Below, one piece after another: positions 1-64,000 of a stretch of DNA of 64,000 bases. The notes below the pieces were generated by a model, which worked only from the letters and a program-made list of their open reading frames with translations, ran no database searches and was not told the origin of the DNA. The translations under genes were made by a program, and so were the position numbers. The DNA lies in assembly GCF_014170305.1 (NCBI RefSeq), contig NZ_LZZT01000048.1, positions 1-64,000 of the forward strand, written 5' to 3'. The stretch is from Achromobacter sp. UMC71. GTDB taxonomy: Bacteria; Pseudomonadota; Gammaproteobacteria; Burkholderiales; Burkholderiaceae_B. How positions within the stretch are numbered: position 1 is the first letter of the stretch; every line of letters starts with the position of its first letter.

Positions 1-1
1 G

Positions 2-1321
2 GTCTACGGCCCCGACGACCGCCCTGCCGCCCCCGTCGCCTTCGTCGCCGCCCTGCAGCACCTGCTGGCCATCCTGGTGCCCATCGTCACCCCCGGCCTG
101 CTCATCTGCCAGGCCCTGGGCGTCAGCAGCCGCGACACCACCCTGATCGTGTCCATGTCGCTGGTCATCTCCGGCATCGCCACCTACGTCCAGTGCAAGC
201 GCTTCGGCCCCCTGGGCGCCGGCCTGCTCATCGTGCAGGGCACCAGCTTCAACTTCGTCGGCCCGCTGATCGCCGGCGGCTCGGTGATGGTCAAGCAAGG
301 CACCCCGGTCGAAGCCGTCATGGCAGCCATCTTCGGCGTCGTCATCGCCGGGTCCTTCGTGGAAATGGGCATCAGCCGCATCCTGCCCTTCGTCAAGCGC
401 CTCATCACCCCGCTGGTCACCGGCATCGTCGTGCTGCTGATCGGCCTGACCCTCATCAAAGTCGGTCTCATCAGCATGGGCGGCGGTTTCGGCGCCATGG
501 CCAGCGGCACCTTCGCCAGCGCCGAGAACCTGACGCTATCCGGTCTGGTGCTGGGCACCATCATCCTGCTCAACCGCGTACCGGTCGTCTGGATCCGCAG
601 CACCGCCCTGGTCCTGGCCCTGGCCGTCGGCTACATCGCCGCCGCCTGCATGGGCCGCCTGGACTTCACCGGCGCCCGCGAAGCCGCGCTGTTCCAGATT
701 CCCATGCCCCTGCACTTCGGCCTGGGCTTCTCGTGGGCCCTGTTCGTGCCCATGCTGATCATCTACCTGGTCACGTCCCTGGAAGCCATCGGCGACGTCA
801 CCGCCACCAGCAAGGTGTCCAAGCAGCCCGTCGAAGGCCCGCTGTGGATGCAGCGCATCAAGGGCGGCGTGCTGGTCAACGGCGCCAACTCGCTGCTGGC
901 CGGCGTCTTCAATACGTTCCCCAGCTCGGTCTTCGCCCAGAACAACGGCGTCATCCAGCTCACCGGCATCGCCAGCCGCCACGTCGGCGTGTGGATCGCC
1001 GGCATGCTGATCCTGCTGGGCCTGTTCCCGTCGGTGGCCGGCGTGCTGCAAGCCGTGCCCGAACCCGTCCTGGGCGGCGCCGCCATGGTCATGTTCGGCG
1101 CCGTGGCCGCATCGGGCATCAACATCCTGGCCGGCATCCACCTGGACCGCCGCGCCCTGCTGATCATCGCCGTGTCCCTGGCCCTGGGCCTGGGCGTGTC
1201 GCAAGTGCCGGAAATCCTGTCGCACCTGCCGCATGCCGTGAAAAGCGTGCTGGAATCCGGCGTGGCCACCGGCGGCATCTGCGCGCTGGTGATGAACTGG
1301 TTCCTGCCTGAGAAGAAGTGA
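2..1321 (+). CDS. NCS2-family purine/uracil permease, 5' end outside window
   Basis: The frame is open from the first bases of the window, so the true start lies upstream. The product is a polytopic inner-membrane protein with many hydrophobic helices. It carries hallmarks of nucleobase:cation symporter family 2: ALQHLLAI in the first helix, QGTSFNF in an early helix, SLEAIGDVTATS in a central helix, and the signature QNNGVIQLTGIASR in a late helix. These features match the uric acid/xanthine branch (UacT/XanQ-like) better than uracil permeases, so proton-coupled purine uptake is likely; the exact substrate is inferred. Codon use is strongly GC-biased, typical of core chromosome, unlike the element that starts after the next gene. 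It ends just before the tRNA-Leu promoter. Confidence 0.88.
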   Translation, partial: VYGPDDRPAAPVAFVAALQHLLAILVPIVTPGLLICQALGVSSRDTTLIVSMSLVISGIATYVQCKRFGPLGAGLLIVQGTSFNFVGPLIAGGSVMVKQGTPVEAVMAAIFGVVIAGSFVEMGISRILPFVKRLITPLVTGIVVLLIGLTLIKVGLISMGGGFGAMASGTFASAENLTLSGLVLGTIILLNRVPVVWIRSTALVLALAVGYIAAACMGRLDFTGAREAALFQIPMPLHFGLGFSWALFVPMLIIYLVTSLEAIGDVTATSKVSKQPVEGPLWMQRIKGGVLVNGANSLLAGVFNTFPSSVFAQNNGVIQLTGIASRHVGVWIAGMLILLGLFPSVAGVLQAVPEPVLGGAAMVMFGAVAASGINILAGIHLDRRALLIIAVSLALGLGVSQVPEILSHLPHAVKSVLESGVATGGICALVMNWFLPEKK

Positions 1322-1420
1322 GTGGTGGCAGGCCGGGCTTGCGCCACGCCACGGCGCGCGGGGTCCGGCAGGCCACACACCAGGCCAAGCCGGCCCGCCT
1401 TGCCCGCGCCGGCCCGCCGC

Positions 1421-1449
1421 CTGACAATTTTTTCCAGACCGCATATAAT
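1421..1449 (+). promoter_or_regulatory. Sigma70-type promoter of tRNA-Leu
   Basis: CTGACA at 1421-1426 and a perfect TATAAT at 1444-1449 are separated by 17 bp. They lie about 60 bp upstream of the tRNA gene in otherwise non-coding DNA. Confidence 0.7.
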
Positions 1450-1511
1450 CGCGGTCTTCGCTTCTCCCGCAGCCGTCTTCAAGTAGCACAGGACGCGTTC
1501 GCGACCCCCTT

Positions 1512-1596
1512 GCCCGGGTGGTGAAATTGGTAGACGCAGGGGACTCAAAATCCCCCGCCGCAAGGCGTGCCGGTTCGATTCCGGCCCCGGGCACCA
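1512..1596 (+). tRNA. tRNA-Leu (anticodon CAA)
   Basis: This is an 85-nt class II tRNA with a 7-bp acceptor stem (GCCCGGG/CCCGGGC), a D arm with GGTAGACGC, and an anticodon stem GGGGA/TCCCC around the loop CTCAAAA, giving anticodon CAA. It has a long variable arm, a T arm with GGTTCGATTCC, and an encoded CCA end at 1594-1596. An integrase gene starts 135 bp downstream, so the 3' end is the likely integration site of the element to the right, and the gene appears to be left intact by it. Confidence 0.96.
1572..1596 (+). other. Candidate attL within the tRNA-Leu 3' end
   Basis: Tyrosine integrases next to tRNA genes usually recombine in the T arm/3' end of the tRNA. The integrase at 1732 faces away from the tRNA, the usual layout for an element inserted here. 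I did not see a second copy of this 3' segment to the right within the window, so the exact boundary is inferred. Confidence 0.4.
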
Positions 1597-1681
1597 TCTA
1601 AAAATCTTCTGAAATTTCAATAGATTAGAAGGTTTTGCAGTACAAGCCCCGCACCGGGGGATTTCCCCAGAATTTTGGTCA

Positions 1682-1700
1682 GGTACAGTTTCGGTACAGT
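1682..1700 (+). repeat. Two GGTACAGT repeats 11 bp apart upstream of integrase
   Basis: GGTACAGT occurs at 1682-1689 and again at 1693-1700, one helical turn apart, just inside the putative element end and upstream of the integrase start. Phased direct repeats here fit integrase arm sites or excisionase sites; this role is inferred. Confidence 0.4.
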
Positions 1701-1731
1701 AATGCGGCGCTAGCCTCATACCGGAGTACAC

Positions 1732-2862
1732 ATGGCTACGATTGTTAAGACTTCCTCAGGCACTTGGAAAGCCCTCATTCGCAAGACCGGCTGGCCTGCC
1801 ACGGCCAAGACATTCCGCACCAAGCGGGACGCCGAAGACTGGGCGCGCCGTACCGAAGATGAAATGGTACGCGGCGTATACATCCAGCGGGCTCCTGCCG
1901 AGCGCATGACGGTCGAAGCAGCGCTGACCCGCTACCTCAAGGAAGTCACGCCCACCAAGCGCGCCTCGACCCAAGTCGGCGAACACAAGAAAGCACAGGT
2001 CATCATCCGGCATCTTGGCAAGTATTCGCTAGCCGCCCTGAACGCCGAGATCGTGGCGCAGTTCCGTGACACTCGCCTGGCTGGCGACCCGGACAAGAAT
2101 GGCAAGAAGCTACGCCCGCGCAGTAACAACACGGTACGCTTGGAACTAGCGCTGCTGGGCCACCTGTTCACTGTCGCCATCAAGGAATGGGGCATTGGGC
2201 TACCCTTCAATCCGGTGTCCAACATTCGCCGCCCGGCTCCCGGCTCGGGCCGCAACCGACGGTTGACCCAAGAAGAACAGAACCGCCTGCTGCAAGCCGT
2301 TGATAAGCACTCGAACCCGATGTTCGGCTGGATCGTGCGCATTGCCGTCCAGACCGGTATGCGGCTGTCCGAGATTGCGACGCTGCGTATTCGGCAAGTG
2401 GACATCGAGCGGCGCGTCGTGCGGCTGGAGCACACCAAGAACTCTTCGCCCCGCACCGTTCCTCTGACTGCCGAGGCAACGCGCGCGTTCACCGAGGCAC
2501 TTGCCAACCCCGTGCGCCCAGCCGAAACCGAACTGGTGTTCTTCGGCGAACCCGGCCGGGATGGCATACGACGCCCCTACCTGTTCGACAAAGCGTGGAC
2601 CGATGCCAAGCGAGCAGCGGGCCTTGAAGACTTCCGCTTTCATGACCTGCGGCACGAGGCTGTCAGCCGGTTCGTGGAAGCCGGCTTGAGTGATCAGGAG
2701 GTATCGGCCATCAGCGGCCACAAGTCGATGCAGATGCTCAAACGCTATACGCATCTTCGGGCGGAAGACCTGGTGCAGAAGCTGGACCGCATTGCGCGAA
2801 GCGCGCCGTCCGCTTCTAAAATCCGAACTGAAGCCGACCGCCATGCAGAGAACAACGCATAA
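1732..2862 (+). CDS. int: Tyrosine-type site-specific integrase
   Basis: The 376-aa tyrosine recombinase should catalyse integration and excision of the element at the tRNA-Leu end. The N-terminal part (about 1-60) resembles the arm-type DNA-binding region, residues about 60-165 the SAM-like core-binding domain, and the rest the catalytic domain. Catalytic landmarks are visible: Arg in TGMRLSEIATL, the HDLRH box, SGHK, and the nucleophilic Tyr in RYTHLRAEDL near residue 340. The length is normal for the family. The start ATG follows GGAG (CCGGAGTACAC). No small excisionase is obvious next to it; the HTH protein at 5344 could serve. Confidence 0.93.
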   Translation: MATIVKTSSGTWKALIRKTGWPATAKTFRTKRDAEDWARRTEDEMVRGVYIQRAPAERMTVEAALTRYLKEVTPTKRASTQVGEHKKAQVIIRHLGKYSLAALNAEIVAQFRDTRLAGDPDKNGKKLRPRSNNTVRLELALLGHLFTVAIKEWGIGLPFNPVSNIRRPAPGSGRNRRLTQEEQNRLLQAVDKHSNPMFGWIVRIAVQTGMRLSEIATLRIRQVDIERRVVRLEHTKNSSPRTVPLTAEATRAFTEALANPVRPAETELVFFGEPGRDGIRRPYLFDKAWTDAKRAAGLEDFRFHDLRHEAVSRFVEAGLSDQEVSAISGHKSMQMLKRYTHLRAEDLVQKLDRIARSAPSASKIRTEADRHAENNA

Positions 2863-2923
2863 TCGCTCCACCGCGTTGCCATAATGAATAACTTATTGTC
2901 TTAACCTACGGAGGAAACTCGTT

Positions 2924-3550
2924 TTGCATACCGCTATCAAGATCGTCGCCATCAGCAGCCTTGCGCTTACCCTTGCAGCATGCGGCAGCGCCAAGGACGC
3001 CAACAAGAGCAACTTCAGCAAGGCCGTACAGGCGTACCTAGACACTCAGAAGGGCCTATGCGCTGCAATACCTGCAAAGGGCTTGCCGTTCACCCTGGCG
3101 AATCAAGACATGCTGGGTGGTCAGAACAAGAAGCGCGCCGATGCGCTGGTCGATGCCGGGCTGCTGACGAAGCGAGACACCGAAGTCAAGGCCATGTTCG
3201 GCAACAAGATGGAGCCGGCCACCGAGTACCAAGTCACTGACACCGGCAAGAAATTCCTCGTCGCCAATGGTGCCAACACGCTGGCTGGACAAGATGCCTT
3301 CTGCACCGGTAAGTACACCATCGTGGAAGTGGACAACTTCACTGAGCCCAGCGACACGATGGGCGTAAAGCTCTCGCGGGTGAACTACCGCTACAAGGTA
3401 GAGGGTGCAGATGACTGGGCTAAATCGGAAGGCATGCGTGCCAATTACAAGAATTTTGAGGAACAGACTCAGGGAGATATACAGGGCAAAGCGGCTGTCA
3501 TCCTGACCAACGATGGGTGGATGCACGAACGCCTGTTCAAGCGCGGATAA
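2924..3550 (+). CDS. Putative lipoprotein of unknown function
   Basis: The product is 208 aa, starting at TTG with a good Shine-Dalgarno (GGAGGAAA at 2911-2918). The N terminus is a lipoprotein signal: a basic start, a hydrophobic stretch, then the lipobox LAAC with Cys at about residue 20. The rest is hydrophilic and probably periplasmic; it includes a segment QVTDTGKKFL that resembles small winged-helix-like or lipoprotein repeats, but I do not recognise a family. It lies 61 bp after the integrase on the same strand and ends at its own terminator, so it is a single-gene unit carried by the element. A surface or exclusion role is possible but unsupported. Confidence 0.7.
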   Translation: MHTAIKIVAISSLALTLAACGSAKDANKSNFSKAVQAYLDTQKGLCAAIPAKGLPFTLANQDMLGGQNKKRADALVDAGLLTKRDTEVKAMFGNKMEPATEYQVTDTGKKFLVANGANTLAGQDAFCTGKYTIVEVDNFTEPSDTMGVKLSRVNYRYKVEGADDWAKSEGMRANYKNFEEQTQGDIQGKAAVILTNDGWMHERLFKRG

Positions 3551-3579
3551 ACAGCGCTGAATCAGCGCCAAAACGAAAG

Positions 3580-3608
3580 GCCTTTCACTAATGCGTGAAG
3601 GGCTTTTT
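3580..3608 (+). terminator. Rho-independent terminator after the lipoprotein gene
   Basis: The stem GGCCTTTCAC pairs with GTGAAGGGC across a short loop (3589-3594) and is followed by TTTTT at 3604-3608. Confidence 0.75.
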
Positions 3609-4134
3609 GCTTATGGAATATTGCATCAGTGGCCCGACATGCCCGGATGGTGCCTGTCATACTCTCGCATCCTGCGACGCAGCTACTCGATACATGGATT
3701 TTTCATTGGGCCGGGCCTACCCAAATCTCAAAAAAATGGCATAGCCAACCTAATGCCCCCGTGGTGGGTACACCAAGAAACGAGGAACGGAGTGACCCGC
3801 ATCAGGCCATTCGGAACATTCATATTTTGTGGATGCGCCAGACAGCGCAATCGACTACATCGCAAATGCCGCCTTGATACTCACTTTATCAGGTGCTTGT
3901 TATCGTACAGCGAGACGGGGTAGAGCCAGTTTCTTTCCCGAACTGGTTAGGTTTCCACCATTCGCCTGTTTATCCTGCCGGAGTCCGGGGCGAGACCTGA
4001 GCATCAAGGGTGCAGATATGGGTTTAATGTCGTTGAATGGTTTTAAGCTGGTAGTGACAATGCTAGCCAGCCTTGCTAGGATGAGATTGCTACGTCTGGT
4101 TCCTAGCAGGTATCTGCAAGAATTAGAGTACCGA
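3609..4134. other. Gene-poor intergenic stretch
   Basis: There is no convincing coding gene between the lipoprotein terminator and the terminator at 4135. Open frames here have no recognisable product, and one reads straight through the downstream terminator. The right half contains several hairpins, described with the ncRNA candidate. Confidence 0.5.
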
Positions 4135-4162
4135 AGCCCTGTGATTCTGTCACGGGGCTTTT
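3921..4162 (+). ncRNA. Candidate small RNA ending in a strong terminator
   Basis: A terminator at 4135-4162 has no coding gene in front of it. Upstream are local inverted repeats: CCAGTT/AACTGG (3926-3946) and CTAGC/GCTAG around 4063-4080, plus a nearby CCTAGCAGG. An untranslated RNA transcribed rightward would explain the orphan terminator. The 5' end is a guess, and a promoter was not located with confidence. Confidence 0.25.
4135..4162 (+). terminator. Rho-independent terminator without an upstream gene
   Basis: A 10-bp stem AGCCCTGTGA/TCACGGGGCT (one G-U pair) with loop TTCTG is followed by TTTT. Confidence 0.8.
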
Positions 4163-4221
4163 GTACATTTATCACCGGTCATTTTTAGACGTATGAAACG
4201 TCGGCAATGGAAAAAATCTAA

Positions 4222-4923
4222 TTACCGTGATGGCAGTTTCAACGTATGCAGATCCAGCAACGTAAAGCGACCAGCATCCTGCCATCCCCCGGTATCAATG
4301 TAATAGACATTGCCGAGTTTCATGGGCTTGCGCAGGGTCATATGCCCATGAACCACCGCGCGTACGTTGCGAACTGGTTGGGCGTACTGCGCTCGATAAC
4401 GGTCTATTGACCACAGGCAGGCATTTTCATCTTCTTGGCTGAAACCAGCGCCATGAATGGCGTTCCAATCGTCATAGGGGAAGTCGGCGTGAACCATTCC
4501 GATCAAGCCAAGCGGCGTTTCCACCTCGATAGCCAGCGGCAACGCACTCAAACGAGCCGCAATGCGCCCGCGAATATCGCTCACACACGCATCTAACCAT
4601 TCGCCGCCGTGGGCACGGTGATCGAAGTCCGGAATCGGATTGCCCATTGCCCGTCGCAACGTCATCAGGTCATGATTCCCACAGATCGCATGAAACCATG
4701 GGCGTTCCAACCATTTCAGTACGTCTGGGGATTCAGGCCCCCTGTCCACCAAATCACCCACGGAAAACAATCTGTCCTTTTCGGGTGCGAACTTGACGGC
4801 GGCGAGCGCGGTATCGAGCCGGCCAAAATGACCGTGAATGTCACCCACGGCGAAATCACGACCATTAGTATTCAAGCGAAAGCGCTGGACTCGGACATTA
4901 CCGACGTCATTCCTAATTTCCAT
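4222..4923 (-). CDS. PPP-type metallophosphatase (PrpA/PrpB-like)
   Basis: The protein has the full calcineurin-like phosphoesterase signature: GDIHGH, GDLVDRG, GNHD, and later His motifs (VHADF and VHGHM), which bind two metal ions and catalyse phosphoester hydrolysis. It most resembles bacterial serine/threonine phosphatases of the PrpA/PrpB/lambda type, at about 233 aa the usual size. I chose the ATG at 4923 because GGAG precedes it by a good distance; an ATG at 4959 would add 12 residues and has no visible ribosome site. It is transcribed opposite to its neighbours. Similar phosphatases are common in phages and mobile elements; the substrate is unknown. Confidence 0.85.
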   Translation of the reverse strand: MEIRNDVGNVRVQRFRLNTNGRDFAVGDIHGHFGRLDTALAAVKFAPEKDRLFSVGDLVDRGPESPDVLKWLERPWFHAICGNHDLMTLRRAMGNPIPDFDHRAHGGEWLDACVSDIRGRIAARLSALPLAIEVETPLGLIGMVHADFPYDDWNAIHGAGFSQEDENACLWSIDRYRAQYAQPVRNVRAVVHGHMTLRKPMKLGNVYYIDTGGWQDAGRFTLLDLHTLKLPSR

Positions 4924-5186
4924 GCAACTCCATAGCGACTCGTCCTGCATATCTCTCATGATACTTGGACTTTAGGGCTGCATGAAGCCAAAACGATGAT
5001 CTAGCCACAATCAACCAAAGGTCCTGTTCAACGTGCGACGAAGCTTTCGTCGTTGGAAATTTTCCACAAAATTTTTCATACACAAACACGATTCCGGCGC
5101 TGAAAAGTAGCCATTCCGAAGCCCTTTCCTAAGTCGTTGATTTCCAAATTTATTTGATGCGACTCGAGCACTCGTGAAAATCCAAT
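4924..5186. other. AT-rich intergenic region leading into iterons
   Basis: The composition is distinctly richer in A+T than the flanking genes. A weak open frame on the minus strand here has no recognisable motif. Next to the iterons, this fits an origin-proximal AT-rich stretch; that role is inferred. Confidence 0.4.
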
Positions 5187-5255
5187 ATGCCCTATCTTGG
5201 CATTTGACGATGCCCAATTTTGGCTTTCGCAGATACCCAATTTTGGCCTTTAGAA
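5187..5255 (+). repeat. Three tandem 23-bp iterons (putative replication origin)
   Basis: Three directly abutting 23-bp units occupy 5187-5209, 5210-5232 and 5233-5255. Their shared core is CCCAATTTTGGC (CCCTATCTTGGC in the first), preceded by ATG or ATA and followed by a TTT-containing segment. Exact 23-bp spacing, about two helical turns, is typical of Rep-binding iterons. They lie directly upstream of a gene for a replication-like protein and beside an AT-rich stretch, so a plasmid-type origin inside the integrated element is the simplest reading. Confidence 0.7.
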
Positions 5256-5280
5256 TCAATCACTTAAGTACGTTTTTAGG

Positions 5281-5325
5281 TTGACATTTATGCTCCCACA
5301 GTAAAGACTCGTATTACCTACTGTG
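5281..5325 (+). promoter_or_regulatory. Promoter and operator of the rep-mob operon
   Basis: A perfect -35 box TTGACA lies at 5281-5286; the -10 is not clear. An inverted repeat CACAGTA (5297-5303)/TACTGTG (5319-5325) lies between it and the first start codon at 5344, in the place expected for an autorepressor operator. Confidence 0.5.
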
Positions 5326-5343
5326 AACTTGTGAGGCATATGA

Positions 5344-5613
5344 ATGACTACTGGAGAATACTTGTTGGGACGGTTTGGGCCGTTAATGAGCATCGTTGAT
5401 GTTGCCACATTGCTAGGCCGATCTCCCGATGGCGTCCGCGTGGCGCTTTATGCAGACACTGAATTTTCGCGCAGGATGAAACCCGCGATGCTGAGGGTCG
5501 GCCGCCGCCTCTATTTCCGGACCTTGCAGGTCACGGAAGCACTGAGCCTGGAGCAACCTACAGACGACGAAACTATGCCTGCAGCGACATCGACGAAAGG
5601 GCCACGAGCATGA
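5344..5613 (+). CDS. Small helix-turn-helix protein (AlpA/excisionase-like)
   Basis: The 89-aa protein contains an apparent helix-turn-helix: MSIVDVATLLGRSPDGVR followed by a basic segment and VGRRLYFRTLQV, a layout seen in MerR/AlpA-like small DNA-binding proteins of plasmids. It is the first gene of an operon in which each start overlaps the previous stop as ATGA. The operator at 5297-5325 directly upstream is a natural binding site. It could be the autorepressor, an iteron-binding accessory factor or the missing excisionase; none of these can be chosen from sequence alone. Confidence 0.6.
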   Translation: MTTGEYLLGRFGPLMSIVDVATLLGRSPDGVRVALYADTEFSRRMKPAMLRVGRRLYFRTLQVTEALSLEQPTDDETMPAATSTKGPRA

Positions 5614-6617
5614 GTCGACAAAGAACCGTCAGCGACCAGATATGGCGCTCCACTCGCATGTCAGGCTTTACAGAAGAAGACAGATATGCGCTGCTCTACT
5701 TTCTGACTTCGCCATTCAGCAACGTCATCGGCGCGTATGAAGTTGTCATTCGGATTGCAGCTTCGGAAATGGGTTGGGACCCCGAATCACAACTGATGCC
5801 AGTGATGCGTCGTCTCATCGATGCCGGCATCTTGGATTTTGATCCTCAGGCGAATTACATCTGGGTCAAAGATTGGTGGGATCATCACTCAGCCAAGATG
5901 GCAGTGGCAACGACACTTAGGACAAAAACACTCGAACAGATTGAGGCACTACCTCATGGCTGGCGTGACGCATACGTGAGTGACTTTATCAATCGCCTGC
6001 CTGTCGGCGATCCCCTGCGCAGAACAGTGGCGAAAGCCCTCGCATACGGTCCATATAGGCTATCGACACCCTATGCAGAACCCGACGACGGTCGGATGTC
6101 CATTTCGGCATGCGCAAAGGATCTCCATAGAAATCAATCACTTAATGAAGGACATACGCTAGGGATAGCCTATCCCGAGGCTATGGACAGAGGCCCGGGT
6201 AACACTACTACTAACACTAACCTTATCTATAACCCTACTACTACGAGAGGCGACGACGGCCTGCATTACCCTAGAGCGCTCGTTACCGCTGAAAAGATGT
6301 CGATCCAAAACCTGCTGACCGACGTCCCATTAGCGGATGCGCAGGCGTTACTTGACGAACTGGAAGGGGCGATCAAGAAACCCGGGACCATCCAAAAATC
6401 AAAGGTCGCGTATTTCAAAGGACTCCTTAACAATCACCGCAAGGGTGGCTTCGTGCCGGCCGCAGGTATCCTGGTCGCAACAAGAAGGGAACATCAGACA
6501 GCGACCCATGATGCGTCGCGGGCATCGGATTCAGTGCAGCTCAGTAAGACTGAAACTCAAGCCCAGATTCAAAACCTCAAGGCTCAGTTGGGCATGCACA
6601 CGAGGATGCCGAAATGA
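5610..6617 (+). CDS. Replication-initiation/replisome-organizer-like protein
   Basis: The product is 335 aa. The first 120 residues look like the winged-helix N-terminal region of phage and plasmid replisome organizers (RMSGFTEEDRYALLYFLTSP, then VMRRLIDAGILDFD). A variable linker rich in Asn/Thr follows (about 200-215), then a conserved-looking C-terminal module (DAQALLDELEGAIK, SKVAYFKGLLNNHRKG, FVPAAG). It overlaps the HTH gene and mobC by 4 bp on each side. With the three iterons just upstream, a role in initiating replication of the excised element is likely. No primase or helicase motif is visible, so host replication enzymes would be needed. Confidence 0.55.
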   Translation: MSRQRTVSDQIWRSTRMSGFTEEDRYALLYFLTSPFSNVIGAYEVVIRIAASEMGWDPESQLMPVMRRLIDAGILDFDPQANYIWVKDWWDHHSAKMAVATTLRTKTLEQIEALPHGWRDAYVSDFINRLPVGDPLRRTVAKALAYGPYRLSTPYAEPDDGRMSISACAKDLHRNQSLNEGHTLGIAYPEAMDRGPGNTTTNTNLIYNPTTTRGDDGLHYPRALVTAEKMSIQNLLTDVPLADAQALLDELEGAIKKPGTIQKSKVAYFKGLLNNHRKGGFVPAAGILVATRREHQTATHDASRASDSVQLSKTETQAQIQNLKAQLGMHTRMPK

Positions 6618-7156
6618 AAAACGACAAGGCCACCCTCAGTGTTCGACTCAATGGCGATCTAAAGCAGCGTTGGCAGGCGTTCTGCGCCCGCCAAGACACC
6701 AACCCCAGCGATGCACTGCGACAGGTGATCGTGCGGCTGCTCAACGGTGTGTCAGCGAGCGATTCGACCAAGCCGTCAGCGTATGAGCAACCGGACACCT
6801 CACGCCGCCGCATGGAAGTCCGCCTGACCGAAACGGAATATGCACGCGTCGAGACACTGGCCTTTCAGCAGGGCATGTCAGCCAATCGCTGGGTCATTCA
6901 CCTGATACGCGCCAATCTCAGCGGCGAACCGCAGTTCGGCATGTCAGAACTGCGAACGCTGGGCGAATCGAATTCGAGGCTGCTTGCCATCGGCCGCAAC
7001 CTTAACCAGATCGCCCGGCACATAAACGCAGGACGCACGCCGGAGACGGTAGTCACTGCCGAGCGTATCGACACACTGACCCGTCACATCAAAGCCCATA
7101 CCGCGCGGGTGGCAGACATCATGCGCGCCAACATTGACCGCTGGAGGTTGGAATGA
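6614..7156 (+). CDS. mobC: Mobilization protein MobC (relaxosome accessory)
   Basis: The 180-aa protein should bind the origin of transfer and help the relaxase melt and nick DNA. It seems to have two ribbon-helix-helix segments: near residues 5-45 (LSVRLNGDLKQRWQAF) and 65-105 (MEVRLTETEYARVETLAFQQG). The MobC-type core GESNSRLLAIGRNLNQIARH follows at about 117-136. Tandem RHH units in one MobC are less usual than a single one. It overlaps the replication-like gene upstream and the relaxase downstream by ATGA, so the four genes are translationally coupled. Confidence 0.85.
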   Translation: MKNDKATLSVRLNGDLKQRWQAFCARQDTNPSDALRQVIVRLLNGVSASDSTKPSAYEQPDTSRRRMEVRLTETEYARVETLAFQQGMSANRWVIHLIRANLSGEPQFGMSELRTLGESNSRLLAIGRNLNQIARHINAGRTPETVVTAERIDTLTRHIKAHTARVADIMRANIDRWRLE

Positions 7157-8148
7157 GTCGAGTCATTGATGGGATTCTGAAAGACTGGGGCGAACGCATC
7201 TATACCAAGCCCGTCACCAGCCAAGGGACAAAGCGCACAGTGACGCGGTCACGCACGTCGCCGCCGTCCAAGCCGCTACTGTTGACCGGTAGCGCTCGCG
7301 TTCGCGACAAGTTGATGCTGACCACCCGCAAAGCGCCCGAAGTCATGGTGAAGATCTCCGGTGGCGGCAAAGGCATCGCGCAGGTCAAAGCGCACCTCGA
7401 CTACATATCGCGCAACGGCCTGGTAGAACTGGAGAACGAAGACGGCGAAATCATCCTTGGCCGTGAAGCGGTGCAGGACGTGCGCGACGAATGGAAAAGC
7501 GGCCAGTATGGCTTGCCTGACAACGGCACGCGCCGCGAAACGTTCAATATCGTGCTGTCCATGCCCCCTGGCACCGACCGGCGCGCAGTCAATGATGCCA
7601 TCCGTGCATTCGCGAAAGCAGAGTTCGGCGACAACCATGCGTATGTCTTCGCCATTCATGACGATGAAGCGCATCCCCACGGCCACCTTTGCGTCAAGGC
7701 TCTGGGCATCGACGGCAGCCGGCTCAATCCGAGAAAAGCCGACCTGCAACGATGGAGAGAACGCTTCGCCGAAGCGCTGGGTGAACAAGGCATCGAGGCC
7801 AACGCCACACCGCGCAGGGCGCGGTCACACACGCGCGTTACCGTCAAGCAGGCGACGCGACATGCCGCCAAGCGTGGCAAGAGCACCAAAGCGACCGAGC
7901 GGGAACAGCGCAGGCGTTCCGGCGTTTCACGCGCCATCAGGAATGGCTACGGGCACATCGCAAAAGCCTTGGCCGCTGGTGACGACAAGGACAAATCGCT
8001 TGCCCTGAAAATTGTTCGGTTCCTCGATCCCACGCAGGACAGGAAGCTACAGGCTCCACAGCATAGCCAGAGCGACACCGAAGCGACCAAGGACGCTCAG
8101 CGACTGGATAAGACCCACCGTTCAGGCAAAGACAACCTGAGCCGTTAA
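7153..8148 (+). CDS. mobA: MobP-type relaxase (MobA/VirD2 family)
   Basis: The 331-aa relaxase should nick one strand at oriT and stay covalently bound through a tyrosine. The candidate nucleophile is in HLDYISRNG (near residue 84). The metal-binding three-His motif is clear in FAIHDDEAHPHGHLCVKA (about residues 172-188). A basic C-terminal region follows (RRARSHTRVTVKQATRHAAK), probably for DNA contact. There is no primase or helicase extension and no VirD4-type coupling protein nearby, so transfer must rely on a helper. It is coupled to mobC by ATGA. Confidence 0.9.
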   Translation: MSRVIDGILKDWGERIYTKPVTSQGTKRTVTRSRTSPPSKPLLLTGSARVRDKLMLTTRKAPEVMVKISGGGKGIAQVKAHLDYISRNGLVELENEDGEIILGREAVQDVRDEWKSGQYGLPDNGTRRETFNIVLSMPPGTDRRAVNDAIRAFAKAEFGDNHAYVFAIHDDEAHPHGHLCVKALGIDGSRLNPRKADLQRWRERFAEALGEQGIEANATPRRARSHTRVTVKQATRHAAKRGKSTKATEREQRRRSGVSRAIRNGYGHIAKALAAGDDKDKSLALKIVRFLDPTQDRKLQAPQHSQSDTEATKDAQRLDKTHRSGKDNLSR

Positions 8149-8175
8149 CTTGATTGCGCAAGAAGGACCATAAAG

Positions 8176-8433
8176 ATGGCTTTACGCTACGACGCCCTGC
8201 AAGACTACTGCGATGATCCAGCGCGCACTGGTGACGTGCAGATCATCCTGTATGCGCACTACTGGAAGGGCTTTGCCTTGGCCGTACAGAACGGCACTAC
8301 AGAGTATCCCGTCATGGATGACAAGGGCCGGCCGTTCCGATTCCGAACAGTAGAAATGGCACTGGCGGAGTTGGCGAATATCTCGTACCTGTCAGACCGC
8401 ATCATCATTGACCGCAAGATGTGGTGGCCGTAG
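8176..8433 (+). CDS. Hypothetical 85-aa protein of the mob operon
   Basis: A small acidic/aromatic protein starts 27 bp after the relaxase stop with a reasonable Shine-Dalgarno (AGAAGGA). No transmembrane segment and no known motif are visible. Its size and place, between the relaxase and a terminator-like hairpin, suggest it is the last gene of the rep-mob operon. I do not recognise the family. Confidence 0.6.
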   Translation: MALRYDALQDYCDDPARTGDVQIILYAHYWKGFALAVQNGTTEYPVMDDKGRPFRFRTVEMALAELANISYLSDRIIIDRKMWWP

Positions 8434-8459
8434 TCGGGAAGCTACTTTGCATTAACCGT

Positions 8460-8490
8460 AAGTACAATCAACTTCGGTTGTACTTTTAAC
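8460..8490 (+). terminator. Hairpin terminator at the end of the mob operon
   Basis: AAGTACAA (8460-8467) pairs with TTGTACTT (8479-8486) and is followed by TT within a short T-rich tail. Confidence 0.55.
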
Positions 8491-8538
8491 TAATACGAAC
8501 GCTGCAACCGCCCCAAGAACGCTTCGGCGTACCGGGTG

Positions 8539-8674
8539 CCGGCCCGAAAAGAAGGGCCTGACGCGGGGAGATAGGCCGCGTGACCGCACCGAAGAGTAGT
8601 GTGCTGACTGCCTCGGAAAAGTTGAGGATGACTGCCCCGGAAAAGCAGGGGATGACAACACGGTAGAGACGTGT
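8539..8674 (+). repeat. Array of five to six ~24-nt hairpin units upstream of virB5
   Basis: Consecutive units each form a short hairpin followed directly, or after one base, by TGAC. The TGAC motifs start at 8559, 8581, 8605, 8629 and 8653, a spacing of 22, 24, 24 and 24. Stems differ but stay paired: GGCCC/GGGCC (8541-8558), CGCGG/CCGCG (8562-8580), GCAC/GTGC (8586-8604), CCTC/GAGG (8611-8627), CCCC/GGGG (8635-8651); a sixth hairpin ACACG/CGTGT (8658-8674) lacks TGAC. Loops are purine-rich, three of them beginning with GGA. Pairing preserved while sequence changes argues for a selected structure in RNA or single-stranded DNA. Function unknown. Confidence 0.65.
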
Positions 8675-8796
8675 CTTTGAAAGCCCCAAGAACACTGAAC
8701 ATGTGTGCTGGGCAAGAGCCTTAAATAAGCTCCCAATGACCGGCTGGAAAGACGGCCCAGCGTTCGCCATCAACCCTACTAAATGGAGTGGCGAAC

Positions 8797-9522
8797 ATGA
8801 AGAAATTATTAGCATCTTGCATTCTGGCCGTCGGCATTGCCGCGTCATCGGCTGCCTTCGCGCAAATCCCCGTGACGGATGGCGCTTCCATCGCCAAGAG
8901 CGTGGAAAACCAGATCGAAACGATGGCGAAGTGGAAGATGCAGTACGACCAGATGGTCAGCCAGATCGACCAGATGAAACAGCAATACGCTGCGGTCACC
9001 GGCGCACGCGGTATGGGCGAACTGTTCAACAACCCGCAACTGCGGGACTACCTGCCGCAAGACTGGCAAGGCGTCTACGATTCCGTCAAATCAAGTGGCT
9101 ATGCCGGCCTGAGCGGGCGCGCTGAGTCCATCTACAACGACAACCAGGTGTATGACGCATGCACCGGCTTTGCCCTGACAGAGCAGCGCACGAACTGCGA
9201 AGCCCAAGCCGTCAAAGGTGCTCAGGATAAAGCCTTCGCGCTAGACGCCTACGACGCGGCGAAGAACCGCCTCAGCCAAATCGACCAGTTGATGCGGCAA
9301 ATCAACCAGACCCAGGACCCGAAGGCTATCGCTGAACTGCAAGGCCGCATCGCCGCCGAGCAAGCCATGATTCAGAACGAGCAGACCAAGCTACAGATGT
9401 ACCAAATGGTCGCGGCAGCCGAAGACCGCCTACAGCAACAACGGCAGAAGGAGATCAACGCAAAGATTGTTGATCAACGGGACTACCCCACCCTTCAAGT
9501 CTTCAACCCGCTTGCTCGCTAA
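8797..9522 (+). CDS. virB5: VirB5-like type IV secretion pilus-tip protein
   Basis: The 241-aa protein has an N-terminal signal peptide (MKKLLASCILAVG...AAFA, cleavage near residue 22), then long Gln-rich helical and coiled-coil stretches (VSQIDQMKQQYAAV, AAEDRLQQQRQKEIN), as in VirB5/TrbJ proteins that cap the conjugative pilus and contact recipient cells. I chose the ATG at 8797 because GGAG precedes it by 8 nt; a GTG at 8788 also fits the frame. It is followed by a small membrane protein, eexN and virB6 in one direction. The classic order virB5-eex-virB6 is kept, but all other secretion genes are absent. Confidence 0.82.
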   Translation: MKKLLASCILAVGIAASSAAFAQIPVTDGASIAKSVENQIETMAKWKMQYDQMVSQIDQMKQQYAAVTGARGMGELFNNPQLRDYLPQDWQGVYDSVKSSGYAGLSGRAESIYNDNQVYDACTGFALTEQRTNCEAQAVKGAQDKAFALDAYDAAKNRLSQIDQLMRQINQTQDPKAIAELQGRIAAEQAMIQNEQTKLQMYQMVAAAEDRLQQQRQKEINAKIVDQRDYPTLQVFNPLAR

Positions 9523-9532
9523 GGAGGAAATC

Positions 9533-9979
9533 ATGGCACCGTTCTACGCAATAACACTGGTCGTGGTCGTATTACTTTGCTTTCCCATCTATCGTTTTTG
9601 GGCTTGTGCTCGCCGCTTAAGTCCCGAGCATTACCGAGAGCTTATACGGCGTGCTCCGCTGATGAGAACCCTAGATGCCATTGCATTCCTCATGGCTGCG
9701 TTCACGGCCTACTACGCAGCTATGGGATTGTGGGGATTCACGCTCCCACCCCTTGACGACGAACCCTTGCCGGCATGGATGAATATCCTGCTATCGGCGG
9801 TTACGAGCGTTGGCTGCTTCGGCGTCATTTGGACAAACGCGCCAAATCGCTTCACGGACCCGACATGGGGTGGCATGCGCGAAAGCGTCGTGCGAACCCT
9901 TGCAGCGCTACGCATTATTGAGGCCGCCGAGGTGGCCCACGCACTCAACATCATCAACACACGTGAGGCGCACAAATGA
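9533..9979 (+). CDS. Small multi-pass membrane protein between virB5 and eexN
   Basis: The 148-aa protein has about three hydrophobic helices (N-terminal FYAITLVVVVLLCFPIY, a middle one near 50-75, and one near 88-105), then a cytoplasmic-looking amphipathic tail. It starts after a strong AAGGAGGAAA site, 10 bp past the virB5 stop, and its end overlaps eexN by 4 bp. I do not recognise the family. The position inside a virB5-eexN-virB6 block suggests a channel or exclusion accessory; this is inference from context only. Confidence 0.65.
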   Translation: MAPFYAITLVVVVLLCFPIYRFWACARRLSPEHYRELIRRAPLMRTLDAIAFLMAAFTAYYAAMGLWGFTLPPLDDEPLPAWMNILLSAVTSVGCFGVIWTNAPNRFTDPTWGGMRESVVRTLAALRIIEAAEVAHALNIINTREAHK

Positions 9980-10236
9980 AAAACACCATCTTCCCTTTCC
10001 TTGTCGTTCTCACACTCGCAGCTTGCAGTGATAACACCCCGGTTCAAACTGTCGATTGGTACAAGGCGCATGACCCCGAACGCAAGGCAATGATCGCGAA
10101 ATGCGAAGCTAATCCAGGCGAGCTCGCCGCCTCCGCCAATTGCATCAATGCCAAGACCGCAGAGAACCACCTAGCCGTCGATAAGCGTGGCTATTTCGAC
10201 CTTTCGCCTATTAATCCATTGAAGGGAGGCCAATAG
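9976..10236 (+). CDS. eexN: EexN-family entry-exclusion lipoprotein
   Basis: The 86-aa lipoprotein has a short signal ending in the lipobox LAAC (Cys at about residue 18). Its mature part carries motifs of EexN proteins of IncN/P-type conjugation systems: VDWYKAHDPERKAMIAKC, then NPGEL and a second Cys in NCINAK. EexN blocks entry of the same type of conjugative DNA into the cell. It overlaps the upstream membrane gene (ATGA) and ends 1 bp before the virB6 start region. In this element it could exclude competing or redundant helper elements. Confidence 0.82.
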   Translation: MKNTIFPFLVVLTLAACSDNTPVQTVDWYKAHDPERKAMIAKCEANPGELAASANCINAKTAENHLAVDKRGYFDLSPINPLKGGQ

Positions 10237-10237
10237 T

Positions 10238-11290
10238 ATGAAATTTGCGCTTTTTCAATGGGTAGGTGACAGTCTGGATTCCATGCTGAACTCCTTTATT
10301 TCGGGAACAGCATCTAATGTGATTTTCGGATTTCAGATGCTGATGCTAACGGGAGTCACCCTGTATATCACCATGACCGGTTACGCGATCAGCATGGGGG
10401 CAGTGGAGGCTCCGTTCCGGACGTTCCTCAAGCAATGCGTGAAGATCATCATCATCGCGACATTTTGCATGACGGCAGACTCCTATACGGCGACCATTGT
10501 GTCTGCCATTCAGGGACTGGAAACGGGTCTGGCCGACATCATGTCTACGTCCAACGCTCAGGCTATGAATATCTATCAAGTGCTCGACAACTCAGCCGAC
10601 AAAGGGCTAAATGTCGCCTATGACATGCTCGGCAAGGTTGCGAAACGGGAGTTTTACGAAATCGGCCATATGGCCTGGGATACCGTGAACGCGCTATTAA
10701 TGTCCGTCGCGGTATTTTTAGTTCACCTGCCGGCCGCAGGTACGATTATTTTGGCGAAACTATTTTTAGGTGTGATGCTCGGAATTGGCCCAGTTTTTAT
10801 TGCTGCATTGATGTTCCCGATCACCGCAAAATGGTTCGACAAGTGGTTTCAACAGGTAATGACATACATATTGGAGATTGCCATTTCCATGGTTGTCGTG
10901 TCAGTAGGAATGGGCCTATTCAAAACACTCTACGACAAGTTGATTGGGACAAATACAGATATTCCTATAAATTCTTTCTTCTATATCATCATGCTGGCAG
11001 CTCTAATCTTCTTTGCTCATAGGAAGACGAGCGGCTTGGGTGCTCAACTAGCGGGGGGTCTCGCCTTTGAAGCCGTTACGCTCAGAAGCATGGCACAGGG
11101 CATGGGTAATGTGGTGAATCCCAAGACAACGCGTCGCGATATGCAGTCTGGCATGATGGTCACTGCGGGCCGCAGTAACCACATGATTGCAGGCAACACC
11201 ATGTGGAACCCGGCCTATCGTCAACACGTCTTGCAGAACATGGGCAAGCACTGGGGACCGGCAACCGGTGGTTCAGTCAACGGCAAGTGA
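10238..11290 (+). CDS. virB6: VirB6-like inner-membrane channel protein
   Basis: The 350-aa protein has several strongly hydrophobic segments (about 25-50, 65-80, 145-200, 205-230, 240-260). It carries the conserved VirB6 region GIGPVFIAALMFPITAKWFD and WFQQVMTYILE in the middle, and a Gly/Met-rich cytoplasmic tail. VirB6 forms the inner-membrane part of the type IV secretion channel that passes DNA from the relaxosome toward VirB8/VirB5. It directly follows eexN and is closed by a strong terminator. VirB3/4, B8-B11 and VirD4 are not present in the window, so this subunit can work only inside a helper's apparatus. Confidence 0.85.
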   Translation: MKFALFQWVGDSLDSMLNSFISGTASNVIFGFQMLMLTGVTLYITMTGYAISMGAVEAPFRTFLKQCVKIIIIATFCMTADSYTATIVSAIQGLETGLADIMSTSNAQAMNIYQVLDNSADKGLNVAYDMLGKVAKREFYEIGHMAWDTVNALLMSVAVFLVHLPAAGTIILAKLFLGVMLGIGPVFIAALMFPITAKWFDKWFQQVMTYILEIAISMVVVSVGMGLFKTLYDKLIGTNTDIPINSFFYIIMLAALIFFAHRKTSGLGAQLAGGLAFEAVTLRSMAQGMGNVVNPKTTRRDMQSGMMVTAGRSNHMIAGNTMWNPAYRQHVLQNMGKHWGPATGGSVNGK

Positions 11291-11311
11291 CGTGCGTGTT
11301 GGCATCCGCAT

Positions 11312-11338
11312 AGGCCTTGCCATCAGCAAGGCCTTTTC
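11312..11338 (+). terminator. Strong terminator after virB6
   Basis: A perfect 9-bp stem AGGCCTTGC/GCAAGGCCT with loop CATCA is followed by TTTT. Confidence 0.85.
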
Positions 11339-11339
11339 A

Positions 11340-11980
11340 TTTATCGCCGCGCATACTCCGCGCTTCGCTTGGGCAACCCCTTCGGTTGCATCCCGCGTCC
11401 GTTCTTGCCGGACTGGCTGCGGGGGCAGGCCCGGCGGCCTTGCCTTGTTCCTACCCCCTGCCGACAGGCTGCATGGCCTCAGACGCGTCAAGGGTGAAGG
11501 CTACGCCCGGCATCCTCACCGTTCCCTACGCCTTGCTTCGGGCTGCGGCCTCCGGTCCCGCCCTTGACACCTCTTCCAGCCGGAGAATCACCAGCTTCGA
11601 CCTCATACCGGCTTTTGATAGCACGGATGACGGGTCAAGGGGTTGGTGCGGCCCGCAGCCTTATGGGCGAGGACACGGCCCCTTGACGCGGCAGGAGTGA
11701 CAACACGCTGCGCCCGGGGGAGGTGTTCAGGGCCGTCGGCCCGTAACCCCTGCCCCCGAGGCTCCCGCCGGCGAGGGTGGAGAGTCCAGAGAGGCAAAGC
11801 CTCTTTGGGAAGTGGCCTCGTTCGCAAATACCCGAGATAGCCGTCAATCGGGGAAATCTATTGGTTGGCAGAAAAACAAGACAATTTCTGCGCAAGGTCT
11901 TTTCTGTCGGCCTTGCCTCAAAGCCACAAAAAAATCCCACGTCTTGTAATATAGCGTTACCTAAAGCACGGGAGGCAACC
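11340..11980. other. GC-rich gene-free region with paired inverted repeats
   Basis: Many overlapping open frames exist on both strands, but none has a recognisable product. The region carries two sets of inverted repeats: GTCAAGGG (11487-11494) with CCCTTGAC (11561-11568), and GTCAAGGGG (11634-11642) with CCCCTTGAC (11679-11687). A hairpin AGAGGC/GCCTCT lies near 11787-11802. It may be a structured transfer or maintenance site; no role can be proven from sequence. Confidence 0.45.
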
Positions 11981-12180
11981 ATGGCTGAGAACGGTACGCA
12001 TGAAACAGGGCTAAGCAAAACGTTATCCGATGTCGAGCGTGGTCGGCGTGAAGTGGCCGTTGATTACGCATGCGCATCTGTCAGCTTGGAGGGATTCTCG
12101 CTCAGCGCTTCATCAATGGAGAAATCGACCTCAACGAGTTTGTGACGCGGTGTGATGCCTTAGCGCACCTAAAAGCTTAG
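11981..12180 (+). pseudogene. VbhA-family antitoxin, frameshifted
   Basis: From the ATG at 11981 (after GGGAGGC) the frame encodes MAENGTHETGLS, then RREVAVDYACASVSLEG, the first half of a VbhA-type antitoxin helix pair. After about 12097 the family continues in another frame with LAQRFINGEIDLNEF and ends at a TAG at 12178-12180. The 200-nt span needs one extra base to be a single 66-residue frame, so one nucleotide appears deleted. VbhA antitoxins inhibit Fic AMP-transferase toxins by an active-site helix; no Fic gene is visible nearby. A sequencing error is an alternative to true decay. Confidence 0.55.
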
Positions 12181-12338
12181 TCATGACGAAGAAACTTGAG
12201 GTGGTTGAGACTAGTGCAGGATAGGCTGTCGCCGGGTTTTGCATTACATGTGCATGCCAGTGTTTAGATAAGGTGGAAGTTCTGTAAAGACGCTGACTCA
12301 GAATCGTCTGCTGTCGGCCAGATTGAGACAGTCAAGTA

Positions 12339-12366
12339 ATCAATGAAATCGCTCATTTTCATTGAT
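12339..12366. promoter_or_regulatory. Perfect 10-bp inverted repeat upstream of gajA
   Basis: ATCAATGAAA (12339-12348) and TTTCATTGAT (12357-12366) are separated by 8 bp and end 23 bp before the gajA start. Position and perfection suggest an operator over the defence-operon promoter; the cognate regulator is unknown. Confidence 0.55.
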
Positions 12367-12389
12367 ATAGATTTGAAGGATTCTGCGCG

Positions 12390-14096
12390 GTGAAAATCAG
12401 AAAAATAAAGATCACGAACTTTCGGGGCGTGAAAGAGCTTGACTGGAGCCTTCCCAACGCCGACATATTCTGCCTGATTGGGAAAGGGGATTCTTCAAAA
12501 TCCACCATTATTGAGGCCATCAGGTATGCCTTCTATCCTCAGTGGAACCTGACCCTAAGTGACGCCGATTTCTACCAGTGCAAGGTAGCCAACTCTATCA
12601 TCATAGAAATCACCATTGGAGCCTTGACCGAAGCCTTCTGCGCCTTGGACAAATACGGTCAGTACCTCCGTGGCTGGGATTCCGCAGCCCTCAAGCTCAC
12701 CGACGAGCCGGAAGACCACCTGGAGAGTGTCCTGACCGTGCGGCTTACGGTCGACAAAGATCTTGAGCCTAAGTGGATGGTTGTCTGTGATCGTCACCCT
12801 GACGGTGTTCAGTTCAAGCAGGGCGATAGGAACAAGGTCAGTGTCGGCCTCATTGGTGCCTATAGCGAGAAACAGTTTTCATGGGCTACAGGCACGGCGT
12901 TGGCGAAGCTCACTGAGGCCCAAAGTCTGAACGAGTTGCTGGCAACGGCCTCTCGCACGGCCAGAGCCTCTTTGGATGCGAACCGACCTGTCACTCTCAA
13001 GAACTTCGATGCTGCGGCTGAGAAGTCTCAAGACATCGCAAAGCTGTTGGGTGTGCCTGTATCGGAGGCTTACAAGGCTCATCTCGATCTGGCCTCTATC
13101 AACCTCAAGGTTGGCGGGCTGGTTCTCCATGACGGCGACATTCCTCTTCGTCAGCTAGGTCTGGGGTCACGGCGAATGCTGCTGTGCGGCATTCAGAAAA
13201 TGGGCCTGGAAGAAGGACACATCACTTTGTTTGACGAGGTGGAGTTCGGCTTGGAACCACACCGAATCACTAGGCTCATCAAACACGTGCGAGAAGACAA
13301 GAAAGGCCAATACTTCCTCACCACGCACTCGCCTACAGTTCTGCGGGAACTGACGGTCAATGACCTGTACATCGTTCACAGCAAGGCAGGAACCGTACGG
13401 GTCACTCCCGCTTACTGTGAAGGGTTGGCTGCTCACGAGGCGCAAGGAAGAATTCGTTCTAGTGCCGAGGCGTTCTTGTCGAAGAAGGTTGTGGTCTGTG
13501 AGGGAGCTACCGAGGTCGGGTTCATGAGGGGCTATGACGACTATCAGGTTGGCAAGGGCAACGATCCATTCTCCTATCACGGCGTGTCTTTGCTGAATGC
13601 AGGTGGGGCGAGCAAGATTAAAGCTCTGGCAGAGGCTTTCAAGCTTCTCGGTTATGACGTCTGCGTTGTAGCTGACGGGGATGCAGAGAAACAGTTTTCT
13701 CCTGCTCATGAGGCTGAGTTGAGAGACAAGGGCATTTCGGTCCACGTATGGACCGACAAGCTCTCATTGGAGCAAAGAGCATTTCAGGACTTGCCGTGGA
13801 TCAGCGTGATTTCGAGTGTGCAACTCGCCCAAACTGTTCCCAGTCTGTCTGTCTACGACAACGTGCGCTCTTGGTATAAGAAGCCACTTGATGAGGACGT
13901 TATCAAGTGGGAAGACAGCCCTGAGCTGAGGCTTGCTATCGGAAATGCAGCGAAAAGCAGCGACTGGTTTAAGGACATTACCCGTGGCGATTCGTGGATG
14001 CAGACTATCAGCCCTGCGTTCGATGACGCAGATTTCTCAAAGAAGGACATGGCCGCGAAGCTCGCCCAGCTTTGGGCTTGGGCAGAGCGTGTCTGA
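12390..14096 (+). CDS. gajA: GajA-like OLD-family ATPase/TOPRIM nuclease (Gabija)
   Basis: The 568-aa protein matches the class 2 OLD architecture. An ABC-type ATPase occupies about 1-360: Walker A GKGDSSKST (variant), signature-like LGLGSRRML, Walker B ITLFDEVEFGLEP, switch His in LTTHSPTVLREL. A TOPRIM nuclease follows (about 365-568) with the acidic motif VVCEGATEVGF and the metal-binding VVADGDAEKQ. GajA of Gabija is close to this length and cuts DNA when nucleotide pools fall during phage attack. The start is GTG at 12390 after GAAGGA. The Walker A Gly-Asp-Ser-Ser variant is less canonical than GxNxxGKS. It overlaps the helicase gene by 8 bp, the expected Gabija order. Confidence 0.85.
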   Translation: MKIRKIKITNFRGVKELDWSLPNADIFCLIGKGDSSKSTIIEAIRYAFYPQWNLTLSDADFYQCKVANSIIIEITIGALTEAFCALDKYGQYLRGWDSAALKLTDEPEDHLESVLTVRLTVDKDLEPKWMVVCDRHPDGVQFKQGDRNKVSVGLIGAYSEKQFSWATGTALAKLTEAQSLNELLATASRTARASLDANRPVTLKNFDAAAEKSQDIAKLLGVPVSEAYKAHLDLASINLKVGGLVLHDGDIPLRQLGLGSRRMLLCGIQKMGLEEGHITLFDEVEFGLEPHRITRLIKHVREDKKGQYFLTTHSPTVLRELTVNDLYIVHSKAGTVRVTPAYCEGLAAHEAQGRIRSSAEAFLSKKVVVCEGATEVGFMRGYDDYQVGKGNDPFSYHGVSLLNAGGASKIKALAEAFKLLGYDVCVVADGDAEKQFSPAHEAELRDKGISVHVWTDKLSLEQRAFQDLPWISVISSVQLAQTVPSLSVYDNVRSWYKKPLDEDVIKWEDSPELRLAIGNAAKSSDWFKDITRGDSWMQTISPAFDDADFSKKDMAAKLAQLWAWAERV

Positions 14097-15528
14097 GGAA
14101 CTGGCTCTCAAGCTCAACGACTTCACTACCAAGGGGTATGTGATAGCGCCGGCCGGCTATGGAAAGACACACCTTATCGCCATGGCGGTGAAAGCGGCTA
14201 GCAAGCGGCAGCTCGTGTTGACTCACACCTTTGCGGGTGTGAACTCCATCAGGGCCAAGATGAACAATCTTGGTGTGCCTGCTTCGAAGTACCATATTGA
14301 CACGATTGCGAGCTGGTCCCTTCGGCTCTGTCTCGCCTACCCGAAGACTTCGGCGTGGAAAGCAGAGCACCCTACGGGTAAGCAGTGGAACAAGCTCTAC
14401 GAGTGCTGTTCAGAGCTGCTTAGGAAGCAGTTCATTCGCCGCGTTGTCGCAGCCACTTATGCCGGCGTCTACGTGGACGAGTACCAGGACTGCTCCGATC
14501 TGCAGCATTCCCTAGTCTGTTCGTTTGCTGAGTTCATGCCGTGCCGAATTCTAGGCGATCCTATGCAGGCCATCTTTGACTTCGGTGGCGACGAAGGCAA
14601 GCCCGTTGATTGGACGGTAAGTGTCTATCCGGCCTTCACTTGCCTTGGTCAGCTAGAGACTCCATGGCGCTGGAAAACGACTGGAGATCCGACCCTTGGA
14701 GCTTGGCTCAAGAAGGCGAGAGAGACACTAAAACAGGGGCAGAAGATCAATATTTCAAACGGCCTGCCTGCATGTGTGAAACGTGTTCCCACCACCCCAG
14801 AATTCTTGGCGTCAAAGCAGTACTCCTCACTGATGGATTTGTTGGACCATCAGGAGAGTGTGATTGCCCTTCATTGCGGCGACCAGCAGTCCAAGAACAA
14901 GACCCATCTCTTGGCAAGAACCATGGGTGGACGGTTTTCTTCCATTGAAGAAGTTGAAGGCAAAGACCTTCACTCGTTCATCAGGAGACTGGTTTCAGCC
15001 AAGACACCCCAGCAAAGCTTTCTTCTGGCTTTGGATTTTTCCAAGAAGTGCTTCACCGGAGTGGGCGAGATCTTGACCGCCGGCACTAAGAGAGGCGAGG
15101 TCGCGAAGCAGAGCAAAGGAACCAAATATCCCTTGGTTCTTCATGCTGCGAATATCTACCTCAAAGAACCGACAAGTGCGCACCTTAGAGCTTTCTTCTT
15201 GGCGCTGAAAGCGAATCCCGATACATCAGCCTACCGGCGCGACTTGCTGTATCGCTTCTTCAATATCTTGAAAATTCACATTGACGGGGGAGCGGCGACA
15301 TTGACGGAGGCAGCAAAATTGTACCAACGAGACATGAGGCACACGGGGCGACCGATCAGCCACCGCAAGCTCATCGGCACAACTCTACTGGTCAAGGGGT
15401 TGGAATACGACCATGCAGTCATCCTTGACGCTGACACACTGGACGCCAAGGATCTGTACGTTGCAATGACCCGTGGGTCCAAGTCATTGACGATCATTAG
15501 TTCCAAACACGAATTGCCTGTGAAGTAG
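14089..15528 (+). CDS. gajB: GajB-like UvrD/Rep-type helicase (Gabija)
   Basis: The superfamily 1 helicase has about 479 residues, as expected for GajB. Motifs in order: I, APAGYGKTH; Ia, VLTHTFAGVNSI; II, VYVDEYQDC; III, RILGDPMQAIFDF; IV, ETPWRW; V, LLVKGLEYDHAV; VI, YVAMTRGSKSL. I chose the GTG at 14089, where the protein reads MSEELALKLNDF and which overlaps the gajA stop; an upstream ATG in frame would read through gajA and is unlikely. GajA and GajB form a large complex in known systems, so translational coupling makes sense. Together they are probably the main anti-phage cargo of the element. Confidence 0.85.
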   Translation: MSEELALKLNDFTTKGYVIAPAGYGKTHLIAMAVKAASKRQLVLTHTFAGVNSIRAKMNNLGVPASKYHIDTIASWSLRLCLAYPKTSAWKAEHPTGKQWNKLYECCSELLRKQFIRRVVAATYAGVYVDEYQDCSDLQHSLVCSFAEFMPCRILGDPMQAIFDFGGDEGKPVDWTVSVYPAFTCLGQLETPWRWKTTGDPTLGAWLKKARETLKQGQKINISNGLPACVKRVPTTPEFLASKQYSSLMDLLDHQESVIALHCGDQQSKNKTHLLARTMGGRFSSIEEVEGKDLHSFIRRLVSAKTPQQSFLLALDFSKKCFTGVGEILTAGTKRGEVAKQSKGTKYPLVLHAANIYLKEPTSAHLRAFFLALKANPDTSAYRRDLLYRFFNILKIHIDGGAATLTEAAKLYQRDMRHTGRPISHRKLIGTTLLVKGLEYDHAVILDADTLDAKDLYVAMTRGSKSLTIISSKHELPVK

Positions 15529-15635
15529 CGGACGTTTAAATCCTGTTTGTACGCCAGCGGGCTTTCCTAAACGAACTTAGGCTTTTGGCCGCTAGCAGCA
15601 GGAAAGAGTAGGCACGCAAAAAGTGGCTATTTTCT

Positions 15636-16892
15636 TTACATTGGAATAGGGTCTGTAGCTGCGATCCAATCTGGAGGAATTTCCATTTCTCTGCCAGATT
15701 TACCCGTGTCTTCCATAAAAAGATTTAAGTGCTCTTTGTGCTGTTTTATTGCCCATGCCAAGCTCTGGAACTCAAATGCAACCCGCAGAAATGATTGCGT
15801 TGATACCCTAAACCCCCCGTCCAAAATATTTCCTGTGGCTGAAATTTGAGCATACCAATGCTCGTCCTGCAGGAAAATTATATGCAGACCATTTTTCTTA
15901 AATCTTCTCTTTATGACCTGGAAGTCTAAAAGAACCACTATGCTTAAATTTCCGTTGATGAAATTGTAGATATGCTCGGGATTTAGCGAAAGATGAAAAG
16001 GTGTATAGGGATGCCAATTCATTACTCTTTTATATTCGTTTAAATTGAGTATATGAATGTACTTTGAAGATATCTGGTCAAAAATTTCTTGCTTGAATTT
16101 TGTTATAGCTAGATAGTGAATTCCACTCTCTGGTGAAATATGGCTAGTGCCTTCTTCATAGGACTTACTTATGCAATCATTGATAGCTCGTAAGTGATAC
16201 TGTTCTTTTCCTATGTGTTCGCGTCTTATTACAGGACCTACGCCTCGGAAGTTTTCAGCCTCATCTTTGATGAAAAATCCATTTAGCTCATCTATTTTCT
16301 TAAGTTGCCTCTCCCCTCTTTTGTCAAGTTTATTTGATGTTTTTACTTCAATAGGATAGGGGTCATTATGACCTAGTAGGCATACATCGCCATGCCTTAG
16401 CGTATTTGTAAGGTCGCAAAGCACTGCAGGCACATTATTTTGAGCCGCCGCTTTTAGAAGCATTATTTCCGCTTTGATGCCTTCCTTTCCGGAAATAAAT
16501 CCGGCAGTTTCCTTTACATGATAATTTTCATCGTAAAGAAAGTGCTTTATTGCATATTTATCACAAAAATGAAATGCGATGCTATCTCCATACATCTTCC
16601 ATATATAAATTATATACTTATAGCCCTCTATTTTTTCATCAAATCTCTTTATAAGCCCTGTTATTTCTTTCGACCGCTCTTTGGTTGGTCTATCATTTGC
16701 TTTCTCAAGACGCAGTTTTCTAATTACTTCTTTTGTGAGAATAATTGATTTTTCTGCCTCTTTAATTTTTTTCAAAAGCAACAATTGAAAATCTACGATT
16801 GCTCCTGTCGGCAAATTCTTTCGTGTCTTGATAATGTGAAGCATCATTGTTAATTGCTCAAGGCTCTTCTTGTATCTACCGACCATTATCAT
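15636..16892 (-). CDS. Putative PD-(D/E)XK nuclease of unknown family, AT-rich
   Basis: The product is about 418 aa, basic and helical at the N terminus (about 1-110), with a likely nuclease core near 160-190: CDLTNTLRHGDVCLLG then PYPIEVKTSNKL, i.e. D...E-V-K spaced as in PD-(D/E)XK enzymes. No other known domain is visible. Base composition is far richer in A+T than everything around it, a sign of recent acquisition. It converges on gajB. The start codon ATG at 16892 directly follows ten G on the coding strand; a second ATG at 16886 lies 6 nt from the tract. A defence role is inferred from the motif and from its place beside Gabija. Confidence 0.55.
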   Translation of the reverse strand: MIMVGRYKKSLEQLTMMLHIIKTRKNLPTGAIVDFQLLLLKKIKEAEKSIILTKEVIRKLRLEKANDRPTKERSKEITGLIKRFDEKIEGYKYIIYIWKMYGDSIAFHFCDKYAIKHFLYDENYHVKETAGFISGKEGIKAEIMLLKAAAQNNVPAVLCDLTNTLRHGDVCLLGHNDPYPIEVKTSNKLDKRGERQLKKIDELNGFFIKDEAENFRGVGPVIRREHIGKEQYHLRAINDCISKSYEEGTSHISPESGIHYLAITKFKQEIFDQISSKYIHILNLNEYKRVMNWHPYTPFHLSLNPEHIYNFINGNLSIVVLLDFQVIKRRFKKNGLHIIFLQDEHWYAQISATGNILDGGFRVSTQSFLRVAFEFQSLAWAIKQHKEHLNLFMEDTGKSGREMEIPPDWIAATDPIPM

Positions 16893-16902
16893 CCCCCCCC
16901 CC
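16893..16902 (-). repeat. Homopolymer of ten G at a translation start
   Basis: Ten C on the plus strand (ten G on the coding strand) abut the start codon of the nuclease gene and are preceded on the coding strand by six T. Such tracts slip during replication and often cause phase variation; here a length change would alter the spacing of the G-rich ribosome site to the ATGs. Confidence 0.6.
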
Positions 16903-16919
16903 AAAAAAGCATGCTGCAA

Positions 16920-17203
16920 AACGTGTCATGAACTTACCACAAAGGCCGGCAGCCGTGCGGCTTGCGGCAGCCTTTAATAGCCCCGCAACAGGCGGCGAAA
17001 TCTCGCCGGATCCAAAGCTCCGTTCACCCAAAAAATAATTTTGATCTTATTTTAATCGTGGTGGAAAGATAACGCGGCGTTATTCTCGAAACACCGAGCT
17101 AAAAAAGCTGCTTACCGCCACCCCATCCTTTTCTGTGCTAATGAACAGATTGGAAGCGCGACAGAAAAGCTAGATTGCGCAGGTTTGGTGACCGCTTTGG
17201 GTC
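16920..17203. other. Intergenic region between nuclease gene and IS1182-type element
   Basis: I see no gene here. A GC-rich hairpin-like stretch (around 16942-16975) precedes an AT-rich stretch. This could hold the right end of the mobile element, but no copy of the tRNA-Leu 3' end is visible. Confidence 0.4.
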
Positions 17204-18887
17204 GAGGCTGTGTGAAAACACAAAAATCTATCAACGTCTCAGCAAGTTGGTCAGTAGATTGCGGATGAAGCCCTATTTCAGCAGCTTTTGGGAATAAGAG
17301 CGGTCTCACCTCTTTGGTGGCGTTTCTGAGCGCTTTGATGCCCTGATTTCACACCTAAAAAGGGCTCACCCACCCACCAGACGCATTGCAGCCATTGTCT
17401 TGTCAAACCCAAGAATGCAAAGTACTCGCTTGAGGTTGTAGGCCAGTACATTCAAGCTCATCTCGGTACTGACGTTGCGCAGCCGCTTGGTCAAAAAGTG
17501 CGTGTATCCCATCCAATTCTTGAGCGTGCCAAACACGTGCTCGACTGTCCTTCTTCTGACCATCATGGCGTCGGGCATTTGCTCCAAGCGCTGTTGTGCG
17601 CGCTCCAGCACATCTTCGTGCTCCCACCGACTGATGCGGCGGTAGTCACTGGGTGTGCATTGGGATTTCATCATGCATTGCGTGCAAGCACTGCTCCAGT
17701 AGCGTCGTATCTGCAGTCCATTCTCTTCGCGCGTGAAGCGGTAGGTAGCACGTTGTCCAGCAGGGCATTGGTACTCATCCTCGCTCTGGATGTAGACGAA
17801 ATCTGAACGGTCAAAGCGCCCTTGGGCTCGTGCACCTGATGTGTTGGGTTTGGGAAGAATGGCTGCAACGCCTGTGTCTTCACACGCTTTGATCTGCTCG
17901 CCGCTGTAGTAGCCACGATCCGCAATGGATTGCAGCTTGCGCTTTCCCATCGCCTTGCGTGCAGCCAGCGCCATTGATGCCAGAGCACTTCTGTCATGCC
18001 CCAGGTTGGTAACTTCCTGAGCAACGATGAGGTGATGTTTGGCATCCACCGCCACCTGAACGTTATAAGCCACCATGCCCGAGCCACGGCCACTGGTTGC
18101 CATGGAGCGCGCATCAGGGTCTGTCATTGATAGCTGCTTCTCAGGCAGTTCTTTGAGCTGCCCCTTCACTTGCTCGAGCACTTGCATTTGTTTGCGGAGC
18201 ATGGCGATCTTGTCTTGGAGTCGCGCGGTACGTGCTTCAAGTTCCACAGGCTGCGTGCGATCTGCCGTATCCAGGGCCGCCAGATAGCGCTGAATACTTT
18301 CTTCGATCTGCTGCTGACGCTTGTCTATCTTTCCCAAGGTAAAGTTTTTGTCACGCGCGTTGACGGCCTTGAACTTACTACCGTCAATTGCAACCAGCGC
18401 CTTGCTGAACAGCTTCAAATCACGGCAGAGCACCACAAATCGTCGGCACACATTGCGGATGCCCGGGCCGTTGTCCCGACGAAAGTCAGCAATCGTTTTA
18501 AAGTCAGGCGCCAAGCGTCCCGTGAGCCACATCAGCTCAACATTGCGCTGAGCCTCTCGCTCCAGGCGACGACTGGATTGGATGCGATTGAGGTATCCGT
18601 AGATGTAGACCTTGAGCAGCACTGCGGGGCGGTATGCCGGGCGCCCTGTGGCTGCTGGCGTTGATCCATCAAAGCCAAGTGAGAGCAGGTCCAGCTCTTC
18701 AACGAACGCATCGACAATGCGCACAGGGTTGTCTTCGCCCACAAAGTCATCGAGACATTCTGGCAGCAAGGTCACTTGCTCGCGGCTCTGGCCTTCAATG
18801 AATCTCTTCATAGGTCACCTCGCTCAAAACGGGTGCCGTGATTTTAATTTCTGAAGCGCCTTCAACCAAGCGTTTTCACACAGCCTC
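17204..18887 (-). mobile_element. IS1182-family insertion sequence (copy 1)
   Basis: Terminal inverted repeats GAGGCTGTGTGAAAAC (17204-17219) and GTTTTCACACAGCCTC (18872-18887) enclose one transposase gene. GGTC flanks both outer ends (17200-17203 and 18888-18891) and may be a 4-bp target duplication, although the related element at 62814 has the same GGTC on its left, so it could also be part of the preferred target. Confidence 0.8.
17366..18811 (-). CDS. IS1182-family DDE transposase
   Basis: The 481-aa transposase catalyses movement of the surrounding 1.68-kb element. Features of the family: an N-terminal DUF772-like region with GRPAYRPAVLLKVYIYGYL and a helical linker about 185-225, with acidic catalytic residues in VAIDGSKFKAVN (near 143) and SIADRGYYSGEQI (near 290), and C-terminal VRRRTVEHVFGTLKNWMG. 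A Cys cluster (CTQCMMKSQC) suggests metal binding. The gene appears intact and starts after a GAGGTGACC site. It is related to, but clearly diverged from, the broken copy at 62977, and more distant from the one at 31107. Confidence 0.9.
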   Translation of the reverse strand: MKRFIEGQSREQVTLLPECLDDFVGEDNPVRIVDAFVEELDLLSLGFDGSTPAATGRPAYRPAVLLKVYIYGYLNRIQSSRRLEREAQRNVELMWLTGRLAPDFKTIADFRRDNGPGIRNVCRRFVVLCRDLKLFSKALVAIDGSKFKAVNARDKNFTLGKIDKRQQQIEESIQRYLAALDTADRTQPVELEARTARLQDKIAMLRKQMQVLEQVKGQLKELPEKQLSMTDPDARSMATSGRGSGMVAYNVQVAVDAKHHLIVAQEVTNLGHDRSALASMALAARKAMGKRKLQSIADRGYYSGEQIKACEDTGVAAILPKPNTSGARAQGRFDRSDFVYIQSEDEYQCPAGQRATYRFTREENGLQIRRYWSSACTQCMMKSQCTPSDYRRISRWEHEDVLERAQQRLEQMPDAMMVRRRTVEHVFGTLKNWMGYTHFLTKRLRNVSTEMSLNVLAYNLKRVLCILGFDKTMAAMRLVGG

Positions 18888-18891
18888 GGTC

Positions 18892-19390
18892 GGAAGAGGT
18901 CTGCTGGCTCGACGTACTTTCCGCCCAGGTTACGGCCAACTTCAGTAAACCATGCTAAGAATCTGCCCCGGGTCCTACGTAGGGCGCGCGTCCATACGCC
19001 GTCCAATCGTCACATTCCTCGCGGCGTCTCAGCCTCTCGAATTCCGATTTCCCCGGTTCCGATAATGCCGCGATTTCGACATCTGGGCGGCCGGAGCCGG
19101 AGGCCGCCCGTTGGCGGGCGGCAGTGACGAGGTTCAGCGATCGCAGTTGTAAAAAGGTTGCCGCCTTCTTGACCCAGGGAATCTGGCGCATCCGTACCTG
19201 CCGAAGCTCAACAAGGACGTCACGGTTCGAAAAGATCATATGCAGTAATTCCCAATCCCAACAATTGACCAAATGTGGACTTCCGTCCACGCCTCCATCC
19301 TGGCATTGCGCCGCGAGCATGGAAAAAAGGACGTTCATCTCGTCCGGTAGCAAAGCGGTGCTTGAAGATAGACGAGCCAGGGCAAAGACC
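18892..19390. other. Non-coding stretch between IS element and response-regulator remnant
   Basis: Open frames on both strands have no recognisable motif. The sequence is probably chromosomal debris left after insertion events; I see no gene. Confidence 0.4.
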
Positions 19391-19738
19391 TTAGCGTTTA
19401 GGTACTCCCGCAGTCGCCGAGTCGGGCGCGAGCAGCACGTGCGTCAAAGTTTCAAGCGAATACGGTTTCTGCATCACCGGAAACGGGACGACCTCTTGGC
19501 CACTGATTGCGTCACTGTACCCGCTGGCGAGTACCACCCGTATGTCAGGCCATTGCGCTCGAATACGGCGACCCAATTCAACGCCATTCACACCAGGCAG
19601 GACGACGTCGAGGATCGCGATGTCACAGCCCCCCTTCCCTCCGTCAGATGCGCCAGCGCAGCCTCCGCGTCGAGAAGCCAGGTCGCATCTTGGCCCATGT
19701 CCTTTAACATCGAGACCACCACCTCGCCCACCGGCTCA
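19391..19738 (-). pseudogene. CheY-like receiver domain, truncated and frameshifted
   Basis: On the minus strand the N-terminal part reads [27 protein letters not shown], then after a run of six G near 19640 the frame changes to CDIAILDVVLPGVNGVELG, RVVLASGYSD and QKPYSLETL. This is a receiver domain with the phosphoacceptor Asp in LDVVLPG and the Lys in QKPY. The usual beginning (VVDDE) is missing where the istB fragment starts. The gene was probably a response regulator or the receiver of a hybrid histidine kinase, interrupted by an IS21 element and then frameshifted. Confidence 0.65.
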
Positions 19739-19740
19739 TG

Positions 19741-20055
19741 CACTCGCACGTCGTTACTCTCGACGAACTCGGGTATCTGCCATTCAGCCAAGCCGGCGGC
19801 GCGCTGCTGTTCCACCTCATCAGCAAGCTCTACGAGCACACAAGCCTCATCATCACCACCAATCTCAGCTTCGCTGAATGGGCAAACATATTTGGGGACG
19901 CAAAAATGACGACTGCTTTGCTCGACCGACTCACCCACCACTGCCACATCGTCGAGACCGGCAACGACAGCTACCGATTCAAAAACAGCAGCACACAGCC
20001 CAAAAAGGAGCGTAAAACAGCCGAATCTGTAGCAACCCTGACCCAATCAAATTAG
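19741..20055 (+). pseudogene. istB: istB C-terminal fragment (IS21 family remnant)
   Basis: About 104 residues match the C-terminal part of the IS21 helper ATPase Ist[18 protein letters not shown] (Walker B region), [37 protein letters not shown]. The Walker A half and the transposase IstA are missing. Immediately downstream is a double GGGTCAGTTT-type sequence (about 20054-20090), as at IS21-family ends. The fragment abuts the truncated receiver gene, so it marks an old insertion with later deletion. Confidence 0.75.
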
Positions 20056-20163
20056 GGCTGGGTCAGTTTTCGATGCAAACGCTGGGTCAGTTTGGGACTT
20101 CACTGCGTTGTGTGGGTTGGCAGGAGACGACCAAGATGAGCGTTGATGCGGTTAAATGTGCGC

Positions 20164-21381
20164 ATGAACGACTCAAATCTCTACGCAAAGATTTTGGGCT
20201 TGCGCAAGCCGTGGCGAGTATTGACCATTACGGTCAGCGAGGCTTTGAAGACCATCACAGTGTTCATCGGGCCGGAGCCAGGCAGCCGGTTACGCTGCCC
20301 GCATTGCCGGCAGATCTGCCCCGGCTACGACAGTCGAGCACGTCGCTGGCGGCACTTGGATACCTGCGAGTATCAGACCTGGATAGAGGCCGATGTTCCG
20401 CGGGTGCAATGTCCTGAGCATGGTTGTGTGCAGGTCGGCATCGCCTGGGCCGGCAGCCATAGCCGATACACCAAGAAGTTCGAGATGATGGTGCTGGACT
20501 GGTTGCGCGAGACGACCATCCTCGCGGTCAGCCGCCGTCTGGGGTTAAGTTGGAGCGCGATTGACGGCATTCTGCGTCGGGCGGTAACCCGGGGCATAGA
20601 TCGGCGCCGAGTCGCCAACGATGCCCATATTTGCGTCGATGAGGTCGCGTTTGCCAAGGGGCGGGATTACGTGACGATCGTTTCGTCGGCGCAGCGTGTG
20701 CTGGCGGTGGAAGACGGACGGGCTGCCGAAAGTCTGCGCCGTTACTTCAAAGTTCTGGGGCGCAAACGCTGCGAACGGCTTGAGTCCGTGTCAATGGACA
20801 TGAGCGGGGCGTACATCAAAGCCGCGCTCGACAGCTTGCCCGATGCGCGAGAGAAGGTGGCGTTCGATCACTTCCACGTAGCCAAGGCGCTCAGTGAGGC
20901 AGTGGACAACACCCGCAAAAGCGAACTACACCGGGTTGACTATGGTCTGCGCCGGGAAATCCATCGCAGTCGCTACGACTGGCTGCGACGCGGCACACAC
21001 CTGTCAGATTTTGGCCGCGAGCGGATGCAAGCGCTGTCAGTCAGCCTACTGGATACGGCTATGGTCTGGATGCTCAAGGAAAAGGCGCGCGAGATCTGGC
21101 ATACAGGCTACCACCCGAGACAATCAGCCAAAACGTGGCAAGTGTGGATCCAGGCGGCTCGCCAAACGGGCATCACAGCATTGCGCGGCGTGGCCAACCA
21201 GATCGAGGCGCGGCTCTGGGGCATCCTCAACGCCATGCGGCTCAGGGTATCCAATGCCAGAGCCGAAGCCCTAAACAGCCAGATCCGGGCGATGCGCGTG
21301 AAGGCAAGGGGTTATCGCAACAAAGCGCGGTTCATGCTTGGCATTCTGTTCCACTATGGCAAGCTGAATATGGCTCACTAA
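20164..21381 (+). CDS. ISL3-family transposase (IS1001-like)
   Basis: The transposase of about 405 aa has the N-terminal zinc-binding motif RCPHCRQIC and later CPEHGC typical of ISL3 family proteins. The central helix-turn-helix VSRRLGLSWSAIDGILR follows, then a DDE domain with CVDEVAF, SMDMSGAY and, at the C-terminal end, NARAEALNSQIRAM. The size matches IS1001 of Bordetella. I use the ATG at 20164 (MNDSNLYAKILGL); ATG at 20146 and TTG at 20143 are in frame. The transposase looks intact; I could not define its terminal repeats with confidence. It sits between the IS21 remnant and the lactonase operon. Confidence 0.88.
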   Translation: MNDSNLYAKILGLRKPWRVLTITVSEALKTITVFIGPEPGSRLRCPHCRQICPGYDSRARRWRHLDTCEYQTWIEADVPRVQCPEHGCVQVGIAWAGSHSRYTKKFEMMVLDWLRETTILAVSRRLGLSWSAIDGILRRAVTRGIDRRRVANDAHICVDEVAFAKGRDYVTIVSSAQRVLAVEDGRAAESLRRYFKVLGRKRCERLESVSMDMSGAYIKAALDSLPDAREKVAFDHFHVAKALSEAVDNTRKSELHRVDYGLRREIHRSRYDWLRRGTHLSDFGRERMQALSVSLLDTAMVWMLKEKAREIWHTGYHPRQSAKTWQVWIQAARQTGITALRGVANQIEARLWGILNAMRLRVSNARAEALNSQIRAMRVKARGYRNKARFMLGILFHYGKLNMAH

Positions 21382-21396
21382 CATTTTTAATGTAGA

Positions 21397-21699
21397 TCAG
21401 CGTCTACACACGAAGAAACCTACGATTAGCATTCCGATTAAGGTTCCGCCTATAGCCAGCGCTGCGCGCTCAGCACGCTCGGAACCGTGAAAATACAAAA
21501 TGCATGAGGCCGCAGCGGTAACGGCAATTAGAAGGCCTAGGATAAATGGGCGCCAATTGTTCCGAAACGCACAGCACACCCCGCGCAAGGCAAATCTAAG
21601 TTTGCTCATGGGCTTCTGCGAAAAGAAATGGCCGGGATTTGATTCTGCCAAACATTCCGCCAGTGGAACAGTCTTTTCCGGTGGCGAGTCTAATCGCAA
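21397..21699 (-). CDS. Small hypothetical membrane protein
   Basis: The frame is 100 codons with two hydrophobic helices (about 52-70 and 80-97). An in-frame ATG at 21609 would give a 70-aa form beginning MSKLRFALRG, which looks like the more natural protein. The segment before the first helix faintly resembles the start of diacylglycerol-kinase-type proteins, but too little remains to claim this. It converges on the ISL3 transposase, 15 bp apart, and may be a remnant. Confidence 0.3.
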   Translation of the reverse strand: MRLDSPPEKTVPLAECLAESNPGHFFSQKPMSKLRFALRGVCCAFRNNWRPFILGLLIAVTAAASCILYFHGSERAERAALAIGGTLIGMLIVGFFVCRR

Positions 21700-22474
21700 A
21701 AATTCAGATTTACTGCGGGGGAACCTACCTTTGGGTAGATCAGAGATGAATATCTCACGCGACCGAGTTTTTACAGAGGCCGCTGCGCCAATCGTGGCAA
21801 TGAGAACTAGGCTTTTATGCCCAAGATCTCAATTCTGATTCCCCCATTCGCCCTATTAACTCGTTCTTGGGAGCTAATCCGAAGACCCACACAGATGGGT
21901 GAAGACCCGTCAGTTTTCAGTGCAAACCAACAGACACTCTAGTGATGCCCCCCCGAGGCGTCCAATTTAAAAGATTGAATCCACTATCTGCATCCTCGAT
22001 AGGCACGTTGCATGAGGAGCACCCCATAGAGAAAAGGCACGACCATCCAGGAAGACGGCATCTAGTCCAGTGACGCTGCTGGCACGATCCCGGACACCGC
22101 TGCCGCGCCCGCCTTCGGCCGGCTGCCGAAAGCATCTCCCCTGCGGCCGAGTCGTTGATACCTCCATGAGGCAAATTTCCATTCGCTTGTCCGCAAGAGA
22201 TTGAACTGCTTCAACGCAGCCACGGTCAACTGTGCGCGTTTGCGAGAAAGCTTGATTCCAACACCTAGGACCTCTTAGACGGTTCGCGCGACAACGAGCT
22301 TTATCTGTACACATAAGACAAAGCTGGGAACGATCACCCCGCCTAGGGATTTCCCTAAGACTTCGCTAGAACAGCAGAGTTTCGAGCAAAGAAACCCGGA
22401 GCAGACCTAAAAGACCGCTTTGCACACGTTCAATTTTCGGATTAATCTAATCACAAAATACATTAGAGGATCCG
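21700..22474. other. 775-bp region without a recognisable gene
   Basis: Short frames on both strands carry no known motif. Composition changes across it from moderate to high GC. The promoter for the following lactonase operon must lie in its right part. Confidence 0.4.
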
Positions 22475-23542
22475 ATGGAGACACAACCGAATCAACGGTG
22501 GCGCTCGGGAGCCGTCCTATACACCGGCTGTAGAAGCTCTACCGCTCGACAGGGCCGAGGCAGGGGTATCGGGGTATTCGCCCTCGCCGGCCCACGCCAG
22601 TTGGCTCCGTTGGGCGAGCAGGCAACGCCGGAAAATCCGTCCTATCTAGCATTTGGCCTCAGCGGTCGCGTGCTTTATGCCGCGCATGGCGATGGCACGA
22701 CGGTCAGCGCATACCAGGTAGCGGAGGACGGCGGGCTAGCACCTATCGGCCTGAGGGACTGCGGCGGCAGAAATCCCGTGCATCTGCTGGTAAGCCGATC
22801 AGGACGCTGGATGATGGTGGCGAACTACGCCACCGGAACCCTCAGCGCGTTGCCCATTCTTGCCGACGGCGCATTGGGGCCCGTTGCGTCGTCGCTCGCC
22901 TTGCCCGGAGACGCCGGGCCGCATCGCACGCAGCAAACGGGTGCTCACCCGCACCAGCTTGTCTACCACCCTGCGAGCGACTGGATCGCGGTGCCGGACA
23001 AAGGCACGGACGCCATCCATACCGTGCGCATCGACGAGGCAACTGGCGCATTGCAATGGCAAGGCAACGCGCGCCTACCCGCCGGCAGCGGCCCTCGCCA
23101 CCTCGTTTTCAGCCCCGACGGCGCCACTGCATGGATCACGCTGGAACTGTCCAGCCAGGTTCTTGCCGCCGCCGTATGCCCCGACAGCGGCACGTTCACC
23201 CCCACGCAGCGGTTATCGACCCTGCCGGACACCTACACGGGCGACAACACCGCCGCCGGCATTGTGTTGCTGTCCGATGACCGCCTGTTTGTTTCCAACC
23301 GAGGCCACGGCAGCGTCGTTGCGTTCAGCGTCCAAGGGGGCCGAATGACGTCCCCACGCTGGTACCTCACGCATGGCACGATTCCTCGCTTCATTACGGC
23401 GACGCCTGATCAGCAGCGCCTGTGGGTCGCCAACGAAGACAGCGATGTCATCGAGTGCCTGGATGGTGCAGGCCCGCTTCAACCGATCGTTCATACCGGC
23501 AGCCCAGTCTGCATCGTATTCAAGCCCGGAGTTTCAGCATGA
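22475..23542 (+). CDS. Lactonase-family beta-propeller protein
   Basis: The 355-aa protein has the repeated blade pattern of the 6-phosphogluconolactonase-type (YbhE/Pgl) family. Landmarks are GIGVFALAG, ENPSYLAFGLSGRVLYAAHG, GRNPVHLLVSRSGRWMMVAN, GAHPHQLVYHP, GSGPRHLVFSPDG and IPRFITATPDQQRLWVAN. It probably hydrolyses a sugar or organic lactone; no signal peptide is visible. It starts after AGAGGA and its stop overlaps the PrpF-family gene (ATGA), so it leads an operon with an isomerase, an aconitase and a citrate-type transporter. That context suggests a lactone of a polycarboxylic acid as substrate, an inference. Confidence 0.82.
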   Translation: METQPNQRWRSGAVLYTGCRSSTARQGRGRGIGVFALAGPRQLAPLGEQATPENPSYLAFGLSGRVLYAAHGDGTTVSAYQVAEDGGLAPIGLRDCGGRNPVHLLVSRSGRWMMVANYATGTLSALPILADGALGPVASSLALPGDAGPHRTQQTGAHPHQLVYHPASDWIAVPDKGTDAIHTVRIDEATGALQWQGNARLPAGSGPRHLVFSPDGATAWITLELSSQVLAAAVCPDSGTFTPTQRLSTLPDTYTGDNTAAGIVLLSDDRLFVSNRGHGSVVAFSVQGGRMTSPRWYLTHGTIPRFITATPDQQRLWVANEDSDVIECLDGAGPLQPIVHTGSPVCIVFKPGVSA

Positions 23543-24735
23543 CCCAGCCCCCCCTTCCCCGCCAAGCCCCAATCCGTGCCACCTACATGCGCGGCGGCAC
23601 CAGCAAAGGCGTGTTTTTCACGCTTGACGACCTTCCTGCCTGCGCACGCCGCCCCGGCGCGCTCCGCGACGCGCTGATGCTGCGCGTGAGCGGCAGCCCG
23701 GACCCATATGGCAAGCAGATCGACGGTATGGGCGCCGCCACATCGAGCACCAGCAAAGTCGTGATCGTCAGCCGCAGCGAGCGCGACGACTGCGATGTGG
23801 ACTACCTGTTCGGCGCCGTCGCCATCGAAGATGCGGTAGTGGACTGGAGCGGCAATTGCGGCAACCTCAGCTCGGCCGTCGGCCCGTTCGCAATCCAGCG
23901 CGGGCTAGTCGATGCCCCAGCCGAGGGCTGGGCGACTGTTCGCATCTGGCAAGCGAATATCCAGAAGCGAATCGTGGCGCACGTTCCCGTCAGTGGAGGC
24001 CAGGTGGTGGAACTGGGTGACTTCACGCTGGACGGCGTGACGTTCCCCGCGGCGCAAGTCAAGCTCGAGTTCCTGGATCCCGGCGCCGATGACGATAGCG
24101 AAGGCGGCGCCATGTTTCCCACGGGCAACCGTATTGATACCTTGCGAGTGCCCGGGGTTGGCGATGTACAGGCAACGCTGATCAACGCCGGTAACCCGAC
24201 GATCTTCGTCGCTGCCTCGGCGCTCGGTTTGCAGGGCAACGAATTGCAGCAGGACGTCAACAACAACGCCGAACTGTTGGCCCGCTGCGAAGCGATCCGT
24301 GCACATGCCACGGTTGCGATGGGCCTGGCCGCCAGCGCTCAGGAAGCGACCGAGAAGCGCCCGCATACACCCAAACTTGCCTTCGTCGCCAAGCCCACCG
24401 GCTACATCGCGTCCGATGGCAAACCCGTCGATACCGCATCCATCGACATCTGCGCGCGAATTCTATCGATGGGCAAGCTGCACCACGCCATGACAGGCAC
24501 CGGCGCCGTCGCTATCGCGGTTGCCGCGTCGATTCCCGGCACTCAGGTGTCCGAACTGCTGGACAACGCCGCCCGTTCGGAGATCCGCTTCGGGCATCCA
24601 TCCGGCACCTTGGCGGTCGGCGCGCAGGCAGTGCAGCGCGACGGCGAGTGGGTGGTCGAAAAAGCCCAGATGAGCCGGTCGGCGCGTCGCCTGATGGACG
24701 GCCAGGTCTACGTGCCCGCATCCCTTGTTCTGTAA
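23539..24735 (+). CDS. PrpF-family isomerase (aconitate isomerase/4-oxalomesaconate tautomerase-like)
   Basis: The product has about 398 aa. It has the diaminopimelate-epimerase-like fold of the PrpF family: YMRGGTSKGVFF at the N terminus, GKQIDGMGAATSSTSKV, DWSGNCGNLSSAVGPFA (with the conserved Cys of the NCGN turn), FPTGN and INAGNPTIFV. Members move double bonds or change cis/trans geometry in aconitate, methylaconitate or oxalomesaconate. The next gene is an aconitase and a CitMHS transporter follows, so trans-aconitate to cis-aconitate isomerisation is the best guess. It is coupled to the lactonase by a 4-bp overlap. Confidence 0.85.
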   Translation: MTQPPLPRQAPIRATYMRGGTSKGVFFTLDDLPACARRPGALRDALMLRVSGSPDPYGKQIDGMGAATSSTSKVVIVSRSERDDCDVDYLFGAVAIEDAVVDWSGNCGNLSSAVGPFAIQRGLVDAPAEGWATVRIWQANIQKRIVAHVPVSGGQVVELGDFTLDGVTFPAAQVKLEFLDPGADDDSEGGAMFPTGNRIDTLRVPGVGDVQATLINAGNPTIFVAASALGLQGNELQQDVNNNAELLARCEAIRAHATVAMGLAASAQEATEKRPHTPKLAFVAKPTGYIASDGKPVDTASIDICARILSMGKLHHAMTGTGAVAIAVAASIPGTQVSELLDNAARSEIRFGHPSGTLAVGAQAVQRDGEWVVEKAQMSRSARRLMDGQVYVPASLVL

Positions 24736-24747
24736 TTACCACGCATC

Positions 24748-27399
24748 ATGAACGAACTTCCTATTCTGCCGCTGGCCGGCCGCACTATTTGCTACGTCCC
24801 GATCGCCAGCTTGCCCGGTGTGGAGCGGCTTCCCTTTTCCCTGCGCATCCTGCTTGAAAATCTGGCGCGGCAAGCGCGCCAGGGGCTGGATACCGCGTCC
24901 GAGATGTCCGCGCTGTTGAATCGCGACACCGGGGCCGGACTTACCTTCTACCCAGCGCGCGTCTTCGGCCAGGACATCCTTGGCCAGGTCATGCTGGTCG
25001 ACATGGCGGGTCTGCGGGATGCCGTCGCCGATGCAGGCGGCGACGCCAGCGCGGTGCGCCCCAAGGTGCCGGTGGATGTCATCATTGACCACTCGCTGCA
25101 GGTGGACCGCTGGGCCAGCGCCGACGCGCGCCAGGTCAATCTGGACAAAGAGTATGAACGCAATGGCGAGCGCTTCGCGTTCTTGCGCTGGTGCAGCAGC
25201 AGCTTCGAAGGCGTGCGAATCGTGCCGCCGGGCAAAGGAATCATGCATCAGATCCATCTTGAAAACATCGGGCAGGTGGTTCGCATCGAGACGCAGCGGG
25301 GCGAGGAATTGGCCATTCCCGATACCTGTGTCGGCACCGACAGCCATACGCCCATGATCAACGGCCTGGGCATCCTGGGCTGGGGCGTGGGCGGCATCGA
25401 AGCAGAAGCCGTGATGGTCGGAAAGCCAGTTGCGCTGGCGTTGCCCGAAGTGGTAGGCGTTGAGGTGCGCGGCCAACTGCGCGAAGGCGTCATGCCCACG
25501 GATCTTGTACTGGCTATCACGCAGCAGATGCGCAAGATCGGGGTGGTAGGCCAGTTCGTCGAGTTCTTCGGCAACGGCCTTGAAACCCTGTCCCTAGGCG
25601 ACCGCGGGATGATCGCAAATATGGCACCGGAATACGGCGCCACGGCGGTTTACTTTCCCATCGACCACCGCACCCTCTCGTACCTGCGCATGACAGGCCG
25701 CGACGAATCCCAACTGGAACTGGTGGAGGCCTATGCCAAGGCGCAGGCCCTCTGGCGCGATGCCGCCACGCCGGCGCCGGTGTTCGACCGTGTCATCACC
25801 ATCGTGCTGGACGACATCGCTCCGTGTCTTGCCGGCCCGCGCAACCCCGAAGATCGCGTGCTGTTGGGCGAGGCGAGGCGCGCGTTCGAACAGCATCACA
25901 TCGACATCGCCGGGGTACCCGTGGATGACCGTCGCAAGGTGGCCGTGCAGGGCGCGGACTACGCGCTGCACGACGGCGCCGTCGTCATTGCAGCCATCAC
26001 TAGTTGCACCAACACGGCCAACCCGGTCAACATGATGGCGGCGGGCCTGGTGGCGAAGAAAGCCGTTGCTTTGGGACTGCGCACGCAGCCATGGGTAAAG
26101 ACGTCACTGGTGCCCGGCAGCCATGTGACCGCCGCAGTGCTGGAAAAGGCCGGTTTGCAAAACGCCCTGGATACCCTGGGCTTTCACGTCGCAGGCTTTG
26201 GCTGCACAACGTGCAACGGCGGCTCCGGTCCGCTGCCCCAGCCCATCGCAGACGCCATCGAACGTGAAAAGCTGGTGGCCACCGCCGTGTTGTCCGGCAA
26301 TCGGAATTTTGAAGGCCGCATCCATCCCAATGTGCGCGCGGCCTATCTGGCGTCGCCCGCCCTGGTCGTCGTGTATGCGCTGACCGGCACGCTGCTGCAC
26401 GACGTCACCACCGACTCCATCGGGGTGGATGAGGCCGGCAACCCTGTGTACCTGCGAGACGTGTGGCCCACCGCGACCGAGATCGCCGCGCTGGTGGACA
26501 CCACGTACGAACCGGAAATCTTCCGCGCCAAATACGCGGATCTTTTTGACGGCGGCCCGCAGTGGGACGCGCTATCGGGTACGGCCAGCGAACGTTTCAA
26601 CTGGCAGCCCGACAGCACCTACATCCGCCAGCCCCCGTACTTCGACGGGCTGCGTGCGCAACCTTCGCCGGTGTCCGACATCATCGGCATGCGGCCGCTC
26701 GCCATCCTTGGCGACTCCGTCACCACGGATCATATTTCGCCGTCTGGCGCGATCAGCCTGGGCACGCCCGCCGCCGATTTCTTGCTGGCCAAAGGCGTGC
26801 AAAAGGCGGACTTCAACAACTACACCACGCGCCGCGGCAACCATGACGTCGCTGTGCGTGCCACGTTCGCGAACATTCGGCTGCGCAATCGTATCGTTCC
26901 CGGCGTAGAAGGCTGCTATACACGCCTGATGCCCGAAGGCGAGCAAATGCGGATCTTCGAGGCGGCAGAGGCCTATCTGCAACGGAAAACGCCGCTTACC
27001 GTGATTGCAGGCCGCAACTACGGGTGCGGTTCGTCGCGCGACTGGGCGGCCAAGGGCGTGGCATTGCTAGGCGTGAAGACCGTGATCGCCGAAAGCTTCG
27101 AACGCATCCATCGCACCAATCTCGTGGGCATGGGCATACTGCCGTTACAGTTCGAACCCGGCACCACAGCCGATTCGCTGGCGCTTGACGGCTCTGAAAC
27201 GATTGATGTCCTGGGCTTGAGCGAACAACTAGCTGTTGGGGATCGTGTCAAGGCCGAAATTCACCGAGCTGACGGCACCACGACCACAATTGCGCTGATC
27301 GTGCGGCTGGACACGGCCGAGGACGTCGAATACTGGCGCCATGGCGGAATCATGCCCCTCGTCTGGCGAGACTATCTGCACCAAAACAGCCACCCCTAA
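24748..27399 (+). CDS. acnA: Aconitate hydratase, AcnA-type
   Basis: The 883-aa Fe-S dehydratase should interconvert citrate, cis-aconitate and isocitrate. The N-terminal LPFSLRILLENLAR and catalytic regions VGTDSHTPMINGLGILGWGV, SCTNTANP (first cluster Cys) and GFGCTTCNGGSGP (second and third Cys) are intact. The C-terminal swivel domain has GRNYGCGSSRDWAAKG. The N terminus differs from methylcitrate-cycle AcnD proteins, although AcnD usually accompanies PrpF. It lies 12 bp after the PrpF-family gene and is part of a dedicated operon, so it is likely a catabolic paralogue rather than the housekeeping aconitase. Confidence 0.92.
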   Translation: MNELPILPLAGRTICYVPIASLPGVERLPFSLRILLENLARQARQGLDTASEMSALLNRDTGAGLTFYPARVFGQDILGQVMLVDMAGLRDAVADAGGDASAVRPKVPVDVIIDHSLQVDRWASADARQVNLDKEYERNGERFAFLRWCSSSFEGVRIVPPGKGIMHQIHLENIGQVVRIETQRGEELAIPDTCVGTDSHTPMINGLGILGWGVGGIEAEAVMVGKPVALALPEVVGVEVRGQLREGVMPTDLVLAITQQMRKIGVVGQFVEFFGNGLETLSLGDRGMIANMAPEYGATAVYFPIDHRTLSYLRMTGRDESQLELVEAYAKAQALWRDAATPAPVFDRVITIVLDDIAPCLAGPRNPEDRVLLGEARRAFEQHHIDIAGVPVDDRRKVAVQGADYALHDGAVVIAAITSCTNTANPVNMMAAGLVAKKAVALGLRTQPWVKTSLVPGSHVTAAVLEKAGLQNALDTLGFHVAGFGCTTCNGGSGPLPQPIADAIEREKLVATAVLSGNRNFEGRIHPNVRAAYLASPALVVVYALTGTLLHDVTTDSIGVDEAGNPVYLRDVWPTATEIAALVDTTYEPEIFRAKYADLFDGGPQWDALSGTASERFNWQPDSTYIRQPPYFDGLRAQPSPVSDIIGMRPLAILGDSVTTDHISPSGAISLGTPAADFLLAKGVQKADFNNYTTRRGNHDVAVRATFANIRLRNRIVPGVEGCYTRLMPEGEQMRIFEAAEAYLQRKTPLTVIAGRNYGCGSSRDWAAKGVALLGVKTVIAESFERIHRTNLVGMGILPLQFEPGTTADSLALDGSETIDVLGLSEQLAVGDRVKAEIHRADGTTTTIALIVRLDTAEDVEYWRHGGIMPLVWRDYLHQNSHP

Positions 27400-27498
27400 C
27401 CCCCTCCCCGCAGCGCGAAAGGCTCGCCCGGCATCGACCGGGCGGGGCATCGTTCGCCCTGCGATTTGATAACCATAACAAAGCCAGGAGACAAACCC

Positions 27499-28806
27499 AT
27501 GCTTACCCTGCTTGCCTACGGGATGATCATCGCGTTCATGGCGCTCATCATGAGCGGACGAGCTACCGCCCTGATCGCCTTGATCACTGTTCCCATCCTG
27601 TTCGCCCTGCTTGGCGGCTTCGGCCCGGAGATCGGCCCGATGGTCATGAGCGGCCTGCGCGCCATTGCACCGACCGGCGTATTGCTCATGTTTGCCATTC
27701 TGTACTTCGGCCTGATGATCGACGTGGGGCTGTTCGACCCGCTGATCCGCGCCATCGTCCGCGTCTGCCAGGGCGACCCCATGCGGGTGATCGTCGGCTC
27801 TACCCTGCTCGTGCTGTTGGTGTCGCTGGATGGCGATGGCTCAACGACCTACCTGCTGTGCCTGACAGCCATGTTGCCCTTGCACCGCCAACTGGGGATC
27901 AATTCGCTGATCCTGCCCTGCCTGGCGATGCTGAGCAACAGCATCATGAACATCTCGCCCTGGGGCGGCCCGACGGCACGCGTCATGAGCGCGCTTCATC
28001 TGGATGCCTCTCAAGTCTTCCTGCCGCTGATTCCCGGCATGATCGCCGCGTCCGCCGTGACGCTGGGCATCGCATGGTGGTTCGGCCGCCGTGAACGCGC
28101 CCGGCTCAAGACCATTCAATGGCGCGACGCCGCACCGGTCATGGAATCTCCGCTGGGCGGCGACGCTCAGCTGTCCAGCCATCCTCGCAGCAAGCCGCTG
28201 ATGATTTTCAACCTGATCCTGACCTGCGCGCTGATGGTCGGGCTGGTGGCCGGTGTACTGCCATTGCCGCTGCTGTTCATGGGCGCGTTCGCGATCGCGA
28301 TCTCGGTGAACTTCCCGTCGCTGCAAGACCAAAAAGAGCGCATGGCAGCACACTCAGCAAGTGTGGTTGCCGTGGTTTCCGTGATTTTTGCCGCAGGGAT
28401 CTTCACCGGCATCCTGTCGGGCACGAAGATGACTGACGCCATCGCCCAAAGTGTGATCGGCATCATCCCGGAGTCGGCGGGCAATTTCCTTCCGCTGATC
28501 ACGGCGCTGCTCAGCGCACCGATGACTTTCTTCCTGTCGAACGACGCCTTCTACTTCGGTGTCGTGCCGATCCTGGCCGAGGCGGGCAAGGCCTACGGCA
28601 TCGCGCCCGAGATCATCGCGCGCGCTTCGTTGCTGGGGCAGCCGGTCCACCAATTGAGTCCCCTGGTGGCCGCGAACTACGTACTGATAGGCATCGCGGG
28701 CGTGGAGTTCGGCGCGCACCAGCGGTTCACGTGGAAATGGGCAGTGCTGCTGGCGCTGGTGATGATTGCCGTGGCCGGTTTGATCGGCGTGGTGCCGCTG
28801 TACTGA
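27499..28806 (+). CDS. CitMHS-family tricarboxylate:cation symporter
   Basis: The 435-aa inner-membrane protein has about 11-12 hydrophobic helices and typical CitM/CitH motifs: VSLDGDGSTTYLLCLTAML in one half, SNSIMNISPWGGPTARVMSA, then in the second half FFLSNDAFYFGVVPILAEA and GQPVHQLSPLVAANYVLIG. The family imports citrate or related acids complexed with a divalent metal. A clear CAGGAG site precedes the ATG at 27499. Following an isomerase and an aconitase, it probably imports citrate, aconitate or tricarballylate. Confidence 0.9.
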   Translation: MLTLLAYGMIIAFMALIMSGRATALIALITVPILFALLGGFGPEIGPMVMSGLRAIAPTGVLLMFAILYFGLMIDVGLFDPLIRAIVRVCQGDPMRVIVGSTLLVLLVSLDGDGSTTYLLCLTAMLPLHRQLGINSLILPCLAMLSNSIMNISPWGGPTARVMSALHLDASQVFLPLIPGMIAASAVTLGIAWWFGRRERARLKTIQWRDAAPVMESPLGGDAQLSSHPRSKPLMIFNLILTCALMVGLVAGVLPLPLLFMGAFAIAISVNFPSLQDQKERMAAHSASVVAVVSVIFAAGIFTGILSGTKMTDAIAQSVIGIIPESAGNFLPLITALLSAPMTFFLSNDAFYFGVVPILAEAGKAYGIAPEIIARASLLGQPVHQLSPLVAANYVLIGIAGVEFGAHQRFTWKWAVLLALVMIAVAGLIGVVPLY

Positions 28807-28862
28807 CGCGCAGCAGCAAAGCCCAGACTGAAGCACATTACAAAACACCTGAGGAGACAACC

Positions 28863-29888
28863 ATGGACATTCACATGGCTACTGAGTATGACATTCAAAA
28901 CGAATCCCGGCGCCGCGCCATGCGATCCTTATCGGGCTTGGCCATGGCGGCGCTGTCCCTGCCGCTGTCCCGGATGAGCTTGGCGGCGGGCCAGTATCCC
29001 GAAAAGGCCATTTCGCTCATCGTTCCGCAACCTGTCGGCGGCGATGCGGACGCCGTGTGTCGGCTGCTGCAACCGCTTTGGCAAAAGGCGCTGGGCCAGT
29101 CCGTAATCGTAGACAACCGCGCCGGGGCCGCGGGCAACATCGGCACGGCCGCCGGGTCCCGTGCGCCCAATGATGGTTACACGCTGACGTTTGTGAACCA
29201 GGGAACGATGACCATCAACCCCTTTCTATACAAGGACCCTGGCTATCACGTGGCAGACCTTGCGCCCGTGAGCCTCATGACGTCGATTGATCTCATCATC
29301 TGTGCGCATCCATCAGTACCCGCCGCGAACCTTGCCCAGTTCCTGGCGCTTGCCCGCAAACAACCTGGCGGCTTCACCTACGGCACTGCCGGCAATGGCA
29401 GTGCCAATCACCTTGCAGGCGAGATGCTCAAATCCATGGCGGGCGTCGATCTCGTTCATGTGCCCTATCGAGGCGGCGGCCCGGCAATGATCGGTGTTTT
29501 GGGCGGCGAGATATCCACGGTCGTTGCCTTTCCGTTGGCCGCGTTGCCGCACATACGCTCTGGCAAGCTGAAGGCCTTGGCCATTACCGGCAGCCAGCGC
29601 AACCCCGCTCTGCCGGACGTGCCCACGGTGGCTGAAAGCGGCGTGCCGGGATATGAATTCACGTCGTGGATGGGCCTAGTCGCGCCCAAAGGAACACCCT
29701 TGGACCGGATTGAAACTGTGGCCGACGCCACGCGGCAAGCCATGGGAGATCCATCGGTCCGTCAGCGCCTGAACGACGCAATGACCACGCCTGATGCGGG
29801 CGGACCGGAAGCGCTACGCGAAATCATCAATAAGGATTCGGAAAAGATGTCCGCGCTGATATCCAAGTTCCAGCTCAAAATCGACTGA
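28863..29888 (+). CDS. Bug-type (TctC-like) periplasmic binding protein
   Basis: The protein has about 341 aa. After a basic start containing RRRAMRSLSGLAMAALSLP (Tat- or Sec-like signal) comes the Bug fold: YPEKAISLIVPQPVGGDAD, VDNRAGAAGNIGT, DGYTLTFVNQGT, FTYGTAGNGSANHLAGEML, VHVPYRGGGPAM, PDVPTVAESGVPGYE. Bug proteins bind carboxylates in the periplasm and may feed a TctAB transporter, but none is encoded here. It follows the CitMHS gene by 57 bp with a GAGGAGACA ribosome site and probably belongs to the same operon, as a receptor for the same tricarboxylate. Confidence 0.9.
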   Translation: MDIHMATEYDIQNESRRRAMRSLSGLAMAALSLPLSRMSLAAGQYPEKAISLIVPQPVGGDADAVCRLLQPLWQKALGQSVIVDNRAGAAGNIGTAAGSRAPNDGYTLTFVNQGTMTINPFLYKDPGYHVADLAPVSLMTSIDLIICAHPSVPAANLAQFLALARKQPGGFTYGTAGNGSANHLAGEMLKSMAGVDLVHVPYRGGGPAMIGVLGGEISTVVAFPLAALPHIRSGKLKALAITGSQRNPALPDVPTVAESGVPGYEFTSWMGLVAPKGTPLDRIETVADATRQAMGDPSVRQRLNDAMTTPDAGGPEALREIINKDSEKMSALISKFQLKID

Positions 29889-29946
29889 TACTCGGGGCGG
29901 CGGCCACTACGCCGCTTCATGGACGGCGACGCGCTAGAATCCTGCC

Positions 29947-30933
29947 ATGGAGAAAACGAAGGAACTTACCTCGGTACAAGCCCGCGTTGTCCGCGAGATC
30001 GTCGCACTGGTGCGCCGTGAGAAGCGCGAGGCGGGCAGCCCTCTGGCAGAAGTCGCGCTTGCGGAAGCGATCGGTACGTCGCGAAGCCCCGTACAAGTCG
30101 CCTTGCGGCATCTGTCGGAGCTGGGCCTCGTGCACCGGGACGCCAACCGCCGCTTCGTGCTGACACGAGCTGCGCAGGACCTGGACGAAGAGGCGCGGAC
30201 CTTACTCGCAGAGCCTGACGATCCTCTCTACGACAGGATCGCCCGCGCACGGCAAGCGGGGGAACTGCCTGACGAGGTCAGCGAAGCTCAGTTGATGAGG
30301 CTGTTCGGCGTCGCGCGCAGCACCCTGCGAAAGGTACTTTCCCGGATAGCAAAAGAGGGGTGGGTGGAACAACGGGTCGGCAACGGTTGGTTGTTCCTAC
30401 CTATGATCGACTCCCCACAGGCCTACGAAGAGAGCTATTTGTTCCGGCAGTCGATAGAACCAGCCGCGATTCTGAGCCCGTGGTTTACAGCAGATCGAAA
30501 CGAGCTCCAAGGCTTGATCCTGGAGCAGCGGTTCATCGTTGACGGTGGCTATCAAACGATGACTGCAATTGAGCTCTTTGAAGCAAACTGCCACTTCCAT
30601 GAAACCCTAGCAAAATGGTCTGGCAACCGATTCGTCCTGCAGGCGATTCAACGCCTAAATGAACTTCGCCGCCTGGTAGAGTATCGGCAGGCCAGTGCGC
30701 GTACGCCACGGCGCGCCCAAGCAGAAGAGCATCTGGCCATTCTCGCCGCGATTCAAACGCAGGATCTTATAGAAGCTGCCGGCCTGATGCGCAAACATCT
30801 CGAGGATGCCAGACGCGCGAAGGTCTACGGACAGAGCGGGTTCTCTGCCAAAGAAGTCCAGGACCGGCCAAATGGTGTCTTAGCGCTTCAAGGGATGGAA
30901 GATTCCACGGTTTCCACGCGAGAAAGGTCTTGA
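29947..30933 (+). CDS. GntR-type regulator with two winged-helix segments
   Basis: The 328-aa regulator has an N-terminal winged helix (LAEVALAEAIGTSRSPVQVALRH...GLVHRD, about 35-75). A second one follows near 98-150 (VSEAQLMRLFGVARSTLRKV...GWVEQRVGNGW), then a helical FCD-like effector domain (about 160-290: FEANCHFHETLAKWSGN, AEEHLAILAAIQT). GntR/FadR proteins usually have a single winged helix, so the tandem is unusual. It lies 58 bp after the Bug gene and likely controls the tricarboxylate operon in response to its substrate. The tail past about residue 295 looks poorly conserved. Confidence 0.82.
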   Translation: MEKTKELTSVQARVVREIVALVRREKREAGSPLAEVALAEAIGTSRSPVQVALRHLSELGLVHRDANRRFVLTRAAQDLDEEARTLLAEPDDPLYDRIARARQAGELPDEVSEAQLMRLFGVARSTLRKVLSRIAKEGWVEQRVGNGWLFLPMIDSPQAYEESYLFRQSIEPAAILSPWFTADRNELQGLILEQRFIVDGGYQTMTAIELFEANCHFHETLAKWSGNRFVLQAIQRLNELRRLVEYRQASARTPRRAQAEEHLAILAAIQTQDLIEAAGLMRKHLEDARRAKVYGQSGFSAKEVQDRPNGVLALQGMEDSTVSTRERS

Positions 30934-31023
30934 TCAGCATCGCATATGGCCTTATGCAGGGGGCGTGGCCAGCATCGATATGACTTTTTGAGTTCCCATG
31001 GACGGCCGCGAAGGTCAGCTCCC

Positions 31024-32633
31024 GGCCGATTCTGTTGAAAAACTCGCGGCCGTCTCGGTCGTCTGGCAGAATTTGCAAAGCGCCAACGAGTTCGGAGAGC
31101 ACCGACATGATGGGTCATCAAGCGAGCGGGCAAGAGCGGCTGTTCTACGCTTTCAACCTTGAAGACGTCGTTCCGCCGACCCATCTTCTTAGAGCCATCG
31201 ATCGCTGTCTGGATCTGAAGGAACTCCACCAACACCTGGCGAAGCACTACAGCCATACGGGCCGTCCGTCCATTGACCCCGAACTTATGATCCGTATGCT
31301 GATCGTTGGGTATTGCTACGGCATCCGCTCCGAGCGTCGTCTGTGCGAAGAGGTTCAACTGAATCTTGCATATCGATGGTTCTGTCGTCTCGGCCTCGAG
31401 GATGCAGTGCCCGATCACTCGACCTTCTCCAAGAACCGACATGGACGTTTCCGCGCCAGCGATACCTTCCGCTGGTTGTTCGATGAAGTGGTCCGTCGTT
31501 GCATGGCTGCGGGCCTAGTAAAAGGCGAAGGCTTCGCTGTCGATGCCAGCGTCGTGGCTGCTGATGCGAACCGCCAGCGCGGTGTTCCTGCCAGTGAGGC
31601 CACCGACTGGTCGAACCCCGCACTCAGCACGCGTGCCGTGCGCGAGTATCTCGAAGCGCTCGACGACGAAGCGTTCGAACAAGCCGTTCCCCGGCGAATC
31701 TCGCTGACCGATCCGCAGTCACGGTGGACGGCCGCCCCTGGCGGTCCCGCATTCTTCGCTTATTCGACAAACTATCTGATCGATACCGAGCATGGCGTGA
31801 TCCTCGACGTCGAAGCCACCCCTGCACATCGCACCGCAGAAGTGGACTCTACCAAGACGATGGTGGATCGTGTCGAGGAACGATTCGACATCATCCCTGA
31901 TCGGCTCATCGGCGATACCGCTTACGGCACGGCGCCGATGCTGGCGTGGATGGTGCAAGACAAGGGGATAGAGCCGCACGTCCCCGTCTGGGACAGAACC
32001 CAGCGCAAGGACGACAGTCTATCGAGCAGCGACTTCGAATGGGATGGCGAGGCCAACGAATATCGTTGCCCCGAGGGGCATGCACTGCGCAGCGAGCGGC
32101 ACACGTTCAAGATCGAACGCACTCACGTCACCAAGGCGGGCACCGTAATCTACCGAGCCAGCAAAACGGACTGCGGTAAGTGCGCGATGAAGTCGCAATG
32201 CTGCCCCAATACGCCGATGCGCAAGATCGCTCGCAGCATTCACGAGGATGCACGCGATGCAGCCAGGCGTATCGGCGCCACTGTGCAGTACCAGCGCTCA
32301 CGTCACGAACGAAAGAAAGTCGAGGTGCTGTTTGCACACCTCAAACGTATTTTGAAGATCGACCGCTTGCGGTTGCGCGGACTTACTGGTGCAGCAGACG
32401 AATTCACGCTTGCAGCAGCCGTTCAGAACCTACGTCGTCTTGCGATGCTTACCTCTCCGGGGCCACCGATTCAGGGCACAGGTGCGCCCAGTTGAGGCGA
32501 AACCCACCGATTAACAAGGCAACCGGGCATCAGTACCCGGTTCCAATCGAAAAAATGGCGAAAGCCGCCAGGTCATCGGCCTTGTAAGCGCGACCAAGCG
32601 CGCGCGCAATCGAGTTTTTCAACAGAATCGGCC
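31024..32633 (+). mobile_element. IS1182-family insertion sequence (distinct type)
   Basis: Perfect 22-bp terminal inverted repeats lie at 31024-31045 (GGCCGATTCTGTTGAAAAAC...) and 32612-32633, giving a 1610-bp element with one transposase. I see no clear target duplication. It lies about 90 bp after the GntR-type gene and may read into the pseudogene region to the right. Confidence 0.88.
31107..32495 (+). CDS. IS1182-family transposase
   Basis: The transposase of about 462 aa starts at ATG 31107 after GGAGAG. It has the N-terminal DUF772 region (GRPSIDPELMIRMLIVGYCYG), catalytic acidic motifs FAVDASVVAADANRQ and LIGDTAYGTAPM, a Cys-containing motif KTDCGKCAMKSQCCP, and the C-terminal RSRHERKKVEVLFAHLKRIL containing the last catalytic Glu. 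The gene is intact within perfect terminal repeats, so the element may still be active. It is only distantly similar to the transposases at 17366 and 62977. Confidence 0.9.
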   Translation: MMGHQASGQERLFYAFNLEDVVPPTHLLRAIDRCLDLKELHQHLAKHYSHTGRPSIDPELMIRMLIVGYCYGIRSERRLCEEVQLNLAYRWFCRLGLEDAVPDHSTFSKNRHGRFRASDTFRWLFDEVVRRCMAAGLVKGEGFAVDASVVAADANRQRGVPASEATDWSNPALSTRAVREYLEALDDEAFEQAVPRRISLTDPQSRWTAAPGGPAFFAYSTNYLIDTEHGVILDVEATPAHRTAEVDSTKTMVDRVEERFDIIPDRLIGDTAYGTAPMLAWMVQDKGIEPHVPVWDRTQRKDDSLSSSDFEWDGEANEYRCPEGHALRSERHTFKIERTHVTKAGTVIYRASKTDCGKCAMKSQCCPNTPMRKIARSIHEDARDAARRIGATVQYQRSRHERKKVEVLFAHLKRILKIDRLRLRGLTGAADEFTLAAAVQNLRRLAMLTSPGPPIQGTGAPS

Positions 32634-32700
32634 AGAAGCAGTCATACCGCGGCGTCAACATGCAACTGCGGGCGTCTACATAGCGGCGTGGCTGATTCCC

Positions 32701-33705
32701 GTGAGCGATGCTAATCTGCCCGGACTCATCTGCGTAGTGGGAGATGGCATGGATCGAATTACTGACCGCTATTTAAGGGTTGCCAAAATCGAGGCGGCGG
32801 GTCGCTCGCCGTTGTATGAACAATGGGCATTGCATGTCGCGAAATCGTCTAACGCATTAGCATTTCTGAACGATCTACCTGTAGATAAGCAGCAACCCAA
32901 TCTGCTGTTTACAGCGCTCCGGCATACCGTAGGCGCGCCCTCACATCGACTGCAGATTACGACGCAGGCCTGGCACAACATGGCGCCGCCATCCGGGCTC
33001 TTATGCTGGCTCGTTCCGCACAGACCACGAGCCTGGGCGCTGTGCGGTGTTGATGCCCGCTCTCGCTTCAATCGGTGGCAAGATAACGCTAATCGAAGTG
33101 GGGGCCTCTGCAGGGCTGTGCCTGCTGATGGAGAAATACGGCTACGACTGGGGTTCACAACGTCTGGTTCCCTGTCCCAATGAATCGGACTATCCGGTCT
33201 TCCCCTGTGAGGTCACCGGCGCTGCCCCGCTGCCCCGCACTTATCCTGAAACTGTGTGGAGGGCGGGATTAGACCTGAGCCCAATCGACGTCCGTTGCGA
33301 CAAGTATAGGAAGTTGCTGGAGGACTTGGTGTGCCCGATGATGAAGATCGACTCACCCGCCGTCAGTCGGCGCTACGGATCTGCAGACGCGAGCTACCTC
33401 AGATCGTCCGGGGCGATCTGTTGCGGGTTGTTGCTTCCTTAATCGAACAGGCACCGGCGGAAGCGACTGTTGTCGTGTATCACTCCGCCGTTCTGAACTA
33501 CGTTATGGATCAGGCACAGCGAAATGAATTTGCACGCGGCATGCTGGCCTCGGGTTGCATCTGGATTAGCAACGAAAGTCCGCTGGTATTTCCACAATTC
33601 TTGCCTTCGGACGCGCGGCAGCCGTCCGGCATGTTCCTGTTATGCGCCGATGGCCAAGCGTTGGCCTGGACGGACCCGCATGGTGCCGCGCTGCAACGGC
33701 TGTGA
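32701..33705 (+). pseudogene. DUF2332-family protein, multiply frameshifted
   Basis: Three plus-strand frames together rebuild a DUF2332 protein. The N-terminal part is DRYLRVAKIEAAGRSPLYE (from about 32770), the middle is LIEVGASAGLCLLMEKYGYD (from about 33080), and the C-terminal part is VVYHSAVLNYVMD and SGMFLLCADGQALAWTDPHG (up to 33705). The methyltransferase-like GASAG motif is visible. At least two frame changes separate the parts, so the gene is dead. DUF2332 has no known function. It lies just right of the IS element. Confidence 0.7.
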
Positions 33706-33763
33706 TTCAGCGCTTTCTTCGCTGACCGCCGTCGGAAAGATCTAATGAGCACATGGAGATATC

Positions 33764-33918
33764 ATGAAGTTCGACGTTTACGGTAGATTTGCGCTGGAGG
33801 TGCTTCATACGACCCGCGGGTGGGGGCGTATCGCCTTACCGACGGCAAGCATGTGCGTGCGGATGACGTCATCATCTCGGCGGATATGGCGCCTGGAGAC
33901 ATCGCGGAATACCTGTCC
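33764..33918 (+). pseudogene. DUF7661-like small protein remnant
   Basis: The frame starts MKFDVYGRFALEV, changes frame, and continues as AYRLTDGKHVRADDVIISAD and APGDIAEYL, the pattern of a short conserved family I know as DUF7661. The C terminus is lost at about 33918, exactly where the opposite-strand toxin remnant begins. The match is by eye and short. Confidence 0.4.
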
Positions 33919-34386
33919 TTAGCGCGCTGCTCCTCCATGATTCCATGAAGGTAGGGGAAAACCGCGTTGTCGAGCTTGCGCAAGATAAAGTCTCGATCCC
34001 CTTCGTGTGCCTTAGCATTCACAGGGGAGGCGCGGCACGCCGTCCTTCATAGGAACTTCCTCAATAAAGGCATCGTACGCGTTGGCGAATGTCGTCATCT
34101 CGAGCTGAGTGGTCATATCAAGCCAATGATTGACTTTTATCAGCGTCCCCACCGCCGCCGGACTTGCAATCTGCTGTTTGGTGTACATGGCCTCTGGTTT
34201 CTTGTGGGAGCGCTCAGCAAAGCGCAATGCTCGCTCTACGTCGTTCTCGAAAAATTAGACACCAGGGCCAAGCCAGTCGTAATCATTGCGACTCTGGTCG
34301 AGGGATACCACTCGTCGGCTGACCAAGTCGTCACGGACTACCGCATCGCAACCGTAGTACCCGACAATCAGATGTCCTGCTTTCAC
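33919..34386 (-). pseudogene. Decayed toxin with ADP-ribosyltransferase-like motif
   Basis: Read from GTG at 34386, the frame gives HLIVGYYGCDAVVRDDLV, NDYDWLGPGV then an in-frame TAA where Tyr is expected, FFENDVERALRFAERS, and VNHWLDMTTQ. After a second stop the sequence continues in another frame with RDFILRKLDNAVFPYLHG. The GYxGCD and DWLGPG-[IV]-YFFE arrangement recalls the H-Y-E type ADP-ribosyltransferase core of small toxins. At least one stop and one frameshift inactivate it. Its start overlaps the stop of an upstream frame (GTGA), the typical coupling of toxin-antitoxin pairs. Confidence 0.5.
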
Positions 34387-34620
34387 CGGTAGAACGACTG
34401 GAGGTTGCCGGCCTCGTCGAGGATCCCTGCGCGCTTGGCAATCTCAATGGCCTTTTAACGCCCAAGGATCGGTACGTTTTGGAGCCGCGAAAGCGGTATA
34501 GCTAACCGCCTTCGGCCGGGCTTTTTAGCCGTCTTAGCAGCTGGCTTAGGATCCACTGCATTCTTTGCGGCGCTCACCGGTTCGCCTGCTTACTTCCGCG
34601 GAGCTTTGCTCTTCGGATTT
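34383..34620 (-). pseudogene. Probable antitoxin remnant coupled to the toxin
   Basis: The last residues read KAIEIAKRAGILDEAGNLQS-FYR and the stop overlaps the toxin start codon. Upstream is a Lys/Ala/Pro-rich stretch with a clear TAA inside the frame. The C-terminal pattern is common in small proteins encoded before this kind of toxin. I cannot define the original start. The identification rests mostly on the coupled arrangement. Confidence 0.35.
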
Positions 34621-34789
34621 GGCGAGCCGGTTTGGACAACATAGCGAACTATAGGTAAGTACCCAGTTGTCTTAGGTGGGCGTTTGCGAATGATTGCCAT
34701 GAGCTTATTTTCGCACATGGTGCCTCGGTGGGACACCTCTTCCCAGACCTAGGGGGCATGCTGCGACGGTCAACGCCTTCTCCTACCGG
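34621..34789. other. Short non-coding debris
   Basis: No gene is seen between the toxin-antitoxin remnant and the MmgE/PrpD remnant. Confidence 0.4.
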
Positions 34790-35040
34790 CCGCCCCGTAG
34801 ATCAGGGCGGCCGAGCGCGCCGTCGCCCGCCCCCCCCCCCGCCACCAGATCAGCCGCATCGCAGGCGGGTTCGTCCAGCAGCAACGAACGCAGTAGTGCC
34901 ACGGCGGGGTCAGACGCGCCGGGATAGGCCGCGGCATACCAATCGACAAGCGCGCGCTTGGCGTGCCTGCTGACCTCTGCGGACAGGGGTTCTTGTTGGA
35001 TCTTGTCGGCAAAGGCGCGCAACACTTCGATGGCAGGCAT
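34790..35040 (-). pseudogene. MmgE/PrpD-family N-terminal fragment
   Basis: The frame from ATG 35040 gives MPAIEVLRAFADKIQQEPLS, VSRHAKRALVDWYAAAYPGA and DPAVALLRSLL, the first helices of a 2-methylcitrate-dehydratase-like MmgE/PrpD protein. After a run of eleven C (34830-34840) the family continues in another frame (RATARSAALIYGAA) and then ends abruptly. Only about 80 of some 450 residues remain. The frameshift sits exactly in the homopolymer. Confidence 0.65.
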
Positions 35041-35189
35041 GCGGCAGCTTTCACGTGACGTTCGGTTTTCTCTGAGGCATCTGGCTGGATAGCCAGGCCC
35101 TGCCGAGTCTAGGATCGCCCACTAGGCCGCCGCAACGCGGAAATTCCACCTGATGGAATTGAGCGCGAGCCACGCGCAAGGCGCAAGCG

Positions 35190-36068
35190 CTAGTGCTCGC
35201 CGCCCAGTAGGCTCAACACATGAGGCAATAGCGGCAAGGTATTGGCGGGGTTCCATACTGCCGAGTACTCCGCTTCGACCACCAGGCCATCGATATCCTT
35301 GAACACCACGCCCGGGACACCCGCGCGGGCGAATGACCGCGGCACGAGCGACACGCCGCGCCCCATGGCAACCAAGCTCACCACCGACACGAGGTGTTTG
35401 GCGTAATGCATGATCCTGGGGCTGAACCCGGCCTCCATGCAGGCGGCGATTGTCAGGTCATGAAAACTTGGCCCGCTGTGCCGCGGAATGGCGACGAAGG
35501 CATCTTCGGCCAACTCTTCCAGCTTGACCCGCCGGCGTCGCGCCAAGCGGTGCCCTTCGTCCAGCGCAATCACCAGCCCGACGCGGCCCACGGGTATCGA
35601 CTTCATGTCGCCCACGCCCTGAGAAACCTGCGCAAAGCCGATGTCGATGCGGTCCTGCTCCAGCGCCTGTAGCTGCTCTGACGACCCCATTTCTTCCCAA
35701 ACGCTTTCCAGGCCGGGCAGATCGCGTTCCAAGCCCAGCACCACTTCCCGGATATCCATGAACAGCACGGCCGCCACAAAGCCGATGCGCAAGCGCCCCG
35801 CATCGCCACGCTCGGCGCGCTGCACCGTGCGGATCGAGAGCTCGGTCTGCGCCAACAATCTGCGGGCTTCCTGGACCAGCGCCGTGCCGGCCACCGTCAG
35901 TTTGACGCTGCGTTTGTTGCGGTCAAAAAGGGTGACGCCCAGCCGTTCTTCCAACTGCTGGATGGCCTTGGTCAACGGCGGCTGGGAAATGAAAAGACGC
36001 GCGGCGGCCCGCCCGTAGTGAAGCTCTTCAGCAAGCGCAAGAAACATGCGCATCGACTTCAAATCCAT
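35190..36068 (-). CDS. LysR-family regulator of the adjacent Bug cluster
   Basis: The 292-aa LTTR has an N-terminal helix-turn-helix (MDLKSMRMFLALAEELHYGR...RLFISQPPLTKAIQQLEERLG, about 1-60) and a C-terminal effector-binding region with the usual LRIGFVAAVLF start near 92. It is transcribed away from the Bug gene at 36223; a perfect 10-bp inverted repeat between them is its likely binding site. LTTRs of this arrangement normally activate the divergent operon when a ring-derived or carboxylate inducer is bound. The inducer is unknown. Confidence 0.9.
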   Translation of the reverse strand: MDLKSMRMFLALAEELHYGRAAARLFISQPPLTKAIQQLEERLGVTLFDRNKRSVKLTVAGTALVQEARRLLAQTELSIRTVQRAERGDAGRLRIGFVAAVLFMDIREVVLGLERDLPGLESVWEEMGSSEQLQALEQDRIDIGFAQVSQGVGDMKSIPVGRVGLVIALDEGHRLARRRRVKLEELAEDAFVAIPRHSGPSFHDLTIAACMEAGFSPRIMHYAKHLVSVVSLVAMGRGVSLVPRSFARAGVPGVVFKDIDGLVVEAEYSAVWNPANTLPLLPHVLSLLGGEH

Positions 36069-36114
36069 GGAGCGGGACGTCAGAAAGGGGAAAGCGTGAA
36101 CGGGACCGCCAAAT

Positions 36115-36141
36115 TCAGTAATTCCGAATAAGAATTACTGA
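36115..36141. promoter_or_regulatory. LysR-type operator, perfect inverted repeat
   Basis: TCAGTAATTC (36115-36124) and GAATTACTGA (36132-36141) are separated by 7 bp in the divergent region between the LysR gene and the Bug gene. It contains the T-N11-A core expected of LTTR recognition sites. Confidence 0.7.
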
Positions 36142-36222
36142 CATCCGAAAAACATATTGGACGGCTATTACACAGAATAAGCAGAATCGCTCCATAGAAC
36201 AATATTCATATCGGAGACTTTC

Positions 36223-37194
36223 ATGCGCAGCCCCTATTTTCGATGGTTTGCCGCAGTTGGCGCTTGCGCGCTGGCCGCGGCCAGCGGGGTGGCGCAAGCC
36301 GACTATCCCGAACGCCCCATCCGCCTGATCGTGACGTTCGTCCCAGGCGGCGGCGCCGACTTGCTGGCGCGATATCTGGGCCAGGCCCTGACGGCGGAAT
36401 TGAAGCAGACCGTCGTCGTGGAAAACCGGCCGGGTGCGGGCGGCATGATCGGCGTCGAGACCGGCCGCAACGCGCCCGCAGACGGCTACACGCTGACGCT
36501 GATTTCCTCCAGCTACACGGTCAACCCCAGCCTTTACCGGATGTCGTTCGACCCGGTTGCGGACATCACACCCATCGTGCAGGTGTCGCGCGGCCCCTTG
36601 TTGGTGGTGGCCAGCCCCGGCTTCGCCCCCAATACCGTGCCCGAGCTGATCGACTACGCCAAGAAGCATCCTGGCGCCATCAACTACGCCTCTTCGGGCC
36701 AGGGCAGCGTCATTCATCTGGCCAATGAAATGTTCAACCGCAAGGCGGGCGTCGAGATGACTCACATCCCCTACAAGGGCGGCGGCAATGCACAGAATGA
36801 TCTGATGGCCGGACAGGTCCAACTCTATTTCGCGGCCACCGCCAGCGCCCTGCCGCACGTAGCGTCCGGCAAGATGAAGGCGCTGGCCGTCACCACCGCA
36901 ACCCGCATTGCCGCATTACCCAATGTGCCGACCATTGCCGAATCGGGTCTGCCTGGCTACGACGCCACGCTCTGGTACGGCTTGATCGGCCCCAAGAACC
37001 TGCCCGCCCCCATCGTTGAAAAACTCAACGCCGCCGTCAATCGCGCATTGCTGACCCCGGACGCCCGGGAAAAGTTGTTGGCCGATGGCGCCGAACCGGC
37101 CGGCGGCACGCCCGCCGAATTCACCACCACGATCCGCAACGAGATTTCCCAATGGGGCAAGGTGGTTCAGGACCTGGGCATCAAGCCCGAATAA
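36223..37194 (+). CDS. Bug-type periplasmic binding protein
   Basis: The 323-aa protein has a signal peptide (MRSPYFRWFAAVGACALAAA, cleavage after AQA), then the Bug motifs YPERPIRLIVTFVPGGGADL, VENRPGAGGMIGVE, DGYTLTLISSSYTVNPSLY, INYASSGQGSVIHLANEMF, HIPYKGGGNAQNDLMAGQV and PNVPTIAESGLPGYD. It is the first gene of the LysR-controlled forward cluster and is followed 13 bp later by a carboxymuconolactone-decarboxylase-like gene. It probably recognises the carboxylate that this cluster degrades. Confidence 0.92.
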   Translation: MRSPYFRWFAAVGACALAAASGVAQADYPERPIRLIVTFVPGGGADLLARYLGQALTAELKQTVVVENRPGAGGMIGVETGRNAPADGYTLTLISSSYTVNPSLYRMSFDPVADITPIVQVSRGPLLVVASPGFAPNTVPELIDYAKKHPGAINYASSGQGSVIHLANEMFNRKAGVEMTHIPYKGGGNAQNDLMAGQVQLYFAATASALPHVASGKMKALAVTTATRIAALPNVPTIAESGLPGYDATLWYGLIGPKNLPAPIVEKLNAAVNRALLTPDAREKLLADGAEPAGGTPAEFTTTIRNEISQWGKVVQDLGIKPE

Positions 37195-37207
37195 TTCAGG
37201 AGCAAGC

Positions 37208-37777
37208 ATGGCACGCGTCAGCCCCCCGCAGGTTCAGGACATGTCCGCCGAACAAAAGCGTATTTACGACCTCATCGCCTCCGGCCCGCGTGGCCGCGTG
37301 CGCGGCCCGCTGGCGGTATGGCTGCACCGGCCATCCATGGCCGAACCCGCGCAGGCGCTGGGCCAGTTCTGCCGCTACGACAGTTCGCTTTCCCCCCGCC
37401 TGTCCGAATTCGGCATTCTCGTGCTCGCGCGCTGGTGGGGGTCGGAATTCGAATGGTGGGCGCATAAGGCCATCGCGCTCAAGGCGGGCGTATCCGAAGC
37501 GGTGATCGACGCGTTGCGCGATGGCAAGCCCATCCCGTTTGGGCAAGCCGATGAAGCCTTGATCCATGAGTTCCTGACGCAGCTGCACGAGACACGCCGC
37601 GTGTCTGACGACGTCTACGCACGCGCTGAAGCCATGTTTGGCCAGCACGGCGTCATCGATCTGGTGGCGCTGGCCGGCTACTACACCCTGATTTCAATGA
37701 CGCTGAATGTCTTTCAGATCGACCCGCCCGAGGGCGAGCCGCACGAGCTGAAAGCCGCCGACAGCGTCACCCCTTAA
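37208..37777 (+). CDS. Carboxymuconolactone-decarboxylase-family protein
   Basis: The 189-aa all-helical protein has the AhpD/CMD core: LAVWLHRPSMAEPAQALGQF, LSEFGILVLARWWGSEFEWW, AHKAIALKAGVSEAVIDALR and VDLVALAGYYTLISMTLNVF-like segments. The CxxC of AhpD is absent, so it is not a peroxidase-type member; a decarboxylase or lyase role in ring-cleavage product breakdown is more likely. ATG 37208 follows CAGGAGCAAGC. A second, diverged member lies at 45983 in the reverse cluster, again next to an SDR. Confidence 0.85.
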   Translation: MARVSPPQVQDMSAEQKRIYDLIASGPRGRVRGPLAVWLHRPSMAEPAQALGQFCRYDSSLSPRLSEFGILVLARWWGSEFEWWAHKAIALKAGVSEAVIDALRDGKPIPFGQADEALIHEFLTQLHETRRVSDDVYARAEAMFGQHGVIDLVALAGYYTLISMTLNVFQIDPPEGEPHELKAADSVTP

Positions 37778-37810
37778 CACTGCATGTCATCAACAGATAG
37801 AGCGAAGATC

Positions 37811-38611
37811 ATGAGCAAGAGGTTGGAAGGAAAAGTTGCGATCGTCACGGGCGCGGGTTGCGTCGGCCCGGGTTGGGGAAATGGACGCGCCGTCGCGGTG
37901 CGCTTCGCGCAGGAAGGCGCCAAGGTTTTCGCGGTGGACAAAAACGCGGACGCCATGGCTGAAACGCTGCTGCGCGCCCAGGACGCGGGCGGAGACATCA
38001 CCGCCTGGACGGGCGACGCGACGGTCAGCGCCGACGTCCAGGCCATGGTGCAGGCTTGCGTCGAACGCTATGGCCGCGTCGACATCCTGGTCAACAACGT
38101 CGGGGGTTCCCGCCGCGGCGGGCCGGTGGACCTGTCCGAAGCGGACTGGGACGCGCAGATGGACTTCAATCTGAAGAGCGTGTTCCTGGCCTGCAAACAC
38201 GTCATCCCCGTCATGCAACGCCATGGTGGCGGCGCCATCGTGAACACCGCGTCCACCTCCGGCATACGCTGGACTGGCGCGGCGCAGGTCGGCTACGCCT
38301 CGGCCAAGGCCGGCATCATCCAGCTGTCTCGCGTCGTCGCCGTGGAATACGCCAAGCACAACATCCGCGTGAATACGGTGGTGCCGGGGCAGATGCACAC
38401 CCCCATGGTCGAAGCGCGGCTGGCCGGGCAGCGCGCAGGCGGCAACGTGGATGCCCTGCTGGCCGAACGCCAGGCCCGCATTCCCCTGGGATTCATGGGA
38501 GACGGCACAGACACCGCGAATGCCGCGTTGTTCCTGGCCTCCGACGAAGCCCGGTTCGTGACCGGCACCGAGATCATCGTCGACGGCGGCATGAGCGTGC
38601 GCTGCGACTGA
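37811..38611 (+). CDS. SDR-family oxidoreductase with extended glycine loop
   Basis: The protein has about 266 aa. The Rossmann nucleotide-binding loop is TGAGCVGPGWGNGRA, longer than the classical TGxxxGxG; downstream the standard NNVGG, catalytic Ser in TASTSGIRW, YASAKAG (Tyr and Lys) and VVPGQMHTP are present. It should be an NAD(P)-dependent dehydrogenase of an alcohol or ring hydroxyl. A start at 37784 is possible; 37811 (MSKRLEGKVAIVTG) looks more natural. Very similar proteins are encoded at 46531 and, less close, at 47377. Confidence 0.9.
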   Translation: MSKRLEGKVAIVTGAGCVGPGWGNGRAVAVRFAQEGAKVFAVDKNADAMAETLLRAQDAGGDITAWTGDATVSADVQAMVQACVERYGRVDILVNNVGGSRRGGPVDLSEADWDAQMDFNLKSVFLACKHVIPVMQRHGGGAIVNTASTSGIRWTGAAQVGYASAKAGIIQLSRVVAVEYAKHNIRVNTVVPGQMHTPMVEARLAGQRAGGNVDALLAERQARIPLGFMGDGTDTANAALFLASDEARFVTGTEIIVDGGMSVRCD

Positions 38612-38662
38612 CATCGCCCCTTGAAAAGAGAGAGGCGCACCAAGCGCCTCCCAGGAGACATC

Positions 38663-39667
38663 ATGAATGATTCAACGCGGTTCTTTTCGTCCCAGCGCAG
38701 GCGCATCTTGCACACGCTGGCCGGTGCAGCGCTGTTGGCATGTGGCAGCGCTCCGGCGCTGGCGGGGGCCTATCCCGACAAGCCGATCCGGCTAATCGTC
38801 GCGTTCTCGCCGGGCGGGCCGACGGACGTGCTGGCGCGGCTCGTCGCCAAGCGCCTGGGCGATGGACTGGGCCAGCAGGTCGTGGTCGAGAACAAGCCCG
38901 GCGCGGGCGGCAACATCGCCGCCGAAATGGTTGCGAACGCGCCCGCCGATGGCTACACATTGCTCTACAACAGTTCGTCCATTGCGATATCGCCGGCATT
39001 GTTCGCCAACGACAAGCTCGACCCGGGGAAAATCTTCACCCCCGTCGCGTCGGTAGCGAACGTACCCTTGGTGCTGATCGTGAACCCCGAAGTCTCTGCC
39101 AACACGGCTGTTGAATTCGTCAAACTTCTCAAGGAAAAGCCCGGCAAGCTGAACATGGGTTCGTCCGGCAACGGCACCATTGATCATCTGACCAGCATTC
39201 TTTTCGCCCGCCAGACCGCAACCGACTTCGCGCACGTACCCTACAAAGGCAATGCCGCGGCGCTTCCCGACCTGCTATCGGGCCGCATTGAATTCATGAT
39301 GTCCGGCAGCCTGAATGCGTTTCTGCCGTATGTGAAGGAAGGCAAATTGAAAGCGCTGGCCGTCACGACGGCAAAGCGCGTGTCGGTACTGCCAGAGGTT
39401 CCCACCCTGGCCGAGACCGTCGCCCCCGGTTTCGATTCCGGCACCTGGCAAGGCATTGTTGGCCCAGCCGGCATGCCCGCCGATGTGACCGCTCGCCTGA
39501 ACCAGGCCGTCAACGACGCCATCAAAGACCCCACCCTTAAGGCCAGCCTGGACGCGCAGGGCGCCGAAGCCACGCCCGGCACGCCCGCCCAGTATGGCGA
39601 CTTGATCAAGTCGGAATACCGGCGCTGGAGCGCCATCATCAAAGAAACCGGCGCCACCTCAAACTGA
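38663..39667 (+). CDS. Bug-type periplasmic binding protein
   Basis: The product has 334 aa and an N-terminal signal with RRRILHTLAGAALLACGSAP (Tat-like). Bug motifs are YPDKPIRLIVAFSPGGPTDV, VENKPGAGGNIAAEMV, DGYTLLYNSSSIAISPALF, LNMGSSGNGTIDHLTSILF, HVPYKGNAAALPDLLSG and PEVPTLAETVAPGF. A CAGGAGACATC site precedes the start. It is the second of three Bug genes in this cluster and is followed 12 bp later by an amidohydrolase, so it may sense a different or later intermediate. Confidence 0.92.
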   Translation: MNDSTRFFSSQRRRILHTLAGAALLACGSAPALAGAYPDKPIRLIVAFSPGGPTDVLARLVAKRLGDGLGQQVVVENKPGAGGNIAAEMVANAPADGYTLLYNSSSIAISPALFANDKLDPGKIFTPVASVANVPLVLIVNPEVSANTAVEFVKLLKEKPGKLNMGSSGNGTIDHLTSILFARQTATDFAHVPYKGNAAALPDLLSGRIEFMMSGSLNAFLPYVKEGKLKALAVTTAKRVSVLPEVPTLAETVAPGFDSGTWQGIVGPAGMPADVTARLNQAVNDAIKDPTLKASLDAQGAEATPGTPAQYGDLIKSEYRRWSAIIKETGATSN

Positions 39668-39679
39668 ATCGAGCCCCCC

Positions 39680-40489
39680 ATGCCCCTAGCCCGTGAACGC
39701 TGGGATTGCCATACGCATATCTTTGGCCCCTGGAACGAATACCCGCTTGCCGAGCGCCCCACCTATGTTCCCGACGAAGCCCCCTTCCAGGCACTGGAAG
39801 CCTTGCATGCCGAATACCGCATCACGCGCGGCGTCATCGTCCAGGCCACGCCTTATGGCGATGACCACCGCGCGTTGCTGGCGGCGCTGTCCGCCAGCCT
39901 AGGCGCGTATCGCGGCATTGCCGTCATCACGGAGAACACGCCCGAGGAAAGCCTGGCCCACATGCACCAGCACGGTGTGCGTGGCATTCGCCTGGGGATG
40001 ATGAAGCATCTGGCCGGCAAGCCGGATGTCTCGCGTATGGGCGAGCTGCTGGCGCGCATCAAGCCTTATGGCTGGCACGCGTTGGTGCATGCAGAGATGG
40101 CCGATGTGCTTGCCACCGTGCCCGCCCTGCTTCGGTATGACGTACCGCTCATCATCGACCACATGGCCCGCGCGCCCGTCGCACGCCCGCAGGAATGGCA
40201 GCCTCTGCTGGAACTGCTGCATCACCCCAGCCTCTGGATCAAGGTTTCGGGGGCTGACCGCGTGACGGATGGCGCGAACGGTTTCCAGGCCGCGCTGCCG
40301 CTGATGTCAGCATTGATCCAGGGCGCGCCCAGCCGGGCCATCTGGGGCAGTGATTGGCCGCACGTCAACATCCGCTACCCCCAGCCGCGCTTGCCCGACC
40401 TGCTTGCCCTGCTGCGGCGCGCCTGCGGCGAAGACCCGGCCGTGCTGGATGCCGTGCTGCACGGCAACCCCCGCCGGCTCTACGGCTAA
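39680..40489 (+). CDS. Amidohydrolase, 2-pyrone-4,6-dicarboxylate-hydrolase-like
   Basis: The 269-aa TIM-barrel metal hydrolase of the amidohydrolase_2 type has the N-terminal WDCHTHIFGPWNEYPL (HxH motif), EYRITRGVIVQATPYGDDH, GVRGIRLGMM, HALVHAEM, LIIDHMARAP and the final metal ligand Asp in IWGSDWPHVNI. These features match LigI-type lactonases that open 2-pyrone-4,6-dicarboxylate, and related lactone hydrolases. It is followed by an SMP-30 lactonase, so the cluster handles at least one lactone intermediate. Substrate inferred only. Confidence 0.85.
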   Translation: MPLARERWDCHTHIFGPWNEYPLAERPTYVPDEAPFQALEALHAEYRITRGVIVQATPYGDDHRALLAALSASLGAYRGIAVITENTPEESLAHMHQHGVRGIRLGMMKHLAGKPDVSRMGELLARIKPYGWHALVHAEMADVLATVPALLRYDVPLIIDHMARAPVARPQEWQPLLELLHHPSLWIKVSGADRVTDGANGFQAALPLMSALIQGAPSRAIWGSDWPHVNIRYPQPRLPDLLALLRRACGEDPAVLDAVLHGNPRRLYG

Positions 40490-40518
40490 GTCCATCCATC
40501 CCTTCTTGTGGAGGCCCT

Positions 40519-41457
40519 ATGTGGGAACCCTCTCAGCGCTACCCCGACCCCGCCATTCGCACGCTGGCGCCCCAATTTGAGAAATACCATCTGCTGTCCG
40601 CCGCCGTGGAACGCTTGGCAACGGGCTGCCGCTGGGCCGAAGGCCCCGTATGGTTTGGAGATGGCCGCTACCTGCTGTGGAGCGATGTACCCAACGACCG
40701 CATCCTGCGCTGGGACGAGATCAGCAATTCGGTCCACGCCTACCGCGCGCCATCCAACCATGCCAACGGCAACACGCGCGACCGCCAAGGCCGGCTGATC
40801 ACCTGCGAACACCGCACCCGCCGCGTGACCCGCACCGAGCACGATGGACGCATCACCGTGCTGGCCGACAGCCACGCGGGCCGGCCGCTCAATTCACCGA
40901 ACGATGTCGTGGTCAAGTCGGATGGCTCCATCTGGTTCACCGACCCGCCCTTCGGCATCGTCGGCCACTATCAAGGCGAACCTGCCCGCCAGGAACTGCC
41001 CGCAAACATCTACCGGATCGACGGTATATCGGGAGATCTCACCGTTGTCGCCGAAGGGGTGAACGGTCCTAATGGGCTGGCGTTCTCGCCCGATGAAAAG
41101 CTGCTGTATGTCATCGAATCGCGCGCGCGCCCGCGCAACATCCTGGTGTTTCAGGTTCAGGACGACGGCGTCACGCTGTCGCGGCCGGATGTGCTGTTGA
41201 ACGCCGGTTCCGGAACGCCCGACGGCTTTCGCGTCGATGTCGACGGCAACCTTTGGTGCGGCTGGGGAATGGGCACCGAAGAACTCGACGGCGTGCGCAT
41301 CTTTTCGCCCGACGGCGAAGCCATCGGACATATCGCCCTGCCCGAACGCTGCGCAAACCTGTGCTTTGGCGGCACGCACCGCAATCGCCTGTTCATGGCG
41401 TCATGCACATCCATTTACTCGCTATACGTCAACACCCAAGGAGCGCCCGGCGGTTGA
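40519..41457 (+). CDS. SMP-30/gluconolactonase-family hydrolase
   Basis: The beta-propeller of about 312 aa has family motifs GCRWAEGPVWFGDGRYLLWS (metal-binding Glu), NHANGNTRDRQGRLITCEH, SPNDVVVKSDGSIWFTDPP (metal-binding Asn) and GVNGPNGLAFSPDEKLLYV (Asn), and the Asp in PDGFRVDVDGNLWCG. These form the divalent-metal lactonase site. ATG 40519 follows GTGGAGGCCCT. No signal peptide is visible, so it acts in the cytoplasm. It probably works in series with the adjacent amidohydrolase. Confidence 0.9.
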   Translation: MWEPSQRYPDPAIRTLAPQFEKYHLLSAAVERLATGCRWAEGPVWFGDGRYLLWSDVPNDRILRWDEISNSVHAYRAPSNHANGNTRDRQGRLITCEHRTRRVTRTEHDGRITVLADSHAGRPLNSPNDVVVKSDGSIWFTDPPFGIVGHYQGEPARQELPANIYRIDGISGDLTVVAEGVNGPNGLAFSPDEKLLYVIESRARPRNILVFQVQDDGVTLSRPDVLLNAGSGTPDGFRVDVDGNLWCGWGMGTEELDGVRIFSPDGEAIGHIALPERCANLCFGGTHRNRLFMASCTSIYSLYVNTQGAPGG

Positions 41458-41485
41458 ATCGCCGGCTGCCAGGAGACCTCACACC

Positions 41486-42454
41486 ATGAAAAATAGAATC
41501 CTCAGCACCTTTCTGGGCGGCGCGTTGGCGGCCGCATTCGCATTTGCCAGCGTCAGCATCGCCGCGCAGCCGACGCGCCTGGTCGTCGCCTTTCCGCCGG
41601 GCGGTCCCGCCGATTCCTTGGCGCGCATTCTGGCCAAGGAGCTTGAAACCGAGCTCAAGACGACCGTCATCGTTGAAAACAAGCCGGGCGCCAACGGCGC
41701 CATCGCCGCCAACTATGTCATACGCAGCCCCGCGGACGGCAGCGTGCTGTTCCTGAGCTCGGCGGGCGCCATCGCGATCAACCCCTCTCTGTATCCCAGC
41801 CTGTCTTACAAGCCAACCGAAGACTTCACGCCCATTGCGCTGGTGGTGCATACGCCCGAAGTGCTGGTGGTGTCTCCCAAGAACCCGATCAAGACCGCGT
41901 CGGACTACGTGGCCGCAGCAGCCAAGCGTAGTGAACCCGCTACCCTGGCCTCGTCGGGCGTGGGCAGCATGCCGCACATGACCATCGAGCTGTTCAAGAA
42001 CCAGACGAAGGTCGACTTCCTGCATGTGGCCTACAAGGGCGCGGCACCGGCCATCGCCGACACCATCGGCGGTCACGTTGAGGCATTTTTTGGGGATGTG
42101 TCGGGCTTGATGCCGTTCATCAATGACGGACAGCTCGTGGCGCTGGGCGTCGCGGCGCCGGCACGCTTGAAGTCCTTGCCCAACGTGCCCACGCTGGCAG
42201 AGCAAGGCATTCCGAACGTGGAAGCCAGCAACTGGTACGGCGTGTTCGCGCCCAAGGGCACGTCGGCCGAGGTCGTGGCCAAACTGAACGAAGCCGTACG
42301 AAACAGCCTGAAGGCCAACGCGCTGATCGCCAATCTGGCCAGCCTGGGTGTGGAACCCAGCCCCTCGTCACCCGAAGCATTCCGCGATCTGGTGCAAAAA
42401 GACACCGCCAAATGGGCGGCGGTCATCAAGGCCGGCAACGTCAAAGCCGAATAA
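41486..42454 (+). CDS. Bug-type periplasmic binding protein
   Basis: The 322-aa protein has a signal peptide (MKNRILSTFLGGALAAAFAF, cleavage near AAQ). Bug motifs are TRLVVAFPPGGPADSLARIL, VENKPGANGAIAANYV, DGSVLFLSSAGAIAINPSLY, ATLASSGVGSMPHMTIELF, HVAYKGAAPAIADTIGG and PNVPTLAEQGIPNVE. It is the last gene of the forward cluster and is closed by a GC-rich hairpin. Ribosome site AGGAGACC. Confidence 0.92.
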   Translation: MKNRILSTFLGGALAAAFAFASVSIAAQPTRLVVAFPPGGPADSLARILAKELETELKTTVIVENKPGANGAIAANYVIRSPADGSVLFLSSAGAIAINPSLYPSLSYKPTEDFTPIALVVHTPEVLVVSPKNPIKTASDYVAAAAKRSEPATLASSGVGSMPHMTIELFKNQTKVDFLHVAYKGAAPAIADTIGGHVEAFFGDVSGLMPFINDGQLVALGVAAPARLKSLPNVPTLAEQGIPNVEASNWYGVFAPKGTSAEVVAKLNEAVRNSLKANALIANLASLGVEPSPSSPEAFRDLVQKDTAKWAAVIKAGNVKAE

Positions 42455-42478
42455 GGCCATCTCGCAAGCCCACATGCC

Positions 42479-42500
42479 GCGCGCCCCGATTGGGGCGCGC
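42479..42500. terminator. GC-rich hairpin at the end of the forward cluster
   Basis: A perfect stem GCGCGCCCC/GGGGCGCGC with loop GATT lies between the last forward gene and a converging pseudogene. The T tail is weak. Confidence 0.6.
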
Positions 42501-42527
42501 GTTGCATTCTAGCGGTACCGCCGGCGT

Positions 42528-42974
42528 TCAAGGGTTGTCGGTGATTCCCGCGTCCTTGATGATCTTGGTCCAGCGGCTGTCTTCCCGCCTCACGTATTCG
42601 CCCAACGCGGCAGGCGTCCCCACGCTGGCATCCAGGCCTTCCAGTTCCAGCGCCGCCTGGAAGTCGGGCTCGCCCGACACCTTTTTGATGGCCGCGTTCA
42701 ACTGATCGATGACGGCAGTGGGCGTGCCTCGTGGGACAAACACGCCATACCAGCTGTCCACGAAGTATCCCGGCTCACCCGATTCGGCCACGGTGGGCAC
42801 GCCCGGATACGACGGCGAACGGTCCTTGGCGCCACCGTGCGTGAAGGGAACCACGATGCTTAACGGCCGTTCCGGGAAGGCGGCCCATGCTTTCGGAGCC
42901 GCCAGCACACCCGTCTCTGAGATTGCCGGGCGGCCAGACGGAGAGCTGTTGGCGCTGAAGACCGTATTGCCCAT
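42528..42974 (-). pseudogene. Bug gene with a large internal deletion
   Basis: The frame keeps the mature N terminus of a Bug protein (AAFPERPLSIVVPFTHGGA) and then jumps at about 42827 directly to the C-terminal third (YPGVPTVAESGEPGYF, LNAAIKKVSGEPDFQAALEL, WTKIIKDAGI). About 165 central residues, including most of the ligand-binding cleft, are missing without loss of frame. The open frame continues upstream to 43157 with a sequence that is not Bug-like. It converges on the forward cluster. Confidence 0.75.
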
Positions 42975-43197
42975 GAATTGGCGCTTTCTGGTCCAGGCAC
43001 TTTGTGATCGTGAAAGCAGCACTGCTTGAGCCTCATCCACCAAGATCCAGGATCTAAGCGAAATCGCGTCGAGCGGTCGGATGGAATCGGAGGCCGGCGT
43101 CCGGTTGAATGCACTGCCAAGAGCGGTCGACGACTCTCGCTGGAACAGCAGAGACATACACCGGCAGAGTCCTCGCGGCCGCTATTGCAGCTGAGAT

Positions 43198-43247
43198 GCT
43201 TGCTAAGATAGCTGTTGAAGCTGCTTGCTAGGATAATTCTTTAAGCT
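43198..43247 (+). repeat. Two 25-bp direct repeats upstream of a LysR gene
   Basis: Adjacent repeats at 43198-43222 and 43223-43247 both start GCTTGCTA and end AAGCT, with partial identity in between. An inverted repeat GAATAT/ATATTC follows at 43276-43298. These may be regulator-binding sites for the gene at 43318. Confidence 0.4.
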
Positions 43248-43317
43248 GCTGAAACAGAACATCTCAACTACCGCAGAATATTTTCCTTGAAGATATTCAG
43301 ATGCTAACGAACACGCG

Positions 43318-44235
43318 ATGAACCTCTCTCCCCGCCATCTCCACATGTTTGTTGCACTGGCCCAATCGCTGAATTTCAGTCGCACGGCCGACAGGTTTTG
43401 CATTACTCAGCCAACGTTGAGCAAAATTGTGCGAGAGATGGAGATCGAGACTGGTGTAGCGCTTTTCGAGCGTACCACTCGAACCGTCAGATTAACGCGC
43501 GATGGCGAAGCTTTGGTAAGCGTAGCGGCACGCGTGTGCGCCGAGTATTCCAAGGGCCTCGTCGAGCTCGAGGCACTTGCCTCGGGGTGGCGCCGACGGG
43601 TTTCTGTAGCTGCGCTACCAGCACTTGCGGCAACCCTCCTGCCAGCCGCCCTCGCCGCGTTGCAGCGATCAAATCCCGATTCAACGTTTAATGTGCATGA
43701 CGTGTACACCGATCAAGCGCTAGATCTTCTGCTGCGCCGGGATGTGGATTTCGTACTGGGCGCCAAGGACATCATTCACTGCGATCTCGATTACGACGAA
43801 TTTGCTCATGATCCTTTTGTGTTGCTGGCAGCTGCGCATACAAGACTACCCGCAGAATTGCAAAGTTGGTGTCCACAGACGCTGGCAACCATGCCCATGC
43901 TGAAACTGGGAAAAGACACAGGCATGCAAAAGTTCATTGACCGCCATTTCTGTCAAGCGGGCGTGACGCTAGCTTCGCCGCTTGAACTGAACAATGTCGG
44001 CACCATATCTCAGTTCGTGAAGGCAAGCTTCGGCTTTGCAATGCTCCCGCTATCGACTGCCAAAATGATCTGGACGCCAGGACTGGCGATCCACCAACTT
44101 GAAGGAGCGCCTCAGCGTGCACTTGCAATGGTGACTCGCCGACATGATGAGATGTCCGAGCTGACGATGGCCTTGATCCAGCTGATCAAAGTGGAAGCTG
44201 AAGTGATGCTGGGTGCGGCACCGGGATCAAACTAA
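43318..44235 (+). CDS. LysR-family transcriptional regulator
   Basis: The 305-aa protein has an N-terminal helix-turn-helix (MNLSPRHLHMFVALAQSLNF, SRTADRFCITQPTLSKIVREM) and a C-terminal substrate-binding region that begins near residue 92 (VSVAALPALAATLLPAAL). Its neighbours are a broken Bug gene and a broken BKACE gene, so it may have lost its original target operon, or it may act on the reverse cluster to its right. The GAATAT/ATATTC repeat upstream could be an autoregulatory site. Confidence 0.88.
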   Translation: MNLSPRHLHMFVALAQSLNFSRTADRFCITQPTLSKIVREMEIETGVALFERTTRTVRLTRDGEALVSVAARVCAEYSKGLVELEALASGWRRRVSVAALPALAATLLPAALAALQRSNPDSTFNVHDVYTDQALDLLLRRDVDFVLGAKDIIHCDLDYDEFAHDPFVLLAAAHTRLPAELQSWCPQTLATMPMLKLGKDTGMQKFIDRHFCQAGVTLASPLELNNVGTISQFVKASFGFAMLPLSTAKMIWTPGLAIHQLEGAPQRALAMVTRRHDEMSELTMALIQLIKVEAEVMLGAAPGSN

Positions 44236-44277
44236 CCGCCGCCCTTAAAGCACTCGCTCCACTTGGGGGCCGGGCGG

Positions 44278-44893
44278 TTATCTCCCTTTGAGATTCAGTA
44301 AGCAGCGAGCCTGCGCAGGGGTTGCGATTTCCAGGTTCAATGCTTCGAGCACCGCGCGTATCCGCGTAACCTGCTCCGCGCTTGACTGTGCAAGGCGGCC
44401 AAGATCCATCCAAAGTGAGTGCTCCAGTCCTACGCGCATATGGGAAGCCATGGGAGCACCTATGCTCGTCAGGGAGATTTGATTTCGGCCCGCCCCTAAT
44501 ATCGACCATTGATATTAATCGTCGAACAATCTGTCAGTTTTACGTTTCAGGTGCAAGAGGTCTTCTGGATGGGCGCCGATGCCACCCAGAATGCCGAATA
44601 CGGTCTGCACGAATAAGAGGCCTTCGACCAACCCAGGATCCAGGAAATCAGGAAAGATGGCTGACGTCCCGAGTGCCATTCTCCTCGACTGTTTTCAAGA
44701 TGCTCACGCTCCCAATCGTGACGGAACGCCTTGAACCTGTCGAGCCATGGAGAATCGCAGCCCCGTCATCTGCCGCGTCAATGGCAGCCCGGGCAATCTC
44801 CTTGCCGGTAACCGGAAGATGAGGTGACATGCTGGGTGTATGGGTGGCACCTGTCGGTGCACATGTAATAATGACCGGATGACTTTTGCTCAT
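44278..44893 (-). pseudogene. BKACE/DUF849 (beta-keto acid cleavage enzyme), deleted and frameshifted
   Basis: Pieces of one protein can be read in order. The N-terminal part is SHPVIITCAPTGATHTPSMS and LPVTGKEIARAAIDAADDGA (start 44893), the central part is LVEGLLFVQTVFGILGGIGA and HPEDLLHLKRKTDRLF (about 44640-44515), and the C-terminal part is MRVGLEHSLWMDLGRLAQSS and EQVTRIRAVLEALNLEIATP up to the stop at 44278. These match the DUF849 family, which cleaves beta-keto acids with acetyl-CoA. More than a third of the protein is missing and the frames differ, so it is inactive. It sits 23 bp downstream of a Bug gene, as BKACE genes often do. Confidence 0.7.
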
Positions 44894-44916
44894 TACAACT
44901 CCTTGACGTTCGCCCA

Positions 44917-45888
44917 CTACTTGAGGGTATTGACCGCATCAGTAAACACACGATTCTGGCCGTCCAGGTATTGTCGATAGTCCTCCGGCGCCAGCAGTCT
45001 GATCTCTGCCCCGAACAAACTGAGATTCTCGGAAATCTGCGGGCCGTACTTTTCGACGGCCTTGCGAGCCGCGTCATAGATGGTATCGACCACAGCCTGG
45101 GGAGTCCCTTTGGGCGCCAGAATGCCGTAAAGCGTCGGACTGCCAAGCTTGTACCCCGACTCCTTCAACGTGGGCACGTCGGGATAAGCTTTCAAGCGAG
45201 TGTCGCCAAATACAGCAAGTGCGCGCAATGTGCCGGCTTTCAGATGAGCTTGCGCTGGGCCTATCGCGGTGGACGCCACGTTCACATGGCCCCCCAGCAA
45301 AGCGGTGATCGCGGGACCGCTTCCCTGAAACGGGACATGAGTCCACCTGACGCCCGCTTCCTGGCCAAATGCCTCACCCAGTAAATGCGTAATGCCGAGC
45401 GTACCTGAGCTCGCGAACGTGATGATGTCAGGCGTTGTTTTGGATTCGTCTACAAGTTCTTTCAACGTCTTCCACTTCGCCGAAGAATGAACCACCAACA
45501 TCAGCCCACCTTCAGCCAGCGCGGCGATCGGCGCGAACGAGTCAGCCGTGTAGCGAAACTCCTTATTGCCAAGGGGCACGACGACAATTGACCCAGGCGA
45601 ACTTCCCACCACCGTATAACCGTCGGGCGCACTGGTTGCAACGGCCCCTGCGCCGATACCCCCTCCAGCACCCGGGCGGTAGTTGAGCACCATCGGCTGC
45701 CCCAGGAACTCGCGCATCTTCTCAAGAAAGGGACGCAACATGTTGTCTGTGTCACCCGGCTGAAATGGAATGACGACCTGGATTGGATGGTCGGGAAATG
45801 GCGCGGCCTGAGCGCTCGCGGGCATAAGATGACTTGCGATGCTTATAGCCATCGTTATCGCTAAAGCAAATACGGCCCGGAACTGCAT
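44917..45888 (-). CDS. Bug-type periplasmic binding protein
   Basis: The 323-aa protein has a signal peptide (MQFRAVFALAITMAISIASH, cleavage near AQA). Motifs are FPDHPIQVVIPFQPGDTDNM, LNYRPGAGGGIGAGAV, DGYTVVGSSPGSIVVVPLG, ITFASSGTLGITHLLGEAF, HVPFQGSGPAITALLGG and PDVPTLKESGY. The binding-loop sequence PGDTDN departs from the usual PGGxxD, so ligand preference may differ from its paralogues. It is the last intact gene of the reverse cluster. Confidence 0.92.
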   Translation of the reverse strand: MQFRAVFALAITMAISIASHLMPASAQAAPFPDHPIQVVIPFQPGDTDNMLRPFLEKMREFLGQPMVLNYRPGAGGGIGAGAVATSAPDGYTVVGSSPGSIVVVPLGNKEFRYTADSFAPIAALAEGGLMLVVHSSAKWKTLKELVDESKTTPDIITFASSGTLGITHLLGEAFGQEAGVRWTHVPFQGSGPAITALLGGHVNVASTAIGPAQAHLKAGTLRALAVFGDTRLKAYPDVPTLKESGYKLGSPTLYGILAPKGTPQAVVDTIYDAARKAVEKYGPQISENLSLFGAEIRLLAPEDYRQYLDGQNRVFTDAVNTLK

Positions 45889-45982
45889 GACACGTCTCCT
45901 TCGTCGTTTATTTATCAGGCGATCGCTTTCTTCTGATTCGCGCGGTGCAAACTCGTGCTCGGAATGACGGTCGGCAACCCCC

Positions 45983-46507
45983 TCAGTTCTCCCTCCCTTC
46001 GTGGTCGACCTGCATCGCTTCGAGAAAACGGGAAACTAGGTTGTAAGCACCAATTGTTGCGGTCAACTCCACCAGCTCCCGCGAATTGAAATGCACCTTC
46101 ACGGCATCAAATAAATCCGTTGGCACGTGCACACCCTGTGTGCTCGAATCGCAATAGGCCAGAATGGCCTTGTCGACGTCACTGAAAAGATCCGTTTTCC
46201 CGGCGCGCAGTCCGTCGATCTGGGCATCGGTCATACCCTCCTCTATGGCGAACGGACGGTGGGCGGCAAACTCGTATTCCGCGCCATTGAGAAGCGCAAT
46301 CCGAAGAATGACCAGCTCTCGAACACGACCGGAAAGGCTACACTTTTGACGGATCGCCGTCAGAAAAGAGAGCCATCCTTCAGCCACAGGGGGACTATGC
46401 AGCAGCATGCTGTAAAGATTAAGGACCTTACCGCGCTCACCTTTGATTCGGTCCACCAACGGTGCGATCTCCGATGCATCCAGGTCGGGATAGGGAATAC
46501 GTGCCAT
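45983..46507 (-). CDS. Carboxymuconolactone-decarboxylase-family protein
   Basis: The 174-aa helical protein has the CMD/AhpD pattern: LYSMLLHSPPVAEGWLSFLT, SLSGRVRELVILRIALLNGA, EYEFAAHRPFAIEEGMTDAQ and ELVELTATIGAYNLVSRFLE. The conserved Glu and His of AhpD-like proteins (EYEFAAH) are present but the CxxC is not. It lies between an SDR and a Bug gene, the same neighbours as the homologue at 37208, which suggests that both clusters run a similar reaction sequence. Confidence 0.87.
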   Translation of the reverse strand: MARIPYPDLDASEIAPLVDRIKGERGKVLNLYSMLLHSPPVAEGWLSFLTAIRQKCSLSGRVRELVILRIALLNGAEYEFAAHRPFAIEEGMTDAQIDGLRAGKTDLFSDVDKAILAYCDSSTQGVHVPTDLFDAVKVHFNSRELVELTATIGAYNLVSRFLEAMQVDHEGREN

Positions 46508-46530
46508 TCAAACGCTCCATTTGATAAAGA

Positions 46531-47340
46531 TCAGTCGCAACGCGCGCTCATGCCACCATCGACAATGATCTCGGTCCCCGTCACGAATCGCGACTCGTCG
46601 CAAGCCAGAAAAAGCGCGGCATTCGCGGTATCTCTTCCATCCCCCATGAACGGCAAGGGGATGCGCCGCTGGCGCTTCTCGAGCAGCGCATCAATATCCC
46701 CACCCGTTTGGTTCCTGGCAAGAATGGCTTCGACCATTGGGGTATGCATCTGGCCCGGCAGCACCGAATTGATCCGAATGCCCTTGCTGGCCATTTCGAC
46801 AGCCGCCACTTTCCCGAACTGTATGACGCCTGCTTTCGCAGCTGCATAACCTACCTGTGAAGCGCCTGTCCAGCGTATGCCGGAAGTCGAGGCGATATTG
46901 ACGATCGACCCAGTACCGTTCTCCACCATCAAGGGCATAACGTGCCTGCACATCAGGAAAACGGACGTCAAGTTCACATCCAGTTGGGCACTCCACTGCG
47001 ACTCGCTCAACTCGATGGGTCCGCCAGGCGTCGGCCCACCGACATTATTCACCAGCACGTCGATCTTGCCGTAACGGGTCACGCAAGCAGCGACCAAGGC
47101 GGCAATTGCCTCACTATCCGTGACATCGCAGGTGTACGGCGTTACATCGCCACCCTCAGCATGAATAAGATCGAGCGTCTCCGCCATGGACGACAAGTCC
47201 TTATCCACCGCAAATACTCTGGCGCCTTCCAGCGCAAAGCGATAAGCGATCGCACGCCCGTTCCCCCAACCGGGGCCCACGCATCCAGCTCCGGTCACAA
47301 TGGCCACCTTGCCATGCATCCTGCCATTACTCTTCGACAT
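46531..47340 (-). CDS. SDR-family oxidoreductase with extended glycine loop
   Basis: The product has about 269 aa. TGAGCVGPGWGNGRA is the cofactor loop, as in the SDR at 37811; NNVGGPTPGG, the Ser of ASTSGIRWTG, YAAAKAG and VLPGQMHTPMVE follow, and the C terminus is GTEIIVDGGMSARCD. The two proteins are clear paralogues along their whole length. I chose the ATG at 47340, which has GAAGGGGGCGAC in front; a TTG at 47376 is also in frame. It is probably an NAD(P)-dependent dehydrogenase of the reverse cluster. Confidence 0.9.
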   Translation of the reverse strand: MSKSNGRMHGKVAIVTGAGCVGPGWGNGRAIAYRFALEGARVFAVDKDLSSMAETLDLIHAEGGDVTPYTCDVTDSEAIAALVAACVTRYGKIDVLVNNVGGPTPGGPIELSESQWSAQLDVNLTSVFLMCRHVMPLMVENGTGSIVNIASTSGIRWTGASQVGYAAAKAGVIQFGKVAAVEMASKGIRINSVLPGQMHTPMVEAILARNQTGGDIDALLEKRQRRIPLPFMGDGRDTANAALFLACDESRFVTGTEIIVDGGMSARCD

Positions 47341-47376
47341 GTCGCCCCCTTCAGTCATATTTTGGATTTGAATCAA

Positions 47377-48171
47377 CTAGCGTGTGGCGGCAGTAATGCC
47401 GCCATCCACCACAATCTGTTGCGCGGTGATGTACTTGCTCTCGTCGCTGGCAAGGAAAAGGACAGCATGAGCAATATCCCAGGCATCACCCATGTGGCCC
47501 ATGGGCACCTGCTGATGCCGGTGTGCCACGAAACCGTCGAAATCGCCTTTTGCGTATTTCTGCGCCAACCGTTGCACGAGCGGCGTAAACATCAGCCCTG
47601 GAACGACGCAGTTCAGCCGTATCCCACGAGCGGCATACATCACCGCAGTTGTGCTCGTGAGTTGCATCAAGGCTGCTTTCCCAGCTGCATAGGCGACTTG
47701 TGGTTTGCCGGCGTAACGCAGTCCGGCGATGGAGGACACATTGACAATGGAGCCGCAGCCCTGTTTCTCCATGAGAGGCAGGACATTCTTGCACGTGAGA
47801 AAAGCAGATTTGACGTTGACGTCCATCTGTTCATCCCAGGTTTCTTCGTCCATCTCTACGGGGCCGCCGGGCTCAGAACTACCAACATTGTTGATGAGTA
47901 TGTCAATCCTTCCATAGCGCGCCACGCACGTATTAACCATGTCCGAGACTTGACTGGAACGGGTTACGTCCGCAGCACACACTTCGATTGTGCCGCCCTC
48001 ATCTTTGATTAGCGTCTCTGTGATTCGAGCAGCCTCGATATTGCGGTCGGCTCCAAATACCTGCGCCCCTTGCCTTGCAAGCAGCACTGATATCGCCTTT
48101 CCGTTACCCCACCCTGCATCAATCGACCCACAACCCGTCACTAACGCGACCTTTCCATCCAGCCTGAGCAC
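47377..48171 (-). CDS. SDR-family oxidoreductase
   Basis: The 264-aa protein has cofactor loop TGCGSIDAGWGNGKA, again with the GWGNG extension, then NNVGSSEPGGPVEM, VSSIAGLRYAGK with the catalytic Ser, YAAGKAALMQL and VVPGLMFTPLV. Less close to the SDRs at 37811 and 46531 than they are to each other. It ends 37 bp before the start of the next SDR and is likely cotranscribed, so the cluster may carry two consecutive oxidation steps or two stereospecific enzymes. Confidence 0.9.
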   Translation of the reverse strand: MLRLDGKVALVTGCGSIDAGWGNGKAISVLLARQGAQVFGADRNIEAARITETLIKDEGGTIEVCAADVTRSSQVSDMVNTCVARYGRIDILINNVGSSEPGGPVEMDEETWDEQMDVNVKSAFLTCKNVLPLMEKQGCGSIVNVSSIAGLRYAGKPQVAYAAGKAALMQLTSTTAVMYAARGIRLNCVVPGLMFTPLVQRLAQKYAKGDFDGFVAHRHQQVPMGHMGDAWDIAHAVLFLASDESKYITAQQIVVDGGITAATR

Positions 48172-48317
48172 GTGTTCGCCCCTTTATGTATGCATGCATG
48201 GGCGCTAAAGAAATGTGCACGCCCGTGTCAGTCATCGTAAGGGTGAAGTCACTTGCTATGGAAATTCATTCTTGTCTGCCATTGATAGCCCGAATGCATG
48301 AATCCTTTGGCGCAGCG

Positions 48318-48355
48318 CCCGCGCGCAAGCGAAGACGTGTCTTCGCTTGCGCGGG
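48318..48355. terminator. Long GC-rich hairpin between IclR and SDR genes
   Basis: CCCGCGCGCAAGCGAAGAC (48318-48336) pairs with GTCTTCGCTTGCGCGGG (48339-48355), with one 2-nt bulge. There is no T tail, so it may be an attenuating or protecting hairpin rather than a classical terminator. Confidence 0.45.
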
Positions 48356-48378
48356 AATTGAATTCATACTCTCAAATC

Positions 48379-49191
48379 TCAGTTGGCGGCTCTATAGCCC
48401 AATGCGCGAGACAACGTTTGTGCGGCGGCACGCAGCGTCATTGCAGTGGCGCCAGAAGGGTCCGAATTAAAGCTCCCGACCGCCCCAAGGGTACAGATGA
48501 CTGAAGCGAGTTCCCCCGACCCGTCAAATATCGGAGCACTCAATGCGTGAAATGAACTGGAAAGCTGCCCAGTCACACGTGCAACACCTTGCTCACGGAT
48601 TTCGGCAAAAAGACTTTCAACCCCCGCCATGCTGGAGGGACACCCTTCAATAGGATTGGCACGCAGCTTGACGAGTTCTGCCTTGACCAGGGGTTCCACA
48701 CGATTCCAGGGCATCCAGGCACCAAAAGATCGGCCCGTCGCCGATGTCAGGATAGGCAAAACAGCCCCCTCTCGGGCAGTGGCCGATATAAATCCGGGAC
48801 CGAGCTCTTTCAGAACAATCGTCGGTCCATCATTCCACATCGCAAGAATAGTGGCATGTCCCAACTCAAGCGATATCCCATAGAGCAGTGGCCGAGCGAC
48901 CAGGATGGAATCAATGGCAGATAGTGCCGACAGTCCGAGTCGGATTGCGCTGGGCCCCAGGCGATAGCGACTTGTCTCTGAATCTTGCTCGACAAATCCA
49001 GCACGCGTGAGACTAACCAGATAGCGGTGTACCTTGGCCGGGTGCATATCAACCTTCTCCGCCAATTTTTTGAGCATGGGCATGGGTTCTGAATCGATGA
49101 AACCGATCAAGATGCGGAGCACGGTTTCTGCCGCCTGCACCCCTTGCTTACCGCCTTCGGTATCCGTCTTGGCAGCAACTTCTTTTTTCAA
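48379..49191 (-). CDS. IclR-family transcriptional regulator
   Basis: The 270-aa protein has an N-terminal winged helix (AAETVLRILIGF, LKKLAEKVDMHPAKVHRYLVSLTRAGFV, about 20-80) and a C-terminal IclR effector domain (LGLSALSAIDSILVARPLL, ATGRSFGAWMP, LSSSFHALSAPIFDGSGE). The effector region lacks clear zinc ligands. It lies between a Bug gene and the SDR pair, all on the minus strand, and probably controls the reverse cluster. Its own binding site was not identified. Confidence 0.9.
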   Translation of the reverse strand: MKKEVAAKTDTEGGKQGVQAAETVLRILIGFIDSEPMPMLKKLAEKVDMHPAKVHRYLVSLTRAGFVEQDSETSRYRLGPSAIRLGLSALSAIDSILVARPLLYGISLELGHATILAMWNDGPTIVLKELGPGFISATAREGAVLPILTSATGRSFGAWMPWNRVEPLVKAELVKLRANPIEGCPSSMAGVESLFAEIREQGVARVTGQLSSSFHALSAPIFDGSGELASVICTLGAVGSFNSDPSGATAMTLRAAAQTLSRALGYRAAN

Positions 49192-49351
49192 CGCATATCC
49201 CCTGTGATGCCTTCGGCGATGAGAATTGTTGCGGTTTTTTTACCTGGCGTAAAGCTTAAAAAAGGCTCACCTTGGCCCATAAGTCCTCAGTCAGCCCCAG
49301 CTCTGGCCGTTTCCTTTCTGCTCTTCCCTGCTTCGGCCAACTGCAACGCCC

Positions 49352-50350
49352 TTAATTTGCTCGGATGTTGCCTTCCTTGATCACCGTCGCCCAACGCTTG
49401 ACTTCTTCATCGATCAGCTTACGCGTGTCCTCACCTGACATGATGACTGCCGGCGCACCCATATCTTCGAACTTCTTATTGGTAGCCGTGTCACGTGCTG
49501 CTGCCTCGTAAGCGGCGCGAATCTTCGCGACAATCGGCGCAGGTGTCGCCGCCGGGACCGCAAGTGCCTGCCAACCCCATACGTCGAAGTCCTTCACACC
49601 TTGTTCGGCCAGCGTCGGCAAATCTGGCAACAAGGTCGAGCGTTGTGCACGAGCGATATTAAGCAGACGGACCTTACCTTCCTTGGCGAGCGGATAGATC
49701 TCGTTGTAAGTGTTGAACATCAATGACACTTGACCACCGACCAGATCCTGCATGGCCGGTGCAGCGCCTTTGTACGGAACATGGAGAATGTTCAATCCCG
49801 TCTGCCGCTTCAGCAATTCCATCGCGAGGTGGTGAGTCGAGCCTATGCCGACGGATGCATAGCTGCGCTTGGGGCTGTCCTTCGGCAAGGCATCGATCTC
49901 TGCTTTCAGTTCAGGAAAGGTCGTTGCCTTGAAGATATTCGGGTTTACCGCCAGATAAAGATCGGCACGCGACGTGACGGTAAGTACATTAAAATCCTTC
50001 TGCGCGTCATACGTCACCTTGTCGAACAGGGATTGATTGATTGCATAAACGGCGTTGTTGGCCAGCAATATCGTATAACCATCAGGCTCTGCTCGTGCCA
50101 CCGCAGCGGCACCAATCATGCCTCCAGCACCCGTACGATTCTCCACAATCACCGTGGTCTTTAGCTCTTCGCCCATTTTGCCGGCAAGAATACGGCCCCA
50201 GACATCGGTAAACCCACCCGGTGCAAACGGAATGACCATCTTGATCGGCTTGTTCGGAAAATCACTGCCAGCAGCTTGCGCGACTATGCCAAAGCAGGCA
50301 AGCGTCGCTGCTAGAACAAAACTTCCTAGCCAAGGTGTACGTATAGACAT
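49352..50350 (-). CDS. Bug-type periplasmic binding protein
   Basis: The 332-aa protein has a signal peptide (MSIRTPWLGSFVLAATLACF, cleavage after AQA). Motifs are FPNKPIKMVIPFAPGGFTDV, VENRTGAGGMIGAAAV, DGYTILLANNAVYAINQSLF, YASVGIGSTHHLAMELL, HVPYKGAAPAMQDLVGG and PDLPTLAEQGVKDFD. It lies between the IclR regulator and a porin; periplasmic receptor and porin side by side suggest uptake of one small acid. Confidence 0.92.
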   Translation of the reverse strand: MSIRTPWLGSFVLAATLACFGIVAQAAGSDFPNKPIKMVIPFAPGGFTDVWGRILAGKMGEELKTTVIVENRTGAGGMIGAAAVARAEPDGYTILLANNAVYAINQSLFDKVTYDAQKDFNVLTVTSRADLYLAVNPNIFKATTFPELKAEIDALPKDSPKRSYASVGIGSTHHLAMELLKRQTGLNILHVPYKGAAPAMQDLVGGQVSLMFNTYNEIYPLAKEGKVRLLNIARAQRSTLLPDLPTLAEQGVKDFDVWGWQALAVPAATPAPIVAKIRAAYEAAARDTATNKKFEDMGAPAVIMSGEDTRKLIDEEVKRWATVIKEGNIRAN

Positions 50351-50516
50351 CTTAGAGCTCCTCCAGTGCCAGGGGTTCTTTTCAGAACACTCCTTGGCAC
50401 TTATGATTTAATCGCGGATTGCGTAGGGCAACCAAACGAGAACGTCATCGAACTTGACCCTCCCGCCGAAAGGATGCGCGTGAACTTGACCTTCTCGGCA
50501 GTCACCAATCAACAGA

Positions 50517-51626
50517 CTAGAAACGATGTCTGATGCCGACCGCCGCCGTCGTGCTCTTCAGACCGTCGATGAAACCGTAGTCTTTCCCGTACGAACCGTA
50601 GGCATAAAAATTCGTGCGCTTGGACAGGTCATACGTTGCCCCAACGGAAAACACGTTCATGGTTTCACTCCCGCCGGTCAGGCGGCCGTTCGAGGGGTTG
50701 ACGTTTTGCCACGAGCCAAACAAGCTGCTCGACGCGCCGACCGGGACAGTCAGGCCGAGCAGGTACGATTCGGCCTTGAATCCATCAACAAAACGGTAGG
50801 ACCCAAAAATGGTGGGTGAGCCCGACCCTTCCTGCCCGACAAACCATCCATCCTTCGTCTGACTGACTGCAGCCGACAACTTGACGTCGCCGAACATGTA
50901 GTACCCCCCGAGGATAATCTGGCGAGGAGTAGCGCGAACCTGGGCTTGCGATAGCCTATTTGAGGCATTCAATTGATCGTAGGTCAGCGAAATATTGAGT
51001 GGCCCATCTGCATAGCGCACCCCCGATGAGATGGCACGGGTGTTGTCTGCCGTCCGGAAGCCAGTCTGCGCTGTGTCGGTCGAATTGGGCGCGAACGAAT
51101 AGCCTACCGACGCCTCAAATCCATTGAAGGTGGGAGTGCGATAAACGATGAAATTGTCATAGCGTGGCGTGTTGGCTGCGCTGAACCCTGTGCCGATGTT
51201 TGCTGGAGGAAACCCCAAGCCAAACGGATCGATCGTCGCAAAGTACTTCGAGGCAATATTCGACTGTCGTCCGAACTCCAGCGTACCCAGAACCGTGCTT
51301 CGCAAGCCCACTGTCGCGGCGCGCCCAAACAGACGGCTTCCCTGCGAGGACGTGCCATTAGCCGAACTGAACCCGCTCTCAAGCTGAAAAACTGCACTCA
51401 GCCCACTGCCCAGGTCCTCGGTCCCACGCAGCCCCCATCGAGAACCGTTCTGAACCGAATTGACCATGCCAATCCTGCTTGCATCAAGCGAGGCTACGCC
51501 CACGTCCCCCTTGATCTTGTTATAGCCGAGGCCTGTGTCAACGATGCCATACAACGTAACCGTCGAGCTTGCTCCAGCAACTGATGTTGCGCCCCATGCT
51601 ACTGCTATTAACAGAATGCGCCTCAT
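50517..51626 (-). CDS. Trimeric outer-membrane porin (Bordetella/Neisseria type)
   Basis: The 369-aa protein has a signal peptide (MRRILLIAVAWGATSVAGAS) and the Gram-negative porin pattern: SSTVTLYGIVDTGLGY, SRWGLRGTEDLGSGLSAVFQ, LESGFSSANG, RAATVGLRSTVLGTLEFGRQ, many alternating beta strands, and a C-terminal aromatic residue (VGIRHRF). The DPFG-containing loop 3 that narrows the pore is visible near residue 133. It lets small solutes cross the outer membrane. Its place inside the catabolic cluster implies substrate-specific expression. Confidence 0.93.
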   Translation of the reverse strand: MRRILLIAVAWGATSVAGASSTVTLYGIVDTGLGYNKIKGDVGVASLDASRIGMVNSVQNGSRWGLRGTEDLGSGLSAVFQLESGFSSANGTSSQGSRLFGRAATVGLRSTVLGTLEFGRQSNIASKYFATIDPFGLGFPPANIGTGFSAANTPRYDNFIVYRTPTFNGFEASVGYSFAPNSTDTAQTGFRTADNTRAISSGVRYADGPLNISLTYDQLNASNRLSQAQVRATPRQIILGGYYMFGDVKLSAAVSQTKDGWFVGQEGSGSPTIFGSYRFVDGFKAESYLLGLTVPVGASSSLFGSWQNVNPSNGRLTGGSETMNVFSVGATYDLSKRTNFYAYGSYGKDYGFIDGLKSTTAAVGIRHRF

Positions 51627-51674
51627 TACGTCTCCTACACGTTGATTGTTTAGTTTTTTATGAAATCCACCGCC

Positions 51675-52655
51675 TTACCCGACCTTAATGTTCGCGTCCC
51701 GAATGATCTTCTTGAACACCTCAACTCTTGTTTGGATTGTCTTGAAGGCAAACTCGGACGTCCCGCCCCTCATCTCCGCGCCCGCTCGTGCAAACTCCTC
51801 CACGATTGCGGGCTCAAGAATGATCTCGTTGAGCTCCTTGTTAAGACGCGCCACAGCGTTCGGAGGAGAGTTCTTGTGCATCTGCATCGAGAACCAGGCG
51901 TTGATATCGGACCCAGGAACAATCGTCTCGTCCAGAGTCGGAATATCGGGGTAGTTCTTCATGCGCTTGATGCCGGAAAGCGCGATGGGATGAACTTGCC
52001 CGGCCTTGATGAACTCACCAAACGTCGCCATCGTTTCAACCGCCATGGCCACCTGACCACCCAGAACATCCGTCATCATCGGTGCGCCACCGCGATAAAT
52101 CACGGGCTGCAGCTTTGAGCCTGTGGCGAGGTTGATGAGGTTGATGACTAATTCGCCGGTCCCGCCTTTATTGGGAATGCCGACAAAAGCCTTGTCGGGG
52201 TTCGCCGCAGCCCAAGTGACAAGCTCTTCCGGCGAGGAAAAGACGCCATCACGGGTATTTTGCGCCAGCACCATATTGACGTCGGCAACCAGCATGAGCT
52301 GGACGAAGTCGTTGAGAGGGTCATAACGCACCGCATTCAAGAGCGGAAAAATATTGAAGGTGGTTGATGAGAACATTACCGCATGCCCATCGGCCGCTTG
52401 CTGCATCAGATTTTCTGCTGCAATCGACGAACCGGCGCCGGGACGATAGTCCATGACCACAGGCTGCCCTAGCCGCTTGGCCAGTCGGTCGGTTATGAGG
52501 CGCGACAACCCGTCCGACCCACCTCCCGGCGCGGCTGGCAAGATCCACTTCAGAGGGCGGGTGGGCTTCCACTCTTCCTGCGCCAACACTCGGCTTGCCA
52601 CCGGATAAACCAACGCCGACCCTACACATGCCTTTAAGAATCTTCTTTTGTTCAT
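51675..52655 (-). CDS. Bug-type binding protein with a Tat-like signal
   Basis: The product has about 326 aa. I use the ATG at 52655 (MNKRRFLKACVGSALVYPVA), which follows GGAGACAAGC; an ATG at 52721 would add 22 residues. RRFLK followed by a hydrophobic stretch fits a twin-arginine signal. Bug motifs are RPLKWILPAAPGGGSDGLSR, MDYRPGAGSSIAAENL, DGHAVMFSSTTFNIFPLL, FVGIPNKGGTGELVINLINL and PDIPTLDETIVPGSD. It is divergent from the other copies and lies next to the aldehyde dehydrogenase. Confidence 0.9.
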   Translation of the reverse strand: MNKRRFLKACVGSALVYPVASRVLAQEEWKPTRPLKWILPAAPGGGSDGLSRLITDRLAKRLGQPVVMDYRPGAGSSIAAENLMQQAADGHAVMFSSTTFNIFPLLNAVRYDPLNDFVQLMLVADVNMVLAQNTRDGVFSSPEELVTWAAANPDKAFVGIPNKGGTGELVINLINLATGSKLQPVIYRGGAPMMTDVLGGQVAMAVETMATFGEFIKAGQVHPIALSGIKRMKNYPDIPTLDETIVPGSDINAWFSMQMHKNSPPNAVARLNKELNEIILEPAIVEEFARAGAEMRGGTSEFAFKTIQTRVEVFKKIIRDANIKVG

Positions 52656-52754
52656 GCTTGTCTCCACGCAACGAAAAGGCGAGCCAATTGGTGAGTTATG
52701 GCTTTTATATTTGGAGCACATCTTGCGATGTGAGGTACTTCGGAAAAGGCAAAC

Positions 52755-54233
52755 CTAATCGGCACGCGGGCTGGAACCCGGAGGCCAGGCGATCGGCTTG
52801 TCGCTCAGGTTCCAGTAGGTGCTCTTGATCTGCAGGTACTCCAGAATGCCCGCAGTACCGTTCTCCCTGCCGATTCCACTTTCCTTGAACCCGCCCATCG
52901 GGACACTCGGCTGGCCTATCTTGTGAGTATTCACCCAAACAGTGCCCGCCTTGATGGCCTTGGTGGTGCGCATGGCCTTTCGATAGTCTGAGGTCCACAC
53001 TCCGAGGGACAGTCCAAAGACGGTGTCGTTGGCCATATGAATCAACTCGGCCTCATCACGGAATTTCAGAACCACACCGACTGGCCCGAAAATTTCCTCC
53101 TGTGCAATCGCGCAACGATGATCTAACGCCTCAAACAATGTCGGCACCACGTAGGCACCATCACGCAAGAGTGAATCTGATGGTCGTTCGCCGCCGACCA
53201 GTAGATTGACTTTTGGATCGGCTTTACCCATGGCGATGAACCGTTCAATGCTGTCGCGTTGCTGGAAGCTTGCGACAGGTGCAACGGCGGTTTCTGGGTC
53301 CGTAGGCGAGCCAACCTTCAGCGCCGCTGTCGCCTGGGTCAGACGCCTCATGAATTCGTCGTAGATGGATTCCTGAACCATGATTCTCGAACCCGCAATG
53401 CATGACTGACCCGCGTTGGAAAATATCCCGTAAAGAACGCCAATTACGGCCTGGTCGATGTCGGCGTCCTCGAACACGATGTTTGGCGACTTGCCACCCA
53501 GCTCGAGAATGCAGGGGATGATCTTTTCCGCCGCCGCTGCGCCGATCAATCGTCCCGTGCGTGTACCGCCCGTAAACGCGATCATGTTCACCAATGGGTG
53601 TTTGACGAGTGCACTGCCAACCTGCGCTCCACCGGTGACCACGTTGACAATTCCGGGCGGGATACCAGCCTCCAAGGCCAGGCGCCCGTATTGCAACCCG
53701 ATCAACGGAGTGAATTCCGATGACTTCAATACCACAGCATTACCTGCAGCCAAGGCCGGTGCGATCTTTCCGGCTTCATGGAGAATGGGGGAATTGAAAG
53801 CCGTCATGGCTGCAACGACACCCATTGGTTCATAACTCTGATAGACGAAATAGTCACCACGAGCAGGAATGAGAGGAGACTCGAGCGTCTCGCAAACAGC
53901 GGCGCAGTACCGGAATTTTTGCACGGCCCCTTCGACGTGCTGATAACCTTCGACCAGCGTTTTCCCGTTATCTTTGGTCTGTAGGGCGACCAATGAGTCG
54001 CGATTGGCGGTGATAAGATCAGCATATCGATTTAGCAACGCTGCACGCTTGTGCGCCGGCATGGCGCGCCAATCTGCGCGTTCAACGGCGGCGTGAGCAC
54101 CTTTCACCGCATCATCAACATCACTTGGTGAGGCGATGGCGACTAGGCCTGCAACGGTCCCGTCAGCAGGGTTGATCGATTCAAAGCTTTCGCTGCCGTT
54201 TCGCCATTCGCCATTGACTAGAAACTTTTCCAT
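52755..54233 (-). CDS. Aldehyde dehydrogenase
   Basis: The 492-aa NAD(P)-dependent aldehyde dehydrogenase has the catalytic Glu in PCILELGGKSPNI (about 256) and the catalytic Cys in NAGQSCIAGSRI (about 289). The cofactor region is visible in FTGGTRTGRLIGAAA, and the C-terminal PMGGFKESGIGRENG is typical of betaine/aromatic aldehyde dehydrogenases. The gene ends 100 bp from the Bug gene and begins 11 bp from the aldo/keto reductase stop, so it is part of a long minus-strand operon. A second, different enzyme of the same superfamily is at 55753. Confidence 0.93.
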   Translation of the reverse strand: MEKFLVNGEWRNGSESFESINPADGTVAGLVAIASPSDVDDAVKGAHAAVERADWRAMPAHKRAALLNRYADLITANRDSLVALQTKDNGKTLVEGYQHVEGAVQKFRYCAAVCETLESPLIPARGDYFVYQSYEPMGVVAAMTAFNSPILHEAGKIAPALAAGNAVVLKSSEFTPLIGLQYGRLALEAGIPPGIVNVVTGGAQVGSALVKHPLVNMIAFTGGTRTGRLIGAAAAEKIIPCILELGGKSPNIVFEDADIDQAVIGVLYGIFSNAGQSCIAGSRIMVQESIYDEFMRRLTQATAALKVGSPTDPETAVAPVASFQQRDSIERFIAMGKADPKVNLLVGGERPSDSLLRDGAYVVPTLFEALDHRCAIAQEEIFGPVGVVLKFRDEAELIHMANDTVFGLSLGVWTSDYRKAMRTTKAIKAGTVWVNTHKIGQPSVPMGGFKESGIGRENGTAGILEYLQIKSTYWNLSDKPIAWPPGSSPRAD

Positions 54234-54244
54234 CTTTGCTCCAA

Positions 54245-55276
54245 TTATTTGTCGGCAACTGCAATTTTCTGCTGCTGCTTGATTTCGGAATAGCCGCCAG
54301 TGCGCAACGGGCCAGAGGCATAGGCCTCTTCGAGATAACGCATGGCATCGGCGTCCAACTTGACATCAACCGCCGCAACGGCCTCAGTGATGTGATGGGG
54401 CTCTAATGCCCCCACCAGAATGGAAGAGATCTCCGGGCGGGCGAGTATCCAGGCCATGGCCACACGGCTAGCCGGCATACCCAACTCGCCAGCCAACTGC
54501 TGTAGCCGGGAACGGACAGCGAGATCCGATTGACCTCCGTAGAGGACTTGCTGCTTCACATCAAGTTTTTGGCGAACCGCTTCACGAGAGGTTAGGCGAG
54601 CGCCCTCATCCGCACCCGAAACCAGCCAGCCTCGCGCCAACGGGCTGTACACCATGACGCCCACGCCGTTATCGCGGCAATAGGGAATGGCTTCCCTTTC
54701 CTCTTCACGGTAGGCCAGATTGAACTGGAGTTGCGTGGCCGCCAAGCCATGATGGTGCCGAGCCAAGGTATGACCATGCGCTCGCGCAAGCTGCGCTGTC
54801 CTGAAGTTCGACACGCCGTAATAAAGAATTTTCCCGGCACGCACCAAGTCTTCCAGTGCATCGAGCGATTCTTCGATCGGCGTTTCGGCATCCCATTTAT
54901 GCAGCAGATATAGGTCTACGTAGTCGACTTTCAATCGGCGTAAAGAGGCGTCAATGCCCTCACGTATCCGCTTTCGAGAATTGCCCTGTTCGTTGACTAG
55001 GTCGCTCATTGGCATGCCGACTTTGGTTGAGATGACCAACTCTTCACGCCGGACACCTTCGAAGGCGTCCGCCATTGCTTGCTCACTGGCACCGAAAGAA
55101 TAAAAGTCGGATGTATCGAAAAAGTTGATTCCAGCATCAAGCGCCTGGCGAACGAATCCCCGTGCCGCCTGCTTCTCAAGCACCCAAGGCTGCCACTTCG
55201 GGTCACCGTATGACATCATTCCGAGACACAGCGGAGAGACCTTAAGACCGGTAGCGCCCAGATTCCTATATTGCAT
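54245..55276 (-). CDS. Aldo/keto reductase
   Basis: The 343-aa (alpha/beta)8 NADPH oxidoreductase carries the catalytic tetrad: Asp and Tyr in FFDTSDFYSFGASE, Lys in VISTKVGMP, His in LYLLHKWD. It also has YGVSNFRTAQL, YSPLARGWLVSG and the C-terminal cofactor segment PEISSILVGALEPHH. The pattern resembles the YajO/YghZ-like branch (AKR11-13). It lies between an aldehyde dehydrogenase and a SnoaL-like gene in the same operon and may reduce or oxidise a carbonyl intermediate of the pathway. Confidence 0.92.
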   Translation of the reverse strand: MQYRNLGATGLKVSPLCLGMMSYGDPKWQPWVLEKQAARGFVRQALDAGINFFDTSDFYSFGASEQAMADAFEGVRREELVISTKVGMPMSDLVNEQGNSRKRIREGIDASLRRLKVDYVDLYLLHKWDAETPIEESLDALEDLVRAGKILYYGVSNFRTAQLARAHGHTLARHHHGLAATQLQFNLAYREEEREAIPYCRDNGVGVMVYSPLARGWLVSGADEGARLTSREAVRQKLDVKQQVLYGGQSDLAVRSRLQQLAGELGMPASRVAMAWILARPEISSILVGALEPHHITEAVAAVDVKLDADAMRYLEEAYASGPLRTGGYSEIKQQQKIAVADK

Positions 55277-55310
55277 TTCAGTTCCAATCCAAATTGTTTT
55301 TTGCAGGGCA

Positions 55311-55730
55311 TCAAGATGACCGTAGCGAGCCCAGCGTCAGTGTGCGTTTGGAGAACAGCCAGCGCTCGTTCCTGAGGACTATCGTGTCTTGATAGCTCCC
55401 AACAGCCAGCACGCGGGGCATGTCGAACCCTTCGTCGCTATCGACAACCAGAAGCATGGCGCTACCTTGGACAACAGCGTCGACAAGTTCAAACTTCAAG
55501 TCGGCGTTCCAGTGCCGCACGTCCGATGAAGGCGTCAACGCGAGCTTCGCTGACCGCGCCAGAACAAATGACTCAAGTCGCTGTCGGCCAGAATACGTCT
55601 GGGCAGGATGAACAAACTCTCCTGTTTCGATGAAGGTGTCGGCCCATCCCGCGTCATCACCGGCATCAATCGTTTGGTTGTATCGCTCGTAAAGCTGCAG
55701 AATTGCGACGAGATCTTTATTGCTCAGCAT
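55311..55730 (-). CDS. SnoaL-like (NTF2-fold) small protein
   Basis: The 139-aa protein has the alpha+beta cone pattern of the SnoaL_4/ring-hydroxylating-dioxygenase small-subunit type: LVAILQLYERYNQTIDAGDD, AGWADTFIETGEFVHPAQTY, VRHWNADLKFELVDAVVQGS and GSYQDTIVLRNERWLFSKRT. Members are isomerases, dehydratases or accessory subunits. It sits in the middle of the operon between two oxidoreductases. The reaction cannot be predicted. Confidence 0.82.
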   Translation of the reverse strand: MLSNKDLVAILQLYERYNQTIDAGDDAGWADTFIETGEFVHPAQTYSGRQRLESFVLARSAKLALTPSSDVRHWNADLKFELVDAVVQGSAMLLVVDSDEGFDMPRVLAVGSYQDTIVLRNERWLFSKRTLTLGSLRSS

Positions 55731-55752
55731 CCGTTTTCCTTAGCAATCGTCA

Positions 55753-57210
55753 TCAAGCACGCACATAAGAAGTTTTGATGGCGGTGTAGAAATCCATGGC
55801 GTAACGCCCTTGTTCGCGCGCGCCGTAGCTCGAAGACTTGCGCCCTCCGAACGGCACGTGATATTCCGAACCCGTCGTTGTCAGGTTCACCGCGACGGTA
55901 CCCGCCAGCGAATGGCGCCTGAAATGGGTGGAGTGATGGAGCGAGTCGGTGCAGATCCCTGAAGACAGGCCGAACCGGGTATCATTGGCTACCATCAATG
56001 CTTCTTCATAATCGGCCACTTTGAGCACCGAAGTCACAGGCCCAAATACCTCTTCCTGATTGATCCGCATACCATTGCTTGTATTCAGAATGAGCGCCGG
56101 TTCCATGTAGAAGCCTTGGGTATCGCGCTGCAGACGTTGCCCACCAATCACCTCGCCACCATCAGCCTTTGCAATTTCGATATAGCGCTGGTTCTGTGCG
56201 AGCTGACGCTCATCGACGACTGGCCCGATTTCCGTGCCCTCTTTTTGAGCATGATCGATGCGCAGTGTCTTCATGCGAGCTATCATGCGATCGACGAATT
56301 CGTCGTAAATCCCTCGAGCAACAATCAGCCGGCTTGACGCCGTGCACCGTTGGCCTGTCCAGAAAAATGCCCCATCGATCGCACAATCGATGGCGATATC
56401 GAGATTGGCGTCATTAAGCACAACAAGGCCGCTCTTGCCTCCCATTTCCGCCTGAACTTTCTTGCCACCCGCTACTGCCGCTGCGGCGATCTTTTTCCCC
56501 GTGGCAATCGAGCCGGTAAAGCTCACCGCATCAATGTCCGGGGAATCCAACAGTTGCGGCCCGATCGTGCTGCCGCTGCCCATGACGAGATTGAGAACGC
56601 CGGCCGGCAGCCCGGCTTCCTGCAGGATCCTGACAAGCTCCAACGCGCTTGCGGGAACTAGTTCTGCGGGCTTGAGTACCATACAATTGCCATAGGCCAA
56701 GGCTGGCGCGATTTTCCAGGCCGGTATTGCGATGGGTACGTTCCAGGGCGTGATCGCTGCCACCACGCCGATTGGCTCGCGGCTTACCAGGACTTCGGCA
56801 CCTGGCCGAGTCGATGGGAAAATCTCACCGGTGGCGCGCACGACTTCGCCTGCGAAAAAGGCGAAAATTTGCGCAGCACGCACGACCTCGCCTTCGGCTT
56901 CAGGTCGTGGACGGCCCTGTTCACGAGAGAGCAGCGTACCGATACGACCCGCATTGCTGGTCAACAACTGCGCAGTCTTGAACAAGATGTCGGCGCGTTT
57001 TTGTGCTGGGCAGAGCGCCCAGGTGGGGAATGCTTGCCTCGCAGCGGCAATGGCTTGCTCGACCTCGCCGTGATCTGCACTGGCGAACTCACCAACGATG
57101 TCAGTCACGTCAGATGGGTTAATGTTGGGCACGGTGCGCGCTGCGCTCGTCCATTCGCCTGCGATGAAGTTCTTTCCATACAGGTTCTCAGTCGTCGTAT
57201 TCATAGTCAT
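55753..57210 (-). CDS. Aldehyde dehydrogenase
   Basis: The 485-aa enzyme has the catalytic Glu in VQAEMGGKSGLVVL, the Cys in FWTGQRCTASSRL, the cofactor motifs ITPWNVPIAIPAWKIAPALA and FTGSIATGKKIAAAA, and the C-terminal PFGGRKSSSYGAREQG, which resembles alpha-ketoglutaric semialdehyde/succinate semialdehyde types. It ends 22 bp before the SnoaL-like gene and its start lies 4 bp from the FAD hydroxylase stop, so it is cotranscribed. Two unlike aldehyde dehydrogenases in one operon suggest two aldehyde intermediates. Confidence 0.93.
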   Translation of the reverse strand: MTMNTTTENLYGKNFIAGEWTSAARTVPNINPSDVTDIVGEFASADHGEVEQAIAAARQAFPTWALCPAQKRADILFKTAQLLTSNAGRIGTLLSREQGRPRPEAEGEVVRAAQIFAFFAGEVVRATGEIFPSTRPGAEVLVSREPIGVVAAITPWNVPIAIPAWKIAPALAYGNCMVLKPAELVPASALELVRILQEAGLPAGVLNLVMGSGSTIGPQLLDSPDIDAVSFTGSIATGKKIAAAAVAGGKKVQAEMGGKSGLVVLNDANLDIAIDCAIDGAFFWTGQRCTASSRLIVARGIYDEFVDRMIARMKTLRIDHAQKEGTEIGPVVDERQLAQNQRYIEIAKADGGEVIGGQRLQRDTQGFYMEPALILNTSNGMRINQEEVFGPVTSVLKVADYEEALMVANDTRFGLSSGICTDSLHHSTHFRRHSLAGTVAVNLTTTGSEYHVPFGGRKSSSYGAREQGRYAMDFYTAIKTSYVRA

Positions 57211-57214
57211 CGTT

Positions 57215-58885
57215 TCAATCCAGATTTCTTCCGATCGCTTGCCGGAGGATACTTATGGGATCAAGGTCCAACGCATCACCACGCCACGCGACATGGCCAT
57301 CGGGACGGACGAGTGCGTAGCGGCATTTGTAGAGATCAGAAGCGGCCGGTTCGCGAACGGAATGTATTGAAAACGGCACCCCGGTCTCAGTCGCGGCTTG
57401 AGTCCAGGCTTGCCGCAGGGAGTCCGATGGACCGGTCTGAGTCGGCGATGCCGCGCACGACATGTCAAGCAGCACGAATCCGTGCCCGAATAGGTCGATA
57501 ACGGAGCGGCCGTCGTTTAGAAAAAAGTGCGGCGCACGATGTCCCGGCCGTGCGGTGGGGGTGTAAATCGACAGATCGTCTTTTGGCCGAGGTTCTGGTT
57601 CAGTAAAGACAATTGGAGAATCCTCATACGCATATCCGAGATGGACCCCAAGCGTCTCCCACTCTTGGCGCGTCCCGTTGAGCATGTCCTCGGCTACTTC
57701 GGCGCGAGCAGCCTGACCGCGCTCGCTATCTTCTTCCACATGCGTGTAATCGACCTTAGGGCGTGTACGGGCGAAATTCACAGCAGCAGCATCCACGCTC
57801 CGTCTGCCTACGGGCCGGCGCTCAATCTCGTATGTTTGCAGCAACTGCGGCGGTGCCCATCCATCAATCACGGCCGCAAGCTTCCAACCCAGATCAACGG
57901 CGTCGCCGACCCCGGTGTTCATTCCATATCCGCCATTTGGCGCGTTGACGTGGCATGCATCACCAGCCAAGAAGACCCGCCCTCGGCCATATGCGTTTGC
58001 CAAGAGACGGCTTCGACGCCACGGCAACACGGCATCGATGTGATAGGGAATGCCGCTATTTCCCAAGCACCGGTTCAGCCAATACTGAGAGTCAAAGTCC
58101 TTGGACTCCACCCGCTCCGGTCCTCCAGTGATAGTCAGGCGCCAGATATCTTTCGCATCGACCACAGTCAGGTTGCCCCAGGTGCCCTCCTCCCCGATCA
58201 TCCAGTAGCGCGAACCCAGTCCCATCCTGTGATGTTTGGCGAGATCAGGAGCCGTGAAGTAAATGCCCACGGAATAGCTCAACGCCGCATCGCCTTGGAG
58301 TTCGATGCCCAGTGCCTGCCTGACCCGACTGCCAGCGCCATCACAACCAACCAGATAGCGCGCACGTACGACATCGACTTGCCCGGTATTGACGTCGACC
58401 AATTCGGCTGAAACCGAAGCGGCACCTTGGTCGAATGACTGGAGCCTGGTCTGGTAGCGCAGCGTGATCAAGGACTGCGCCGCCGCGGCCTGTGCGAGGA
58501 TCGGGTCAAACCAGAGCTGCGGACAACGTTGCTTGTGTTCCGGGCTGAATTCGAAAGAGTCCGATTCCTCCTCAATGCTGGGATAGGGCAACGTGCCGAT
58601 GTGATGGCCGTTCAAGCTCGTACAAAACACCTGGCTCAACGGATAGTCGCGTGGAAACCCGCAATTCCTTACCGCTTCGGCCACTCCCCAGCGTCGACAA
58701 TGTTCCATCGAGCGAACGGAAACATGCCCCATTTTTGAATAGCGCACCACGCCATCGCCCTGATCGACAAGCATGCACTTGATTCCGCGATAGGCCAGCT
58801 CAAGTGCGAGTGCCAGTCCCACAGGACCAGCACCAATGACAAGAACAGGTAATTCCACTTCGTCGCCAACGTTGATTTCGTTCAT
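57215..58885 (-). CDS. Class A FAD-dependent aromatic hydroxylase
   Basis: The 556-aa flavoprotein monooxygenase of the PheA/TfdB/MhpA type has the dinucleotide motif VLVIGAGPVGLALALELAYR at the N terminus, the second FAD-contacting DG motif YLVGCDGAGSRVRQALG, and the GD motif GRVFLAGDACHVNAPNGGYG, followed by a thioredoxin-like C-terminal domain (about 450-556) with RPDGHVAWRG. Such enzymes hydroxylate a ring carbon using NAD(P)H and oxygen. It is the likely first oxidative step of the pathway and suggests that the substrate is aromatic or a similar cyclic compound. Confidence 0.93.
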   Translation of the reverse strand: MNEINVGDEVELPVLVIGAGPVGLALALELAYRGIKCMLVDQGDGVVRYSKMGHVSVRSMEHCRRWGVAEAVRNCGFPRDYPLSQVFCTSLNGHHIGTLPYPSIEEESDSFEFSPEHKQRCPQLWFDPILAQAAAAQSLITLRYQTRLQSFDQGAASVSAELVDVNTGQVDVVRARYLVGCDGAGSRVRQALGIELQGDAALSYSVGIYFTAPDLAKHHRMGLGSRYWMIGEEGTWGNLTVVDAKDIWRLTITGGPERVESKDFDSQYWLNRCLGNSGIPYHIDAVLPWRRSRLLANAYGRGRVFLAGDACHVNAPNGGYGMNTGVGDAVDLGWKLAAVIDGWAPPQLLQTYEIERRPVGRRSVDAAAVNFARTRPKVDYTHVEEDSERGQAARAEVAEDMLNGTRQEWETLGVHLGYAYEDSPIVFTEPEPRPKDDLSIYTPTARPGHRAPHFFLNDGRSVIDLFGHGFVLLDMSCAASPTQTGPSDSLRQAWTQAATETGVPFSIHSVREPAASDLYKCRYALVRPDGHVAWRGDALDLDPISILRQAIGRNLD

Positions 58886-58988
58886 TTCTAAACCCGAGTG
58901 TGGCCACGTCGAAGGGCATGGCGCGATAACTTCGCGCAGGCGTACCGCAGCGTGACCGCTTGCGGGAATCGCCTACGACGGGAAATGG

Positions 58989-59825
58989 CTATTCGCTCGC
59001 GGTCAACACCGGGCGCAGCAAAGGAAAGTCGGGATGCTCATAAACCGGATCTCCGTCGTCCAATCCGTTGCCGATCACATAAGACGTCCATGATCGATCT
59101 GCATATCGAACGTCATCGCCAAGCAAGCGGACCGAATAGCCCCGACGACGCTGCTCGGGAGACGTGTTGCCCTGCGCACCATGAATGGTGAGCGCGTGAT
59201 GAATGGTCAGATCGCCGGGTTCCATTTCATAGCAAATGGTTTCGTAGGTATCTGGGTTGCCATCAATATCGGGCAGCGGGCCGTCGAACGCGGCCGAGTC
59301 GCGATCATTCCCAGTCGCGAACGCACGTGGGCGAAACATCTTGCCCCACGCATGCGACCCCCTCACGAAGCTCATGGCACCCGTCTCTGCACGAACGGGG
59401 TCCAACCCGATCCACATGGACAGGATTTGCTCACCCGTCACTCGGAAATAAGTGCCGTCCTGATGCCAGGGCGTTGGCGCGTCCGTGCCGGGCTCTTTCA
59501 CGAGAAGATGATCGTTGTAGAGTCGAATTCGGCTTGAGCCGGTCAAACGCTTGGCAATGTCGGCCAAAGGAGATTCGAGCAGAAAATCCTTGAAACCTTC
59601 GCGGTAACGCCATAACGACTGCTCGTTGTGGAAACGCCCTTTTTTTCCCGCCTCTGCGGCAATGTCTCTGGCGTTCTTGCTGTCTGCTGCGTGATCTAGT
59701 GCAACTTGAACCGCGACGCGCAAATGTTCGATCCACTTCGGATCAAGCACCTGGCGAAGACAGACGACGCCATCTGTGTTGAAAGTGTTGATTTCGTCCT
59801 GCGAAATTAGTCGGTGTGTAGACAT
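58989..59825 (-). CDS. Phytanoyl-CoA dioxygenase (PhyH) family oxygenase
   Basis: The 278-aa Fe(II)/2-oxoglutarate-dependent dioxygenase has the facial triad His and Asp in PWHQDGTYFRVT and the distal His in LTIHHALTIHGAQGN; an Arg follows in QRRRGYSVRLLGDD for 2-oxoglutarate binding. It has a typical PhyH length and no signal peptide. It is the first gene of the minus-strand operon next to a palindrome-rich control region. It could hydroxylate an unactivated carbon or remove a substituent before ring attack. Confidence 0.9.
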   Translation of the reverse strand: MSTHRLISQDEINTFNTDGVVCLRQVLDPKWIEHLRVAVQVALDHAADSKNARDIAAEAGKKGRFHNEQSLWRYREGFKDFLLESPLADIAKRLTGSSRIRLYNDHLLVKEPGTDAPTPWHQDGTYFRVTGEQILSMWIGLDPVRAETGAMSFVRGSHAWGKMFRPRAFATGNDRDSAAFDGPLPDIDGNPDTYETICYEMEPGDLTIHHALTIHGAQGNTSPEQRRRGYSVRLLGDDVRYADRSWTSYVIGNGLDDGDPVYEHPDFPLLRPVLTASE

Positions 59826-59914
59826 GGGCCAAGTCTCCTCTTAGCTGATCCCATTCGCTTTATTCCCTGCGTGGCAATGTCCGACGGCAAGCCAAACCAG
59901 GAACAAAACCAACG

Positions 59915-60069
59915 ATTACGTTAAGCGTAATTTAATTACGTCAATGGTAATTACGCATTTTCAGCTTGTCAATGCGGTTCAACGAGAACGCATACGGTTG
60001 AATTGGCCCGGGCCACGCTTGACGTGACCAACGCTGGGCGTTAATCTATACGTAATTGCGTTACGTATA
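59915..60069. promoter_or_regulatory. Divergent control region with GTAAT/ATTAC palindromes
   Basis: Two clusters of related half-sites lie between the divergent operons. The left cluster starts with ATTACG/CGTAAT (59915-59931), followed by more ATTAC/GTAAT steps to about 59956. The right one is a near-perfect palindrome TATACGTAA-TTGCG-TTACGTATA (60047-60069), which probably overlaps the promoter of the gene at 60102. One regulator bound at both clusters could control the two operons together. Confidence 0.6.
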
Positions 60070-60101
60070 CCGTAATTTACAAGCTACGAAGGAGACAAGA
60101 A

Positions 60102-60719
60102 ATGCCCCGTTTGAAACAGGTTCGCAAGAGCGAGGTCAAGGACACGCGTGTGCTGGAGACGTACACCAAGCACTTCGGAAACAAGGAGCCGGTTGATCAA
60201 CCGGGAACGAAAGGGGGTACGCCCGGGAATTGGTGGACGGTGTATGCGCTGGATCCCGAACTGTTCGGCATGTTCCTGGATCGCCACAAATGGCAATGGA
60301 GCAAAGACCGCAAACTTTCGCCCGTCCTTCGCGAACTGGGGATCACACGCGCCGGTTGGGCTCGCGGTTCACAGTTTGTTTTTTCGCAGCACTGCAAAGT
60401 GTTGCGTCGCGAAGGCTGCCCCGAAGAAAAAATCAAAGCGATTCCCGGATGGGCTTCTTCCGATCTCTACAGCCCGATCGAGCGAGCGGTTTTAGCCTAT
60501 GCAGACGACCTCACGCTGGGCGGGGGCAGAACGTCGGATCAGTGCTTTGAGGCGCTGCATAAGGAACTGGACGACGTTCAGATCTTTGAACTCACATTCA
60601 TGATCCTCACCTACGACATGTCAGCCACGCTTTGCAAAGCACTTCGCCTCGAGTACGACGACGTCGATGAGCGCATCAAGGAAGTGGAGAAGGGCAATTA
60701 CGACCTAGATCGCATGTAA
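60102..60719 (+). CDS. Carboxymuconolactone-decarboxylase-like protein
   Basis: The 205-aa helical protein is of the CMD/AhpD-like superfamily: NWWTVYALDPELFGMFLDRH, LRELGITRAGWARGSQFVFS, QHCKVLRREGCPEEKIKAIP and IFELTFMILTYDMSATLCKA. The first Cys-His spacing of AhpD is altered (FSQHCK). A strong GAAGGAGACAAGA site precedes the start. It is the first gene of the forward operon facing the PhyH gene. It is longer than, and only remotely similar to, the CMD proteins at 37208 and 45983. Confidence 0.82.
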   Translation: MPRLKQVRKSEVKDTRVLETYTKHFGNKEPVDQPGTKGGTPGNWWTVYALDPELFGMFLDRHKWQWSKDRKLSPVLRELGITRAGWARGSQFVFSQHCKVLRREGCPEEKIKAIPGWASSDLYSPIERAVLAYADDLTLGGGRTSDQCFEALHKELDDVQIFELTFMILTYDMSATLCKALRLEYDDVDERIKEVEKGNYDLDRM

Positions 60720-60751
60720 AACCGCCGCAACTTGATGTCTGGAGATAACAG

Positions 60752-61369
60752 ATGAATGAAAACAAAGTCTTTAATTTCAACGGTATCGACCATATTGCTC
60801 TGACGTGCAGCGACATGAAGAAGACCGTTGACTTCTATCACGGAAAGCTCGGCATGCCGGTGCTGCATACCATCGAGTACTTCGATGAAAAGCAAGAGCT
60901 TCTCGGACAGCATTGGTTCTTCGGAGTGACTGATAAGTCCAACCCAGATGCGCACATAGCGTTCTTCTGGTGGAAGAACGGATATCAAACGTTGCCTGCC
61001 GCTGAGAAGGCCGAAGGCAAAAAACCCCCCAACCCGTTCGCCCGTCCCATTGGTGGCATGCTCCATCTGAATCTGCGTGTTGCACCCGAGGATTTGCCAG
61101 TCTACGCTGCGAAACTAACTGAACTTGGCCTTCCCTATCGCCAGGTTACACGCTATCGAAACGACGACGCCGCGCAGAAACAGGCTACCGGTTTGGTCAC
61201 TGAAGGCATGCGCGGCACGACAACACGAGACGAATATCATCAACCTGAAGAAGGCTGGCTGATGAATTCGATCTATGTATTCGACCCTGATGGGAACGAG
61301 GTGGAATTCAACAGCTGGTCGCCCGAATGGCGCGGCTGGCGAAATGACCACATTGCCCAGAGCAATTAG
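60752..61369 (+). CDS. VOC-family (glyoxalase/extradiol dioxygenase-like) protein
   Basis: The 205-aa protein has two beta-alpha-beta-beta-beta modules: GIDHIALTCSDMKKTVDFYH with metal His, a second half with GGMLHLNLRVAPEDLPVYAA (His), and SIYVFDPDGNEVEFNSWSP with the final Glu. It fits a metal-dependent VOC enzyme, either a glyoxalase/isomerase type or a dioxygenase. It lies 32 bp after the CMD-like gene and shares its operon. A ring-opening or lyase step is likely; the substrate is unknown. Confidence 0.87.
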   Translation: MNENKVFNFNGIDHIALTCSDMKKTVDFYHGKLGMPVLHTIEYFDEKQELLGQHWFFGVTDKSNPDAHIAFFWWKNGYQTLPAAEKAEGKKPPNPFARPIGGMLHLNLRVAPEDLPVYAAKLTELGLPYRQVTRYRNDDAAQKQATGLVTEGMRGTTTRDEYHQPEEGWLMNSIYVFDPDGNEVEFNSWSPEWRGWRNDHIAQSN

Positions 61370-61510
61370 GACCTGGGGTGACCATCGAAGCGTGACGATG
61401 GTCGCCGTCCTGGCATCTGTCATCTCGCACGCTTAGGCGTTGAACTGTCCCCGCAACAGTCGTGAACCGACATTTCAAATCAACTTTTCTGGCGGCCGCC
61501 GGATATCTAT

Positions 61511-62083
61511 ATGACCTCAAAACCGCGCCTTAACATCATCATTGCAAGCACCCGACCGGGGAGAGTAGGCCCTCGGATAGGAGAATGGATCGATCTTTTG
61601 GCGCGGTCGCGTGACGATTTCGAAACCAGCCTGATTGATCTGGCCGAATTTCAGCTGCCTGTGTACGACGAATCCCACCTTCCCAAGAACAAGAATTACG
61701 AGCACCAGCACACGATACGATGGGCACGGAGTGTCGACTCAGCGGACGCATTCGTCTTTGTCGTACCCGAATACAACGCTCACCCCACGCCAGCACTAGT
61801 CAATGCGCTGCATTTTTTGTTTCACGAATGGAACTACAAGGCCGTAGGTTTCGTGAGCTATGCATATGCATCTGGCGGATTACGCGGTGTGCAGGAGCTC
61901 AAACCCTTGATGCTGACATTGAAACTGGTGCCCTTGGTTGAGCAGGTGATGATCCCCATGTTCCATCAGCACCTGTCTACTGAGGGCAAATTCGAAGCCA
62001 ATGCTGTCCACACTCAAGCAGCCGAGACCATGCTCGATGAGCTATCACGATGGACCACGGCGCTCAAAACTTTACGCGCATAG
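61511..62083 (+). CDS. NADPH-dependent FMN reductase
   Basis: The 190-aa flavodoxin-fold protein has NIIIASTRPGRVGPRIGEWI (FMN phosphate loop) and FVFVVPEYNAHPTPALVNAL, the PEYN motif of the SsuE/ArsH/YieF type, then SYAYASGGLRGVQELKPLML. It could supply reduced flavin to an oxygenase of the pathway, or reduce quinones. It lies about 140 bp after the VOC gene and is the last gene before a non-coding stretch and an insertion sequence. Confidence 0.92.
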   Translation: MTSKPRLNIIIASTRPGRVGPRIGEWIDLLARSRDDFETSLIDLAEFQLPVYDESHLPKNKNYEHQHTIRWARSVDSADAFVFVVPEYNAHPTPALVNALHFLFHEWNYKAVGFVSYAYASGGLRGVQELKPLMLTLKLVPLVEQVMIPMFHQHLSTEGKFEANAVHTQAAETMLDELSRWTTALKTLRA

Positions 62084-62813
62084 TTGTGACCAGAAGTTGA
62101 TCAAGTCATTCAATGGCGAGCGCAGGATCTCTACGTTCCAGCAAGTCCTTACCGCAGACCCAAAACGCCAGTGCGCCAGGCTTTGGTGTAAGTCGGCGTC
62201 GCGGCGGAGCCGAAAACTCCCGCACTGCCGAATGCTTAACGGTGGATGGGACGTCACCGTCCAGGTAGCCAGTAACGGTGGCGCTGCACTACGGGCGGTT
62301 GCCGAGTTTGCAATACGCTGTATCCACTAGGCCGATATATCGCGGCAGCCATCTGCAAAGGTCAACGCTATGCACTTCGAATGCTTCGGGTGACATCATA
62401 GGCGGCGAAAAGCAGATCTAACCGAGCCGAACTGGCCTCGTGAGTAGATGGATCTTCAAAAATGCCTTCCTCTGGCTTCGCCGTCTCCGGCGGCTGCTTC
62501 AGGACTCGCGAAAGGCAACCCGTTTCCGACATCTGCCCAATCCGCCCCTTGCGGTTGCACGGTCACGTTTGCGCGCCACAACCCGGTCGTAAACCCGGGT
62601 CTTCCCCCGAAATTTCTCGGACGCGGACATAAATGCGGTGCCCAAAGTGTTCAAGCTTGATATCCATCGCAGCCCCGGTCTGAAATCCTATGCAAATCGT
62701 ACTCCACCGAGGATTTTCCATGTTAGACCCATCCGCTGAGCCCGTCTCATTCAGGCAAAGGCCGTCAAAAAAGGTCTCAAGTGAGCCCATGCAATGCAGG
62801 TCCGCTATGGGTC
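62084..62813. other. 730-bp region without a recognisable gene
   Basis: No frame has a known motif or a convincing ribosome site. It separates the catabolic operon from the insertion sequence and may hold debris of older insertions. Confidence 0.4.
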
Positions 62814-64000
62814 GAGGCTGTGTGAAAACGCTTTTCGTCCCGACAGCCATAGCGCAACCGTCTGGGCCGCACCGACTTGGGCGGTATTCAGTTCAATTTT
62901 CCGAAGCGAGGCTCACTCTGGACCGTATGGGCGGCCCGGATAGGGCCTGAGGTGTGTCCTTGGGCACATGAAGGGCTCAGCCGCCCATCGCCAACATCGC
63001 TTTCATCGTCTGCTGGAGACCCAGAATGTGTATGACCTGCTTGAGGATGTAGGCCAGCACATTCAAACTCATTTCCGTGTTAACATTGCGCGAGCGGCGA
63101 GTGAGGAAGTGGGTGTAGCCCATCCAATGCTTGAACGTGCCGAACACGTGTTCCACTGTGCGCCGCCGCACTTTCATCGCGTCGGGCATCCGGTCTAAAC
63201 GGCGCTGGGCCGCCTCAAGCACGGCCTCGTGTTCCCATCGACTGATGTGCCGATAAGCGCTTGGTGTGCATCGTTCCTTCATAGTGCATTGTGGGCAGGC
63301 GCTACTCCAGTAGCGCCGCAATTGCAGACCATTCTCCTCCCGGGTGAATCGGTGGATGGCACGCTGGCCCGCAGGGCACTGGTACTCGTCGTCCTTCGCG
63401 ATGTATATGAAGTCCGAACGGTCGAAACGGCCTTCGGCCTTGGCATTGGAAGTCGTGGGCTTGGGCAAGATCGCATCAATACCTGTCTCCGCACATGCCT
63501 TGATCTGAGGCGCGCTGTAGTAGCCGCGATCGGCAATCGCACGCAGTCGCTTCTTGCCCATCGCCTCCCGCGCTGCTTGTGTCATCGATGCCAAGGAGTC
63601 CCTGTCATGACCTCGGTTCGTCACTTCGTACGCGACGATCAGATGGTGTTTGGCTTCGACAACCATCTGCACGTTGTAGCCGACCATCCCCGGGCCCCGG
63701 CCACTGGTAGCCATCGAGCGGGCATCCGGGTCAGTCACCGACAGTTGATCGCCTGGACTAACTTTGAGTCTTCCTTGACGTCATCCAGCGCGCGCATTTG
63801 CTTGCGCAGGCGCTCGATCTTGTCATTGAGCCGATTGGTCCTGGCCTCGATCTCGACAGGTTGTGTGCGGTCCGCAGTGTCGAGCGCCGCCAGATAGCGG
63901 TGGATGCTCTCCTCAATCTGCTGCTGACGTTTGTCTATCTTGGCGGCTGTGAAGTTCTTGTCGCGCGTGTTGACTGCCTTGAACTTGCTTCCATCAACGG
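62814..64000 (-). mobile_element. IS1182-family insertion sequence (copy 2), runs off the window
   Basis: The left terminal repeat GAGGCTGTGTGAAAAC (62814-62829) is identical to that of the element at 17204, also preceded by GGTC. The transposase has the same orientation but has diverged at the DNA level. The right end lies beyond the window. Confidence 0.8.
62977..64000 (-). pseudogene. IS1182-family transposase, frameshifted and cut by the window end
   Basis: The C-terminal part is intact in one frame up to about 63766: LSVTDPDARSMATSGRGPGM, AIADRGYYSAPQIKACAETG and VEHVFGTFKHWMGYTHFLTR. The upstream part (63769-64000) continues in another frame with KIDKRQQQIEESIHRYLAAL and ARTNRLNDKIERLRKQMRAL, as in the transposase at 17366. 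One base is missing near 63768 (the codon after GTCAAGGAA). So the transposase is inactive unless this is a sequencing error; the N-terminal part is outside the window. Confidence 0.8.

Follow-up and report, generated by a model that had tools for sequence, protein, structure and literature searches.

A periodic array of small hairpins upstream of virB5 in Achromobacter sp. UMC71 probably belongs to a structured RNA leader that acts in cis and would gate translation of a virB5–X–eexN–virB6 cassette on an integrative mobilizable element, as judged from sequence comparison and predicted folding. Within the window (the whole stretch of DNA analysed, 64,000 nucleotides), the leader spans positions 8496–8796. 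A head motif occurs in it twice, together with a set of hairpins, a long-range helix (P0) and a further hairpin in which the Shine–Dalgarno (SD) sequence just before virB5 is occluded. Comparison of relatives shows that the two heads, a variable hairpin set, P0 and the SD-occluding hairpin are conserved with compensatory changes in the window's class of leaders. The initial annotation had described only the array, at 8539–8674; the array is there as described, but these limits are too narrow for the structure as a whole. Neither the heads nor P0, the SD hairpin or the association with a type IV secretion system (T4SS) cassette had been recognised.

Hairpin Array in the Window

The array lies on the + strand and comprises five hairpins associated with TGAC (8541–8656) and a sixth without it. 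Hairpin A (8541–8558; loop GAAAAGAA) forms a unit with TGAC at 8559 (8541–8562). Mini-hairpins 2 (8561–8584), 3 (8585–8608), 4 (8611–8632) and 5 (8635–8656) have stem-loops at 8561–8581, 8585–8603, 8611–8627 and 8635–8651, with TGAC at 8581, 8605, 8629 and 8653, respectively, and mini-hairpin 6 (8658–8674) lacks TGAC. Stems of the first five hairpins are 4–6 bp and their loops 8–9 nt; TGAC lies 0–2 nt past each of the five hairpins or overlaps the final stem base, and recurs at steps of 22, 24, 24 and 24 nt. Two units, mini-hairpins 4 and 5, are within a tandem repeat (8605–8656).

The regularity of this pattern, as first reported, is real: at most two hairpins with TGAC occur in any of 2000 dinucleotide shuffles of 8539–8690, compared with five in the actual sequence. 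Among 3362 stretches of 152 nt on both strands of the window, more than two such hairpins are present in only three overlapping stretches, all at the array. Pairing is lost when half-units are swapped within the array (20 of 20,000 permutations are as good, with unit limits set by eye). The leader as a whole does not fold with unusual stability (minimum free energy z-score −1.09 for 8505–8790, which leaves the P0 5′ arm outside, and −1.52 for a longer stretch), so the signal of the array resides in pattern and conservation, not in free energy.

CsrB/RsmZ-type and lambda boxB-type protein-binding RNAs carry repeated hairpins or purine-rich loops, as does the array. The suggestion in the initial annotation that the array is a CsrA/RsmA-binding array or sponge rested on GGA, which is present in three of the six window units and also in the SD sequence itself. 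GGA is, however, found in only 12 of 24 distinct units, as opposed to 21 of 24 for GA(N0-2)AG (anywhere in the unit), and is absent from the strongly conserved hairpin A. Because GGA is not conserved, and because the loop consensus is GA(N0-2)AG unlike that of CsrB/RsmZ-type RNAs, CsrA/RsmA binding is a weak and very unlikely explanation.

Organization of the Leader

The leader begins with the 5′ arm of P0 (CGAACGCTG, 8496–8504), the 9-nt complement of which is the 3′ arm (CAGCGTTCG, 8758–8766); P0 joins the bases immediately before the first head to those immediately before the SD hairpin, and the final five bases of the 3′ arm are common to the SD hairpin. Head copy 1 (CCCCAAGAACGC-TTCG-GCGTACCGGGTGC, 8511–8540), included in alignment A2, is matched by the model R1 at 8511–8564 with 79.9 bits, a score that is not independent because R1 was built with this copy. 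Head copy 2 (8684–8715) is divergent and gives a weak R1 match at 8684–8742 (19.2 bits, E 0.065); by the same model, second head copies are stronger in many relatives than in the window. A hairpin search identifies hairpin C (GAGC/GCTC, 8716–8732) and hairpin D (loop GAAAGA, 8742–8757) between this head and the P0 3′ arm. The SD hairpin (8762–8796) pairs GTTCGCCA (8762–8769) with TGGCGAAC (8789–8796) and holds the SD sequence GGAG (8785–8788) in its loop. All of these features are on the + strand. An inverted repeat (AAGTACAA/TTGTACTT, 8460–8485) is located just 5′ of the leader and is largely kept in Achromobacter-type islands. Upstream of plasmid leaders (L018, L057, L003), inspection by eye reveals a TATACT-like box inside ACTCA/TGAGT inverted repeats and a further inverted repeat, TGCCAAAAC/GTTTTGGCA; together these possibly form a regulated promoter.

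Relatives and Classes of Leaders

Relatives of the leader sit on mobilizable plasmids and chromosomal islands. A search of a plasmid collection for distant DNA similarity finds matches in 19 of 72,556 records, and in all ten of the 19 that were inspected the match is directly 5′ of a virB5-type gene. A VirB5 search identifies 51 loci in genome contigs and one in viral contigs; Verticiella, Achromobacter and allied genera carry the closest relatives. R1 was run against 398, 200, 399 and 369 genomes (overlapping sets, each including the genome of the window) and gave strong matches in that genome, in G130, G494 and seven other genomes of the family, and in G794, where the match is probably the AH1 plasmid record, with identical coordinates. 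Beside the ten strong matches outside the window's own genome, X and EexN are encoded in all ten cases and VirB5 in nine. Weak R1 matches without a cassette alongside (L078–L080 and L090–L093), a weak match at a virB4 locus about 1 kb past the virB5 start (L069, E 0.002), and several others with E above 0.3 were taken as chance. For its first 31,870 bases the window's contig is repeated without a difference in contig C25 of the assembly, and the two diverge thereafter; since C25 shares window positions 1–31870, the leader is present twice in the assembly.

Leaders fall into two classes. Class I has the order head (CCCYAAGAACGC-loop-GCGURCCGGGYGC), hairpin A, further hairpins, second head, more hairpins and SD hairpin; hairpin A has the loop GAAAAGAA in most class I leaders, followed by TGAC or a variant. 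Class II (L017, L018/L019, L035/L063, L043, L049/L110, L051, L057 and L109) has no recognisable head; its leaders combine a closing helix and an SD hairpin with stem-loops whose loops are of the GAACA or GAAAG type, as assigned by eye with support from pairing searches and folding. Leaders differ in how many hairpins separate the heads. These comparisons bear on the possibility of a metabolite or ion riboswitch, in which the heads with their conserved internal loops would act as tandem aptamers and the SD hairpin as the expression platform. Two head copies with invariant unpaired bases do precede an SD-occluding hairpin, but the variable hairpin count between heads and the existence of class II leaders without a recognisable head make a riboswitch improbable.

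Conservation of Structure

Among 26 copies of the head and hairpin A (24 distinct), 95.5% of cells are paired and 15 cells show a change in both partners. Covariation scores 0.206, compared with 0.089 after shuffling, and none of 500 shuffles attains the observed score; three doubly changed pairs are matched by 117 of 500 shuffles and further pair types by 133 of 500. The outer pairs of the head are uninformative because they are invariant. In an alignment of ten full short leaders (A5; 36 pairs, tested without the inner helix of head 2), 95.2% of cells are paired, whereas slid structures pair at most 42.5%. Double changes are present in 11 of the 36 pairs (equalled in one of 500 shuffles), and none of 500 shuffles reaches the covariation score; further pair types are matched by 233 of 500, and in hairpin B the paired fraction of cells falls to 76%. 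For the second hairpin, again in ten leaders, the partner half from the same leader pairs far better than those of other leaders (0 of 20,000 permutations, with limits set by eye). The leaders are kin, and these counts are not independent; the automatic hairpin list along the leaders also mis-assigns some stems.

P0 provides a further line of evidence. Across 14 class I representatives, within fixed search windows, a leader's own arms score 20.4, compared with 15.1 (sd 0.96) for permuted arms, and none of 20,000 permutations is as good. The arms are very unlike between leaders and yet remain paired through compensatory changes (CGAACGCTG/CAGCGTTCG, GGGGAAGCC/GGCTTCCCC, GGGACGAG/CTCGTCCC). L045 and L047 lack a P0 or have only a poor one; in L041 the helix comprises seven pairs, one of them G–U, and in L053 five. 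The class II arms GGG(Y)RTCG/CGATGCCC rank first among the pairings of L035, L043, L057, L109 and L110; in L017 and L018 they are outscored by longer chance matches. Folding assigns P0 a probability of at least 0.33 in only six of 19 leaders, and the minimum free energy z-scores of the leaders range from −2.97 to +0.12 (40 shuffles each).

Compensatory changes in the stems, P0 and SD hairpin of relatives thus bear out the original proposal of selection for structure, and the preservation of stems in homologues, the loss of which had been named as grounds for abandoning it, favours structure as well. An RNA-type leader before virB5, raised at first as one option, is also indicated at the level of sequence by this conserved compensatory pairing and by G–U pairs that point to RNA from the + strand.

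SD Hairpin and Its Predicted Competition with P0

The SD sequence is occluded in two unlike ways, either by GTTCGCC/GGCGAAC (or a TCACC/GGTGA variant) or by CTCCTN/NAGGAG-like pairs. The median of its mean unpaired probability is 0.03 in 33 leaders, compared with 0.46 in 83 control genes from four plasmid records, and the value is below 0.3 in 27 of the 33 leaders but only 21 of the 83 controls (Mann–Whitney p 1.8e-10, a value that is too small because the rows are related); six of the 33 leaders have values of 0.35–0.51. The SD hairpin has a probability of at least 0.52 in all 18 leaders where one is defined. One of its pairs changes from G–C to A–U in four of the ten rows of A5, with a covariation score reached by two of 500 shuffles; doubly changed pairs in this hairpin are matched by 468 of 500 shuffles and further pair types by 500 of 500.

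The overlap between the P0 3′ arm and the 5′ arm of the SD hairpin, surveyed in 19 of 21 leaders (one of which, L077, lacks an SD hairpin of this form), is 4–5 nt in nine leaders, 2 nt in two and 1 nt in seven. The nine with 4–5 nt are the GTTCGCC-type leaders examined. Folding of 8490–8830 gives probabilities of 0.73 for P0 and 0.27 for the SD hairpin, compared with 0.39 and 0.63 when other ends are used; the two helices of the window are therefore predicted to be in rough balance, which shifts with the ends chosen. In most other leaders folding prefers the SD hairpin. Because the helices could coexist in the seven of 18 leaders with a 1-nt overlap, and two more overlap by only 2 nt, switching between P0 and the SD hairpin is not a property shared by all leaders. 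In leaders of the window's type the two helices are modelled as competing for five bases, as in a translational switch; in others they barely overlap.

The virB5–X–eexN–virB6 Cassette

The leader is followed on the + strand by virB5 (8797–9522; PF07996, TIGR02791), gene X (9536–9979), eexN (9976–10236), encoding an entry-exclusion lipoprotein (NF033894, E 2.5e-22), and virB6 (10238–11290; PF04610, E 6.5e-44). Gene X encodes a 147-amino-acid protein that appears hydrophobic by eye and matches no Pfam or NCBIfam family. An intrinsic terminator-like site (11312–11334, + strand; 9-bp stem and T-rich tail) lies after the cassette; three such sites, two of them on the + strand, are found in 8790–11800, where 2.9 are expected.

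A transcriptional leader would be another way to control such an operon, with the hairpins loading a nut/put-like antitermination complex on RNA polymerase for read-through. Several hairpins do stand ahead of an operon, and hairpin A (GGCCTGAAAAGAAGGGCC in relatives) has what we take to be a resemblance to lambda boxB. On the other hand, 8000–9000 contains no terminator-like site on the + strand, the operon has just four genes, and antitermination leaves the conserved SD occlusion unexplained; it is regarded as unlikely. Translational gating, the preferred reading, includes the SD hairpin as one of its parts.

The association of the leader with the cassette was assessed in 69 tabulated loci (some records appear twice; L049 and L051 are counted as class II). 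Leaders are present in 44, of which 36 are class I and eight class II. None of the 44 contains virB4, though most loci cover only 6–13 kb; virB4 is also absent from the 64-kb window and from eight whole leader-bearing plasmid records (L015, L016, L104–L106, L108–L110), and is present in pIPO2T, whose whole record yields no R1 match at E values up to 1. Gene X is found in 41 of the 44 leader loci and in none of 21 virB4 loci, and the leader loci without X are all cut short (L053 inside virB5, L017 and L035 by the end of the record or contig). Of the 25 leaderless loci, 21 have virB4 and four do not; three of these four (L040, L056, L058) have X, with no recognised leader. In the PromA plasmids L022 and L023, virB5 directly follows virB4 inside a full operon, and no leader is present.

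Where the locus is long enough, the leader is 5′ of X–eexN–virB6, usually as virB5–X–eexN–virB6, and virB4 is lacking. No virB5 is found in G130 (L077/L102) or in the Acidovorax plasmid L109, where the leader precedes X–eexN–virB6; the leader thus goes with the cassette even where virB5 has been lost. At L053 (5940–6700), a leader-bearing cassette breaks off within virB5, close to what looks by eye like a tRNA sequence, and is therefore a relic.

The Mobilizable Element and orf85

A tRNA-Leu gene (1512–1596) is followed by a tyrosine-integrase-like gene (1732–2862), which we take to be a tyrosine integrase from its sequence. Downstream are genes for a MobC/NikA-like protein and a MobP1-like relaxase, then orf85, the leader and the cassette. 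The region from the tRNA-Leu gene to the end of the integrase-like gene (1512–2862) is likely to be the integration site of a mobilizable element; a search of the + strand farther downstream finds no exact copy of the end of the tRNA gene. From this gene content we infer an integrative mobilizable element. A 23-nt tandem repeat (2.8 copies, 5187–5251) lies upstream of the mobilization genes, and a Gabija anti-phage defence pair (12390–15528; GajA 12390–14096, GajB 13933–15528) adjoins the cassette.

The location on mobilizable elements, downstream of the relaxase gene in the window, is what would be seen if the array were a single-stranded DNA element for transfer or recombination, such as an origin or a relaxase or recombinase site, the last two of which the initial annotation also envisaged. 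Against this, the leader and cassette are constant while the mobilization genes differ: the window MobA is matched in only some leader loci, and the plasmids carry MobC with an LPD7 protein, though both kinds are typed MOBP. The position and orientation of the leader are fixed relative to the start codon, and the G–U pairs in its stems point to RNA. A DNA site accordingly finds little support and is extremely unlikely.

A small protein gene, orf85 (8176–8433, + strand), is located just 5′ of the leader and is a candidate partner because of its co-occurrence on plasmids. The window protein matches 26 of 72,556 plasmid records, including all 22 leader-bearing records then known (19 from the DNA search and three of class II). 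Two of the four further records were inspected and both carry class II leaders; of the other two, CP077786.1 shows no cassette in 36.6 of its 136.6 kb, and AP025672.1 is equal in length to NZ_CP097270.1. In many islands, too, orf85 is directly 5′ of the leader. With profile A3, orf85 is not found in six leader-bearing genomes (G494, G1300–G1304), which led to its rejection as a universal partner; it is thus only a candidate, and a general role is unlikely. Shared plasmid ancestry is a simple rival explanation for its co-occurrence with the leader.

Comparison with Known Systems

Rfam 15 at the gathering threshold matches only a tRNA in the window, and at a lax threshold 8400–8850 gives four sub-threshold matches, the best of which (E 0.081) is to a nematode snoRNA. 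Nor does such a leader appear among the papers listed from open-licence PMC text, in agreement with the earlier statement that no element of this form had been described. In SD-sequestering leaders and riboswitches, alternative pairing can likewise hide or free the SD; the present leader differs in its array of purine-loop hairpins, its two heads, and the lack of an Rfam match. The idea of a gate is already known; what appears to be new is this family of leaders, with its architecture and its association with conjugation satellites.

The cassette fits the SGI1/GISul2 kind of T4SS remodelling, by analogy, and has the trait of VirB5, VirB6 and exclusion genes without virB4. In SGI1, traN, traH and traG are reported to be induced by the helper's AcaCD; their products take the place of helper subunits and are presumed to disable entry exclusion (PMC5389848); the set includes a VirB6-type subunit by homology (PMC5704250). 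SGI1 is thus similar in being a mobilizable island with a few T4SS subunits, one VirB6-type, that are tied to entry exclusion, but it relies on an F-type system and the AcaCD transcriptional switch, in contrast to the P-type T4SS and RNA leader seen here (PMC5389848; PMC5704250). GISul2 and the "IncP island" carry genes for TrbJ (VirB5), a TrbK-like protein and TrbL (VirB6), and a review suggests that GISul2 reshapes MPF_T (PMC5704250). They resemble the present element in having a VirB5/exclusion/VirB6-type cassette without the rest of a T4SS, and differ in that their genes are related to those of IncP-1 and that X goes unmentioned in the relevant part of the source (PMC5704250).

Possible Mechanism and Implications

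By default, the SD hairpin would keep the first gene untranslated. A signal, which could be a protein recognising the repeated purine loops, may stabilize the folded leader and favour P0; in leaders of the window's type, P0 would then take five bases from the SD hairpin, freeing the SD for translation. The cassette may serve to fit the element's own VirB5 and VirB6 into the T4SS of a helper and to exclude rivals, in a manner like that of TraN, TraH and TraG of SGI1, and a tight gate would confine its expression to useful moments. More speculatively, and with doubt outweighing support, the leader family might be a conjugation-satellite sensor, in which the purine-loop hairpins count or bind a trans factor (perhaps orf85 or a helper product), P0 opens the SD, and the number of hairpins tunes the threshold.

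If the gate reading is true, RNA structure would control the hijacking of conjugation by mobilizable plasmids and islands, a task for which SGI1 uses a helper-encoded transcription activator. The leader would then be a marker for finding conjugation satellites, and would offer a testable handle on the timing of the expression of T4SS parts and exclusion genes.
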